Assembly (NCBI GenBank): GCA_020628855.1
Contig: JAHDEL010000029.1
Coordinates: forward strand, 1-38,689
Origin: Saprospiraceae bacterium
GTDB taxonomy: Bacteria > Bacteroidota > Bacteroidia > Chitinophagales > Saprospiraceae
Length of the DNA stretch: 38,689 nucleotides
Reading direction: 5' to 3'
Positions 1-38,689 of this stretch are shown here, piece by piece. A program made the translations under genes and the position numbers. The notes beneath the pieces are model-generated. The model had not been told where the DNA came from. It did not search any database and saw nothing but the letters and a program-made list of their open reading frames with translations. Position 1 is the first letter of the stretch. Each line of letters opens with the position of its first letter.

Positions 1-669
1 GAACTGCAAGCAGCGAACGCTGACCTCCAGAATTTTGTCTATGTTGCATCTCATGATCTTAAAGTCCCACTTAATTCAATTCTTGGATTTCAAGAACTTT
101 CTGTCGATATGGCAGAAACACTTCCTGATAAAACAGTAAGCCAACTTATTGCGAAAGCTAATTCTGACGCAAAAGAAATGTTGAAAATTTTACAAGACCT
201 CTTGAAATATGCACGCGTATCAAAAGAAAATTCGACAGAACTCTTTGAAGTCATTGATGTGAATGAAATTATAGAACAAATAAAGCTCGAAGTCAAAGAG
301 TATTTTGAAGAAGCCGAAGTCAATATTATTGGAAATCTCAATCACATCAACGGTATCAAAAGTCAAATCAAAATGGCTCTATCTAATTTGATTATAAATG
401 GGTTGAAACTCAATGAATCTCATAATCCTACAGTTTCAATTTCTTCTGTCAATGATGAAAAGTCTACAATTATAAGTATTGCAGATAACGGTACAGGGAT
501 CAATCCTCTTTTGAAAGAACACAAGATTAATGAATCATCGCTGAAACAAGATGAAAACAGCTTGAGGTTAATAATATCAAAACGGATAATTGAAAAGCAT
601 GGTGGCACAATCCAACTTGACTCTAAGCATGGTCAAGGAAATGTTTTTAGCGTTACACTCTATTCTTAG
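1..669 (+). CDS. Sensor histidine kinase, C-terminal part (5' end outside window)
   Basis: The reading frame is open from base 1, so the gene starts upstream of the window; 222 residues are visible. It begins with a HisKA dimerisation and phosphoacceptor segment carrying the H-box SHDLKVPL (His at about visible residue 18). A HATPase_c domain follows: N-box-like SNLIINGLKLN, G1 box ADNGTGI, and a C-terminal GGTIQLDSKHGQGNVFSVTL in the G2 region. The order fits a PAS-type or hybrid-free kinase of two-component signalling, autophosphorylating on His. The N-box has Gly where NA is usual, and the lid segment between G1 and G2 is short. The input domain and the partner regulator are not visible; the next gene is convergent and unrelated. 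The internal ATG at 109 lies after the H-box, so it is not the true start. Confidence 0.88.
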   Translation, partial: ELQAANADLQNFVYVASHDLKVPLNSILGFQELSVDMAETLPDKTVSQLIAKANSDAKEMLKILQDLLKYARVSKENSTELFEVIDVNEIIEQIKLEVKEYFEEAEVNIIGNLNHINGIKSQIKMALSNLIINGLKLNESHNPTVSISSVNDEKSTIISIADNGTGINPLLKEHKINESSLKQDENSLRLIISKRIIEKHGGTIQLDSKHGQGNVFSVTLYS

Positions 670-710
670 TCTTGGTAAAAATCAGAAAGGCTCAATTCCT
701 AAACATCTCA

Positions 711-2063
711 CTATCGTAATCTAAATCTGAGTCCAAGCTCCATTCCTAAGGATTGAGATGTCACTTTGATAAACTCTGAATTGTACCGACTAGTGATATC
801 ACTTAAGTAACGGAAACCTGCAGTCAAGTCTGTTGTGCCATTGAGTCTGTAATTCATTCCGAGACCACAAGAGATTGCCAAACTTTGTCCGCTTGTAAAT
901 TGAGAAAACTCATCAACTTTTGCCTCTTCATTTATTGCTATGCCTTTAGCAAATTGAATTGGGTTATAATGTAAAACACCATTACCATAACAACTTACTT
1001 TATCAGTCAGCTGCATTTCATATTGTCCTCCGAGTGATATGCCAAGAGTGTACAAATGATTATAATTTTGAATGGTGCTTGTGAGCGTGGTAGTCTCTAT
1101 TTGTTCCCCTTTATAGAATTGACTTTCTCCAAAACTATTAATCAAGTAAATCGCACTGTCTGTTTCAACGGTCTTCGTGGTGATATCCTGAAAGCTTATA
1201 TTCACTCTGTTTGTTCTTCGACCAACATGTAAACCAGCAAGCATAGTGAAGTTATCAGTCAGCGCTAAACCATAATTGACTGAGACTCCCAACGAATAGA
1301 GGTCTACAGTATGGTTTGCCGCATCACTTACCCATGAGGCATCTGATGCTCTTCTTACTTCATACTGAGTAGCTGGCATTGACAATTGAGAAGTAACAGA
1401 GAAAAACGAAGGAGTCATGCTTTGCCTTTTCTCTTTTATAGCCTGAAATACAGCTCTTTTTCTTGATAAAAGCCTCGGTGTAGCTTCTAGAAATAATTGA
1501 AGGTGTTCAATTTGAGGAAGACTCTGCAATGTGTCTTGGTAGTTTGTTCCAAACTTTTTCTCTTTATACTGAGCAGGACCAATTATTTTATTCTCACCAA
1601 CAATCACAACATTCTCTACTATATTTTGGTGCTTGGCATTGCCAGTACTGATGGACACTTCTGACAAAGCACCACTCTCATTCTCTATAGTCGCTAACTC
1701 CGATGTAGCCTGCTTTACTCTTGAGGATATAATTTCCTTACTTGTACTAACATTTTCTAGTTTGGATGGTTGGCTTCCTGAATTAGAATTGTCAGTCATG
1801 CTAATGGCAGCATCAGAGGCCACCTCAACTATCGTATTTGACTCTGAGAAGTGAGCTTTCTGCTCTTCGTTAGTAAATACTACGAACCAGAGAAAGAGTA
1901 AAGTTGAAATACTTAAGATGGATCGAACTATCCAAACCCAGCAATTTTTCCTTTGCTTCTTCTCTACTTGAGATTCGATATTCTGCCAAAGACCAGTCTC
2001 ATCAAAGTCCTTATGCACAGATTTTAGCGCATCTTTATATTCTTGATTATTGAGCTGCCTCAT
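711..2063 (-). CDS. Membrane-anchored outer-membrane beta-barrel protein paired with ECF sigma factor
   Basis: 450 residues. Residues 1-40 are a charged cytoplasmic segment with one copy of a W-containing motif (Y9-K-D ... W26 ... V33-E34), residues about 41-63 form one membrane helix, about 65-200 are a low-complexity Ser/Thr/Glu-rich linker, and about 210-450 alternate polar and hydrophobic residues as in a beta barrel, ending LGLRFRLR. The layout predicts a protein anchored in the inner membrane with a C-terminal domain in or near the outer membrane. It overlaps the upstream sigma gene by 17 bp, so the two are probably co-translated. By position and topology I infer it regulates or reports to that sigma factor, perhaps as a membrane-bound anti-sigma; no known anti-sigma domain is recognisable. 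Architecture matches the gene at 14275-15657. Confidence 0.72.
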   Translation of the reverse strand: MRQLNNQEYKDALKSVHKDFDETGLWQNIESQVEKKQRKNCWVWIVRSILSISTLLFLWFVVFTNEEQKAHFSESNTIVEVASDAAISMTDNSNSGSQPSKLENVSTSKEIISSRVKQATSELATIENESGALSEVSISTGNAKHQNIVENVVIVGENKIIGPAQYKEKKFGTNYQDTLQSLPQIEHLQLFLEATPRLLSRKRAVFQAIKEKRQSMTPSFFSVTSQLSMPATQYEVRRASDASWVSDAANHTVDLYSLGVSVNYGLALTDNFTMLAGLHVGRRTNRVNISFQDITTKTVETDSAIYLINSFGESQFYKGEQIETTTLTSTIQNYNHLYTLGISLGGQYEMQLTDKVSCYGNGVLHYNPIQFAKGIAINEEAKVDEFSQFTSGQSLAISCGLGMNYRLNGTTDLTAGFRYLSDITSRYNSEFIKVTSQSLGMELGLRFRLR

Positions 2064-2604
2064 AGCTTACCGTTTTAGTTTTTTTTCTAATAGCTTCTTT
2101 CAATATGAGCTTAGCTCTGCTTAATTGCGATCGTGATGAAACAGGAGAAATGCCAAGCATCTCTCCTATCTCATTATGATTATATCCCTCTACAACATAG
2201 AGGTTAAAGATTGTTCTATAACCGTCTGCAAGTCTTGCCACTTCAGCATAAATCTCTTCCGCTGATAAATCAGAAATGACATCTTCGTCTGTCGTTGGAG
2301 AATGTACGTCTGAGATTACATCTAACAATACTAACTTCTTTTGCTTTCGCAAGATTTGCAAACATTCGTTAACAGCAACTTTGGCCATCCAAGCACTTAA
2401 TGTCCCCTTTTTCGAATTATAATGGGCAGACTTTGTAAATACCTTTATGTAAGTCTCTTGAAAAGCATCTTGACAAAATTCTTGCTTCGAGAGATATCTT
2501 CTACAGATATTCATTATCTCGGCAGATGTCATTTGATAGAGTTTTCTTTGGGCATTTGCATCACCCTTGAGAACTTTTTGCCAGATATGTTGTAGACGAA
2601 GCAT
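2047..2604 (-). CDS. ECF (RpoE-like) RNA polymerase sigma factor
   Basis: 185 residues, normal for an ECF sigma factor with regions 2 and 4 only. Region 2 spans about residues 25-95 (FCQDAFQETYIKVF, then GTLSAWMAKVAVNECLQILRK, the helix that reads the -10 element). Region 4 spans about 120-175 with YRTIFNLYVVEGYNHNEIGE and the helix-turn-helix LGISPVSSRSQLSRAK, the phrasing usual in Bacteroidota sigma-70 family proteins. It directs RNA polymerase to a dedicated regulon, which cannot be named from the sequence. It lies 3 nt after the lipoprotein stop (2608) and overlaps the barrel gene start by 17 bp, making it the middle gene of a three-gene operon. The ATG at 2604 has GGAG close upstream. 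It is paralogous to the sigma gene at 13719-14285. Confidence 0.93.
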   Translation of the reverse strand: MLRLQHIWQKVLKGDANAQRKLYQMTSAEIMNICRRYLSKQEFCQDAFQETYIKVFTKSAHYNSKKGTLSAWMAKVAVNECLQILRKQKKLVLLDVISDVHSPTTDEDVISDLSAEEIYAEVARLADGYRTIFNLYVVEGYNHNEIGEMLGISPVSSRSQLSRAKLILKEAIRKKTKTVSYEAAQ

Positions 2605-2607
2605 ATC

Positions 2608-3939
2608 CTATTCTCCAAGTTTAATGTCAAATGAACCACTAAGCTCCACCACATCTCCATTTGGCTTCAAAACATCCCCAGAAAAAACACCTCTGATATA
2701 CTCATCAATTTCAGTAATTTCTACGGCAAAGGGAATTCCACTGGCGTTATAATTTTGCAGGATAGGTTCATTATTCTCAGAAAGTTGGAGGATTTCTATG
2801 CCATGCACATCTACTGTGGTTCCATCCGGAATCAGAATGAAATTGTCTGTAAAGTCTGAAGAAACTCCGGCTATAGACCAAAGATTAGAGACTTCATCGA
2901 GTTGAGCACCAGCTATGTCAAAAACTTGAGTGATACCTTCATACTCCAAGGTGATATTCCCTTCAGGAATGAATTGCTCACCACACATGGTATAATCGGC
3001 AGTGATAACAGCTCCACTAATGGCTTCACATTCGAAAATCAACGGTTCTAGGTAAAGACCGGAAGATATTTGGATATCATAGCAAGTAGAGTTAAAGCAA
3101 TTCTCCACTTCAACATTGTAAATGCCCTGTTCAATTGGCACTCGATAGGTATTGACTCCTTCATCAAAAGAGATAAATACTTCTCCAAATGCTAATCCTT
3201 CTCCGGTATTACAATCAGTAATGAATCCACTGAGTGTAAAACTGACAATTCCTTCGTATGCGCTTTGATATACTCCGAAGTCAATATCTTCATTTTCGAT
3301 AGTTAGGTTTTCTGCAATAACTTCAGCACCTGCGCATTGAGTGTAGGTAAATAAAGCGGCATTTGCAAAAGGCTTAACTGCAAAAGAATAATTGCCATTG
3401 TCATCAGTGACATCGTAATATTCAAAACTAAAGTTTGATATATCCAAAACAAGTACTGCAATTCCAATAGCAGGAGTCCCATCAGCTAAGAGAACTTGTC
3501 CTGAAATTAGAGAAAGACTATCTGTAGTCATAGCATAAATATCTCCGTCGTATTCAACTTCTTGTTGATGCAGGAGTTGAAGATTTTGTGCCTTTTCACT
3601 CTGATTTAATGTGACAGACTTTATGGGAGAAGCAAGATAATTTTCTGCCTCAACTTGTAAATATATCCTGTTAAAATCTTGAGGTAGTTCAAGTTCAAAG
3701 TTGCCTTGCTTGTTAGTTGCTAGATGAATAATTGAATCATTATACTTGACAGAAACTAAAGCATCAGCTATAGCGTCATTTTCCGAATTTGTGACGTAGC
3801 CAGTTATACTTGAGCTTTCTACTTCAATTGGTTCAGAAAGCGTCGTTTCCGATTCTTCAATTACATAGTTGTCTTCACAAGCTGTAAAAATACATGTTAG
3901 GAGGACTAAAGAAAATATTGATGTTTGTAAGAGTTTCAT
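2608..3939 (-). CDS. Lipoprotein with repeated carboxypeptidase-regulatory-like domains
   Basis: 443 residues. The N-terminus has a lipoprotein signal ending FTAC (Cys21), followed by acidic residues, consistent with an envelope lipoprotein. Three Ig-like modules of the CarboxypepD_reg type are visible: about residues 43-110 (SITGYVTNSENDAIADALVSV), about 142-215 (LISGQVLLADGTPAIGIAVL ... DDNGNYSFAVKP) and about 230-290 (FTLSGFITDCNTGEGLAFGE). The remaining approximately 150 residues are beta-rich with no family I recognise. There is no catalytic signature, so a binding or structural role at the cell surface is more likely than an enzyme. It is the first gene of the operon with the sigma factor and barrel protein and so may be their ligand, cargo or sensor partner; that is inference from position only. 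Confidence 0.8.
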   Translation of the reverse strand: MKLLQTSIFSLVLLTCIFTACEDNYVIEESETTLSEPIEVESSSITGYVTNSENDAIADALVSVKYNDSIIHLATNKQGNFELELPQDFNRIYLQVEAENYLASPIKSVTLNQSEKAQNLQLLHQQEVEYDGDIYAMTTDSLSLISGQVLLADGTPAIGIAVLVLDISNFSFEYYDVTDDNGNYSFAVKPFANAALFTYTQCAGAEVIAENLTIENEDIDFGVYQSAYEGIVSFTLSGFITDCNTGEGLAFGEVFISFDEGVNTYRVPIEQGIYNVEVENCFNSTCYDIQISSGLYLEPLIFECEAISGAVITADYTMCGEQFIPEGNITLEYEGITQVFDIAGAQLDEVSNLWSIAGVSSDFTDNFILIPDGTTVDVHGIEILQLSENNEPILQNYNASGIPFAVEITEIDEYIRGVFSGDVLKPNGDVVELSGSFDIKLGE

Positions 3940-4004
3940 TGTTTGTTAATTAAGAATTAGTAATCCGTAGAAACATGTTTTTACAATAGGTATACAATCT
4001 TCCT

Positions 4005-4244
4005 ATGCAGAAGGTTATGAAAGTGTTGCATTCAAACTTGAAAAAAACTTTGAGTCTTTTGAAAGGTGATAGTCATTTGAAGACTATTGATGTAAGATCC
4101 AAACAATTGACTCCCGGAAACATGAGTTTGTTTCAGAAAACTGTATGGGCAATAAAACCAGGATTGGGAGTGGACAGATTTGAATCAGTGCACTGTGAAG
4201 TTATTAAGCTTTTGACATCACTTATATCAAAAGAAAATAGCTAA
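4005..4244 (+). CDS. Small hypothetical protein, doubtful
   Basis: An open frame of 79 codons starts at ATG 4005, or at ATG 4017 four codons in. It lies alone between the divergent lipoprotein gene and the convergent tRNA-Ser. The predicted product is basic and soluble, with no signal peptide, membrane helix or motif I recognise; a central stretch TPGNMSLFQKTVWAIKPGLG looks protein-like. No TAnnTTTG promoter box is visible upstream and no terminator follows. It could be a genuine small gene, a remnant of a longer one, or chance. Confidence 0.33.
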   Translation: MQKVMKVLHSNLKKTLSLLKGDSHLKTIDVRSKQLTPGNMSLFQKTVWAIKPGLGVDRFESVHCEVIKLLTSLISKENS

Positions 4245-4308
4245 TCTAATAAACAGTAAAAATGAAAGCAAGCAATATTATGAGTGGCGCTTTTCTTATT
4301 TTAATAAG

Positions 4309-4396
4309 CGGAGGAAGAGGGATTCGAACCCCCGGTACCCTTTTGGGGCACATACGCTTTCCAAGCGTACCTCTTCAGCCACTCGAGCATTCCTCC
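4309..4396 (-). tRNA. tRNA-Ser (anticodon GGA)
   Basis: On the minus strand an 88-nt cloverleaf folds with acceptor arm GGAGGAA / TTCCTCC and discriminator G. The anticodon stem TACGC / GCGTA encloses the loop TTGGAAA, giving anticodon GGA for Ser codons UCC and UCU. The long variable arm (CCCC-AAAA-GGG) is typical of class II serine tRNAs, and the T loop GGTTCGAATCC is canonical. The 3' CCA is not encoded (GCT follows the discriminator), so it must be added by tRNA nucleotidyltransferase. An AT-rich palindrome CTTATTTTAATAAG lies just past the 3' end. Confidence 0.97.
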
Positions 4397-4623
4397 AATG
4401 ATTACAAAAGTAAGCATTTCAATACTGAATACATTGACGAGCAAATAGAATCAACGTAGATCAAGAAATGTCATACCAAGAAGCTTGCAGATAATACCAG
4501 CTATTAAACAAAATCCAAAAAAATATTTGCCAATCATTTCCCACAACAAAAATTTATTCGTTAAATATTTAATAAGAATTACAATCTGCATAACCTCCAA
4601 TGCAATAGTTATGAGCTGTTGAG

Positions 4624-4631
4624 TACCTTTG
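4624..4631 (+). promoter_or_regulatory. Putative -7 promoter box for fbp
   Basis: TACCTTTG matches the Bacteroidota sigma-70 -7 consensus TAnnTTTG exactly and lies 24 nt before the fbp ATG at 4656. No good TTTG -33 box is seen about 20 nt upstream, so the call is tentative. The preceding 4397-4623 shows nothing else I can name. Confidence 0.38.
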
Positions 4632-4655
4632 ACGCATAACTATTTGAATTCGCTC

Positions 4656-5654
4656 ATGGGACACCTTGTTACATTAGGAGAACATATCCTTAACAACCAA
4701 AAAAGAGTAGGACATTCTACTGGTGAGCTTTCTCATTTATTAAGCTGCATTAGGCTAGCTGCAAAGGTGGTAAATAGTGAGATTAACAAAGCTGGTTTGG
4801 TTGATGAGATCATGGGTCAATATGGAAAGACTAATGTCCAGGGTGAAGCTCAGCAAAAGCTTGATGTCTATGCGAATCGCAAATTTATTGATGCATTTGA
4901 GGCATATTCACAAGTATGTGGGGTTGCCAGCGAAGAAGAAGACTCTTTTGTTGCATTCGAATCAGACGAATGTATGCAAGGCAAGTACGTACTGCTCATT
5001 GACCCTCTAGATGGTAGTAGTAATATCGATGTCAATGTATCTATAGGCACCATCTTCTCTATCTATAAAAGAAAATCTCTTAGAGGTACAAAAGCTAATC
5101 TGGATGACTTTCTTCAGAGAGGTACCGAGATTGTAGCTGCTGGATATATTGTGTATGGCTCTTCAACTATGATGGTGCTTTCGGTAGGGAACGGAGTGCA
5201 TGGATTTACATTCGATCCATCTGTCGGAGTATTTTTTCTCTCTCATGAGGATATCCGAATACCAAAAAGTGGTAAGATCTATTCCGTTAACGAAGGAAAC
5301 TACCCTTTCTTTTCTGATGGGATAAAAGAGTATCTCAAGTATTGCAAAGAGCATGATAAAGAAACAGGCAGACCATTGACAAGCAGATACATTGGTTCGT
5401 TGGTTTCAGATTTTCATCGAAATATGATTAAAGGTGGTATCTATCTTTACCCTGAAACTACACTAGCTCCTCAAGGTAAATTAAGACTACTTTACGAATG
5501 CAAACCTATTGCCTTTCTTGCTGAGCAGGCAGGTGGAAAAGCAACTGATGGTGAAAATAGAATACTCGAAATAGAACCCAAAGCTTTGCATCAAAGAACA
5601 CCGCTTATTGTTGGCTCATCAGACATGGTTGACAAACTCCATTCTTTCTTATAG
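4656..5654 (+). CDS. fbp: Class I fructose-1,6-bisphosphatase
   Basis: 332 residues from the ATG at 4656, the same length as E. coli Fbp. It hydrolyses fructose 1,6-bisphosphate to fructose 6-phosphate, the committed step of gluconeogenesis, in the cytoplasm. The metal-binding motif [20 protein letters not shown] and the C-terminal active-site signature [15 protein letters not shown] followed by [10 protein letters not shown] are both present. The frame also opens at a TTG (4629), but that codon lies inside a match to the promoter -7 box, and the ATG gives the family-typical beginning ([12 protein letters not shown]), so I chose the ATG. The gene stands alone, convergent with the hydrolase gene 4 nt beyond its stop; no terminator is visible. 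Opposing regulation with pyruvate kinase at 9544 would be expected but is not shown by the sequence. Confidence 0.96.
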
Positions 5655-5658
5655 CTGG

Positions 5659-6861
5659 CTACTCAATTCCCCGAATTCTGTCAACAAGATCACCCATAAA
5701 CGATGTCTCCTCTCCAGGGGGAGGTCCTCCTTGAGCATCTAACATTTCGAGTATACCTTCTCTATCTACCAAATCAAATTTGAATATAAAATTAGCTGGA
5801 TCATCCTTGTTATCTAAAAATTTGCCATATCGCATGTCATTAAATTGCAAAGTATCACCCCGTTGTAAGACATGATAGAAGCCATCAGAAAACCACTTCA
5901 AGGTCTGTAAAGTTGGGTCATCACTATAGGATGCAATCAGATTATCTCCGGTCGGCAAATTAAAAGTCTGAATACGATCATCACTATCAAACCAACTGTA
6001 TTTACCAAATATGACACTGGTATCAGTTTTCGCAACACCATGCCACAAAACATTATTGAGAATTGTTGGACTCACTAGGAGCTCCTGATATTCAATGCCT
6101 TGAGCAGTAAAATCTTTAGAAAATGTACTTATAATGCTTTGTTTATTAAGCACAGTGAAAGAGAGATAGAGGATGCTCCATCCAATGCCTATCCAATTGA
6201 TAATACTTCTAAACCTAGATTCTCTATTATAGAATGAAGCGATAATCAAGCAAGCTAAAAATGGAATAGTATACAAAGGGTCAGCTACAGATATTGTAGC
6301 CCAAGCAACCCTATAGTTACTAAAAGGAGCGAACAACTGCGTCCCATATACTGTAAAGCAGTCTAGAATAGGATGCGTAAACAACCCAAGAAAGAAGAGA
6401 AGAATCCAATCAGTTCTTGAGGCATTAGGTTTTTCAATTCTATGGTGAAAATATCTCTGTTTTATAAAAAAGTACCCTCCTGCTAACACTGCTAATGTGA
6501 GTAACATTGGGAGTAATCTAAATCCCTCAACGGTGGACACATAGACACCTCCTACACCTAAAGCCAGAAACAATAGAGACCTTGCAGCAATAGCTATTTG
6601 ATAGTGAAATTTGGATTGATAGATCCAGTGGACAGCATAGCCAATAACGAATGCACCAATAATCGAAAAAAAGATGGAATGGCTAATCCCTCTATGGGCT
6701 GCTAAGCCTTCAACTTCAGACAACCAAAGATTAGACACCACATCCAAGTCAGGAATAGTCCCAGCAATCGCTCCCCAAAGCATTGCTCTGTTACCAATCT
6801 TTTTACCTAGAACTGCTTCTCCGACAGCAGCTCCTAAAACAATCTGTGAAATGGAATCCAT
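5659..6861 (-). CDS. Membrane-bound metal-dependent hydrolase (YdjM/DUF457 family)
   Basis: 400 residues. The N-terminal half carries the family's metal-ligand motifs: D2 and the segment SISQIVLGAAVGEA, then GTIPDLDVV, HRGISHSIFF and THPILDCFTVYGTQLF, interspersed with about five to six hydrophobic helices. This fits the YdjM-like, LexA-regulated inner-membrane hydrolases (PF04307); their physiological substrate is unknown. The C-terminal approximately 150 residues are soluble and beta-rich (NVLWHGVAKTDTSVIFGKYS onward), an extension common in Bacteroidota versions. It begins 8 nt after the rnc stop and is the last gene of the acpP-fabF-rnc run, so it is probably co-transcribed with it. A role in lipid or envelope metabolism would suit the neighbours but is only inference. 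Confidence 0.82.
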   Translation of the reverse strand: MDSISQIVLGAAVGEAVLGKKIGNRAMLWGAIAGTIPDLDVVSNLWLSEVEGLAAHRGISHSIFFSIIGAFVIGYAVHWIYQSKFHYQIAIAARSLLFLALGVGGVYVSTVEGFRLLPMLLTLAVLAGGYFFIKQRYFHHRIEKPNASRTDWILLFFLGLFTHPILDCFTVYGTQLFAPFSNYRVAWATISVADPLYTIPFLACLIIASFYNRESRFRSIINWIGIGWSILYLSFTVLNKQSIISTFSKDFTAQGIEYQELLVSPTILNNVLWHGVAKTDTSVIFGKYSWFDSDDRIQTFNLPTGDNLIASYSDDPTLQTLKWFSDGFYHVLQRGDTLQFNDMRYGKFLDNKDDPANFIFKFDLVDREGILEMLDAQGGPPPGEETSFMGDLVDRIRGIE

Positions 6862-6869
6862 ATTCTCCT

Positions 6870-7580
6870 CTATTGCACTATATGTTGTATAGCAATTGAG
6901 GAAGCTTTTTGTTCAGCGGCTTTCTTATTAAAATCTTCTGCAACAGCCAATTGTTTGCCATTGATGTGCACTGCCACTTTAAATCTATCTCTTTTATCGC
7001 GCTTATATTTTGACAACAATTTGAACTCAACATCAGAACCAACCTTCTGACAATGCTCCAACAACTTAGATTTGTGGTTGTCTTCTAATGATTCAAGAGT
7101 AGGCATATCTAAGTGACGAATCAAGATGTGCTTTATGATAAAATTCTTGGTAGCATTATACCCTTGCTCCACGTAAATCGCACCTACTAATGCTTCTAGA
7201 GCATTACCCTTCATCGTACTACTCACTTTCGTTTCTACAAAATGGGATAACAGCAGGTCTAGTTGCATTTCGTCTGCTATCTTATTTAACGTATTACGCT
7301 TGACTATTTTGGAACGCATTTTTGTAAGAAAGCCTTCGTTCTCCTTAGGGTATTTACAGAATAAATACTCGGCAACAACTGCTGACAATATAGAATCTCC
7401 AAGATATTCTAAACGTTCATTACTAATGCCATTGACGCCTACCCGATTCGTCATCGACTTATGACTAAATGCTATTTTATAAAGATTGAGGTTTGACGGC
7501 GTGAAACCTAGGACATTCTTGAGCTTTTTGACAAGCTCTTTGTCTGAAGACACGTAGTAGTTAAAAAACCTCTTTATCAC
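6870..7580 (-). CDS. rnc: Ribonuclease III
   Basis: 236 residues. It cleaves double-stranded RNA in rRNA and mRNA maturation. The RNase III signature ERLEYLGDSIL (Glu55, Glu58, Asp62) is followed by the second helix GNALEALVGAIYVEQG, and a dsRNA-binding domain spans about residues 160-236 (DNHKSKLLEHCQKVG ... KKAAEQKASSIA). At the position of E. coli Asp114 this protein has Asn126, while the following Glu129 is kept; I recall Asn here as common in Bacteroidota. The start is GTG: an in-frame stop (TAA at 7584-7586 on the minus strand) lies just upstream and the next ATG is too far inside. It starts 7 nt after the fabF stop and is co-transcribed with it. Confidence 0.95.
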   Translation of the reverse strand: MIKRFFNYYVSSDKELVKKLKNVLGFTPSNLNLYKIAFSHKSMTNRVGVNGISNERLEYLGDSILSAVVAEYLFCKYPKENEGFLTKMRSKIVKRNTLNKIADEMQLDLLLSHFVETKVSSTMKGNALEALVGAIYVEQGYNATKNFIIKHILIRHLDMPTLESLEDNHKSKLLEHCQKVGSDVEFKLLSKYKRDKRDRFKVAVHINGKQLAVAEDFNKKAAEQKASSIAIQHIVQ

Positions 7581-7587
7581 TAATTAG

Positions 7588-8829
7588 CTACTTTACTTTT
7601 GTCAGAATGATCGTGGTATTATGCCCACCAAATCCAAATGTATTTGATAAGATAGTTTCTACCTTTCTTTCTTGAGTTTGGTTGAAAGTCAAATTTAGCT
7701 TTGAATCTATATCGGGATCATCGGTATGATGATTAATCGTCGGGGGAATAGCTTGCTTCTGAAGTGCAAGTATACCTGCTATTGTCTCAATTGCTCCAGC
7801 AGCTCCCAATAAATGTCCTGTCATAGACTTTGTACTGCTGATATTCAAGTCATAGGCATTATCACCAAACACCGATTTAATAGCCTTGGTTTCTGCAATA
7901 TCTCCCAATGGCGTAGAAGTACCATGCACATTAATATAGTCTACATCGCTTGGGTTAATCTTTGCATCAGCAAGTGCATATTTCATAACATTTGATGCAC
8001 CTAATCCTTCTGGATGAGGAGCTGTGATATGATGCGCATCTGCAGACATACCAACGCCAATGACTTCAGCATACATCTTAGCACCTCTGGCTTTCGCGTG
8101 TTCATATTCTTCCAAAATCAAAGATCCAGCGCCCTCTCCAAGCACAAAACCATCTCTTTCTTTATCAAATGGTCGAGAAGCAGCCTGTGGATCATCATTA
8201 CGTTGGCTCAGTGCCTTCATAGAAGAGAATCCTCCCACTCCTGCCTTAGTAATGGCAGCTTCACTACCTCCGCTGATAATGATATCCGCTCTACCCCATC
8301 TGATGTAATCAAATGCATTAATTAGGGCATGAGATGAAGATGCACAAGCTGAGACAGTAGCATAATTAATACCCCTCAATCCATATTTTATAGAAATATG
8401 ACCAGGTGCAATATCAGCAATTAATTTGGGAATTAAGAATGGTGAATAGCGGGGCACATCATAAGTTGTGGATGCCTCTATATCTTGTTCAATAGTCTCG
8501 AACCCGCCTATTCCACTTCCCCAGATTACTCCAAATCTATCCAAATCAACTTTCTCAAGATCAATGCCGCTATCCTGCATCGCTTCTTCTGCAACCACTA
8601 GTGCATATTGAGAAAAAGGATCTATACGTCTTGCCTCTCTTCTGTGCATATGATCTTCAACATTGAAGGCTTTGAGTTCACAAGCAAATTGTGTCTTAAA
8701 GTTCTCAGGGTCGAATTTGGTGATTCTTCCTGCTCCACTTTTCCCTTCGAACAAGCCATTGGCATATTCTGTCAAGGTATTTCCGATAGGAGTTAAGGCA
8801 CCAAGACCAGTTATGACTACTCTTCTCAT
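7588..8829 (-). CDS. fabF: Beta-ketoacyl-ACP synthase II
   Basis: 413 residues, the usual length. It condenses malonyl-ACP with a growing acyl-ACP in fatty acid elongation. The catalytic triad is visible: Cys162 in VSACASSSHALINA, His in NVHGTSTPLGD (about residue 302) and His in STKSMTGHLLGAAGA (about residue 337), with the C-terminal glycine-rich NTFGFGGHN. It sits between acpP, its carrier-protein substrate, and rnc, the conserved acpP-fabF-rnc order. A strong hairpin with a T-tract lies in the acpP-fabF gap, so fabF is reached either by read-through or from a promoter in 8830-8935 that I cannot pinpoint. Confidence 0.97.
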   Translation of the reverse strand: MRRVVITGLGALTPIGNTLTEYANGLFEGKSGAGRITKFDPENFKTQFACELKAFNVEDHMHRREARRIDPFSQYALVVAEEAMQDSGIDLEKVDLDRFGVIWGSGIGGFETIEQDIEASTTYDVPRYSPFLIPKLIADIAPGHISIKYGLRGINYATVSACASSSHALINAFDYIRWGRADIIISGGSEAAITKAGVGGFSSMKALSQRNDDPQAASRPFDKERDGFVLGEGAGSLILEEYEHAKARGAKMYAEVIGVGMSADAHHITAPHPEGLGASNVMKYALADAKINPSDVDYINVHGTSTPLGDIAETKAIKSVFGDNAYDLNISSTKSMTGHLLGAAGAIETIAGILALQKQAIPPTINHHTDDPDIDSKLNLTFNQTQERKVETILSNTFGFGGHNTTIILTKVK

Positions 8830-8933
8830 TAAAGCAATTATTGACTAAAAATTGGATTTAATACAGAGTGCAAAGATACACAAATCTTGACAAGCTACTC
8901 TGCCTGGAACGCCAAGTCACAGACAAGGTATAA

Positions 8934-8969
8934 ACTAAAAAAGGACTACAACTTCTGATTGTAGTCCTT
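8934..8969 (-). terminator. Intrinsic terminator or attenuator downstream of acpP
   Basis: AAGGACTACAA (8941-8951) and TTGTAGTCCTT (8959-8969) form a perfect 11-bp stem with a 7-nt loop. Read on the minus strand it is followed by a run of T residues, so it terminates acpP transcripts about 27 nt after the acpP stop. As fabF follows on the same strand, it probably acts as a partial terminator that lets acpP be made in excess of fabF-rnc. Confidence 0.85.
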
Positions 8970-8995
8970 CTTTATAAGGTTGATAAAGCTCTCGA

Positions 8996-9232
8996 TTAGC
9001 TAGCTTGCTCAGTAAGATAATCGATAGCTTGACCTACTGTCGCAATATTTTCAGCTTGATCATCTGGAATCGAAACATCAAACTCCTTTTCAAATTCCAT
9101 AATAAGCTCAACAGTATCTAAAGAGTCAGCTCCTAAGTCATTTGTGAAGCTTGCCTCATTTGTTACTTCTGATTCATCGACTCCTAGTTTGTCGACAATA
9201 ATTTTTTTAACCTTATCAGCTATTTCAGACAT
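8996..9232 (-). CDS. acpP: Acyl carrier protein
   Basis: 78 residues, acidic and four-helical, the standard ACP size. Ser37 in [10 protein letters not shown] is the 4'-phosphopantetheine attachment site. It carries acyl intermediates of fatty acid synthesis and delivers them to FabF, encoded downstream. It is the first gene of the minus-strand run and is followed by a strong terminator hairpin, which fits the very high expression typical of ACP. Confidence 0.98.
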
Positions 9233-9254
9233 AATACAATTAAATTTTGGACTG

Positions 9255-9285
9255 CAAATAAAAACATATCTCCTAATATGTGCAA
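9255..9285 (-). promoter_or_regulatory. Putative acpP promoter (TTG-N20-TTTATTTG)
   Basis: On the minus strand TTG (complement of 9283-9285) is followed after exactly 20 nt by TTTATTTG (complement of 9255-9262), one mismatch from TAnnTTTG. The -7 box ends 22 nt before the acpP ATG. Spacing and sequence fit the Bacteroidota primary-sigma promoter. Confidence 0.48.
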
Positions 9286-9519
9286 TTAGTTCCCCAAAAA
9301 ATACAGAATTTTCTCAAAGTTTGTAAAAACTTTTCCCTCGCTTAGGGAAACATTCGCTTCTCCCTGTACTGAACTCGCAAAAAATGACAAAATTATATTT
9401 TGCAAAAATTGCATTGAGCCTCCTTTGCTTCTGTTTGTGTCGTGATTTTCATCCAAAGTGAGACAAAAAATTGATGATGAATTGATGAAACTTGGATACA
9501 TTTTTGCACTAAGTTTTGC

Positions 9520-9527
9520 TATACTTG
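9520..9527 (+). promoter_or_regulatory. Putative -7 promoter box for pyk
   Basis: TATACTTG differs from TAnnTTTG at one base and ends 16 nt before the pyk ATG, the same distance as other candidate -7 boxes in this window. No clear -33 box is found. The 311-base gap 9233-9543 between the divergent acpP and pyk genes shows only this and the acpP promoter; I see no RNA gene or repeat in it. Confidence 0.35.
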
Positions 9528-9543
9528 TGATTAATACAGACTT

Positions 9544-10974
9544 ATGAAGATTAAGCATCAGAATACTAAAATTGTTGCAACCATTGGACCTGCTTGTTGG
9601 GAAAAAGAGCAGTTAAAAGAATTAATACAAGCCGGAGCAGACATCTTAAGATTGAATTGCTCTCACTCGGATCATCCTACAATGCAAAGGATTATCGCAG
9701 ACATTCTTGCGATTAATGAGCAATATGGCACTAACATAGGTATTCTTGTAGATCTCCAAGGCCCCAAGTTAAGAGTAGGTAAAATGAAGGATGGTGGTCA
9801 AGAAGTACCTACTGGAAGTTCTATCATTTTCACCAATGAACCATGTGAGGGGACATCTGAAAGAGCTTATATGAGCTATAAAGAATTTCCAAATGATGTC
9901 AAACCTGGAGACAGAGTCCTTTGTGATGATGGCAACTTAGTCTTTCAAGTTGAAGAAACTGACAACAAAAGTGAAGTTAAGCTTAAAGCAATCTTCGGTG
10001 GAGTGCTCAAATCCAATAAGGGTGTCAACCTCCCTGATACATCACTCAGTCTTCCAAGTCTTACTGAAAAAGATCGTAAGGACTTAGCATTTGCATTAAC
10101 GCAAGAGATTCATTGGATTGCACTTTCTTTTGTTAGATCTGCAACCGACATACACGAACTTAAAGAAGAAATAGCTGCAAAAGGACATTTGGCAAAAGTC
10201 ATTGCAAAGATTGAAAAACCAGAAGCAGTTGCAGACATTAAGGATATCATCAAAGCCACCGATGCTGTCATGGTAGCTAGAGGAGATCTCGGTGTGGAAA
10301 TACCTTTAGAGAAGATTCCATCTATTCAAAAAAATATTATATCCAGGTGCATTCAAAAAGCAAAGCCCGTAATAGTTGCTACCCAAATGATGGATAGTAT
10401 GACTACTAATCCTTCTCCTTCTCGGGCTGAAGTAGCAGACGTTGCTAATGCAGTTTTAGACGGAACAGATGCAGTAATGCTCAGTGGAGAGACCTCTGTA
10501 GGAAACCATCCAGCTCATGTTGTAGCAACCATGAGTAAGATAATTGCTGATGCAGAGAAGCATTATCAATTACAAGATAAAAGACCTAAACCGAATAAAT
10601 CATCAGAAACATTCTATAGTGATACCATCTGTATCAATGCAGCCAAAATCGCAGAGGACATCAAAGCCAAAGCAGTGTGCGGTCTGACGGTAACGGGATA
10701 TACAGCTTTCAAACTATCAAGCTACAGACCTAAGAGTAGAATTTTCATCTTTTCTTCAGTTAAACAAATACTGCCAACTTTCAACCTCATCTGGGGTGTA
10801 AAGTCATTTTACTATGACAAATTCGTATCAACTGATGCGACTATCCAGGATATAGAAGATATATTAAAAGAAAATGGTCATCTCAAGAAAGGTGACACCA
10901 TGGTCAATACTGGATCCATGCCATTGTATAAAAGATTTAGGTCGAATATGTTAAAAATTACAACCATAGAATAA
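9544..10974 (+). CDS. pyk: Pyruvate kinase
   Basis: 476 residues, the usual bacterial length. It transfers phosphate from phosphoenolpyruvate to ADP at the end of glycolysis. The N-terminus TKIVATIGPACWEKEQL and LRLNCSHSDH match the substrate- and K+-binding loop (Cys replaces the usual Phe in RLNFSH). The catalytic signature IAKIEKPEAVADI holds the essential Lys, followed by MVARGDLGVEIPLEKIPSIQ with the metal-binding Glu/Asp, and TQMMDSM. The C-terminal allosteric domain (about residues 350-476) is complete. It is transcribed divergently from acpP-fabF-rnc, a neighbourhood I recall from other Bacteroidota. The gap to the next gene is 75 nt, with a possible separate promoter. Confidence 0.97.
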   Translation: MKIKHQNTKIVATIGPACWEKEQLKELIQAGADILRLNCSHSDHPTMQRIIADILAINEQYGTNIGILVDLQGPKLRVGKMKDGGQEVPTGSSIIFTNEPCEGTSERAYMSYKEFPNDVKPGDRVLCDDGNLVFQVEETDNKSEVKLKAIFGGVLKSNKGVNLPDTSLSLPSLTEKDRKDLAFALTQEIHWIALSFVRSATDIHELKEEIAAKGHLAKVIAKIEKPEAVADIKDIIKATDAVMVARGDLGVEIPLEKIPSIQKNIISRCIQKAKPVIVATQMMDSMTTNPSPSRAEVADVANAVLDGTDAVMLSGETSVGNHPAHVVATMSKIIADAEKHYQLQDKRPKPNKSSETFYSDTICINAAKIAEDIKAKAVCGLTVTGYTAFKLSSYRPKSRIFIFSSVKQILPTFNLIWGVKSFYYDKFVSTDATIQDIEDILKENGHLKKGDTMVNTGSMPLYKRFRSNMLKITTIE

Positions 10975-10998
10975 ATTCAAATTTATTGTTGTTACAAA

Positions 10999-11039
10999 AG
11001 GAGTAATCTCTGCCCTATCTTCGTATAACATTTACTCCT
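10999..11039 (+). repeat. 8-bp inverted repeat before the TPR gene
   Basis: AGGAGTAA (10999-11006) and TTACTCCT (11032-11039) are exact inverted copies separated by 25 nt, ending 10 nt before the ATG at 11050. Between them lies TATCTTCG (11016-11023), a one-mismatch match to TAnnTTTG. It could be an operator around a promoter or a hairpin in the leader. No function can be assigned. Confidence 0.35.
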
Positions 11040-11049
11040 AATTCGTCTG

Positions 11050-12510
11050 ATGAAATACTTATATTTTTTGTGCTTGCTTATGAGTTACACTACAGTGTTC
11101 TCCCAGCAAGTATCAGAATCTGAACTGAATACAGAAACAGCTCTGATTGAAGCTCATCTTGCTAAACATCTCGGTGATGATACCAAAAGAGAAGAACAGC
11201 TAAAGGCTTGCATTGAGAATGATAGATCAAACCCAAACTATTATTACCAGCTTGCAAAATTCTATCTTGATCAAGATGATCCAAGAAATGCCTTGACATT
11301 TGCCGAAAAGGCAACCAAGTTGAATTCTTCTAACAAGTGGTTTGCGCTTCTTGAAGCAGATGTCCAAGAAACATTGCTTGATTACACATCAGCTAATGCG
11401 GCGCTAGAGCAAGCATTTGCAGTGGATGGCAAGGATCAGAATATATTATACAGAATAGCACATAATGCTTACAAGAATGGAGATAAAGGACGTGCTATCC
11501 AGACTCTCCAAAAAATCGAATCAATATTTGGAATCACAGAACGCTCATCGTATAAGATGCTCGATCTGTATAATTCAACAGAAGATTTCCAAAGTGGTTT
11601 GTCTGTTCTGAACAACTTACTGAAGTATGATTCGAAAAATATAAAACATCTGAATAATCTAGCTAATCAATATCTCTTGCTAAAAGATGAGAAAAACGCT
11701 GAGAAAGTGTATCGCAAAGTCTTAGCTATCGACCCTTCTAATGTAGATGCAAATGCGCATTTGGTCCAAAGGAACTTAAATCAAGCAAGTGACAGTGAGT
11801 ATCTCTATGCTATTACCCCTCTCATTGAAAATGAAAATGTTCCTTTTGATAATAAGATGTTGGAGCTCATTCCATATGTCGAAAAACTCTCAGAAACGCC
11901 TAACTCTGAGCATACACAAGCATTACAAGGTATATCTGATAGACTTATTGCTATGTATCCAAATGAAGCAAAGGCTCATGCCATCAGAGGAGACATCATG
12001 TACTTATCGGGAGAATTAGAATCTGCACTAAAGAGTTACAACTCCACCCTCAATCTGAATGACAAAGTCTATTCTGTTTGGACACAAAAAATGAATGTAC
12101 TTTTTGATTTGAATCAACAACGTGAGCTAAAGTCTTTTGCCGAAAAAAGTATTGATTATTATCCTAATGCATACGAAGGCTACTTTTGGTATGCACTTGC
12201 TTGCTATAAATCTGAAAACCTACAGGAAGGTCAAGGGTATCTAATGGATATGAAAATGGTTGCTGGTGGTAATCCGGATGCTGTAAATTATTTGACTTTG
12301 CTTACCTCAATGTATGACTCCAAGCGTGAAGGCAAAGATCAAATCTCTGCTTTAGTAAAATCCCAAGGGCTCAAACAAAGTAAGAATCCTTTAGTCTTAC
12401 ATATGGTAGGACTGGCCTATAAAGGATTATCAAATGACTCTGAGGCTGATAAATTTTACACTTTGGCGAAAAAATATGGGAATGTTTCGCTAGATGCAAA
12501 TCAGATTTGA
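11050..12510 (+). CDS. Secreted tetratricopeptide-repeat protein
   Basis: 486 residues. A signal peptide ends near residue 18 (YTTVFSQ). The rest is a helical array with TPR phrasing, for example NPNYYYQLAKFYLDQDDPRNALTFAEKATKL at about 54-90 (read in two adjoining parts), LLLKDEKNAEKVYRKVLAID at about 215-235 and GDIMYLSGELESALKSYNST near 312. TPR arrays are protein-interaction scaffolds; the signal peptide puts this one in the periplasm or at the outer membrane. It overlaps the EnvC-like gene by 17 bp. In many Bacteroidota, as I recall, a TPR protein, a DUF4292 lipoprotein and an EnvC-like protein are adjacent; here the DUF4292 member is absent. A role in assembling or regulating peptidoglycan hydrolysis complexes is likely by context. 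Confidence 0.85.
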   Translation: MKYLYFLCLLMSYTTVFSQQVSESELNTETALIEAHLAKHLGDDTKREEQLKACIENDRSNPNYYYQLAKFYLDQDDPRNALTFAEKATKLNSSNKWFALLEADVQETLLDYTSANAALEQAFAVDGKDQNILYRIAHNAYKNGDKGRAIQTLQKIESIFGITERSSYKMLDLYNSTEDFQSGLSVLNNLLKYDSKNIKHLNNLANQYLLLKDEKNAEKVYRKVLAIDPSNVDANAHLVQRNLNQASDSEYLYAITPLIENENVPFDNKMLELIPYVEKLSETPNSEHTQALQGISDRLIAMYPNEAKAHAIRGDIMYLSGELESALKSYNSTLNLNDKVYSVWTQKMNVLFDLNQQRELKSFAEKSIDYYPNAYEGYFWYALACYKSENLQEGQGYLMDMKMVAGGNPDAVNYLTLLTSMYDSKREGKDQISALVKSQGLKQSKNPLVLHMVGLAYKGLSNDSEADKFYTLAKKYGNVSLDANQI

Positions 12511-13612
12511 AAGTGTGAGATACTTACTCCTTATTATCCTATTTGGGCTAACAGCTAGTCTGATTGCTCAACAAGAAGATTTACTTCAACAACAAAAAGC
12601 ACTCAATAAGAAAATTGATCTTTCGAATTATTATCTCAGCACGATTAATGCCCAGACTTCAATTAGCACCGGTCAGCTCGTTGCAATCCAAGAGAATATC
12701 GATCTGAGCAGAGCTCTGGTATCTAATACAGAGCAACGGATTTCAATAATGGAGACAGAAGTTAATGCATTAGATCTAAAACTTGATTCTCTTGCTTGTC
12801 TGAAAACAGAACTCGAAAAAGAGTACCACGAAATCCTTGCTACCAATTATAAAAGAAATCTTGTCGTGAATCCTGCAAGACTTCTATTCTCAAGGGATCT
12901 TGCCACAAATATGATCACGCGTCAATTCCTAAGTAATAAGTATCAATCTTATCTCAAAGGGAAACAACAAGAGCTCTCAAATTTAACTCAGGATCTTGAC
13001 TCTTTATATAGTAAGAATGTCGTAGTCCTTAATCAAAGCCGAGTACTGGTAGACAGCCTACTCAACCAACAAAATGCGCTGAACACAGTGCTCGCTTTAG
13101 AAAAGCAAAAAATACAAGAGCTCAACAACTCTAAGACTCAGATTCAAACTACCATCTCTCTAGTACAATCAGAAAGAGAAAAAGTGAACTCAAATATTGA
13201 ACGATATATTGGACAACAAATAGACAAAACAGACGTCTCAACCGGAACCGTTGGCAAGATTGATTGGCCAATTAAAGGTGTCATTACTTCAAAGTTTGGT
13301 AGACACAGACATCCAACATTACCTGATGTTATGTTAATAAACAATGGCATTGATATTATTCCTTATAAAAGCAAAGAAGTACAATGCGTGTTAGCTGGTA
13401 CAGTTGTGAGAAGAGATGATTTACCAACAGGAATACTCATCCTTGTCAAAAGAGACAACTATTTCTTTTTGTATAGTCAATTGCAAGCTTCTCCCCTGAA
13501 CATAGGGGATGAGATATCAGAAAATGGTCTAATAGGTACTGTACGTGATGAACTCCATTTTGAGATTTGGGAAAGGAATAAGAAAATAAATCCCGAAAAC
13601 TGGTTAAACTAA
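12494..13612 (+). CDS. EnvC-like murein hydrolase activator with degenerate LytM domain
   Basis: 372 residues. A signal peptide (about 1-25, ending LTASLIAQQ) is followed by a long coiled coil (about 26-235, rich in Gln, Leu, Glu) and a C-terminal LytM/M23 domain (about 255-372): IDWPIKGVITSKFGRHRHP, NNGIDI, LHFEIWERNKKINPENWL. In active M23 peptidases the NNGIDI position reads HxGxD, with His as zinc ligand; here Asn replaces it and the later HxH is only LHFE. It is therefore predicted to be an inactive activator of an N-acetylmuramoyl-L-alanine amidase, as EnvC is, at cell division or growth sites in the periplasm. The start at 12494 overlaps the TPR stop by 17 bp, implying translational coupling. 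Confidence 0.88.
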   Translation: MQIRFESVRYLLLIILFGLTASLIAQQEDLLQQQKALNKKIDLSNYYLSTINAQTSISTGQLVAIQENIDLSRALVSNTEQRISIMETEVNALDLKLDSLACLKTELEKEYHEILATNYKRNLVVNPARLLFSRDLATNMITRQFLSNKYQSYLKGKQQELSNLTQDLDSLYSKNVVVLNQSRVLVDSLLNQQNALNTVLALEKQKIQELNNSKTQIQTTISLVQSEREKVNSNIERYIGQQIDKTDVSTGTVGKIDWPIKGVITSKFGRHRHPTLPDVMLINNGIDIIPYKSKEVQCVLAGTVVRRDDLPTGILILVKRDNYFFLYSQLQASPLNIGDEISENGLIGTVRDELHFEIWERNKKINPENWLN

Positions 13613-13718
13613 GTTGTATTTGTTAAGAATTACAACATTAGGCAGCAAATTGGTTAATGTCACGTTATGATGAAGTATTGAATTGGCATTGCCAACCGCA
13701 AGAGAGTACATTCGATTC

Positions 13719-14285
13719 ATGGAATTTACGTTACGCTATAAAGTCTCCGAAGAACAATTCATAGAAGCATGCGCTAACTATGAGTCTTGGGCACAGAAAA
13801 TTCTGTATGAAGAGCATTATTCAATAATGTTCCCCCTCTGTTGCAGATATGCAATAGATGAAGAACAAGCTCTGGATATACTCCATGATGGTTTTATTAA
13901 GGTTTTCAAAAATATTAGCCGGTACAAAATTGGTACTTCTCTTGTTGCGTGGATAAGAACCATAATGGTAAATACAGCAATAGATCAATACAGAAAAAAT
14001 ACAAAGCGCCGAGTTGATGATCTGGATGCAGCTTATGGAATCAGCGATGTTACCCCAGATGTTGTAAGCGAAATGTCAGCAAAAGATTTGCTGAGTTGCT
14101 TACAGCAGTTAACACCTGCTTATAGGGCTGTCTTTAATCTCTATGTCATTGAAGGATTTAGTCACAAAGAGATTGCAGGCAAATTAAATATAACAGAGAG
14201 TACATCTAGATCAAACTTGGTAAAAGCTAGGACTAAACTCAAAGCAATCATTAAGAACGCACAGATAGATCGTTATGATCGATAG
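13719..14285 (+). CDS. ECF (RpoE-like) RNA polymerase sigma factor
   Basis: 188 residues from ATG 13719; the frame also opens at TTG 13683, but the ATG gives a length matching the paralogue at 2047-2604 (185 aa). Region 2 is about residues 30-95 (EEQALDILHDGFIKVFKNI, then VAWIRTIMVNTAIDQYRKNT). Region 4 is about 125-180 with YRAVFNLYVIEGFSHKEIAG and the helix-turn-helix LNITESTSRSNLVKAR. The target regulon is unknown. It overlaps by 11 bp the start of the membrane-anchored barrel gene at 14275, so the pair is probably made and controlled together. An imperfect dyad GTTGTA-N12-TACAAC at 13613-13636 lies in the 106-nt leader after the EnvC-like gene. Confidence 0.92.
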   Translation: MEFTLRYKVSEEQFIEACANYESWAQKILYEEHYSIMFPLCCRYAIDEEQALDILHDGFIKVFKNISRYKIGTSLVAWIRTIMVNTAIDQYRKNTKRRVDDLDAAYGISDVTPDVVSEMSAKDLLSCLQQLTPAYRAVFNLYVIEGFSHKEIAGKLNITESTSRSNLVKARTKLKAIIKNAQIDRYDR

Positions 14286-15657
14286 ACATTTTGACGACAT
14301 ATTAAGAGACAAACTCCACTCGATGCGAATCGAGCAAGATGCAGATTGGTCAGTGTTTTCTGCCAAGCTTGATCTAGCTCTACAATCAGATGAAATATTT
14401 GATCAGTCAGTAGAACACAAGCTCGCTTCTTTTGACACCACTGCATTAACTCCAGATTGGGATAAGTTTGCACAAAAGCTTGAAAATCAACAATCATTTG
14501 ATGATGCTGTAAATCAAAAACTCCATCAAATTGATACAAGCAGAGTCTCAGAGCACTGGCTCTTACTCAAAGATAGACTTGAGCAAATCTTGGCTCTGAA
14601 AGAAAGAATGTTCTCAATCAAAATATTTGAATCCTTCTTAATCATTGCTTCACTATTAACTTTCGTTAATATTTCTCCTTGGTTATTAAACAAACCATCA
14701 TCTCAAATGGTGGAAACCCAGACTCAAATTAACAAACCAGATAATACTACGAATCTCCTTGTAGATTCTCTTGAGGAGCAACCAGAAATTATTCCTTCAG
14801 AAGCAGATAACACTCCTAATACATCATATATTAAGGAACCTATCTCTACAAAAAGAGTAACAATTCCGAATGCTGTCAGACAAGTTGAGAAACAGAGTAC
14901 TATTATTGCTCCCCCAGCAATTACATCAAACAATGCTCAAGCTCAGAAAAGAGCCCGTTCTCATTCATCATCACTCATTCCGGTGAGTACTCCCGAAGAG
15001 AAAGAGCAATTAGCTGCTAGTGCAGATATTGACAAAATAGCCTTGCATGCCTTACCGGAACAAAGCCCAACTATCAAATCTGACAAAGAAGTTGCTGTAG
15101 TTGCTGAGCATCCACGATTACATTTCCATGCCCTAACAGGAATTACAAATACATTTGTTTACTCTAAGCTTTATGCTGATCAATACCCTGGTAAATATTC
15201 TTATTTTAATAGAACACCAAGCATAACTATGGGTCTATTAGGGTCTATTGACATGAAGCATTTGAGCCTAGAGACAGGTCTACTGTTTTCACAAAGAAAA
15301 TTTGAAGACAACTCACCGAATACACTGACTGAAAGACTTATCTCAATACCAATAAATATTAAGGTTTCGTCGGACCAATACAAAAAATGGTCTGTCTATG
15401 CACTTGCAGGTCTACAAGGATCTATCATGTCTAGAACAACATTTAACGAATTGGCAAAGAGTAAATCAATTGACTATACTTATGCTAGTGTAAATGGGGG
15501 TATAGGATTACAACATAGATTTAGCAAGTATGGAGCCATCTATGCTCAAGCAAATTATGCTCATCATCTGACAAAAGATGGGATTGGAACTGCCGGGTTT
15601 CATTATGACCAGATTGGTTTAAATCTTGGTATAAAAGTGATCCCATTCAATTTCTAG
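14275..15657 (+). CDS. Membrane-anchored beta-barrel protein with triple cytoplasmic repeat, sigma partner
   Basis: 460 residues. Residues 1-105 hold three tandem copies of a 33-36-residue unit (F6-D-D ... W25 ... K31-L32; F42-D ... W62 ... K68-L69-E70; F75-D-D ... W95 ... R101-L102-E103). Residues about 116-138 are one membrane helix, about 140-275 a Pro/Ser/Thr/Glu-rich linker, and about 278-460 a beta-barrel-like domain ending in Phe. Bacteroidota commonly encode such proteins beside ECF sigma factors with one copy of a similar W-containing N-terminal motif; three copies are unusual in my experience. The predicted layout spans cytoplasm, inner membrane, periplasm and outer membrane. The cytoplasmic repeats are the likely sigma-contact region, by inference. 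Its stop abuts the convergent smpB stop with no gap. Confidence 0.75.
   Translation: MIDRHFDDILRDKLHSMRIEQDADWSVFSAKLDLALQSDEIFDQSVEHKLASFDTTALTPDWDKFAQKLENQQSFDDAVNQKLHQIDTSRVSEHWLLLKDRLEQILALKERMFSIKIFESFLIIASLLTFVNISPWLLNKPSSQMVETQTQINKPDNTTNLLVDSLEEQPEIIPSEADNTPNTSYIKEPISTKRVTIPNAVRQVEKQSTIIAPPAITSNNAQAQKRARSHSSSLIPVSTPEEKEQLAASADIDKIALHALPEQSPTIKSDKEVAVVAEHPRLHFHALTGITNTFVYSKLYADQYPGKYSYFNRTPSITMGLLGSIDMKHLSLETGLLFSQRKFEDNSPNTLTERLISIPINIKVSSDQYKKWSVYALAGLQGSIMSRTTFNELAKSKSIDYTYASVNGGIGLQHRFSKYGAIYAQANYAHHLTKDGIGTAGFHYDQIGLNLGIKVIPFNF
14290..14583 (+). repeat. Three tandem coding repeats (about 33-36 codons each)
   Basis: The codons for residues 6-103 of the barrel protein contain three diverged units of the form [F]-[D]-x-x-[LV]-x-x-K-L ... 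W-x-x-[FL]-x-x-[KR]-L. Phe-to-Trp spacings are 19, 20 and 20 residues. The DNA is too diverged to be a recent duplication; the pattern is visible only in protein. Confidence 0.7.
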
Positions 15658-16113
15658 TTACAGCTTGATCTTATTTAGTCTATCCAATTCTCTCTTTTGC
15701 TCCCTTTCTTTAATTGAGTTTCGCTTATCATAACTCTTCTTACCACGTGCAAGAGCTATATCTAACTTGACAAATCCTCTTTCCGAAAGAAATAAGCGGT
15801 ATGGTACAATAGTCACACCTTTCTGTTCTACTCGCTTGATGATTTTCTGCACTTCTAATTTGCGCAATAAAAGCTTGCGGTCTCTCCGTGTCTCATGGTT
15901 GTTTTGATTACCATATTCATATTCCCCAATGAACATGCTCTTCACGACAATCTCTCCATCTTTGATGTAGCAATAGGCATCACTTAAGTTAGCATTACCT
16001 GCCCTGATACTTTTGACCTCAGTTCCAGTCAATTGCAGCCCTGCCTCAAATTCAGTAATGAACTCGTATTCAAATTTTGCTTTCTTATTGACAATATCAA
16101 TCTTATTAGCCAT
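15658..16113 (-). CDS. smpB: SsrA-binding protein SmpB
   Basis: 151 residues from the ATG at 16113; a longer frame reaches 16134, but the chosen start gives MANKIDIVNKKAKFEYEF, the normal beginning, with AAGGAAG just upstream. SmpB binds tmRNA and brings it to stalled ribosomes in trans-translation. The family motifs AGLQLTGTEVKSIRAGNANL, DAYCYIKDGEI, YEYGNQNNHETRRDRKLLL and the basic tail LALARGKKSYDKR (as IALARGKKSYDKR) are all present. The basic C-terminus that enters the mRNA channel is complete. It is a single-gene unit convergent with the barrel protein, with a candidate promoter at 16132-16139. The tmRNA gene itself is not in this window. Confidence 0.96.
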   Translation of the reverse strand: MANKIDIVNKKAKFEYEFITEFEAGLQLTGTEVKSIRAGNANLSDAYCYIKDGEIVVKSMFIGEYEYGNQNNHETRRDRKLLLRKLEVQKIIKRVEQKGVTIVPYRLFLSERGFVKLDIALARGKKSYDKRNSIKEREQKRELDRLNKIKL

Positions 16114-16131
16114 GTTCTTCTTCCTTTTGCA

Positions 16132-16139
16132 CAAAATTA
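16132..16139 (-). promoter_or_regulatory. Putative -7 promoter box for smpB
   Basis: On the minus strand TAATTTTG matches TAnnTTTG exactly and ends 18 nt before the smpB ATG at 16113. A -33 TTTG at the expected spacing is not present; TTTGACA lies about 26 nt upstream instead. An 8-bp palindrome CACATGTG lies at 16151-16158. Confidence 0.42.
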
Positions 16140-16196
16140 CATGAATTCAACACATGTGGTTTTGTCAAATATGTGATTATAATATGTAATTAAATA

Positions 16197-16228
16197 CTTG
16201 ACCTATGGAATAAGTTGAATTAATTTTG
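16197..16228 (+). promoter_or_regulatory. Bacteroidota-type promoter of the small gene at 16246
   Basis: CTTG (16197-16200) and TAATTTTG (16221-16228) are separated by exactly 20 nt and match the TTTG / TAnnTTTG promoter of Bacteroidota, with the -7 box perfect. The -7 box ends 17 nt before ATG 16246. Confidence 0.6.
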
Positions 16229-16245
16229 TCATATGATGTAGCGAA

Positions 16246-16407
16246 ATGCAGAAAGATTGCGTTTACTACATGATGCATTTAATCATCTTGACCCTTGGTA
16301 TTATGGCGTCAAGGACTGAAAACGAAAATATTAATCCCATGATTATTTTCAGTTTTGCAGTATTCTTCTTGCTAAGTTATGGTGAGAGAATATTCAAACA
16401 AGCTTAA
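16246..16407 (+). CDS. Small two-helix membrane protein (53 aa), unrecognised
   Basis: ATG 16246 opens a 53-codon frame ending at TAA 16405-16407. The product has two hydrophobic stretches, about residues 7-22 (YYMMHLIILTLGIMAS) and about 31-45 (PMIIFSFAVFFLLSY), joined by a polar loop (RTENENIN) and followed by a short basic tail (ERIFKQA), so it should be a helical hairpin in the inner membrane. I do not recognise a family. It is flanked by a good promoter and an excellent terminator, which shows a dedicated short transcript of roughly 215 nt; that transcript could also be a small RNA. It lies between smpB (divergent) and the dnaE-redox operon (convergent). Confidence 0.55.
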   Translation: MQKDCVYYMMHLIILTLGIMASRTENENINPMIIFSFAVFFLLSYGERIFKQA

Positions 16408-16417
16408 AAGCTTAATG

Positions 16418-16450
16418 AGTGCCGGCTTCAACTACCGGCACTTTTTTTAT
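16418..16450 (+). terminator. Strong intrinsic terminator after the small membrane protein gene
   Basis: AGTGCCGG (16418-16425) pairs with CCGGCACT (16435-16442) around a 9-nt loop and is followed by seven T residues. It begins 11 nt after the stop at 16407. The T-tract overlaps the last codon of the convergent lipoprotein gene (stop at 16447-16449). Confidence 0.92.
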
Positions 16451-16926
16451 TTTACGCTTTCGTACATAGCCTCAACCTGCTCTAAAGTCTGTGTTCCATA
16501 GAGACCTGTTTGGAATATGTAATCTTGTCCAGCAGCAATTCTTACATATCGAAAGTCATAATCAATATTACCATCAATATCTTTTTTGAAGATGAACCCA
16601 TGCTCTTCCTCTTTGACTATTTCAGAAAAGTAGGCTTGATTACGCACTTCACTTTGTAACGCTTTAGCTTTTGCGGTTGGATCTGATTCTAGAGTCTCTC
16701 CACTAAATAATTGCACGTTATAATTGTCTCCGCTTGTTATTGTAACATCCTTCATAATTCCCAAATCTTCTACAACAACTTTTGCGTCTTCAGGTGCATT
16801 TATTTTAATTGGCAAACCATGCTTCATCAAATCGAGTTCTTTCTTCACCGCTTTAGGTTCTCCACAGCTACTGCACAGAATAAGTAGAAAGGCTAAGAAA
16901 AAAGTAAGGCTTTTCGTTTTGATCAT
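16447..16926 (-). CDS. Small lipoprotein of unknown function
   Basis: 159 residues. A signal segment (about 1-20) ends at LCSSC, with Cys21 the probable lipidation site, so the protein is predicted to be a lipoprotein on the periplasmic face or outer membrane. The mature part of about 138 residues is mixed alpha/beta (KINAPEDAKVVVEDLG, then DYDFRYVRIAAGQDYIFQTG) with no domain I recognise and no cysteines beyond the lipobox region. It follows the thioredoxin-like gene by 2 nt and is the last gene of a minus-strand run that may begin at dnaE. Its link with the redox proteins is by position only. Confidence 0.75.
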   Translation of the reverse strand: MIKTKSLTFFLAFLLILCSSCGEPKAVKKELDLMKHGLPIKINAPEDAKVVVEDLGIMKDVTITSGDNYNVQLFSGETLESDPTAKAKALQSEVRNQAYFSEIVKEEEHGFIFKKDIDGNIDYDFRYVRIAAGQDYIFQTGLYGTQTLEQVEAMYESVK

Positions 16927-16928
16927 AA

Positions 16929-17516
16929 TTAGCTCTTAGTTTTTATACTGCAACCAATGGCCTTAGTTACTGAAGGTCTTGGCAAAATACCATGTCTCAA
17001 TGCCTCAATTGCATTTTCTAAGTATTTCTCTTCTACAGCTGTTTCATCTCTCGCACTATCATCAATTGCACCTATATATCGAACAACTTTATACTGATCT
17101 AGTAGATAGATATGAGGGGTCTTTGTTGCTCCAAACTGAGGATATACTTCTTGTTTGTCATCAATGATATATGGAAATTGGAATCCTTTTTCCTTTGCTC
17201 TAATTTGCATATTCACAAAGCTATCCTGAGGCTTCACCTCTGGGTCATTGGGGTTAATCGCGATGATCTGATATCCAAGAGAATTGTACTTATCGTATAA
17301 AGCATTTATTCTGTCTTCATACATTACTGCAAATGGACAATGGTTGCATGTAAAGATGATAATATAACCATTAGCACCTTCATAATTGTCTAGTGACACC
17401 ATAGAACCATCAATGTTTTGTAGTTCAAAATCTGGTGCTAAATCACCAACTTGCAAACCTTGAGCTAAGCAGCTTCCTGCCAAAAGGAGACCTATGATTA
17501 AACTGTAAAATTTCAT
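16929..17516 (-). CDS. Periplasmic thioredoxin-fold protein (AhpC/TSA-like, CNHC)
   Basis: 195 residues. A signal peptide ends near LAGSCLAQ (about residue 19). The mature protein begins VGDLAPDFELQNIDGS, the usual start of AhpC/TSA-Redoxin domains, and has a redox pair in IFTCNHCPFA (Cys57, Cys60) and a cis-Pro loop GATKTPHIYL. A CxxC at this place suggests thiol-disulfide exchange rather than simple peroxidase action. It acts in the periplasm, with a substrate that cannot be read from the sequence. It lies 2 nt from the TlpA-like gene upstream and 2 nt from the lipoprotein downstream, so the three are co-transcribed. Confidence 0.87.
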   Translation of the reverse strand: MKFYSLIIGLLLAGSCLAQGLQVGDLAPDFELQNIDGSMVSLDNYEGANGYIIIFTCNHCPFAVMYEDRINALYDKYNSLGYQIIAINPNDPEVKPQDSFVNMQIRAKEKGFQFPYIIDDKQEVYPQFGATKTPHIYLLDQYKVVRYIGAIDDSARDETAVEEKYLENAIEALRHGILPRPSVTKAIGCSIKTKS

Positions 17517-17518
17517 GT

Positions 17519-18007
17519 TTAATTTAATTTATTAATTAATGTTATGATTTCATCTACTGAATGAAACTCCTGTTCGTAGCATTCGTAATTCTCTTTTCCA
17601 ACAATACATGTTAGTGGTATTGCCCCAGACCAATTAGGATCCACTTGGTCAATCCAAGTATTCATCTTACTATCCAATAGCATTAGCACATCGGATTGTA
17701 TTTCATTCTTAGTTAGAAAAGGGATAACCTTTTTCTCTCTGTCTCTTTTGAGGTCTAAGCTCACCAATGTCACCTTGATTTCTTCATCATCATACTCATC
17801 ATGTAACGCCTCGATGTAAGGGAGTTCTCTAACACAAGGTGCACACCAAGTAGCCCAAAAGTTCACAATCTGTACCTTCTCGGCATCTGGTTCGAATAAA
17901 TAGCTAATAGAATCGAATTGGGTCACCATTTGTACTTGTTCTTGCCCACTTACCGTGCCAGGAACCAAAAGGACTATGAAAAGAAAATTAAACAAGAATT
18001 GTTTCAT
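17519..18007 (-). CDS. TlpA-like periplasmic thiol-disulfide oxidoreductase
   Basis: 162 residues. A signal peptide covers about 1-21 (LLVPGTVSGQ). The thioredoxin motif VNFWATWCAPCVRELPYIEAL carries the redox pair Cys55 and Cys58, and the cis-Pro loop is GAIPLTCIV. The short form, without a long N-terminal domain, fits TlpA/ResA-like reductases that reduce periplasmic disulfides, for example in cytochrome c assembly; no cytochrome gene is nearby. It begins 21 nt after the dnaE stop and is followed after 2 nt by a second thioredoxin-fold gene. Confidence 0.88.
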   Translation of the reverse strand: MKQFLFNFLFIVLLVPGTVSGQEQVQMVTQFDSISYLFEPDAEKVQIVNFWATWCAPCVRELPYIEALHDEYDDEEIKVTLVSLDLKRDREKKVIPFLTKNEIQSDVLMLLDSKMNTWIDQVDPNWSGAIPLTCIVGKENYECYEQEFHSVDEIITLINKLN

Positions 18008-18028
18008 GACACTACAACGACAAATTCC

Positions 18029-21000
18029 TTAATTCAGTTTATAATGCCACCCCTGATCATTAAAAAACCTTATGAGTTCTTTATCCATCTGAATCATTGT
18101 TGTCTTGGAGTGAAACTTTAAATCCACTTCTTCGTCGACAATCTGAAAATTCAATTTGACTTCACCTGAGTGCTTTTTCAACAAGTCTATAAATGCACTT
18201 ACAGAGTCATTCTTAATTGACTCGAGATCCGCCTTTAGGGTTATTTTCTTTGTGAGATCACGCCCCACTGTCTCTAACATTCTGAGATCTCTGACTTTAA
18301 AGAAGAGATTGTCATTCTTTTGATTCTTTTGATTAATCCCTTCTATGTAAATAACTTGACCAGGAGATAACAGATCCTTATACTTCTGATAATCTTCTCT
18401 GTAGACACCAAGTGAAAAGGACCCATGCATATCTTGGATAGTAAACCTGCAATACCCTGTTCCTTTGTTCCTACTTATGCCATGATTAGCTTCTGTTACG
18501 ATGCCCGCTAAACTCACAACTTTATCAATTACTTCATCAATGATATCCAGAGAACAATTAACAAAGTGACTCAACTCAAATTTATAATCATCTAATGGGT
18601 GCCCAGAAATATACATTCCAGTAACTTCTTTTTCGAAAGTCAGTTTCTCGATGACACTCCATTCGCTAATAGGTTTGATCACGGGTTCTGTAAGCATGAC
18701 ATCACTCAAGTCTCCGAAAAGAGAGTTTTGCGAACGTTCTTTCTCAGATTGATAAGCTTGACCATACTTAATAGCATGCTCAATTAATGTTTCATACTTT
18801 TCAGATGGTGCAAAATATTGTGCTCTTGTCAATCCAAACTCATCAAACGCCCCACTGTAGGCAAGGCTATCTAACACTCTTTTATTCAATACTCTGAGAT
18901 TAATCACCTTTGTTAAATCAAAAATAGAATTGAAAGTAACTCCTTCATTTCGCGCAATGACTAACTCTTCAACAGGTCCCGTACCTACACCTTTTAAACC
19001 AGAAAGACCAAAACGAATATCTCCATTCTCATTCACTTTAAATTCTTCAAAGCTCTCATTTACACTTGGACCTAACACTTTCAATCCCATGTAAGCACAC
19101 TCAGTCAAATACACATTGAGGGATTTGACATTCTGTTTGTTATGGTTAAGCAAAGCAGACATATACTCTGCTGGATAATGTGTCTTCAAGTAAGCGGTTT
19201 GCCAAGCAATGTAGGTATAGCAGGTTGCGTGCGACTTATTGAATGCATAACTCGCAAATTTTTCCCAGTCTTTCCAAATCTTTTCAATCTTTTCTTTTGG
19301 ATGTCCATTCTTCTCACAACCCTCTAAAAATTTTGGATAAAGCTCATCAATGAGTTTCTTTTTCTTTTTACCCATTGCTTTTCGCAAAATGTCTGCTTCA
19401 CCCTTTGTAAAACCACCAAGTTTCTGTGACAACAACATCACTTGCTCTTGGTACACTGTTATACCATACGTCTCTTTCAAATGTTCTTCCATCTCAGGAA
19501 GGTCATATTCAATGGGTTCCTTTCCATGCTTACGAGCAGTAAAGTTCTTAATGTACTCCATCGGACCTGGCCGATATAAGGCATTCATCGCAATAAGGTC
19601 TTCAATTTGAGTTGGCTTGAGTTGTTTCAAACTTGAAGCCATACCTCCCGACTCAAACTGGAAAATCCCAATAGTATCCCCACGTTGGAAAAGCTCGAAT
19701 GTTTTGACATCATCAAGAGGAATTGTCTCTATATCCAGATCTAGATTATGGCGTTCATTCACCATTTGGACAGCAGTCTTGATTACAGACAAGTTCCTAA
19801 GACCTAAGAAGTCCATCTTTAATAATCCTGACTTCTCGACTACACTATTATCAAACTGTGATACAAGCAGATCCGAGTCTTTATTCGTTCGAACAGGTAT
19901 GTAATTGGTGATGTCATCAGGTGTGATGATGATTCCACAAGCATGAATACCAGTGTTCCGAATATTACCCTCCAGCTTTTTAGCTGTACGAATCATGTGT
20001 CCGAAGTCATCTTCCTTATCAGCTAACTTTCTGAACTCATACGCTTTATTTAGTTCATCACTAGGCAAAGCATCTTTGAGCTTACTGTCGATATCACCAG
20101 TTTTTAAGACTTTATTGAGAGAAGCACCTAGATTATTAGGAAAAATCTTTGTTATCCTATCTACTTCATGCAATGGAATATCAAGTACTCTACCAACGTC
20201 TCTTAATGATGACTTAGCAGCCATGGTTCCATAAGTAATAATCTGTGCTACCTGATTTTGGCCATACTTATCAATAACATAATCTATCACCTTTGATCTG
20301 CCTTCGTCGTCAAAATCAATATCAATATCTGGCATGGAGACTCTTTCAGGATTCAAGAATCTCTCAAAAAGTAAGTCATACTTTATTGGATCTATGTTGG
20401 TGATTCCAAGGCAATATGCAACAGCCGAACCCGCAGCCGAACCCCGACCTGGGCCTACAACCACTCCCATTTTACGAGCAGCTGAGATAAGATCCTCAAC
20501 TATGAGAAAGTAACCTGGGTATCCGCTTGAGCTAATTACTGACAATTCAAAATTGAGTCTTTCCTCAATAGCTGGGCTAACAGTGCCATACCGTTGCTTT
20601 GCTCCTTCATAGGTGAGATACTTCAAGTAATCATCCTGTGTCTTAAAATTACTTGGTAATGGAAATTCTGGTAAGATAATATCTCGCGAAAGATCCAGGG
20701 TTTCTACCTTGTCCACAATCTCCATTGTATTATCGATAGCATGCTGCTCTTTCTCAAAGAGCTGAATCATTTCCTTTTGAGTCTTAAAGTAGAAATCTGA
20801 ACTCGAAAACTTAAAGCGATTCTCATCTTCTAATCGATTACCTGTATTAATACAAAGGAGAATGTCATGAGGGACACTGTCTTCTTCATCTACATAATGC
20901 GAATCATTCGTTGCTATTACTTTGACGTTGTGCTTTTCAGCAAATCCAAGTAATATTTGGTTGATATCTTCTTGACTATATTTTGAGTATATCTTCTTTC

Positions 21001-21580
21001 CATTTGGACCCTTGATATCCAGCTTTTCGAGACCTCTATGTCTTTGTATTTCTATGTAATAGTCATCTTGAAAAATATTCAGCCACCACTTCAATAACTC
21101 TTCAGCTTTTTCAAGGTCATCATAAGCAATAGCTTGTGGAATCTCAGCACCAATGCAGCAACTTGTAGCAATTACACCTTCGTGATACTTCTCAATGACT
21201 GACTTATCGATTCTTGGAAACTTTTGATAAAGCCCTTCTGTGAAACCTATGCTACACATTTTTGATAAGTTGGAGTAACCTTGGGCATTCTTGGCAAGAA
21301 GCAGTTGATGATACCGTCTATCAGACTCGCCAGCTGATCTGACGAAGGTTCGTTTAAAACGATCCTCAACAAGGTAGAATTCGCACCCAAGTATTGGCTT
21401 GATGTCGTGCTTCTTTGCTTCTTCAACAAATTTGAAAGCACCATACATATTACCATGATCGGTAAGTGCCACAGCAGATTGGTTGTCAGCTTTAGCTTTC
21501 GCCATCATTGATCCAATATTACTAGCTCCATCTAAGAGTGAATATTGGGTATGATTATGAAGATGGCAATACTGTGGCAT
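18029..21580 (-). CDS. dnaE: DNA polymerase III subunit alpha
   Basis: 1183 residues, close to the 1160 of E. coli DnaE. It is the replicative polymerase subunit. Domains in order: PHP (about 1-285) with its metal ligands His8, His10, Asp17, His42, Glu67, His91, Cys141, Asp226 and His228; the polymerase palm with GPGRGSAAGSAVAYCLGI and the catalytic Asp motif MPDIDIDFDDEGR; fingers with the RPGPMEYI and YGITVYQEQVM segments; helix-hairpin-helix; and an OB fold near 995-1070 (VSLAGIVTEANHG). There is no intein or frameshift. The family-conserved NTGIHACGIII is present. The TlpA-like gene starts 21 nt downstream. The 194-nt gap upstream (21581-21774) is shared with the divergent desaturase. Confidence 0.97.
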   Translation of the reverse strand: MPQYCHLHNHTQYSLLDGASNIGSMMAKAKADNQSAVALTDHGNMYGAFKFVEEAKKHDIKPILGCEFYLVEDRFKRTFVRSAGESDRRYHQLLLAKNAQGYSNLSKMCSIGFTEGLYQKFPRIDKSVIEKYHEGVIATSCCIGAEIPQAIAYDDLEKAEELLKWWLNIFQDDYYIEIQRHRGLEKLDIKGPNGKKIYSKYSQEDINQILLGFAEKHNVKVIATNDSHYVDEEDSVPHDILLCINTGNRLEDENRFKFSSSDFYFKTQKEMIQLFEKEQHAIDNTMEIVDKVETLDLSRDIILPEFPLPSNFKTQDDYLKYLTYEGAKQRYGTVSPAIEERLNFELSVISSSGYPGYFLIVEDLISAARKMGVVVGPGRGSAAGSAVAYCLGITNIDPIKYDLLFERFLNPERVSMPDIDIDFDDEGRSKVIDYVIDKYGQNQVAQIITYGTMAAKSSLRDVGRVLDIPLHEVDRITKIFPNNLGASLNKVLKTGDIDSKLKDALPSDELNKAYEFRKLADKEDDFGHMIRTAKKLEGNIRNTGIHACGIIITPDDITNYIPVRTNKDSDLLVSQFDNSVVEKSGLLKMDFLGLRNLSVIKTAVQMVNERHNLDLDIETIPLDDVKTFELFQRGDTIGIFQFESGGMASSLKQLKPTQIEDLIAMNALYRPGPMEYIKNFTARKHGKEPIEYDLPEMEEHLKETYGITVYQEQVMLLSQKLGGFTKGEADILRKAMGKKKKKLIDELYPKFLEGCEKNGHPKEKIEKIWKDWEKFASYAFNKSHATCYTYIAWQTAYLKTHYPAEYMSALLNHNKQNVKSLNVYLTECAYMGLKVLGPSVNESFEEFKVNENGDIRFGLSGLKGVGTGPVEELVIARNEGVTFNSIFDLTKVINLRVLNKRVLDSLAYSGAFDEFGLTRAQYFAPSEKYETLIEHAIKYGQAYQSEKERSQNSLFGDLSDVMLTEPVIKPISEWSVIEKLTFEKEVTGMYISGHPLDDYKFELSHFVNCSLDIIDEVIDKVVSLAGIVTEANHGISRNKGTGYCRFTIQDMHGSFSLGVYREDYQKYKDLLSPGQVIYIEGINQKNQKNDNLFFKVRDLRMLETVGRDLTKKITLKADLESIKNDSVSAFIDLLKKHSGEVKLNFQIVDEEVDLKFHSKTTMIQMDKELIRFFNDQGWHYKLN

Positions 21581-21747
21581 AGACTGGATATTATGGACTG
21601 ACTAAGATGGAAGTAATTCTCAAATTAGTCAAGTAAATAGAAATAAAATATAAGAATTAGTGAAATATGATTCTTACTGGTAAAATGGTATGAGGAATTT
21701 TATTTCTTAAATAGCGTTCTAAAGCATGGAATACAACTAGGTATTTC

Positions 21748-21755
21748 TAAATTTG
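21748..21755 (+). promoter_or_regulatory. Putative -7 promoter box for the desaturase
   Basis: TAAATTTG is an exact TAnnTTTG match ending 19 nt before the ATG at 21775. The region about 20 nt upstream (GCATGG) is a poor -33 box, so an activator may be needed or the site may be spurious. Confidence 0.42.
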
Positions 21756-21774
21756 AGCACCAATCTATCCAACT

Positions 21775-22872
21775 ATGCATAACCAATTTCATTTTTCTAG
21801 AAGCGAACCTGCTGGTTTTTTTAGGACATTACATAGTCGTGTTAATGCATACTTTACAGAAAACAAGTTACAGAAGACAGGAGATTATAGGATGCACATC
21901 AAAACTGCCGTGATGTTCCTCTTATACTTAGTACCATTTGTAATTATTCTTACATCTGTAATCTCTGGGTGGTGGATGCTACTAGCATTCTTGATTATGG
22001 GTTTTGGTATGTCCGGTATAGGTCTCTGTATCATGCATGATGCAAATCACGGATCATACTCAAATAATTCAGTGGTCAATAAGTTGATGAGCTATTCACT
22101 TAACTTAATCGGCGGTAGTTCATTTACTTGGAAAATCCAACATAACCTACTTCATCACACTTATACAAATGTCTATTCAATAGATGAAGATATTGATGAC
22201 AAACCATTCCTAAGGCTCTCACCACATGGTAAGCTCAAGAAATATCATCGCTTTCAACATGTCTATGCTATGGCGATTTACTCCTTAGCGACCCTAAGCT
22301 GGATAGCCTTTAAGGATTTTAAGCAATTAGCCTTCTATAATCGAGAGGGAATTACAGAGAAGCAAGGTTTTAATCCTAGCCTCGAAACACTCGTTATGAT
22401 TAGTTGTAAAGCTGTGTATTTCTTTCTGTTAATCGCATTACCGATACTCGTTGGGCAGACATGGTACATTGTCATATTGGGCTTCATTGCTATGCATGCT
22501 TTTGCAGGACTCTATATAACCACAATTTTTCAGCTTGCTCATGTTGTAGAGGGTCCTGAGCATTCTACAATCCAAGAAGGTGGTGATTCTCCAGAGAACA
22601 CCTGGGCAGTCCATCAAATATTAACAACAGCAAACTTTGCAACAAGAAGTAAAATAATGACTTGGATTAGTGGTGGTTTGAATCATCAAATCGAACATCA
22701 TCTCTTCCCTCATATTTGTCACATTCACTATCCTCAGATAGCCAAAATTGTGAGAAAGACAGTCAAGGAATTTAATCTCCCTTATTATGAGCATAAGCGT
22801 TTCTTTGAAGCTATTGCTTCTCACCTGAGGATATTAAAGTCCATTGGCACAGGTCAATCACTTGCTATGTAA
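21775..22872 (+). CDS. Membrane fatty acid desaturase
   Basis: 365 residues. It inserts a double bond in acyl chains at a di-iron centre in the membrane. The three His boxes are visible: HDANH (His88-His92), HNLLHH (123-128) and the front-end-type QIEHH (305-309, in NHQIEHHLFPHICHIHYP). Two hydrophobic hairpins surround them (about 43-85 and 205-250). The QIEHH form of the third box is typical of front-end delta-5/delta-6-type acyl-lipid desaturases and of some bacterial acyl-CoA desaturases, so the exact regioselectivity cannot be read. There is no fused cytochrome b5 domain; electrons must come from a separate ferredoxin or similar. The gene stands alone and divergent from dnaE. Cold induction would be typical but is not shown here. 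Confidence 0.92.
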   Translation: MHNQFHFSRSEPAGFFRTLHSRVNAYFTENKLQKTGDYRMHIKTAVMFLLYLVPFVIILTSVISGWWMLLAFLIMGFGMSGIGLCIMHDANHGSYSNNSVVNKLMSYSLNLIGGSSFTWKIQHNLLHHTYTNVYSIDEDIDDKPFLRLSPHGKLKKYHRFQHVYAMAIYSLATLSWIAFKDFKQLAFYNREGITEKQGFNPSLETLVMISCKAVYFFLLIALPILVGQTWYIVILGFIAMHAFAGLYITTIFQLAHVVEGPEHSTIQEGGDSPENTWAVHQILTTANFATRSKIMTWISGGLNHQIEHHLFPHICHIHYPQIAKIVRKTVKEFNLPYYEHKRFFEAIASHLRILKSIGTGQSLAM

Positions 22873-23020
22873 CATTCTATTATTCTTGCCGAAGTAATTA
22901 GACTTGGACTATTGAATAACATGTTAATCTCTTACTGACATAGCGGTGAAGATGCTTTCTTTTTTATTAAGTAAATCTTAAAGAGTTGTTAGGTTTGTGC
23001 ATTCCAAGATTTTGCCCTAA

Positions 23021-23054
23021 TTTTGGTTTGTCTGAAAGCAGATACCTATTATTT
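23021..23054 (+). promoter_or_regulatory. Possible promoter of the Met/Thr operon
   Basis: TTTTG (23021-23025) and TATTATTT (23047-23054) lie 21 nt apart and resemble TTTG / TAnnTTTG with two mismatches in the -7 box, just before the riboswitch. The rest of the gap 22873-23020 shows nothing I can name. Confidence 0.35.
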
Positions 23055-23057
23055 AAT

Positions 23058-23155
23058 CTTATCCAGAAAGGTGGAGGGAAAGGCCCGATGATACCTTAGC
23101 AACCCTTGCTCCGGCAAGAAGGTGCTAATTCCTACTCATTCATGAGTCAGATAAG
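23058..23155 (+). promoter_or_regulatory. SAM-I (S-box) riboswitch aptamer
   Basis: The conserved S-box core is present: the P1 strand CTTATC (23058-23063), then AGAAAGGTGGAGGGAAAGGC, CCGATGATACC, TTAGCAACC, the AAGGTGCTAATTCC block, and the closing P1 strand GATAAG (23150-23155), which pairs fully with the first. It binds S-adenosylmethionine and normally turns off transcription. It lies 75 nt upstream of the metZ-like gene and is followed by an intrinsic terminator, so SAM should stop transcription of the whole Met/Thr operon. Confidence 0.95.
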
Positions 23156-23169
23156 TCAAGTGTATAACT

Positions 23170-23209
23170 ACCTCTTCTGATGTATTGCATGAAGAGGTTT
23201 TTCTTTTTA
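23170..23209 (+). terminator. Riboswitch-controlled intrinsic terminator
   Basis: ACCTCTTC (23170-23177) pairs with GAAGAGGT (23191-23198) around a 13-nt loop, followed by a T-rich tract (TTTTCTTTTT, counting the last stem base). It lies between the SAM aptamer and the ATG at 23230, the standard expression platform for transcription attenuation. A competing antiterminator is possible between 23147-23155 and 23174-23180. Confidence 0.9.
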
Positions 23210-23229
23210 TAGCCAATAACAAAAGGACT

Positions 23230-24396
23230 ATGCACTTTGAAACATTCGCAATCCGACACCAAATTGATCAGACTCAAGAACAAGAACATTCTACTCCTCT
23301 GTTTCTTACGTCTAGCTTTACTTATTCTAGCGCAGAAGAGGCAGCTCGAAGATTTAAAGGTGAAGAAAAGGGCAATATCTACTCTCGATTTTCGAATCCA
23401 AACACTAATGAACTCGGGCAAAAATTAGCCAAATTGGAAGAAGCCGAGGCTGGAATAACAACTGCCAGTGGTATGGCGGCTCTCAACATTTGTTTTCAAA
23501 GTTTACTCAAAACTGGAGATCATGTACTTGCTTCAAACAAGATATTTAGTAATACGAAATATATCTTCAACAACCTCTTGAGCGAAAGAGGCATAGCAGT
23601 AACTTATGTGGACAGTACTGATATAAATGTATGGGAAGCAGCAGTCAAACCTAACACAGCGATGGTCTATATTGAGACTCCAGCCAATCCAACACTTGAT
23701 ATCTTTGACTTGAGTGGCATGGGTGCACTTTGCAAATCCGAACAGCTTTGTTTTGTGGTGGATAATTGTTTTGCAACACCCTACCTTCAAAAACCTCTCA
23801 CCCATGGTGCAGATGTAGTAATACATAGTGCTACTAAATTTATTGATGGGCAAGGTCGTGTATTGGGAGGTGCAATTGTTGGTGCAAGCAAATACATTGA
23901 ACTTTGTGCAGATCACCTAAGACGCACAGGTGCATGCTTAAGTCCATTTAACGCTTGGGTATTATCAAAATCTCTTGAAACGCTTGCAGTGAGAATGGAT
24001 AGGCATTGCTCCAATGCCTTGGCAGTCGCTCAATATTTACAACAACATCCAGAGATTGAAACTGTACTCTATCCTCACCTCGATAATTATGCAAACTATA
24101 GTATTGCAAAAGCACAAATGACACAAGGAGGAGGATTGGTTGGCTGTACCATACAAGGTGGCAAATCTCGTGGCATCCGATTCCTCAATGCGCTAAAATT
24201 ACACACACTTACTGCAAACCTTGGGGATACTAGAAGCATCGCTACACATCCTGCTTCAACAACACATTGCAAGCTGACACAGGCAGAGCAACTTAGTATT
24301 GGGATTACTCCTGGCTATTTAAGATTCTCTGTTGGCCTTGAACACATAGAAGACATTCTTGAAGATATTGATCAAGCAATACAAGCTAGTCTATGA
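23230..24396 (+). CDS. metZ: O-acyl-homoserine sulfhydrylase (MetZ-like, PLP-dependent)
   Basis: 388 residues from ATG 23230, preceded by AAAAGGA; the frame also opens at a TTG (23185), but that lies inside the terminator hairpin. It is a Cys/Met-metabolism PLP enzyme that makes homocysteine from an activated homoserine and sulfide. Landmarks: NIYSRFSNPNTNELG (Tyr51, Arg53), TTASGMAALN (phosphate cup), VVDNCFATPYLQKPL (Asp178) and HSATKFIDGQGRVLGG with the Schiff-base Lys203. The DGQGRVLGG phrase is most like MetZ (O-succinylhomoserine sulfhydrylase), but a MetY-type or cystathionine gamma-synthase activity on an acetyl ester is also possible given the MetX-like neighbour. It is the first gene of the riboswitch-controlled operon and overlaps the next by 4 bp. 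Confidence 0.88.
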   Translation: MHFETFAIRHQIDQTQEQEHSTPLFLTSSFTYSSAEEAARRFKGEEKGNIYSRFSNPNTNELGQKLAKLEEAEAGITTASGMAALNICFQSLLKTGDHVLASNKIFSNTKYIFNNLLSERGIAVTYVDSTDINVWEAAVKPNTAMVYIETPANPTLDIFDLSGMGALCKSEQLCFVVDNCFATPYLQKPLTHGADVVIHSATKFIDGQGRVLGGAIVGASKYIELCADHLRRTGACLSPFNAWVLSKSLETLAVRMDRHCSNALAVAQYLQQHPEIETVLYPHLDNYANYSIAKAQMTQGGGLVGCTIQGGKSRGIRFLNALKLHTLTANLGDTRSIATHPASTTHCKLTQAEQLSIGITPGYLRFSVGLEHIEDILEDIDQAIQASL

Positions 24397-25370
24397 TACA
24401 GAAGCAATTTAGAACATCTACTGATCTGGTCCTGGAATCAGGAAAATGCTTGGAAGGGTTTGAGCTGACATACTGCACCTATGGCAATCCAGGTAAGCCA
24501 GTTGTCTGGGTCTGTCATGCTCTCACTGCTAATGCAAATGTCATGGAATGGTGGCGTGGTCTGTTTGGCGAGGACTGTTTATTTAATCCTGAGGAATATT
24601 TTATTATTTGCAGTAATATCATTGGCTCCCCTTATGGAAGTACAAGACCACTTGACCTAACCTTCCCAGAATGGACAATTCGAGATTGTGTAGCTGCCCA
24701 ACTCCATCTAGCAAATAGTCTCAATATCTCAGAAATAGCAATTATCATTGGCGGTTCATGTGGAGGCAGTCAAGTCTTAGAATTTGCTTTACAATACCAA
24801 GGGACAATTGGATGTATGATTACGATTGCATCAGCTCCCAAAGAGTCACCGTGGTGCATTGCTATTCACGAAGCACAAAGAATGGCACTCCAAGCAAGTC
24901 CCGGATTCGGGACTATGACTCTGAATGACCCAGGCGTGAGTACTGCTAGAGCCATAGGTATGCTTTCTTACCGAACTCAAGTTTCCATTAATGAGCAGCA
25001 AGAAGAGAAAGAAGCAAAGAAATCAACATTTAAAGCAGCATCCTATATTCAATATCAGGGGAAAAAATTTGCAAAGCGCTTTGATAATCTGGCATATTAC
25101 TATCTCAGTAAGTGGTTAGACACACACGATATTGGCAGAGATCGAGGAGGTTATCGAGCAGCTTTAGCTAGTATAGAAATTCCTGCATTAGTCATTGCTA
25201 TTGATAGTGACCAACTCATTTCAACACCTCAACAGCAAGAAATGGCAGAGTTGTTGCCATTAAGTACATATTACGAAATATCATCATATTATGGACATGA
25301 TGGTTTTCTTATAGAGGTTGACCAATTGAATGATGCAATTTCTCAATTTTTAAAAGCAATACAACACTGA
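24393..25370 (+). CDS. metX: Homoserine O-acyltransferase, MetX-like alpha/beta hydrolase
   Basis: 325 residues, somewhat shorter than the usual 350-380. The alpha/beta-hydrolase fold carries the nucleophile Ser122 in IGGSCGGSQVLEFA, an Asp in AIDSDQLISTPQQQ and a His in YGHDGFLIE, the MetX triad. CHALTANANVMEWW and NIIGSPYGSTRPLD also fit MetX. It activates homoserine by acyl transfer, feeding the sulfhydrylase encoded just upstream. Cys123 next to the nucleophile replaces the usual Met. Acetyl-CoA versus succinyl-CoA preference cannot be settled by eye. Its ATG overlaps the metZ stop (ATGA), and its TGA shares one base with the thrA ATG. Confidence 0.92.
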   Translation: MIQKQFRTSTDLVLESGKCLEGFELTYCTYGNPGKPVVWVCHALTANANVMEWWRGLFGEDCLFNPEEYFIICSNIIGSPYGSTRPLDLTFPEWTIRDCVAAQLHLANSLNISEIAIIIGGSCGGSQVLEFALQYQGTIGCMITIASAPKESPWCIAIHEAQRMALQASPGFGTMTLNDPGVSTARAIGMLSYRTQVSINEQQEEKEAKKSTFKAASYIQYQGKKFAKRFDNLAYYYLSKWLDTHDIGRDRGGYRAALASIEIPALVIAIDSDQLISTPQQQEMAELLPLSTYYEISSYYGHDGFLIEVDQLNDAISQFLKAIQH

Positions 25371-27832
25371 TGATCGTATTAAAATTTGGAGGGTCTTCTG
25401 TCAAAAACAAAGAAAACATCCTTAAAGTAAAGAATATTCTTGCTAGTCAATATGAAGGCAGTAGTCGATACACTGTCGTTGTTTCTGCATTTGGTGGAGT
25501 GACAGATCAACTCATTGAAATGAGCGATCTTGCGGCAAAAGGCAAAAGCAATTATCAGGAAGTCTTAGAAGCATTCAAGACAAGACATTTAGCTACAGCG
25601 AAGGAATTACTGAAATCTGCTCAATACAAAGCCATAGTGGCTGATCTGAATGAAAATCACAGCATACTCAGTAATTTACTACACGGTATCTATTTAGTCA
25701 GAGAATGTTCTCCGAGAACTCTAGATTATGTCCTAAGCTTTGGTGAACGCAATTCAGCATTTATCATATCAAAAGCACTAACTCAACATGGCATAACAAG
25801 TGAGTATTTGGATGCAAGAAACATTATAAAAACAGATAAAACCTTTAATAATGCCAATGTCAACTTCAAACTCACAGAAAAAGCAGTCAAGGCACATTAT
25901 AAATCCCATAAAAGCAAAGTCCAAATAGTCACAGGTTTTATAGCATCAGATGTTGGTGGTTTAACAACAACCCTAGGACGCGGTGGATCAGATTATACAG
26001 CTTCTATTCTTGCAAGCTGTCTCAATGCCAAAAAGCTAGAAATTTGGACAGATGTAGATGGTGTATTGACCACAGACCCTAGAAAGGTGAAGAAGTCATT
26101 TACTGTTCCTAAGCTATCCTACAGAGAAGCAATGGAATTATCTCACTTTGGTGCGAAGGTCATCTATCCTCCGACTATTCAACCTTCTTTACAAAAGAAT
26201 ATCCCAATCTACATCAGGAATACTTTCAACCCAGAATTCGCTGGAACCCAGATCGATAACAATCCTGCAAGTGATAATACCAAAGCTATTACTGGTCTGA
26301 GCTCCTTATCTGGGATATCTCTACTACGACTCCAAGGAGGAGGCATGGTAGGTATACCAGGGATAGCGGCAAGACTTTTTTCTGCACTAGCTCAAGAATC
26401 GATTAACATCATATTAATCACGCAGGGATCATCAGAGTACGCCATCAGTTTTGCAGTGAAAAGTGGAGAAGAAAAATTAGCCAAAAAAACGATAGAAAAA
26501 GCCTTTAGCACAGAAATCGCTGAAGGGACGATAAATGAGATTTTGGTAGAAAAAGATCTTTGTGTTCTTGCAATTGTAAGTGAACATATGCGGAATCAAC
26601 CAGGCGTCGCCGGCAAACTATTCTCTGCTTTAGGCAAAGAAGGCATCAACGTAGTGGCAATAGCACAGGGATCTTCTGAATACAATATCTCTTTTGTGAT
26701 TTCTAAAAATGAAGAAACAAAGGCGCTCAATCTTATCCATGATTCGTTTTTCCTTTCCGAACATAGAGACATCCACCTTTTTATGATTGGTGTCGGTCTA
26801 ATCGGAGGCACGCTAATCAAACAGATTCAAGAGCATTACGAAAGCTTGAGAAGTGAAAAGAATATTGATATAAAAATAACTGGGCTTTCTAACTCGAAAA
26901 CAATGCTACTTGACAGTGATGGTATCCAAATGAAAAAATGGAAAAATGCTTTGACCGCAGCATCACAAAAGTCAAATCCAAAAAAATTCGTTCAGCAAAT
27001 GATAGATATGAATCTGCCAAATTCTATCTTCTTAGATAATACTGCAAATGCTGACATTCCTGAATTATATGAGACCATTCTAGAGAATAACATCTCCATT
27101 GTCACACCAAATAAGGTAGCTACTTCATCGAACTATAGCCGATATTTGAAGCTGAAAAGCTTGGCAAAGCAAAAGAAAGCTGATTTCTTATATGAAACAA
27201 ATGTCGGTGCTGGTCTGCCTGTAATTACAACGCTTCAAAATCTCATATCTAGTGGTGATACCATCACTTCTTTACAAGCCGTCCTATCAGGATCGATCTC
27301 TTATATCTTCAATACTTTTGGTGATGGTTTGGATTTTAGCGAGGTAGTCTTGAAAGCAAAGCAAATCGGATTAACTGAGCCAGACCCAAGAGATGATTTG
27401 AGTGGAATGGATGTCAAAAGAAAAATTACAATCTTGGCAAGGGAAGCCGGTTACAAAATGAATATGTCTCAAGTGAAACTGAAACCAATCTTAAACAAGG
27501 CTTGTCTTACAGCCAAGTCAATTGATGATTTTTTCATTGAGTTGAAAAAAATGGATGCTCAGTTCAATAAGATGCATGTCAAAGCTGCAAAGTCAGGAAA
27601 CAAACTCCGGTTTCTTGCTTCGCTTGAAAACGGTAAATGTGCAATTGGGTTACAAGAAGTGACTCCGCAAAGTCCATTTTACAACCTACAAGGCAGTGAT
27701 AATATGTTAGTAATCCATACGAATAGATATCAGGAAAGGCCACTTGTGATAAAAGGACCAGGTGCAGGAGCCGATGTCACTGCAGCTGGTATTTTTGCAG
27801 AAATTGTTAGTATAGCCAATAATCTCATATGA
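25370..27832 (+). CDS. thrA: Bifunctional aspartokinase / homoserine dehydrogenase I
   Basis: 820 residues, the same length as E. coli ThrA. The N-terminal aspartokinase (about 1-290) has VLKFGGSSVKNKENI, TLGRGGSDYTASI and EIWTDVDGVLTTDPRKV. Two ACT regulatory modules follow (about 310-460; GIPGIAARLFSALAQESINI and GVAGKLFSALGKEGINVVAI), usually threonine-binding. The C-terminal homoserine dehydrogenase (about 465-820) has the Rossmann motif MIGVGLIGGTLI, VTPNKVATSSNY, YETNVGAGLPVI and DPRDDLSGMDVKRKITILAR. It catalyses the first and third steps from aspartate, making homoserine for both methionine and threonine. It overlaps metX by 1 bp and thrB by 4 bp. Confidence 0.97.
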   Translation: MIVLKFGGSSVKNKENILKVKNILASQYEGSSRYTVVVSAFGGVTDQLIEMSDLAAKGKSNYQEVLEAFKTRHLATAKELLKSAQYKAIVADLNENHSILSNLLHGIYLVRECSPRTLDYVLSFGERNSAFIISKALTQHGITSEYLDARNIIKTDKTFNNANVNFKLTEKAVKAHYKSHKSKVQIVTGFIASDVGGLTTTLGRGGSDYTASILASCLNAKKLEIWTDVDGVLTTDPRKVKKSFTVPKLSYREAMELSHFGAKVIYPPTIQPSLQKNIPIYIRNTFNPEFAGTQIDNNPASDNTKAITGLSSLSGISLLRLQGGGMVGIPGIAARLFSALAQESINIILITQGSSEYAISFAVKSGEEKLAKKTIEKAFSTEIAEGTINEILVEKDLCVLAIVSEHMRNQPGVAGKLFSALGKEGINVVAIAQGSSEYNISFVISKNEETKALNLIHDSFFLSEHRDIHLFMIGVGLIGGTLIKQIQEHYESLRSEKNIDIKITGLSNSKTMLLDSDGIQMKKWKNALTAASQKSNPKKFVQQMIDMNLPNSIFLDNTANADIPELYETILENNISIVTPNKVATSSNYSRYLKLKSLAKQKKADFLYETNVGAGLPVITTLQNLISSGDTITSLQAVLSGSISYIFNTFGDGLDFSEVVLKAKQIGLTEPDPRDDLSGMDVKRKITILAREAGYKMNMSQVKLKPILNKACLTAKSIDDFFIELKKMDAQFNKMHVKAAKSGNKLRFLASLENGKCAIGLQEVTPQSPFYNLQGSDNMLVIHTNRYQERPLVIKGPGAGADVTAAGIFAEIVSIANNLI

Positions 27833-28761
27833 AAAGTGTAAGAGTCTTTGCTCCAGCAACCGTAGCTAATTTAGCCGTAGGATATGATGTCTTGGGGCTT
27901 TGTCTAGATCAACCCGGAGATGAGGTGGTCATTAAAGAAGGAACAAGCCCTGGGTTAAAAATCACTACAATCACCGGTGATAAAGGTCTCCTACCCTATG
28001 AGGTTGAAAGTAATACTGCGAGTCATGCTGCTTTGCGTTTGTTGGAAGATCTAGGACTGACTACGATGCCAGTAGAGATGGAAATCCACAAGAAGATGGG
28101 TATGGGCACTGGACTCGGCTCAAGTGCTGCAAGTGCTGTCGCTGGTGTATATGCTATGAATGCCTTCCTGGATGAACCCATGTCAAAAGCAGCACTACTC
28201 CGATATGCTGTCGAAGGAGAAGCTCAAGCAGACGGCGCCTATCATGCAGATAATGTAGCTCCAAGTCTTTTTGGCGGCATTGTTCTTATCAGATCGAATA
28301 CACAGCTAGATTATATTGAGTTACCGGTTCCAGAAAAATTAGTACTTGCTATGATCTACCCTCACATAGAGATACTTACAAGTGAGTCTAGAGCAATATT
28401 AAAAGCAACGGTAGAATTGAATCAGATGGTCAAGCAGACTGGTAACATTGCAGCATTTACGGCTTCCCTATTTAATAATGATTATAATCTCATGAGTAGG
28501 AGCCTTGAAGATCTTGTCATCGAACCACAAAGAGCTAAATTGATTCCAGAATTTGAGCAAGTAAAGGAAATTGCTCTGCACAGTGGAGCTTTAGGGTTTA
28601 GTATCAGCGGGGCTGGACCATCCATGTTTGCACTTTGCCATGATCATGACATTGCAGAAAAAATTGCTCAGATGAGCAAGTCTCACTTCGATAATAAAGG
28701 GATAGGTGCTGATTGCTTTATCTCAAAGATTAATACAACTGGAGCAATACAAATAGATTAA
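27829..28761 (+). CDS. thrB: Homoserine kinase
   Basis: 310 residues, as in E. coli ThrB. It is a GHMP kinase that phosphorylates homoserine on its hydroxyl, committing it to threonine. Visible motifs are FAPATVANLAVGYDVLGLCL (substrate region), the ATP-binding loop GMGTGLGSSAASAVAGVYA and the C-terminal GFSISGAGPSMFALC. The ATG lies within the thrA stop (ATGA). ThrC is encoded 2 nt after its stop, giving the classical thrABC order. Confidence 0.97.
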   Translation: MKSVRVFAPATVANLAVGYDVLGLCLDQPGDEVVIKEGTSPGLKITTITGDKGLLPYEVESNTASHAALRLLEDLGLTTMPVEMEIHKKMGMGTGLGSSAASAVAGVYAMNAFLDEPMSKAALLRYAVEGEAQADGAYHADNVAPSLFGGIVLIRSNTQLDYIELPVPEKLVLAMIYPHIEILTSESRAILKATVELNQMVKQTGNIAAFTASLFNNDYNLMSRSLEDLVIEPQRAKLIPEFEQVKEIALHSGALGFSISGAGPSMFALCHDHDIAEKIAQMSKSHFDNKGIGADCFISKINTTGAIQID

Positions 28762-28763
28762 GC

Positions 28764-30059
28764 ATGAGATTGTATTCGACTAATGATTCGTCAAATATTG
28801 TTGAGCTAAAAGAAGCAGTACTAAAATCTTTAGCTTCAGACAAAGGGCTCTATATGCCTTTAGAAATGCCTAAGCTACCTGATCACTTTCTCAACAACCT
28901 TGCTCATTTTACGTTTCCAGAGATAGCATTCCAAGTATCAAAACATCTTTTCGGAACAACGCTATCAAACTTTGATTTGTGGGAAATCTGCGAGCGAGCT
29001 ATTAACTTTCCAGCTCCAGTCAAACACTTAGAAGACAAACTCTCGACTCTTGAACTCTTCCACGGTCCGTCTTTGGCATTCAAAGATTTCGGAGCAAGGT
29101 ATATGGCTCAACTCATGTCCTATTTTACCAAAGATGATGACAAGCAGTTAACGATACTCGTGGCTACCAGTGGAGATACAGGAGGTGCCGTGGCCGCGGG
29201 ATTTTATAATACACCTGGAATTGAGGTCATCATCTTGTACCCTAGCGGAAGAGTGAGTCATCTCCAAGAACAACAACTCACAACATTGGGTGGAAACATT
29301 CATGCCTGTGAAGTGGAAGGCAGTTTTGATGATTGTCAAGCTATGGTAAAGGCTGCTTTCATAGATCAGGATCTCAACAAAATGTACAATCTGAGCTCAG
29401 CCAACTCTATCAATATTGCTAGATTGATACCACAAAGTTTCTATTACTTCGAAGCATATAAGCAACTAGCGCATCATGACAATGTTGTGTTCTGTGTTCC
29501 AAGTGGGAACTTTGGTAATTTGACTGCCGGTCTCATGGCTAAGAAAATGGGATTACCTGTTCAAGAATTCATTGCAGCGACTAACCTCAATAAAGTAGTC
29601 CCAGACTATTTGAGTACAGGTCAGTATGAGCCTATGCAATCAGTAGCAACAATTTCGAACGCGATGGATGTTGGTGCTCCATCCAACTTTGTGAGGTTAT
29701 CCAAACTTTTTAGAGGGAATCTTGATGAAATTCGGAACAACCTGAAAGGATATTACTTTGATGATCAGCAAACTAGAGCAGAGATTAAAACTCTGTACGA
29801 CACCTACAAATACATCGCGGATCCTCACGGAGCTGTCGGTTTTTTAGCGGCGAAAGCATATTTGAAAACGCACGTGGATTCTCATGTCTGTGTCTTGGAG
29901 ACTGCCCACCCTAGTAAGTTTATAGATACCGTCGAAGCTGTATTGTCAAATAAAGTAGTGATTCCTGAACGCTTAGCTAGCTTACAACACAAAACCAAGG
30001 ATGCAGCTAGAATAGAAAACACTTTTTCCTCATTCAAGAACTACCTTCTGGAAAGGTAG
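28764..30059 (+). CDS. thrC: Threonine synthase
   Basis: 431 residues. It is a PLP enzyme converting O-phosphohomoserine to threonine. The Schiff-base Lys107 is in ELFHGPSLAFKDFGARYMAQ. ATSGDTGGAVAAGF is the substrate phosphate and PLP loop, and CVPSGNFGNLTAGLMAKKMG is the PLP-phosphate-binding glycine loop. The start at 28764 follows thrB by 2 nt. It is the last gene of the SAM-riboswitch operon, so threonine synthesis is predicted to fall when SAM is plentiful. An 8-bp hairpin spans its stop codon. Confidence 0.97.
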   Translation: MRLYSTNDSSNIVELKEAVLKSLASDKGLYMPLEMPKLPDHFLNNLAHFTFPEIAFQVSKHLFGTTLSNFDLWEICERAINFPAPVKHLEDKLSTLELFHGPSLAFKDFGARYMAQLMSYFTKDDDKQLTILVATSGDTGGAVAAGFYNTPGIEVIILYPSGRVSHLQEQQLTTLGGNIHACEVEGSFDDCQAMVKAAFIDQDLNKMYNLSSANSINIARLIPQSFYYFEAYKQLAHHDNVVFCVPSGNFGNLTAGLMAKKMGLPVQEFIAATNLNKVVPDYLSTGQYEPMQSVATISNAMDVGAPSNFVRLSKLFRGNLDEIRNNLKGYYFDDQQTRAEIKTLYDTYKYIADPHGAVGFLAAKAYLKTHVDSHVCVLETAHPSKFIDTVEAVLSNKVVIPERLASLQHKTKDAARIENTFSSFKNYLLER

Positions 30060-30060
30060 T
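30040..30060. terminator. Hairpin over the thrC stop, possible weak terminator
   Basis: ACTACCTT (30040-30047) and AAGGTAGT (30053-30060) form a perfect 8-bp stem with a 5-nt loop that includes the thrC TAG. No T-tract follows on either strand. It sits at the end of the long operon, 8 nt before the convergent esterase stop, and may mark transcript ends or protect the 3' end. Confidence 0.35.
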
Positions 30061-30068
30061 AAAGACTA

Positions 30069-30824
30069 TTAGTGCGAACGCATCCACTCTACAATGTCAA
30101 TATAGTTTTCTTGACTGATCGTATGTCCTGATTCAAAGTACCGTGCATCTAGTCGATATCCGAGTTGCTCAAGTTGCTGTACGTTGGATTTGACTTCCTT
30201 TGCAGCAAGGACATTATCTTGATTACCATGACTTATATAGATTTCTTGAGTTTGTTTCTTCGGAAATTTGAGTGTATTCAGGTGCTCGGGATACAGTTGA
30301 CCACTCCAGCAGAGTACTCTATCAAAGATTTCTGGATGATTTAATCCAGTCCCCAATGCCATGACTCCTCCTTGGCTAAAACCAGCTACCCAAACTGGTA
30401 AATCCGTAATACTTTCTTGCTGCTGTATTAACAATGTAAACTTGACAATGTCATCTGTGGAATCTAAGACATCTTGTTCTTCATAATCTAAAACCCCATT
30501 TTCTCTAGACATTTGATACCAAGCATATCTATTCTCTCCCATTGTAATTGGTCCACGAGGAGAAACAATAATCAGATCTTGTCTTATGTTCCGTACAAAT
30601 CTTGTGAGATCTTGTTCATTACTTCCTCTCCCATGTAGCAGGATCAGTAAGCCTTTCGGCTCTACACCTTGAACAGGGTGCAGTATCTCATAATGCAATA
30701 TGGATTCTGCGGAGCTTGCTTCTTGAGTAAATTGGGATTGGGCTTGTTCCTTACAGCCAAGACTTAACAAGCAAAGTATTGCCAATTGGAAAAACAGCGA
30801 ATACGGTCTAACTAGTAATGTCAT
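30069..30824 (-). CDS. Phospholipase/carboxylesterase-family lipoprotein
   Basis: 251 residues. A hydrophobic N-terminus ending SLGC (Cys24) looks like a lipoprotein signal. The alpha/beta-hydrolase fold of the PF02230 type follows: LILLHGRGSNEQDL (oxyanion region), AGFSQGGVMALG with the nucleophile Ser in GxSxG, SHGNQDNVL with the acid Asp, and ESGHTIS with the catalytic His. It should hydrolyse an ester bond of a lipid or small acyl compound in the envelope; the substrate is unknown. It is convergent with thrC and lies 105 nt downstream of the T9SS protein gene, so it may be the last gene of that run or separate. Confidence 0.87.
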   Translation of the reverse strand: MTLLVRPYSLFFQLAILCLLSLGCKEQAQSQFTQEASSAESILHYEILHPVQGVEPKGLLILLHGRGSNEQDLTRFVRNIRQDLIIVSPRGPITMGENRYAWYQMSRENGVLDYEEQDVLDSTDDIVKFTLLIQQQESITDLPVWVAGFSQGGVMALGTGLNHPEIFDRVLCWSGQLYPEHLNTLKFPKKQTQEIYISHGNQDNVLAAKEVKSNVQQLEQLGYRLDARYFESGHTISQENYIDIVEWMRSH

Positions 30825-30929
30825 TAGACCAATCTACTGAAAAAAAATTGTATCTCTAGGATGCAACATGGATTCTGGCTCAATACCTCAAAAGAAATGT
30901 GTGAAGAAGATGGGTTTGGTATTGCAATT

Positions 30930-31850
30930 CTACATCTTGAGGAATGGAATAGACACCACGCTACCAATTCCAGTCATCACTATAAAGTACATACCGTTTG
31001 ATAGCATGCTCACATCCAACTCCAATTGAGAAGCATGTACTTCTTTTGCATATTTGATTATCCCATGACTATCTATAATTTGCAAAGCATGGTAGATGCC
31101 TACATCAGATACTTGGAGGTATTGTGATACCGGATTTGGACTAATATCTATGGTGACACTATGGGCTGGATTAGAAGTGAAAGTCAGCTTTGGCGTCTCA
31201 CAATCAAAAAAACTAAAATCTGCCTTTGGGAAGAGCAGTTCGAATCCACTATAATCGAGACCTACTTGATCGTCCGCTTTCTCAATACAAGTGAGAAACT
31301 GAGTTTCGAATAATTGTGTAAACTCAATGAGCTCAGTTGTCAAAATCCCAGTATTCCAACCAAAATTCTCAATCAGGTAGAATGGCAAATCACTATCATA
31401 AAAGACTTTGTGCAGATCTTCTCCTACCTCAATAAATCCAATGCTGTCGACGTGAAAGGTAGAGTCATCACTAATTTCCAAGCTATCTCCAATTTGATAA
31501 TCAAAGTGATACAAAAACTGCCAATCCAATGAAGACATTTGTCTGAAGTACCATCCGTCATCAGCAACCAAGAGTTCGCCAACAGAACGATCAATAGCTT
31601 CTTCAAAAGCTAATTCTCCGGTTAAGGCCCAAGAGGAAGTGCGAACTCCTTCTTCTGATAGAGTATATATCAAATTATTTTCTTCTGATCCAGCGAGGAT
31701 CAATGAGAGTGTTATCTCCTCTTCAATAGTAAAAAGGTCTACATATTCACTACTGTAGAGATACCAACGCTGACTCGCATCGATCTCAAGTTGACAGGAG
31801 ACATCTTGAATTAGCAAACAGATACTCAACAGTGAAAAGAACCATTTCAT
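30930..31850 (-). CDS. Secreted protein with T9SS type A sorting domain
   Basis: 306 residues. A signal peptide covers about 1-20 (LLIQDVSCQ). The C-terminal approximately 80 residues (from DISPNPVSQYLQVSDV to the end, with IIDSHGIIKYAKEVHA and LSNGMYFIVM) match the type IX secretion type A sorting domain, so the protein is exported across the outer membrane and anchored or released at the surface. The approximately 200-residue mature region is acidic with no catalytic motif I recognise. It starts 18 nt after the stop of the LytTR regulator gene and is probably the last member of the receptor/kinase operon. Confidence 0.83.
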   Translation of the reverse strand: MKWFFSLLSICLLIQDVSCQLEIDASQRWYLYSSEYVDLFTIEEEITLSLILAGSEENNLIYTLSEEGVRTSSWALTGELAFEEAIDRSVGELLVADDGWYFRQMSSLDWQFLYHFDYQIGDSLEISDDSTFHVDSIGFIEVGEDLHKVFYDSDLPFYLIENFGWNTGILTTELIEFTQLFETQFLTCIEKADDQVGLDYSGFELLFPKADFSFFDCETPKLTFTSNPAHSVTIDISPNPVSQYLQVSDVGIYHALQIIDSHGIIKYAKEVHASQLELDVSMLSNGMYFIVMTGIGSVVSIPFLKM

Positions 31851-31868
31851 CTAAGGAAGTTACAACAA

Positions 31869-32627
31869 TCAGGTATCAAGCCAAAGTTTAAATGCTTTTA
31901 CCTTTTCACGACTGACGACCATATCATCTTTCAGATTGGTATTGACATCGACCTTTAATCTGCTATTTAGGTATGGGTGTATCTTCTCAATGCTAGGTAA
32001 GGCGAGGATATATTTCCTGCTTATGCGGAAGAAACATGTTGGGTCCAACTCCGCTTCTATTTGATCAAGCGTATGATCTAATAACGACTTGTCACCATTT
32101 ACCGTTAAGGCAAAACTTAATCCATCTTCAGAGAAAATGTAAGCAATTTCGCTAGTCTGCAAATAGCTAAAAGCACTGCCTTTCTTTACTAAGTAACGTT
32201 GTTTATAAGAGTGCCTTTCGGCAAACACCTCTTTTGCCAATGTCTTCCAGTTAATCTGCTGAGTGGGACTCTGGAACAAAGTATTGTACTTTTTCATGGC
32301 ATCAACAAAAGCAGACTCTTCTATGGGCTTTAACAGATAGTCAATACTATTCACTTTAAATGCTTGCAAGGCATATTCATCATACGCGGTTGTGAATATG
32401 AGAGGACATGAAACCTTGACTGATTCGAAAATCTGAAAACTTAACCCATCAGCCAATTGAATATCAATAAATATCAAATCTGGATCCACATGACTTGACA
32501 ACCACTCAATGGATTCTTCTACAGAATCTAACACACCGACGATTGTTGCATCTTGAAGATTCTTCTTGACCAACGCCATCATCCGTTCTGCAGCAAAATG
32601 TTCATCTTCGATAATTAATACTCTCAT
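31869..32627 (-). CDS. LytTR-family response regulator
   Basis: 252 residues. The receiver domain (about 1-118) has the acidic pocket Glu7-Asp8, phospho-acceptor Asp55 in DLIFIDIQLADG, Thr79/Thr80 and Lys100 in DYLLKPIEE, so it is complete. The C-terminal LytTR DNA-binding domain (about 145-252) shows YLVKKGSAFSYLQTSEIAYI and FRISRKYILALPSIEKIHPY with the usual final KVKAFKLWL. It overlaps the kinase gene upstream by 4 bp (ATGA), which makes the two a cognate pair. Target promoters are not evident; control of its own operon is plausible. Confidence 0.95.
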   Translation of the reverse strand: MRVLIIEDEHFAAERMMALVKKNLQDATIVGVLDSVEESIEWLSSHVDPDLIFIDIQLADGLSFQIFESVKVSCPLIFTTAYDEYALQAFKVNSIDYLLKPIEESAFVDAMKKYNTLFQSPTQQINWKTLAKEVFAERHSYKQRYLVKKGSAFSYLQTSEIAYIFSEDGLSFALTVNGDKSLLDHTLDQIEAELDPTCFFRISRKYILALPSIEKIHPYLNSRLKVDVNTNLKDDMVVSREKVKAFKLWLDT

Positions 32628-33664
32628 GAGGCTTGTTTAATTATCGGTAGTTTTACAACAAACTCTTCCGCAGTCTCTTCTACAATAATCTCTTGATTAG
32701 TCAACAATTCGTATCGGGACTTGATATTTGCCAAGCCGAGTTTGGTAGAATTATATTGTTGCTGCTTTCTCTGTAAATTATTCCTCACCGTCACATAGTC
32801 GTTGTCATTACTCAATGAGACTTTGAGCGGCTTGTTCTTTGAGGTGATATTATGCTTTACTGCATTTTCGATAAGTATTTGAAGCGATAATGGTAGAACA
32901 AAATGATGCATAATAGATTCATCGAGTGTATTCAATATCTGAATCTTTCCTTGGAATCTAGTTTTCAACAAATAGATATAGGAATCAAGAGCCTCAAGTT
33001 CTTTCTCAATAGTGATTAATTTTTCATCTCGTACTTCTAAGATATTCCTGTACGTTTTGGAAAGTTTTTGCACAAAATTGATGGCAAGATTTGGCTCTTC
33101 AGGAATGATCGAAACCAAGGTATTCAAGCTATTAAATAAGAAATGCGGATTAACTTGATTCTTGAGGGTACTTAGCTTTTGTTCAGCTGTAATCCTTTCT
33201 AACTTATTCTTTTCGATCTCAGTCAATCTTGATTTATTGAAGTAATAAATGCCTTCATACAAAAAGAACATCATAGCAATGATGATCAGTGTAGTCAATA
33301 ACTCAGATATCATGTTCTTATGTGCAAGCTCAGCAATATGAGGAAAGCAATTGTGAATAATTTGAGTAATCGAAACTTTTACAAGTATTATAGAAAGACC
33401 TACCCAAAAAATGACAAAACCCAACCTACGTACAGTAAATCTATAATCATCAAATCTCTTGTGATACTCAATGATTACCTTTCTGATTAGTATCCAATAA
33501 CAGACAGTGAACGCCATCCCGACTAAAAAACATGCTAGTGGCAATTCGGTAAAAGCATCCCCGAAAGTCATTAGACTAACCAATAATGAGACTACTGGCA
33601 CCCCAAGACAGATTAACCATCTATCATCAAAACCTAGATATTTTATGCTAGTTGATACACTCAT
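32624..33664 (-). CDS. LytS-type sensor histidine kinase (His_kinase family)
   Basis: 346 residues. About four membrane helices occupy residues 12-145 (for example WLICLGVPVVSLLVSLMTF and LLTTLIIIAMMFFLYEGIYY). A coiled linker follows, then the H-box LKNQVNPHFLFNSLNTLVSI of the PF06580 kinases and a HATPase domain with LQILIENAVKHNI (N-box) and a reduced glycine region (LGLANIKSRYEL). There is no large periplasmic domain, so it may sense membrane state or a partner protein. It overlaps by 4 bp both the polytopic membrane protein gene upstream and the regulator gene downstream, which favours a physical partnership with the former. Confidence 0.94.
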   Translation of the reverse strand: MSVSTSIKYLGFDDRWLICLGVPVVSLLVSLMTFGDAFTELPLACFLVGMAFTVCYWILIRKVIIEYHKRFDDYRFTVRRLGFVIFWVGLSIILVKVSITQIIHNCFPHIAELAHKNMISELLTTLIIIAMMFFLYEGIYYFNKSRLTEIEKNKLERITAEQKLSTLKNQVNPHFLFNSLNTLVSIIPEEPNLAINFVQKLSKTYRNILEVRDEKLITIEKELEALDSYIYLLKTRFQGKIQILNTLDESIMHHFVLPLSLQILIENAVKHNITSKNKPLKVSLSNDNDYVTVRNNLQRKQQQYNSTKLGLANIKSRYELLTNQEIIVEETAEEFVVKLPIIKQAS

Positions 33665-34344
33665 TTTTTTGACCTAATTCTTCTTGTCAACGCAACAATA
33701 TCCACAAGATGATTATAAATCACTAAAGGAACAATGATAGCCGGTAATAATACTGCAGGAAACTGCATTACTGCCTTATTCGGTTGATCAAATGCAAACT
33801 GCTGAAAGGGCAACTCTGCGGAAAGCAATGCGTTAATCAAGATGAATAAGACTAAGCCTAATGCAATGCAATTCCAAAGCCTGAGTGCTTGATCTGAAAT
33901 CTTATCATAGTAATATAGTGCCCCCACAATTGGTGCTGTGATACCAGCCAAAATATCAAAATTCCTTCCTTCAAAAGTCATTAACTCAGGAATCAAACCA
34001 TGGACAAACAACTGAAATAGCATGAGCTCTATTGGGATCCTAATCGTATGTAAGAAAGCACTTAATTTGAGATCCCTGACTGCAATTGCTGCATCCAACT
34101 GCCTTGGTAACATGGCATATATGGTTATCAAAATAAAAGGGACAAACATCAATGCAAACCTTGGTGGCATGCTCGTATCTTCATAAAATCCGACGTAAGC
34201 CAAAGCACTGTGCAAGACTGTCCATACAGATAAGAATAGTATTATCTTCCAATTCCTACCATGTACCTTGTAGAACCACCCCAACTCAAAGATGAGAACC
34301 AAGACAAAAACAACTGATATCCAAAGTGGCAAATGTTCACTCAT
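33661..34344 (-). CDS. Polytopic membrane protein of unknown function, kinase partner
   Basis: 227 residues with about seven hydrophobic helices (from LWISVVFVLVLIFELGWFY at the N-terminus to AVLLPAIIVPLVIYNHLVDI near the C-terminus) and a basic tail RRIRSKK. I recognise no transporter or enzyme signature; similar uncharacterised proteins occur in Bacteroidota. The gene starts 21 nt after the receptor stop and overlaps the kinase gene start by 4 bp, so it is probably made together with the kinase. A sensory or ligand-handling role in the kinase complex is an inference from this coupling. Confidence 0.78.
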   Translation of the reverse strand: MSEHLPLWISVVFVLVLIFELGWFYKVHGRNWKIILFLSVWTVLHSALAYVGFYEDTSMPPRFALMFVPFILITIYAMLPRQLDAAIAVRDLKLSAFLHTIRIPIELMLFQLFVHGLIPELMTFEGRNFDILAGITAPIVGALYYYDKISDQALRLWNCIALGLVLFILINALLSAELPFQQFAFDQPNKAVMQFPAVLLPAIIVPLVIYNHLVDIVALTRRIRSKK

Positions 34345-34365
34345 AATCTGAGAAGTTCAATCAAA

Positions 34366-36765
34366 TTAGAATTCAATACGATACATAAAGTTAGGGAAGA
34401 AGCCTATTTGATAGACATCATTCACTTGATTCGTATTTCTATTGTAAGACTGTCTAAAGATATTCTCTGTATTAGTCACATTCTGAATATCAAAGAAGAC
34501 AGATTGTGAGAACTTTCTTTTGACATTATTCAGTTTGACTCCCAGCTTCACATCCCAACGGAAGTAAGGATCGTACTGCAGCTCGAAAGCTTGACTATTG
34601 TCTAGTACTTGTATCTCATTCACTCTGCTTGCTTCAAGGTCAACAGGAGTATAAAATCTCCCTCCTGCCGTTGTCACTTTTGTATCAAATGTGATTCTGT
34701 GTTGTTGTTGACTACCCCACTTGAATTCTTTACCCGCTAACACATTGAAAACATATTGATTATTAAATGCAGTATTACGCTCGACTTCATCACTAGCTGT
34801 ATACTTAGAATCGAAAACAGACCCTGTAGCAAGGACATAATATCCTTGATCAAAGAATTTTTCTAGCGTTAACTCTACTCCTCTATTTACGCCTGTACCT
34901 GCATTTTCCAAATCGTTCTTACCAACACTAAAGCCAAAATCAGCACCTTCATTCAATACTGAATATGTTGTTGACTCTCTATCCACAGGGATATTAAATA
35001 GACTTTGATAATAGACTTCTACTTTAGATCTCCAACTCTTACTGATTTTGAAGTCATGGCCCAACACCATTTGATGGCTCTTCATAAATCCTAAGTTCTT
35101 GTTTGGATTCGTAGACTGTCCATTCACCATCATGGTAGACAGTTGTATAGGAAGAGGCAGAGCTTGACTATGTAGACCATAGCCCAAGCTGATGCTATGT
35201 CGATCACTCATATCGTAACTCAAAGCTGCTCTAGGCTCAACTGCTAAATCTTCATTGACATCATAGTAAAAACCATGGAGGCCAAGATTAGCAGTTAACT
35301 TAGAATTCAGCCTATAGTTAAGGTGAGCATATGGCTGGAAAGAAGTCGCGGTCTCATCGAATTTGTAAACTTCGATCAGATCAAAAATGCCATCGTTATT
35401 ATCATCGATACCAAACTCAGCACTTTCTTGAGAAAGATTGACATTCGTTCGCTCATAAAGCAAACCTGTTCTAATAGTCATTTGAGCATTAATTTTTGAA
35501 TTGTAATAAGTGGATACACTCATCCGCTCTTGACCATCGTCGCCAATAACAAAAGGACGCACTACTTCGTCATCTTGGTCCTGATTGTAATACCTATCCC
35601 TTCCAAACTGGACATTATTTCCAGAAAGGGCAACTACTGTTCTCACATAGCTTTTATCATTAAGTAAGAGGTTATGTTTTAGACCGATTACACCAAATTT
35701 GGAATCTGCTCTTGCATCCTCATCATCAGCAGCAAAGAGATCGGTAGAATCTACTTCTTCATGCAGAAACTCAATGTCACTTGTACCTCCTATCCCAAAG
35801 AGAGTGAAGTTACCAAGCTTGCTTTTTCCAAAATCCAATTTGAATGAAATGTCAGAATAGTTAGGTACCGCGTTCGTACCTATATCCATACCTAAAGCTT
35901 GCGCTAGTCCTAAGAAAGAATAGCGATATCCAATAATAAAACTGCTATTATTCTTCTTAGAAATAGGACCTTCTATAAGTGCCTCGAGACCTGTTATAGC
36001 TCCCATCTGGAACATATATTCCATCTTGTCCTTATTACCGCTTCTGAAGCCTAGATCAAATACTCCCGATAGAGCATTACCATACTCTGCAGGAAATGCA
36101 GATGTCATGAAGTCAGAATTCTTGAGGAAGTTAGGATTCAATGCACTGACTGGTCCACCTGTGGTACCAACAGTACTAAAATGATTCGGAGAAGGAATAG
36201 GAATCCCTTCTAACCTCCATAATAACCCTGTTGGGCTATTCCCTCTAATAACAATATCATTCCTGCTATCATCAGCTGTGCTAACTCCAGCAAAATTACC
36301 AGCCAGTCTACCCACATCACTTCTCCCTCCTGAATAGCGATTGACTTCTTCCATACTGAATTGGCGAGAGGATACAGCTGCTAGATCATTGATTGGTTTG
36401 TCTTTATCGATAGAAGCAGTAATTACTACTTCTTCTAAAGCTACAAGAGACTCCTCCATCTCGATAGTTAAGTACACTTCTTTGCCAGAATTTACTTCAA
36501 TATTTGGTATGATTACTTCTTCGTATCCTAAATAATTGACTTGAAAAGTTTGCCTGCCTATCGGCACCTCTTCTATCACGAAGAGGCCATCAAAATCAGT
36601 AGTCGTACCCATTCCATCAGTTGCAGTTATTACTTGAATGCTTGCCCCAATAAGTGGCATCTCTGATTGTTTGTCAAGGATAATACCTTTCACATTTTGC
36701 ACTCCATTTTGTCCAAATGTATAGAAGCTCATAAACAAGAGAAGCATTGTAATTGGTGTTTTCAT
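34366..36765 (-). CDS. TonB-dependent outer-membrane receptor
   Basis: 799 residues from ATG 36765; the frame reaches 36810, but the chosen start gives a clean signal peptide (MKTPITMLLLFMSFYTFGQ). A CarboxypepD_reg domain follows (about 20-105; VKGIILDKQSEMPLIGASIQ), then the plug (about 120-245; DIVIRGNSPTGLLWRLEGIP) and a 22-strand-type barrel ending FPNFMYRIEF with a terminal Phe. It imports or senses a ligand using energy from TonB. No SusD partner, no TonB/ExbBD and no nutrient-specific enzyme is nearby. It is the first gene of the run with a membrane protein, LytS-type kinase, LytTR regulator and a T9SS cargo protein, so a signalling role is possible. Confidence 0.92.
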   Translation of the reverse strand: MKTPITMLLLFMSFYTFGQNGVQNVKGIILDKQSEMPLIGASIQVITATDGMGTTTDFDGLFVIEEVPIGRQTFQVNYLGYEEVIIPNIEVNSGKEVYLTIEMEESLVALEEVVITASIDKDKPINDLAAVSSRQFSMEEVNRYSGGRSDVGRLAGNFAGVSTADDSRNDIVIRGNSPTGLLWRLEGIPIPSPNHFSTVGTTGGPVSALNPNFLKNSDFMTSAFPAEYGNALSGVFDLGFRSGNKDKMEYMFQMGAITGLEALIEGPISKKNNSSFIIGYRYSFLGLAQALGMDIGTNAVPNYSDISFKLDFGKSKLGNFTLFGIGGTSDIEFLHEEVDSTDLFAADDEDARADSKFGVIGLKHNLLLNDKSYVRTVVALSGNNVQFGRDRYYNQDQDDEVVRPFVIGDDGQERMSVSTYYNSKINAQMTIRTGLLYERTNVNLSQESAEFGIDDNNDGIFDLIEVYKFDETATSFQPYAHLNYRLNSKLTANLGLHGFYYDVNEDLAVEPRAALSYDMSDRHSISLGYGLHSQALPLPIQLSTMMVNGQSTNPNKNLGFMKSHQMVLGHDFKISKSWRSKVEVYYQSLFNIPVDRESTTYSVLNEGADFGFSVGKNDLENAGTGVNRGVELTLEKFFDQGYYVLATGSVFDSKYTASDEVERNTAFNNQYVFNVLAGKEFKWGSQQQHRITFDTKVTTAGGRFYTPVDLEASRVNEIQVLDNSQAFELQYDPYFRWDVKLGVKLNNVKRKFSQSVFFDIQNVTNTENIFRQSYNRNTNQVNDVYQIGFFPNFMYRIEF

Positions 36766-36783
36766 GTGTATGCGATTTTGATT

Positions 36784-36791
36784 CAAAGATG
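36784..36791 (-). promoter_or_regulatory. Putative -7 promoter box for the receptor operon
   Basis: On the minus strand CATCTTTG differs from TAnnTTTG at one base and ends 18 nt before the receptor ATG, the distance seen for other candidate promoters here. About 20 nt upstream lies only CTTTC, a weak -33 box. Confidence 0.33.
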
Positions 36792-36856
36792 AATCTGTCA
36801 AGCACAACATGAAAGCTGTTTCTGATGAACTGTAGAATTGTTAAGTTGAATTGTAA

Positions 36857-37285
36857 TTACCCGCCTTTTAAAAGCGCTTTGACTTCCGGTTTGGTGATTT
36901 CCACGAAAGTGAAAACACCAAGAGCTATGCCCAAAATGCCAGTTAGACAACAGAGAATTCCTGTTACAAAGACCAAATTATACTGTGTTCGATTCTGGAT
37001 AGCTCGAGCAGAGAGAAAGCAACAGACTGCGACAGCTATAACGAAAATGGCAGCAAAGGACATGATAATTGTGATCAAGGTAAACGGAAAAAAACTTGGA
37101 TCCACAGAAGAAGTATCCATAGCAATCCTACCAAAAAAAGCAGGTAAACCAAAGGACATAACAAGGAAGTAGAGTCCGGTCAAACTAGACAGCACACCTT
37201 TGACGATATAGAAGATTCTTAATAGATCCAGATTATTGCTATCCTCTTGTGTCAAAACCGGTCTTGATATTTCCTGGCTTTCCAT
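36857..37285 (-). CDS. Small four-helix membrane protein of unknown function
   Basis: 142 residues with about four predicted membrane helices (LSSLTGLYFLVMSFGLPAFF, FTLITIIMSFAAIFVIAVAV, then FVTGILCCLTGILGIALGVF, plus a weaker N-terminal one) after a polar N-terminus. I recognise no family signature. It overlaps the acyltransferase gene upstream by 34 bp and is presumably co-expressed with it, so a role at the membrane alongside phospholipid synthesis is possible but unproven. Confidence 0.72.
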   Translation of the reverse strand: MESQEISRPVLTQEDSNNLDLLRIFYIVKGVLSSLTGLYFLVMSFGLPAFFGRIAMDTSSVDPSFFPFTLITIIMSFAAIFVIAVAVCCFLSARAIQNRTQYNLVFVTGILCCLTGILGIALGVFTFVEITKPEVKALLKGG

Positions 37286-38415
37286 ATCCTAAATATATCA
37301 AAATAAAAGATCGCGAACAATCCTAAAGCGGTCAAGAGGAAGGCAGGAGCTAATGTGCCAAAACCAAAGAGCGCTATACTTTTTATGACGATATAATACA
37401 GCATAAGATTAAGCATGAGGACCACGACACGCAAGGATAGATAGAATTCGTTCTTTCTGATTCGCTTCTTTACGAAGGTGTGACTCATTTGATAAGGAAT
37501 ATAATGCAGCACTTTGCCCAACATTGCTGGTATGAATCCGAGGATAAGAAAGCATTTGTGAAAGAGATTAAGTTCTCTAGATTTTACAACATCAGAAAAT
37601 GTGAGATTCTGCTCCCAAAGTTCTGTTCTCAATGCGTTTACCAGATCATTTCTAGGCACAAAATCACCTGATCTTAATCTGGTCATCCCATCTTTCCATT
37701 GCTGAATAAATGGTTTGCCAAAACTGGCTTCCAAGTGCATTGCTTCTTCAAATGTGAGTTCTTCTTCTGCAGTGATTGTTGGCAGTAAGTCATTAAATTC
37801 CTGCTCTACTCTCACAAGAAGATTTTTGGCGAATACTGCAGTATTTTCGGCAGTTCTAAAATATTCCTGAGCAGGAATAGGATCTGCAATAATTACGCTG
37901 CAGTCACCCCTTAAGATATTGGGATCGCTATAGACAAATCCAATAGGGATAATCTGTACATCGGCACCTGGGTGCTGCTCCATAGTTTTGTATGCTATGT
38001 GAGCAAAACCTTTCTTCAATCTTCTTAGTCTTCTGACTTGATTGTTAGTTCCTTCTGCGAAGATGATGAGAAGGTTATTCTTAATAATGAGATCAACACA
38101 TGTCTGAAAAGTTACCTCATTATCCTTAACACTATTATATCCATCCTCAGATTTATAGATAGGCACACCGTGTATCTTATCAAGCAACCAAGCAAAAATG
38201 TTATTTACCTTCCAAAAATTACCATTAATCAGAAAATGCAGTGGTCGCATGATCCACGTAGCAAGGATAATAGGCTCTAGATAAGCTGACGGGTGATTAC
38301 TCACAAAGATCACCGGCTTGTTCTTGGGAATCTTTTCTCTACCAATGATTTCAACTCTCTTATAGGAAAATTGTAAAGTGATTCGAATTAAGAACTTGAG
38401 AATTGTATACACCAT
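37252..38415 (-). CDS. PlsC-family 1-acyl-glycerol-3-phosphate acyltransferase
   Basis: 387 residues from ATG 38415; the frame opens earlier only at a TTG (38427). It likely transfers an acyl chain to lysophosphatidate or a related lipid at the inner membrane. Motif I reads VSNHPSAYLEP, that is His41-x5-Glu47, rather than the standard H-x4-D. Motif III is FAEGTNNQVRRLRRLKKG, with a conserved IIPIGFVYSDP further on. Two or three hydrophobic helices lie in the C-terminal region (about 285-375; for example LVVLMLNLMLYYIVIKSI), which makes it longer than simple PlsC proteins (about 245 aa). The substrate may differ from phosphatidate precursors. The small membrane protein gene overlaps its end by 34 bp. 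Confidence 0.87.
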   Translation of the reverse strand: MVYTILKFLIRITLQFSYKRVEIIGREKIPKNKPVIFVSNHPSAYLEPIILATWIMRPLHFLINGNFWKVNNIFAWLLDKIHGVPIYKSEDGYNSVKDNEVTFQTCVDLIIKNNLLIIFAEGTNNQVRRLRRLKKGFAHIAYKTMEQHPGADVQIIPIGFVYSDPNILRGDCSVIIADPIPAQEYFRTAENTAVFAKNLLVRVEQEFNDLLPTITAEEELTFEEAMHLEASFGKPFIQQWKDGMTRLRSGDFVPRNDLVNALRTELWEQNLTFSDVVKSRELNLFHKCFLILGFIPAMLGKVLHYIPYQMSHTFVKKRIRKNEFYLSLRVVVLMLNLMLYYIVIKSIALFGFGTLAPAFLLTALGLFAIFYFDIFRIWKARKYQDRF

Positions 38416-38452
38416 AGCGTGATACAAAGCTAAGGAATGCTCTCCAATCTCT

Positions 38453-38689
38453 TTACAACTTTACAAGCTTATGCATCTCGACTCTGCCTGTATCATCTTG
38501 AATTACTAAGGTATACAGCCCTGCATGCTCTTTTGAGAGATCTATGACTTGAGTAGTCTGTTCCTCTTGTGATGAAAAAAGTTGACGACCTGCAAGGTCC
38601 AAAAGACGAATTGTGGAACCTGCTGGAATGTTATCTAATGTCACTGTATTGGTCACTGGATTGGGGTGAATAGATATTTGCTTTTGATC
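38453..38689 (-). CDS. C-terminus of a T9SS type A sorting-domain protein (5' end outside window)
   Basis: The frame is open to the window edge; the last 78 residues are visible. They begin QISIHPNPVTNTVTL and continue with IRLLDLAGRQLF and HAGLYTLVIQDD, ending VEMHKLVKL: the type IX secretion C-terminal sorting domain almost in full. The cargo part lies outside the window, so its function cannot be stated. The internal GTG at 38656 lies inside the domain and is not a start. Its stop is 37 nt upstream of the acyltransferase ATG on the same strand. Confidence 0.88.
   Translation of the reverse strand, partial: DQKQISIHPNPVTNTVTLDNIPAGSTIRLLDLAGRQLFSSQEEQTTQVIDLSKEHAGLYTLVIQDDTGRVEMHKLVKL

Follow-up and report, generated by a model that had tools for sequence, protein, structure and literature searches.

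TonB-dependent receptors have been connected with two-component regulation in more than one direction. In Pseudomonas aeruginosa, PfeS induces pfeA upon sensing ferri-enterobactin that has been imported (PMC8001512), and a two-component regulator may also repress a receptor gene, as VgrR does on tdvA (PMC5231390). In the so-called LytTR Regulatory Systems (LRS), which are autoregulated, direct repeats precede the operon promoter at a fixed position, spaced mostly by 12 bp (PMC6193735). Bacteroidota encode many TonB-dependent receptors and many LytS/LytTR pairs. Our literature search found no description of a module composed of a receptor, a LytS kinase and a LytTR regulator, which is the arrangement analysed here.

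The probable operon and its products

The window (the whole stretch of DNA analysed, 38,689 nucleotides from a Saprospiraceae bacterium) contains five genes on the minus strand, separated by 21, -4, -4 and 18 nt (Table 1), a layout given in the sequence-only reading and confirmed here; the five genes probably make up a single transcript. For the receptor, the start at 36765 is likelier than that of the longest open reading frame (36810), since the alignments of the closest relatives begin at residue 16–18 of the latter and the predicted -7 box occupies positions 36784–36791.

Table 1. Positions of the genes and predicted promoter elements of the operon
Feature	Position	Strand	Remarks
TonB-dependent receptor, 799 aa	34366..36765	-	CarbopepD_reg_2, plug and barrel, without STN
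Polytopic membrane protein, 227 aa	33661..34344	-	Without Pfam family; apparently added to the operon locally
LytS-type histidine kinase, 346 aa	32624..33664	-	Catalytic part preceded solely by membrane segments
LytTR response regulator, 252 aa	31869..32627	-	Response_reg and LytTR (Pfam)
T9SS cargo protein, 306 aa	30930..31850	-	Por_Secre_tail; apparent local addition to the operon
LytTR-type direct repeat ACAATTCA-N13-ACAGTTCA	36826..36854	-	Predicted operator for the LytTR regulator, with a period of 21 bp
Bacteroidota-like -7 box CATCTTTG	36784..36791	-	34 nt after the repeat

The Pfam scan of the receptor identified CarbopepD_reg_2 and Plug domains (the latter with 23.1 bits, slightly below the cut-off of 23.9) and no STN domain. 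None of the eight proteins scanned between 30069 and 38427 matched the SusD family, in agreement with the initial description of a receptor without SusD; a SusCD pair, with which the locus has in common a Bacteroidota TonB-dependent receptor carrying CarbopepD_reg_2, was rejected on this ground. The predicted structure is a barrel (pLDDT 77.8, pTM 0.80), with the plug region partly of low confidence. Fold comparison of this model returned lists filled by TonB-dependent transporters and did not single out a substrate, scores being similar from receptors for siderophores and cobalamin (best Z 32.0) to a SusC chain (Z 28.5). By sequence, only one solved structure matched credibly: 6ytc, a TonB-dependent receptor entry of 93 residues, which aligns with residues 22–116. 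The segment EEVVITA at about residues 111–117 is TonB-box-like by eye. From the Plug match, the model and the fold lists, the protein is predicted to be a TonB-dependent transporter, a class defined by a plug in a 22-strand-type barrel and a TonB box.

The kinase is a member of PF06580 and exhibits the motifs NPHFLFN, ENAVKH and GLAN, upstream of which only hydrophobic segments were found, as expected from the earlier remark that it has no periplasmic sensor domain. With its H, N and G boxes and its partner composed of a receiver and a LytTR domain, the pair is predicted from sequence to be a LytS/LytTR two-component system; the source genome has 7 matches to PF06580 and 11 to PF04397. Comparison of kinases revealed that their membrane part varies, and therefore fits poorly with a single common ligand.

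Linkage of the receptor clade to the kinase-regulator pair

Among 61 receptor loci from related genomes, a LytS kinase and/or a LytTR regulator was found within 5 kb in 27 of the 31 members of one receptor clade and in 2 of the remaining 30, both weak (Fisher p about 7e-11, which overstates independence because the rows are related). The first locus set was obtained by following part of the receptor matches (60 stretches). In a scan of named genomes, limited to the best 80 of 589 relatives, the pair was linked in 56 of the 80 loci, which span several Bacteroidota lineages as well as Ignavibacteria and show several gene orders, and was missing within 5 kb from 24, including 11 whose flanks extend for 2.5 kb or more in either direction. 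Cultured relatives that carry the module include Kordia periserrulae DSM 25731 (L147) and Ulvibacterium marinum (L121). The neighbourhood check proposed in the sequence-only reading thus came out in favour of the receptor and the LytS/LytTR pair as a conserved unit, their adjacency in other genomes being far from rare. According to these sequence comparisons, the conserved module is the receptor, the kinase and the regulator. No third gene conserved over all lineages was found in the linked loci; partial companions were an SDR oxidoreductase family (11 loci) and a family of roughly 185 residues (8 loci). Four loci whose contigs are equal in length to those of first-set loci (L112, L119, L137 and L151) were dropped from the third-gene, general-consensus, repeat-period and no-site counts, and are still included in the gene-order survey, the 56/80 linkage count and the 38-site spacing count.

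Among the 14 genomes searched, single genomes contain as many as 33 PF06580 matches, and the proximity of abundant LytS/LytTR pairs to an equally common type of receptor could be due to chance. We consider this highly improbable, given the control with sister receptors, the survival of the linkage through changed gene orders and the fixed promoter spacing of the site described below. In the kinase tree, the Bacteroidales/Ignavibacteria loci and the Niastella kinases fall outside the main group of linked kinases, and a single clade for all linked kinases was only marginally rejected (AU p 0.042, for a reduced kinase set chosen after the first tree). A phylum-wide outer-membrane signal relay, in which receptors without STN would be coupled to LytS/LytTR phosphorelays acquired on two or more occasions, and would act as sensors and not as mere regulated importers, seems improbable to us.

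The polytopic protein and the cargo behave differently from this module. The sequence-only reading envisaged a five-gene circuit ending in a secreted product, which did not hold: both genes are absent from every other receptor-kinase operon examined, and a conserved five-gene system was rejected because they are not kept with the receptor, kinase and regulator elsewhere. The polytopic protein matched no Pfam family, and its model, built from two sequences, has a mean pLDDT of 48.7. Its homologues occur in 27 of 61 genomes; we inspected 19 further homologue loci besides that of the window, including about 5 kb on either side if the contig was long enough, and none lies in an operon with a receptor, kinase or regulator. 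Looser proximities comprise a kinase-regulator pair on the opposite strand at a distance of about 4 kb (L278), a receptor homologue of 433 bits (L288) and a weak one of 61 bits (L289), and weak receiver-type matches of 25–32 bits (L275, L281 and L287). One more homologue was found near a receptor encoded on the opposite strand (L117). As to the cargo, its initial assignment to T9SS was upheld by Por_Secre_tail (32.1 bits against the Pfam cut-off of 27), with TIGR04183 at 22 bits, slightly below the cut-off of 23. In 40 genomes its full length matched only itself, nearly all other matches corresponding to the sorting tail and a few weak ones being longer. By their distribution in the compared sequences, both proteins look like local additions to the operon.

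The predicted operator and its spacing

The half-site and the box were picked after reading eight upstream regions, the window's own and seven others. In the 3.4-Mb source genome the exact repeat pattern occurs once, and so does the composite of repeat and -7 box (36784–36854) with up to 3 mismatches; the composite search gave one match each in two congeners and 2 to 4 in three other genomes, the reversed control giving 0 or 1. Two of the extra perfect matches stand at the head of other kinase-regulator operons. The sole composite site found in the source genome is the operon's own promoter, which lends no support to the return signal to a secreted product that had been suggested from the sequence.

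Of 38 sites, 23 have a -7-like box that starts 34 or 35 nt past the repeat, whereas with shuffled tails no offset was represented more than 4 times. The spacing is kept in 6 of 10 sites oriented towards the kinase gene and not the receptor. Three sites from loci on short stretches that were counted as unlinked (L128, L135 and L145) were added by hand to this spacing analysis. Direct repeats of period 21 precede 33 of 63 linked receptors, compared with a median of 7 over periods 9–45 and 14 for the next best period. The 63 exclude 12 Flavobacteriaceae with divergent gene order, 8 of which have repeats of period 20. No repeat peak was found before 57 unlinked receptors (10 and 8 for periods 20 and 21, median 6). 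At the threshold used the site was absent from 45 of 79 linked loci, one of which (L031) does have it, its open reading frame having been called too long. The repeat alone, with 2 mismatches, matched 7 to 22 times per genome in six genomes, G036 being the one genome above the reversed control, and therefore gives no basis for a wider regulon. A general LytTR consensus was tried and set aside, as it hardly discriminates (16/75 linked vs 5/57 unlinked, shuffles 10–11%).

By its sequence, the operon has the features of a LytTR target: direct repeats spaced by about 21 bp precede the promoter at a constant distance and constitute a predicted operator. Such a site in front of the receptor gene points to control of the operon by its own kinase-regulator pair. 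The spacing rule (period 20–21, 34/35 nt to the -7 box) could assist in locating the targets of other LytTR regulators in Bacteroidota.

Proposed working and comparison with known systems

The gene order, the linkage, the intact kinase motifs and the conserved site with its fixed promoter spacing are computed observations. We give about even chances to a reading of the core as a module devoted to uptake and sensing, in which the LytS/LytTR pair controls the promoter of its own TonB-dependent receptor. The receptor would bring a small ligand into the periplasm, and the kinase, composed of membrane segments and a catalytic domain, would answer, at the inner membrane, to this ligand or to an effect of it. 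Once phosphorylated, the regulator would bind the direct repeat of 21-bp period and, as we infer, activate instead of repress the promoter with the -7 box 34 nt away, whereby the levels of receptor, kinase and regulator would climb jointly in a positive feedback. The polytopic protein and the T9SS cargo may be extra outputs that the organism of the window has gained on the probable transcript.

Identical genes and an identical site would be predicted if the kinase sensed shortage or the state of the envelope, and the pair only raised receptor expression with no signalling part for the receptor. The missing STN domain and the variable membrane part of the kinase are consistent with such starvation control, and iron-level two-component control of a receptor is known from VgrRS-tdvA, where it is repression (PMC5231390). 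However, a regulon of one operon, as indicated by the single composite site in the source genome, would be unusual for a general starvation response, and the pair is tied to this receptor clade and not to other uptake genes; we regard this explanation as possible, if rather unlikely.

Or perhaps the ligand-loaded receptor itself turns the kinase on, via TonB and periplasmic contact, as in FecA-FecR but with a phosphorelay? The tight linkage of receptor and pair argues for this, as do paralogous receptors in three loci (L059, L066 and L080) where an ECF sigma factor, a FecR protein, an STN-domain protein and a small barrel are encoded ahead of the receptor (assigned with Pfam in L059 and by clustering in the other two); there, however, gaps of 175–293 nt precede the receptor, which makes a common operon only putative. 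As the receptor of the window has no STN domain and the kinase no periplasmic domain, we assign little probability to direct signalling.

The uptake-and-sensing module resembles FecA-FecR-FecI in the linkage of a TonB-dependent receptor gene to an inner-membrane relay, which is a phosphorylation pair here. The absence of STN counts against Fec-type signalling, and a FecA-type signalling receptor was rejected, since neither a FecR nor an ECF sigma gene was identified by Pfam in the operon or its flanks. With the LRS (such as HdrRM and BrsRM of Streptococcus mutans), the operon shares a LytTR regulator and a direct-repeat promoter, and the geometry of the predicted site agrees with that of autoregulated LytTR operons (PMC6193735). 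However, the LytTR regulator of an LRS is controlled by a membrane inhibitor protein without a kinase, whereas here an intact PF06580 kinase is encoded beside a receiver-domain regulator and the first gene is a receptor; membership in the LRS was rejected because of this kinase.

The ties between one receptor clade and one pair, through a nearly unique predicted operator, make the signal of a LytS kinase testable with a named receptor and promoter. PfeA-PfeS/PfeR and PirA-PirS/PirR of Pseudomonas aeruginosa likewise combine a TonB-dependent transporter with a dedicated two-component pair, which acts there by induction of the transporter (PMC8001512). PfeS and PfeR belong to a different kinase/regulator family; here the pair is LytS/LytTR, the site is a LytTR direct repeat, and the likeness to PfeA-PfeSR is one of analogy. 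On this analogy, our best reading is that the module would work like PfeA-PfeSR of Pseudomonas, built from LytS/LytTR parts.

The five-gene cluster

The receptor, polytopic protein, LytS kinase, LytTR regulator and T9SS cargo genes, when their ORFs were read again, have the positions, minus strand and spacings (21, -4, -4 and 18 nt) of the sequence-only reading. The likeliest receptor start is 36765, because the closest relatives align from residue 16–18 of a longer ORF and the predicted -7 box falls within that longer version. The predicted receptor structure and its fold comparison are consistent with a TonB-dependent transporter, with no substrate class singled out by either. Two terminator-like matches on the minus strand lie within the receptor and polytopic genes and none between cluster genes; an esterase gene follows the cargo on the same strand after 105 nt and could share the transcript.

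Coordinates of the cluster, its predicted control elements and loci from other genomes
Feature	Position	Strand	Pfam or content
Receptor	36765-34366	-	CarbopepD_reg_2; Plug, just below cut-off; no STN domain
Polytopic protein	34344-33661	-	no family match
Kinase	33664-32624	-	PF06580; motifs complete on inspection
Regulator	32627-31869	-	Response_reg, LytTR
Cargo	31850-30930	-	sorting tail
Direct repeat	36826-36854	-	
-7 box	36784-36791	-	
Upstream gene	36857-37285		stops 2 nt short of repeat
Second receptor operon	L265:3091-8199		receptor, DUF2141, TPR-like, kinase, regulator
Kinase-regulator operon	L266:4876-9487		551-residue protein (no Pfam family), two kinase-like genes, regulator
Polytopic protein of ~485-505 residues	L171:8367-9884; L176:8367-9878; L178:2550-4007		no family (Pfam on two of three)
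Kinases without this receptor	L262:6216-9281; L263:4662-8667; L264:6181-9883		main kinase group
Receptor behind sigma factor row	L059:3540-10322		

Linkage of receptor, kinase and regulator

Receptor homologues were searched in 60 genomes, and 60 stretches around selected matches were extracted. In the tree of 61 receptors, 27 with a kinase or regulator gene within 5 kb all fall into one clade of 31; among the 30 receptors outside it 2 are linked, both by weak HMM matches to the regulator (22-29 bits). The 4 unlinked clade members comprise L053, with just 1.6 kb of downstream sequence, L038, whose genome carries a further, linked copy (L039), and the sisters L062 and L072. A wider scan with one genome per species, from which the best 80 of 589 relatives were taken (by title Saprospiraceae, Flavobacteriaceae, Cytophagales, Chitinophagaceae, Bacteroidales, Ignavibacteria and others), found a kinase and/or regulator within 5 kb in 56/80 and both in 50/80; where each side has at least 2.5 kb, 43 of 54 are linked. 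Among these 80, gene orders vary (receptor-kinase-regulator, kinase-regulator-receptor, divergent), the kinase lying upstream on the opposite strand in 17 loci. The receptor and the LytS/LytTR pair form a unit, as had been proposed, and one broader than supposed, its linkage being conserved across relatives.

Several unlinked Flavobacterium loci among the 80 (L144, L146, L152, L156) have the receptor near a cNMP-binding-domain protein of ~193 residues. The MAG H3_Bin_METABAT__97_1_1 holds two close receptors, L111 and L164 (67 and 69% identity to the window receptor), with the kinase pair and the repeat site at L164 only. In 11 loci (L118, L121, L127, L132, L140, L147 and five others) the receptor has an SDR-type oxidoreductase gene close by on its own strand, directly after it in several, a possible hint at ligand chemistry.

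The kinase tree comprised 105 sequences, 76 receptor-linked and 29 others sampled from 14 genomes. One strongly supported group of 67 holds 64 linked kinases; 7 from Bacteroidales, Bacteroidia and Ignavibacteria and 2 from Niastella fall outside, and a single-clade test on 54 rows was marginal (p 0.042). Across 62 main-group kinases the catalytic part is conserved, the membrane part hardly. The main-group kinases of L262-L264 neighbour small membrane proteins (in L262 an ABA4-like and a polytopic protein), or a secreted TPR-like protein with two short proteins between kinase and regulator.

Conservation does not extend to the proposed five-gene circuit with its secreted product. Homologues of the polytopic protein occur in 27 of 61 family genomes, and in 19 loci with wider flanks none shares an operon with any of receptor, kinase and regulator genes, although a kinase-regulator pair lies ~4 kb off in one locus and a receptor homologue is present in another. 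Of the receptor loci, only the window holds such a homologue, apart from L117, where it lies on the opposite strand. In 40 genomes, the full-length cargo matches only itself, in the window. We treat both proteins as local additions. A larger polytopic protein stands between receptor and kinase in L171, L176 and L178 (Bacteroidia/Ignavibacteria).

The predicted operator

The direct repeat ACARTTCA-N13-ACRGTTCA, was derived by reading eight upstream regions; a pattern built on it has a single match in each of four genomes and two in a fifth. At p <=0.02 against shuffles, such a repeat precedes 33 of 79 linked vs 3 of 57 unlinked receptors, the three all on short stretches. A sequence-free count of 8-mer direct repeats at periods 9-45 gave 33 of 63 linked receptors at period 21 (median over periods 7, next best 14), a peak at period 20 in divergent Flavobacteriaceae (8/12), and 10 and 8 at periods 20 and 21 in the 57 unlinked loci vs a median of 6. 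The operator reading is weakened by the absence of the site, at the threshold used, from 45 of 79 linked loci, and by a general LytTR consensus, which hardly separates linked from unlinked receptors.

A -7-like box begins 34 nt after the repeat in 16 of 38 sites and 35 nt in 7, against a maximum of 4 at any one offset in shuffled tails; the spacing is kept in 6 of the 10 sites that face the kinase gene (divergent Flavobacteriaceae). With <=3 mismatches, repeat plus box has one match each in the window genome and two congeners, and 2, 2 and 4 matches in three other genomes (reversed control 0 or 1). Two further perfect matches head other kinase-regulator operons, L265 and L266, the former a second type of receptor-LytS-LytTR operon.

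Comparison with known systems

According to PMC6193735, LytTR operons carry 9-bp repeats, mostly 12 bp apart and with a preference for lying 10 bp upstream of the -35 element, which mediate positive autoregulation. Since the predicted operator has a similar geometry, we propose that the regulator would activate its own operon. The opposite sign is also conceivable, as a two-component regulator may repress a receptor, the case of VgrR on tdvA (PMC5231390). By analogy with PfeS, which according to PMC8001512 responds to ferri-enterobactin once imported by PfeA or PirA, the kinase would sense the imported ligand. In L059, L066 and L080 (Pfam run on L059 alone), paralogous receptors stand behind a conserved row of ECF sigma factor, FecR protein, STN-domain protein and small outer-membrane barrel; different relays may serve members of one receptor family.

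Judged from sequence, the module joins a receptor to a two-component pair of its own, made from LytS/LytTR parts, and has a predicted operator. A literature search found no description of a receptor-LytS-LytTR module; a receptor with a dedicated two-component pair is already known, and it is the LytS/LytTR build that would be new.
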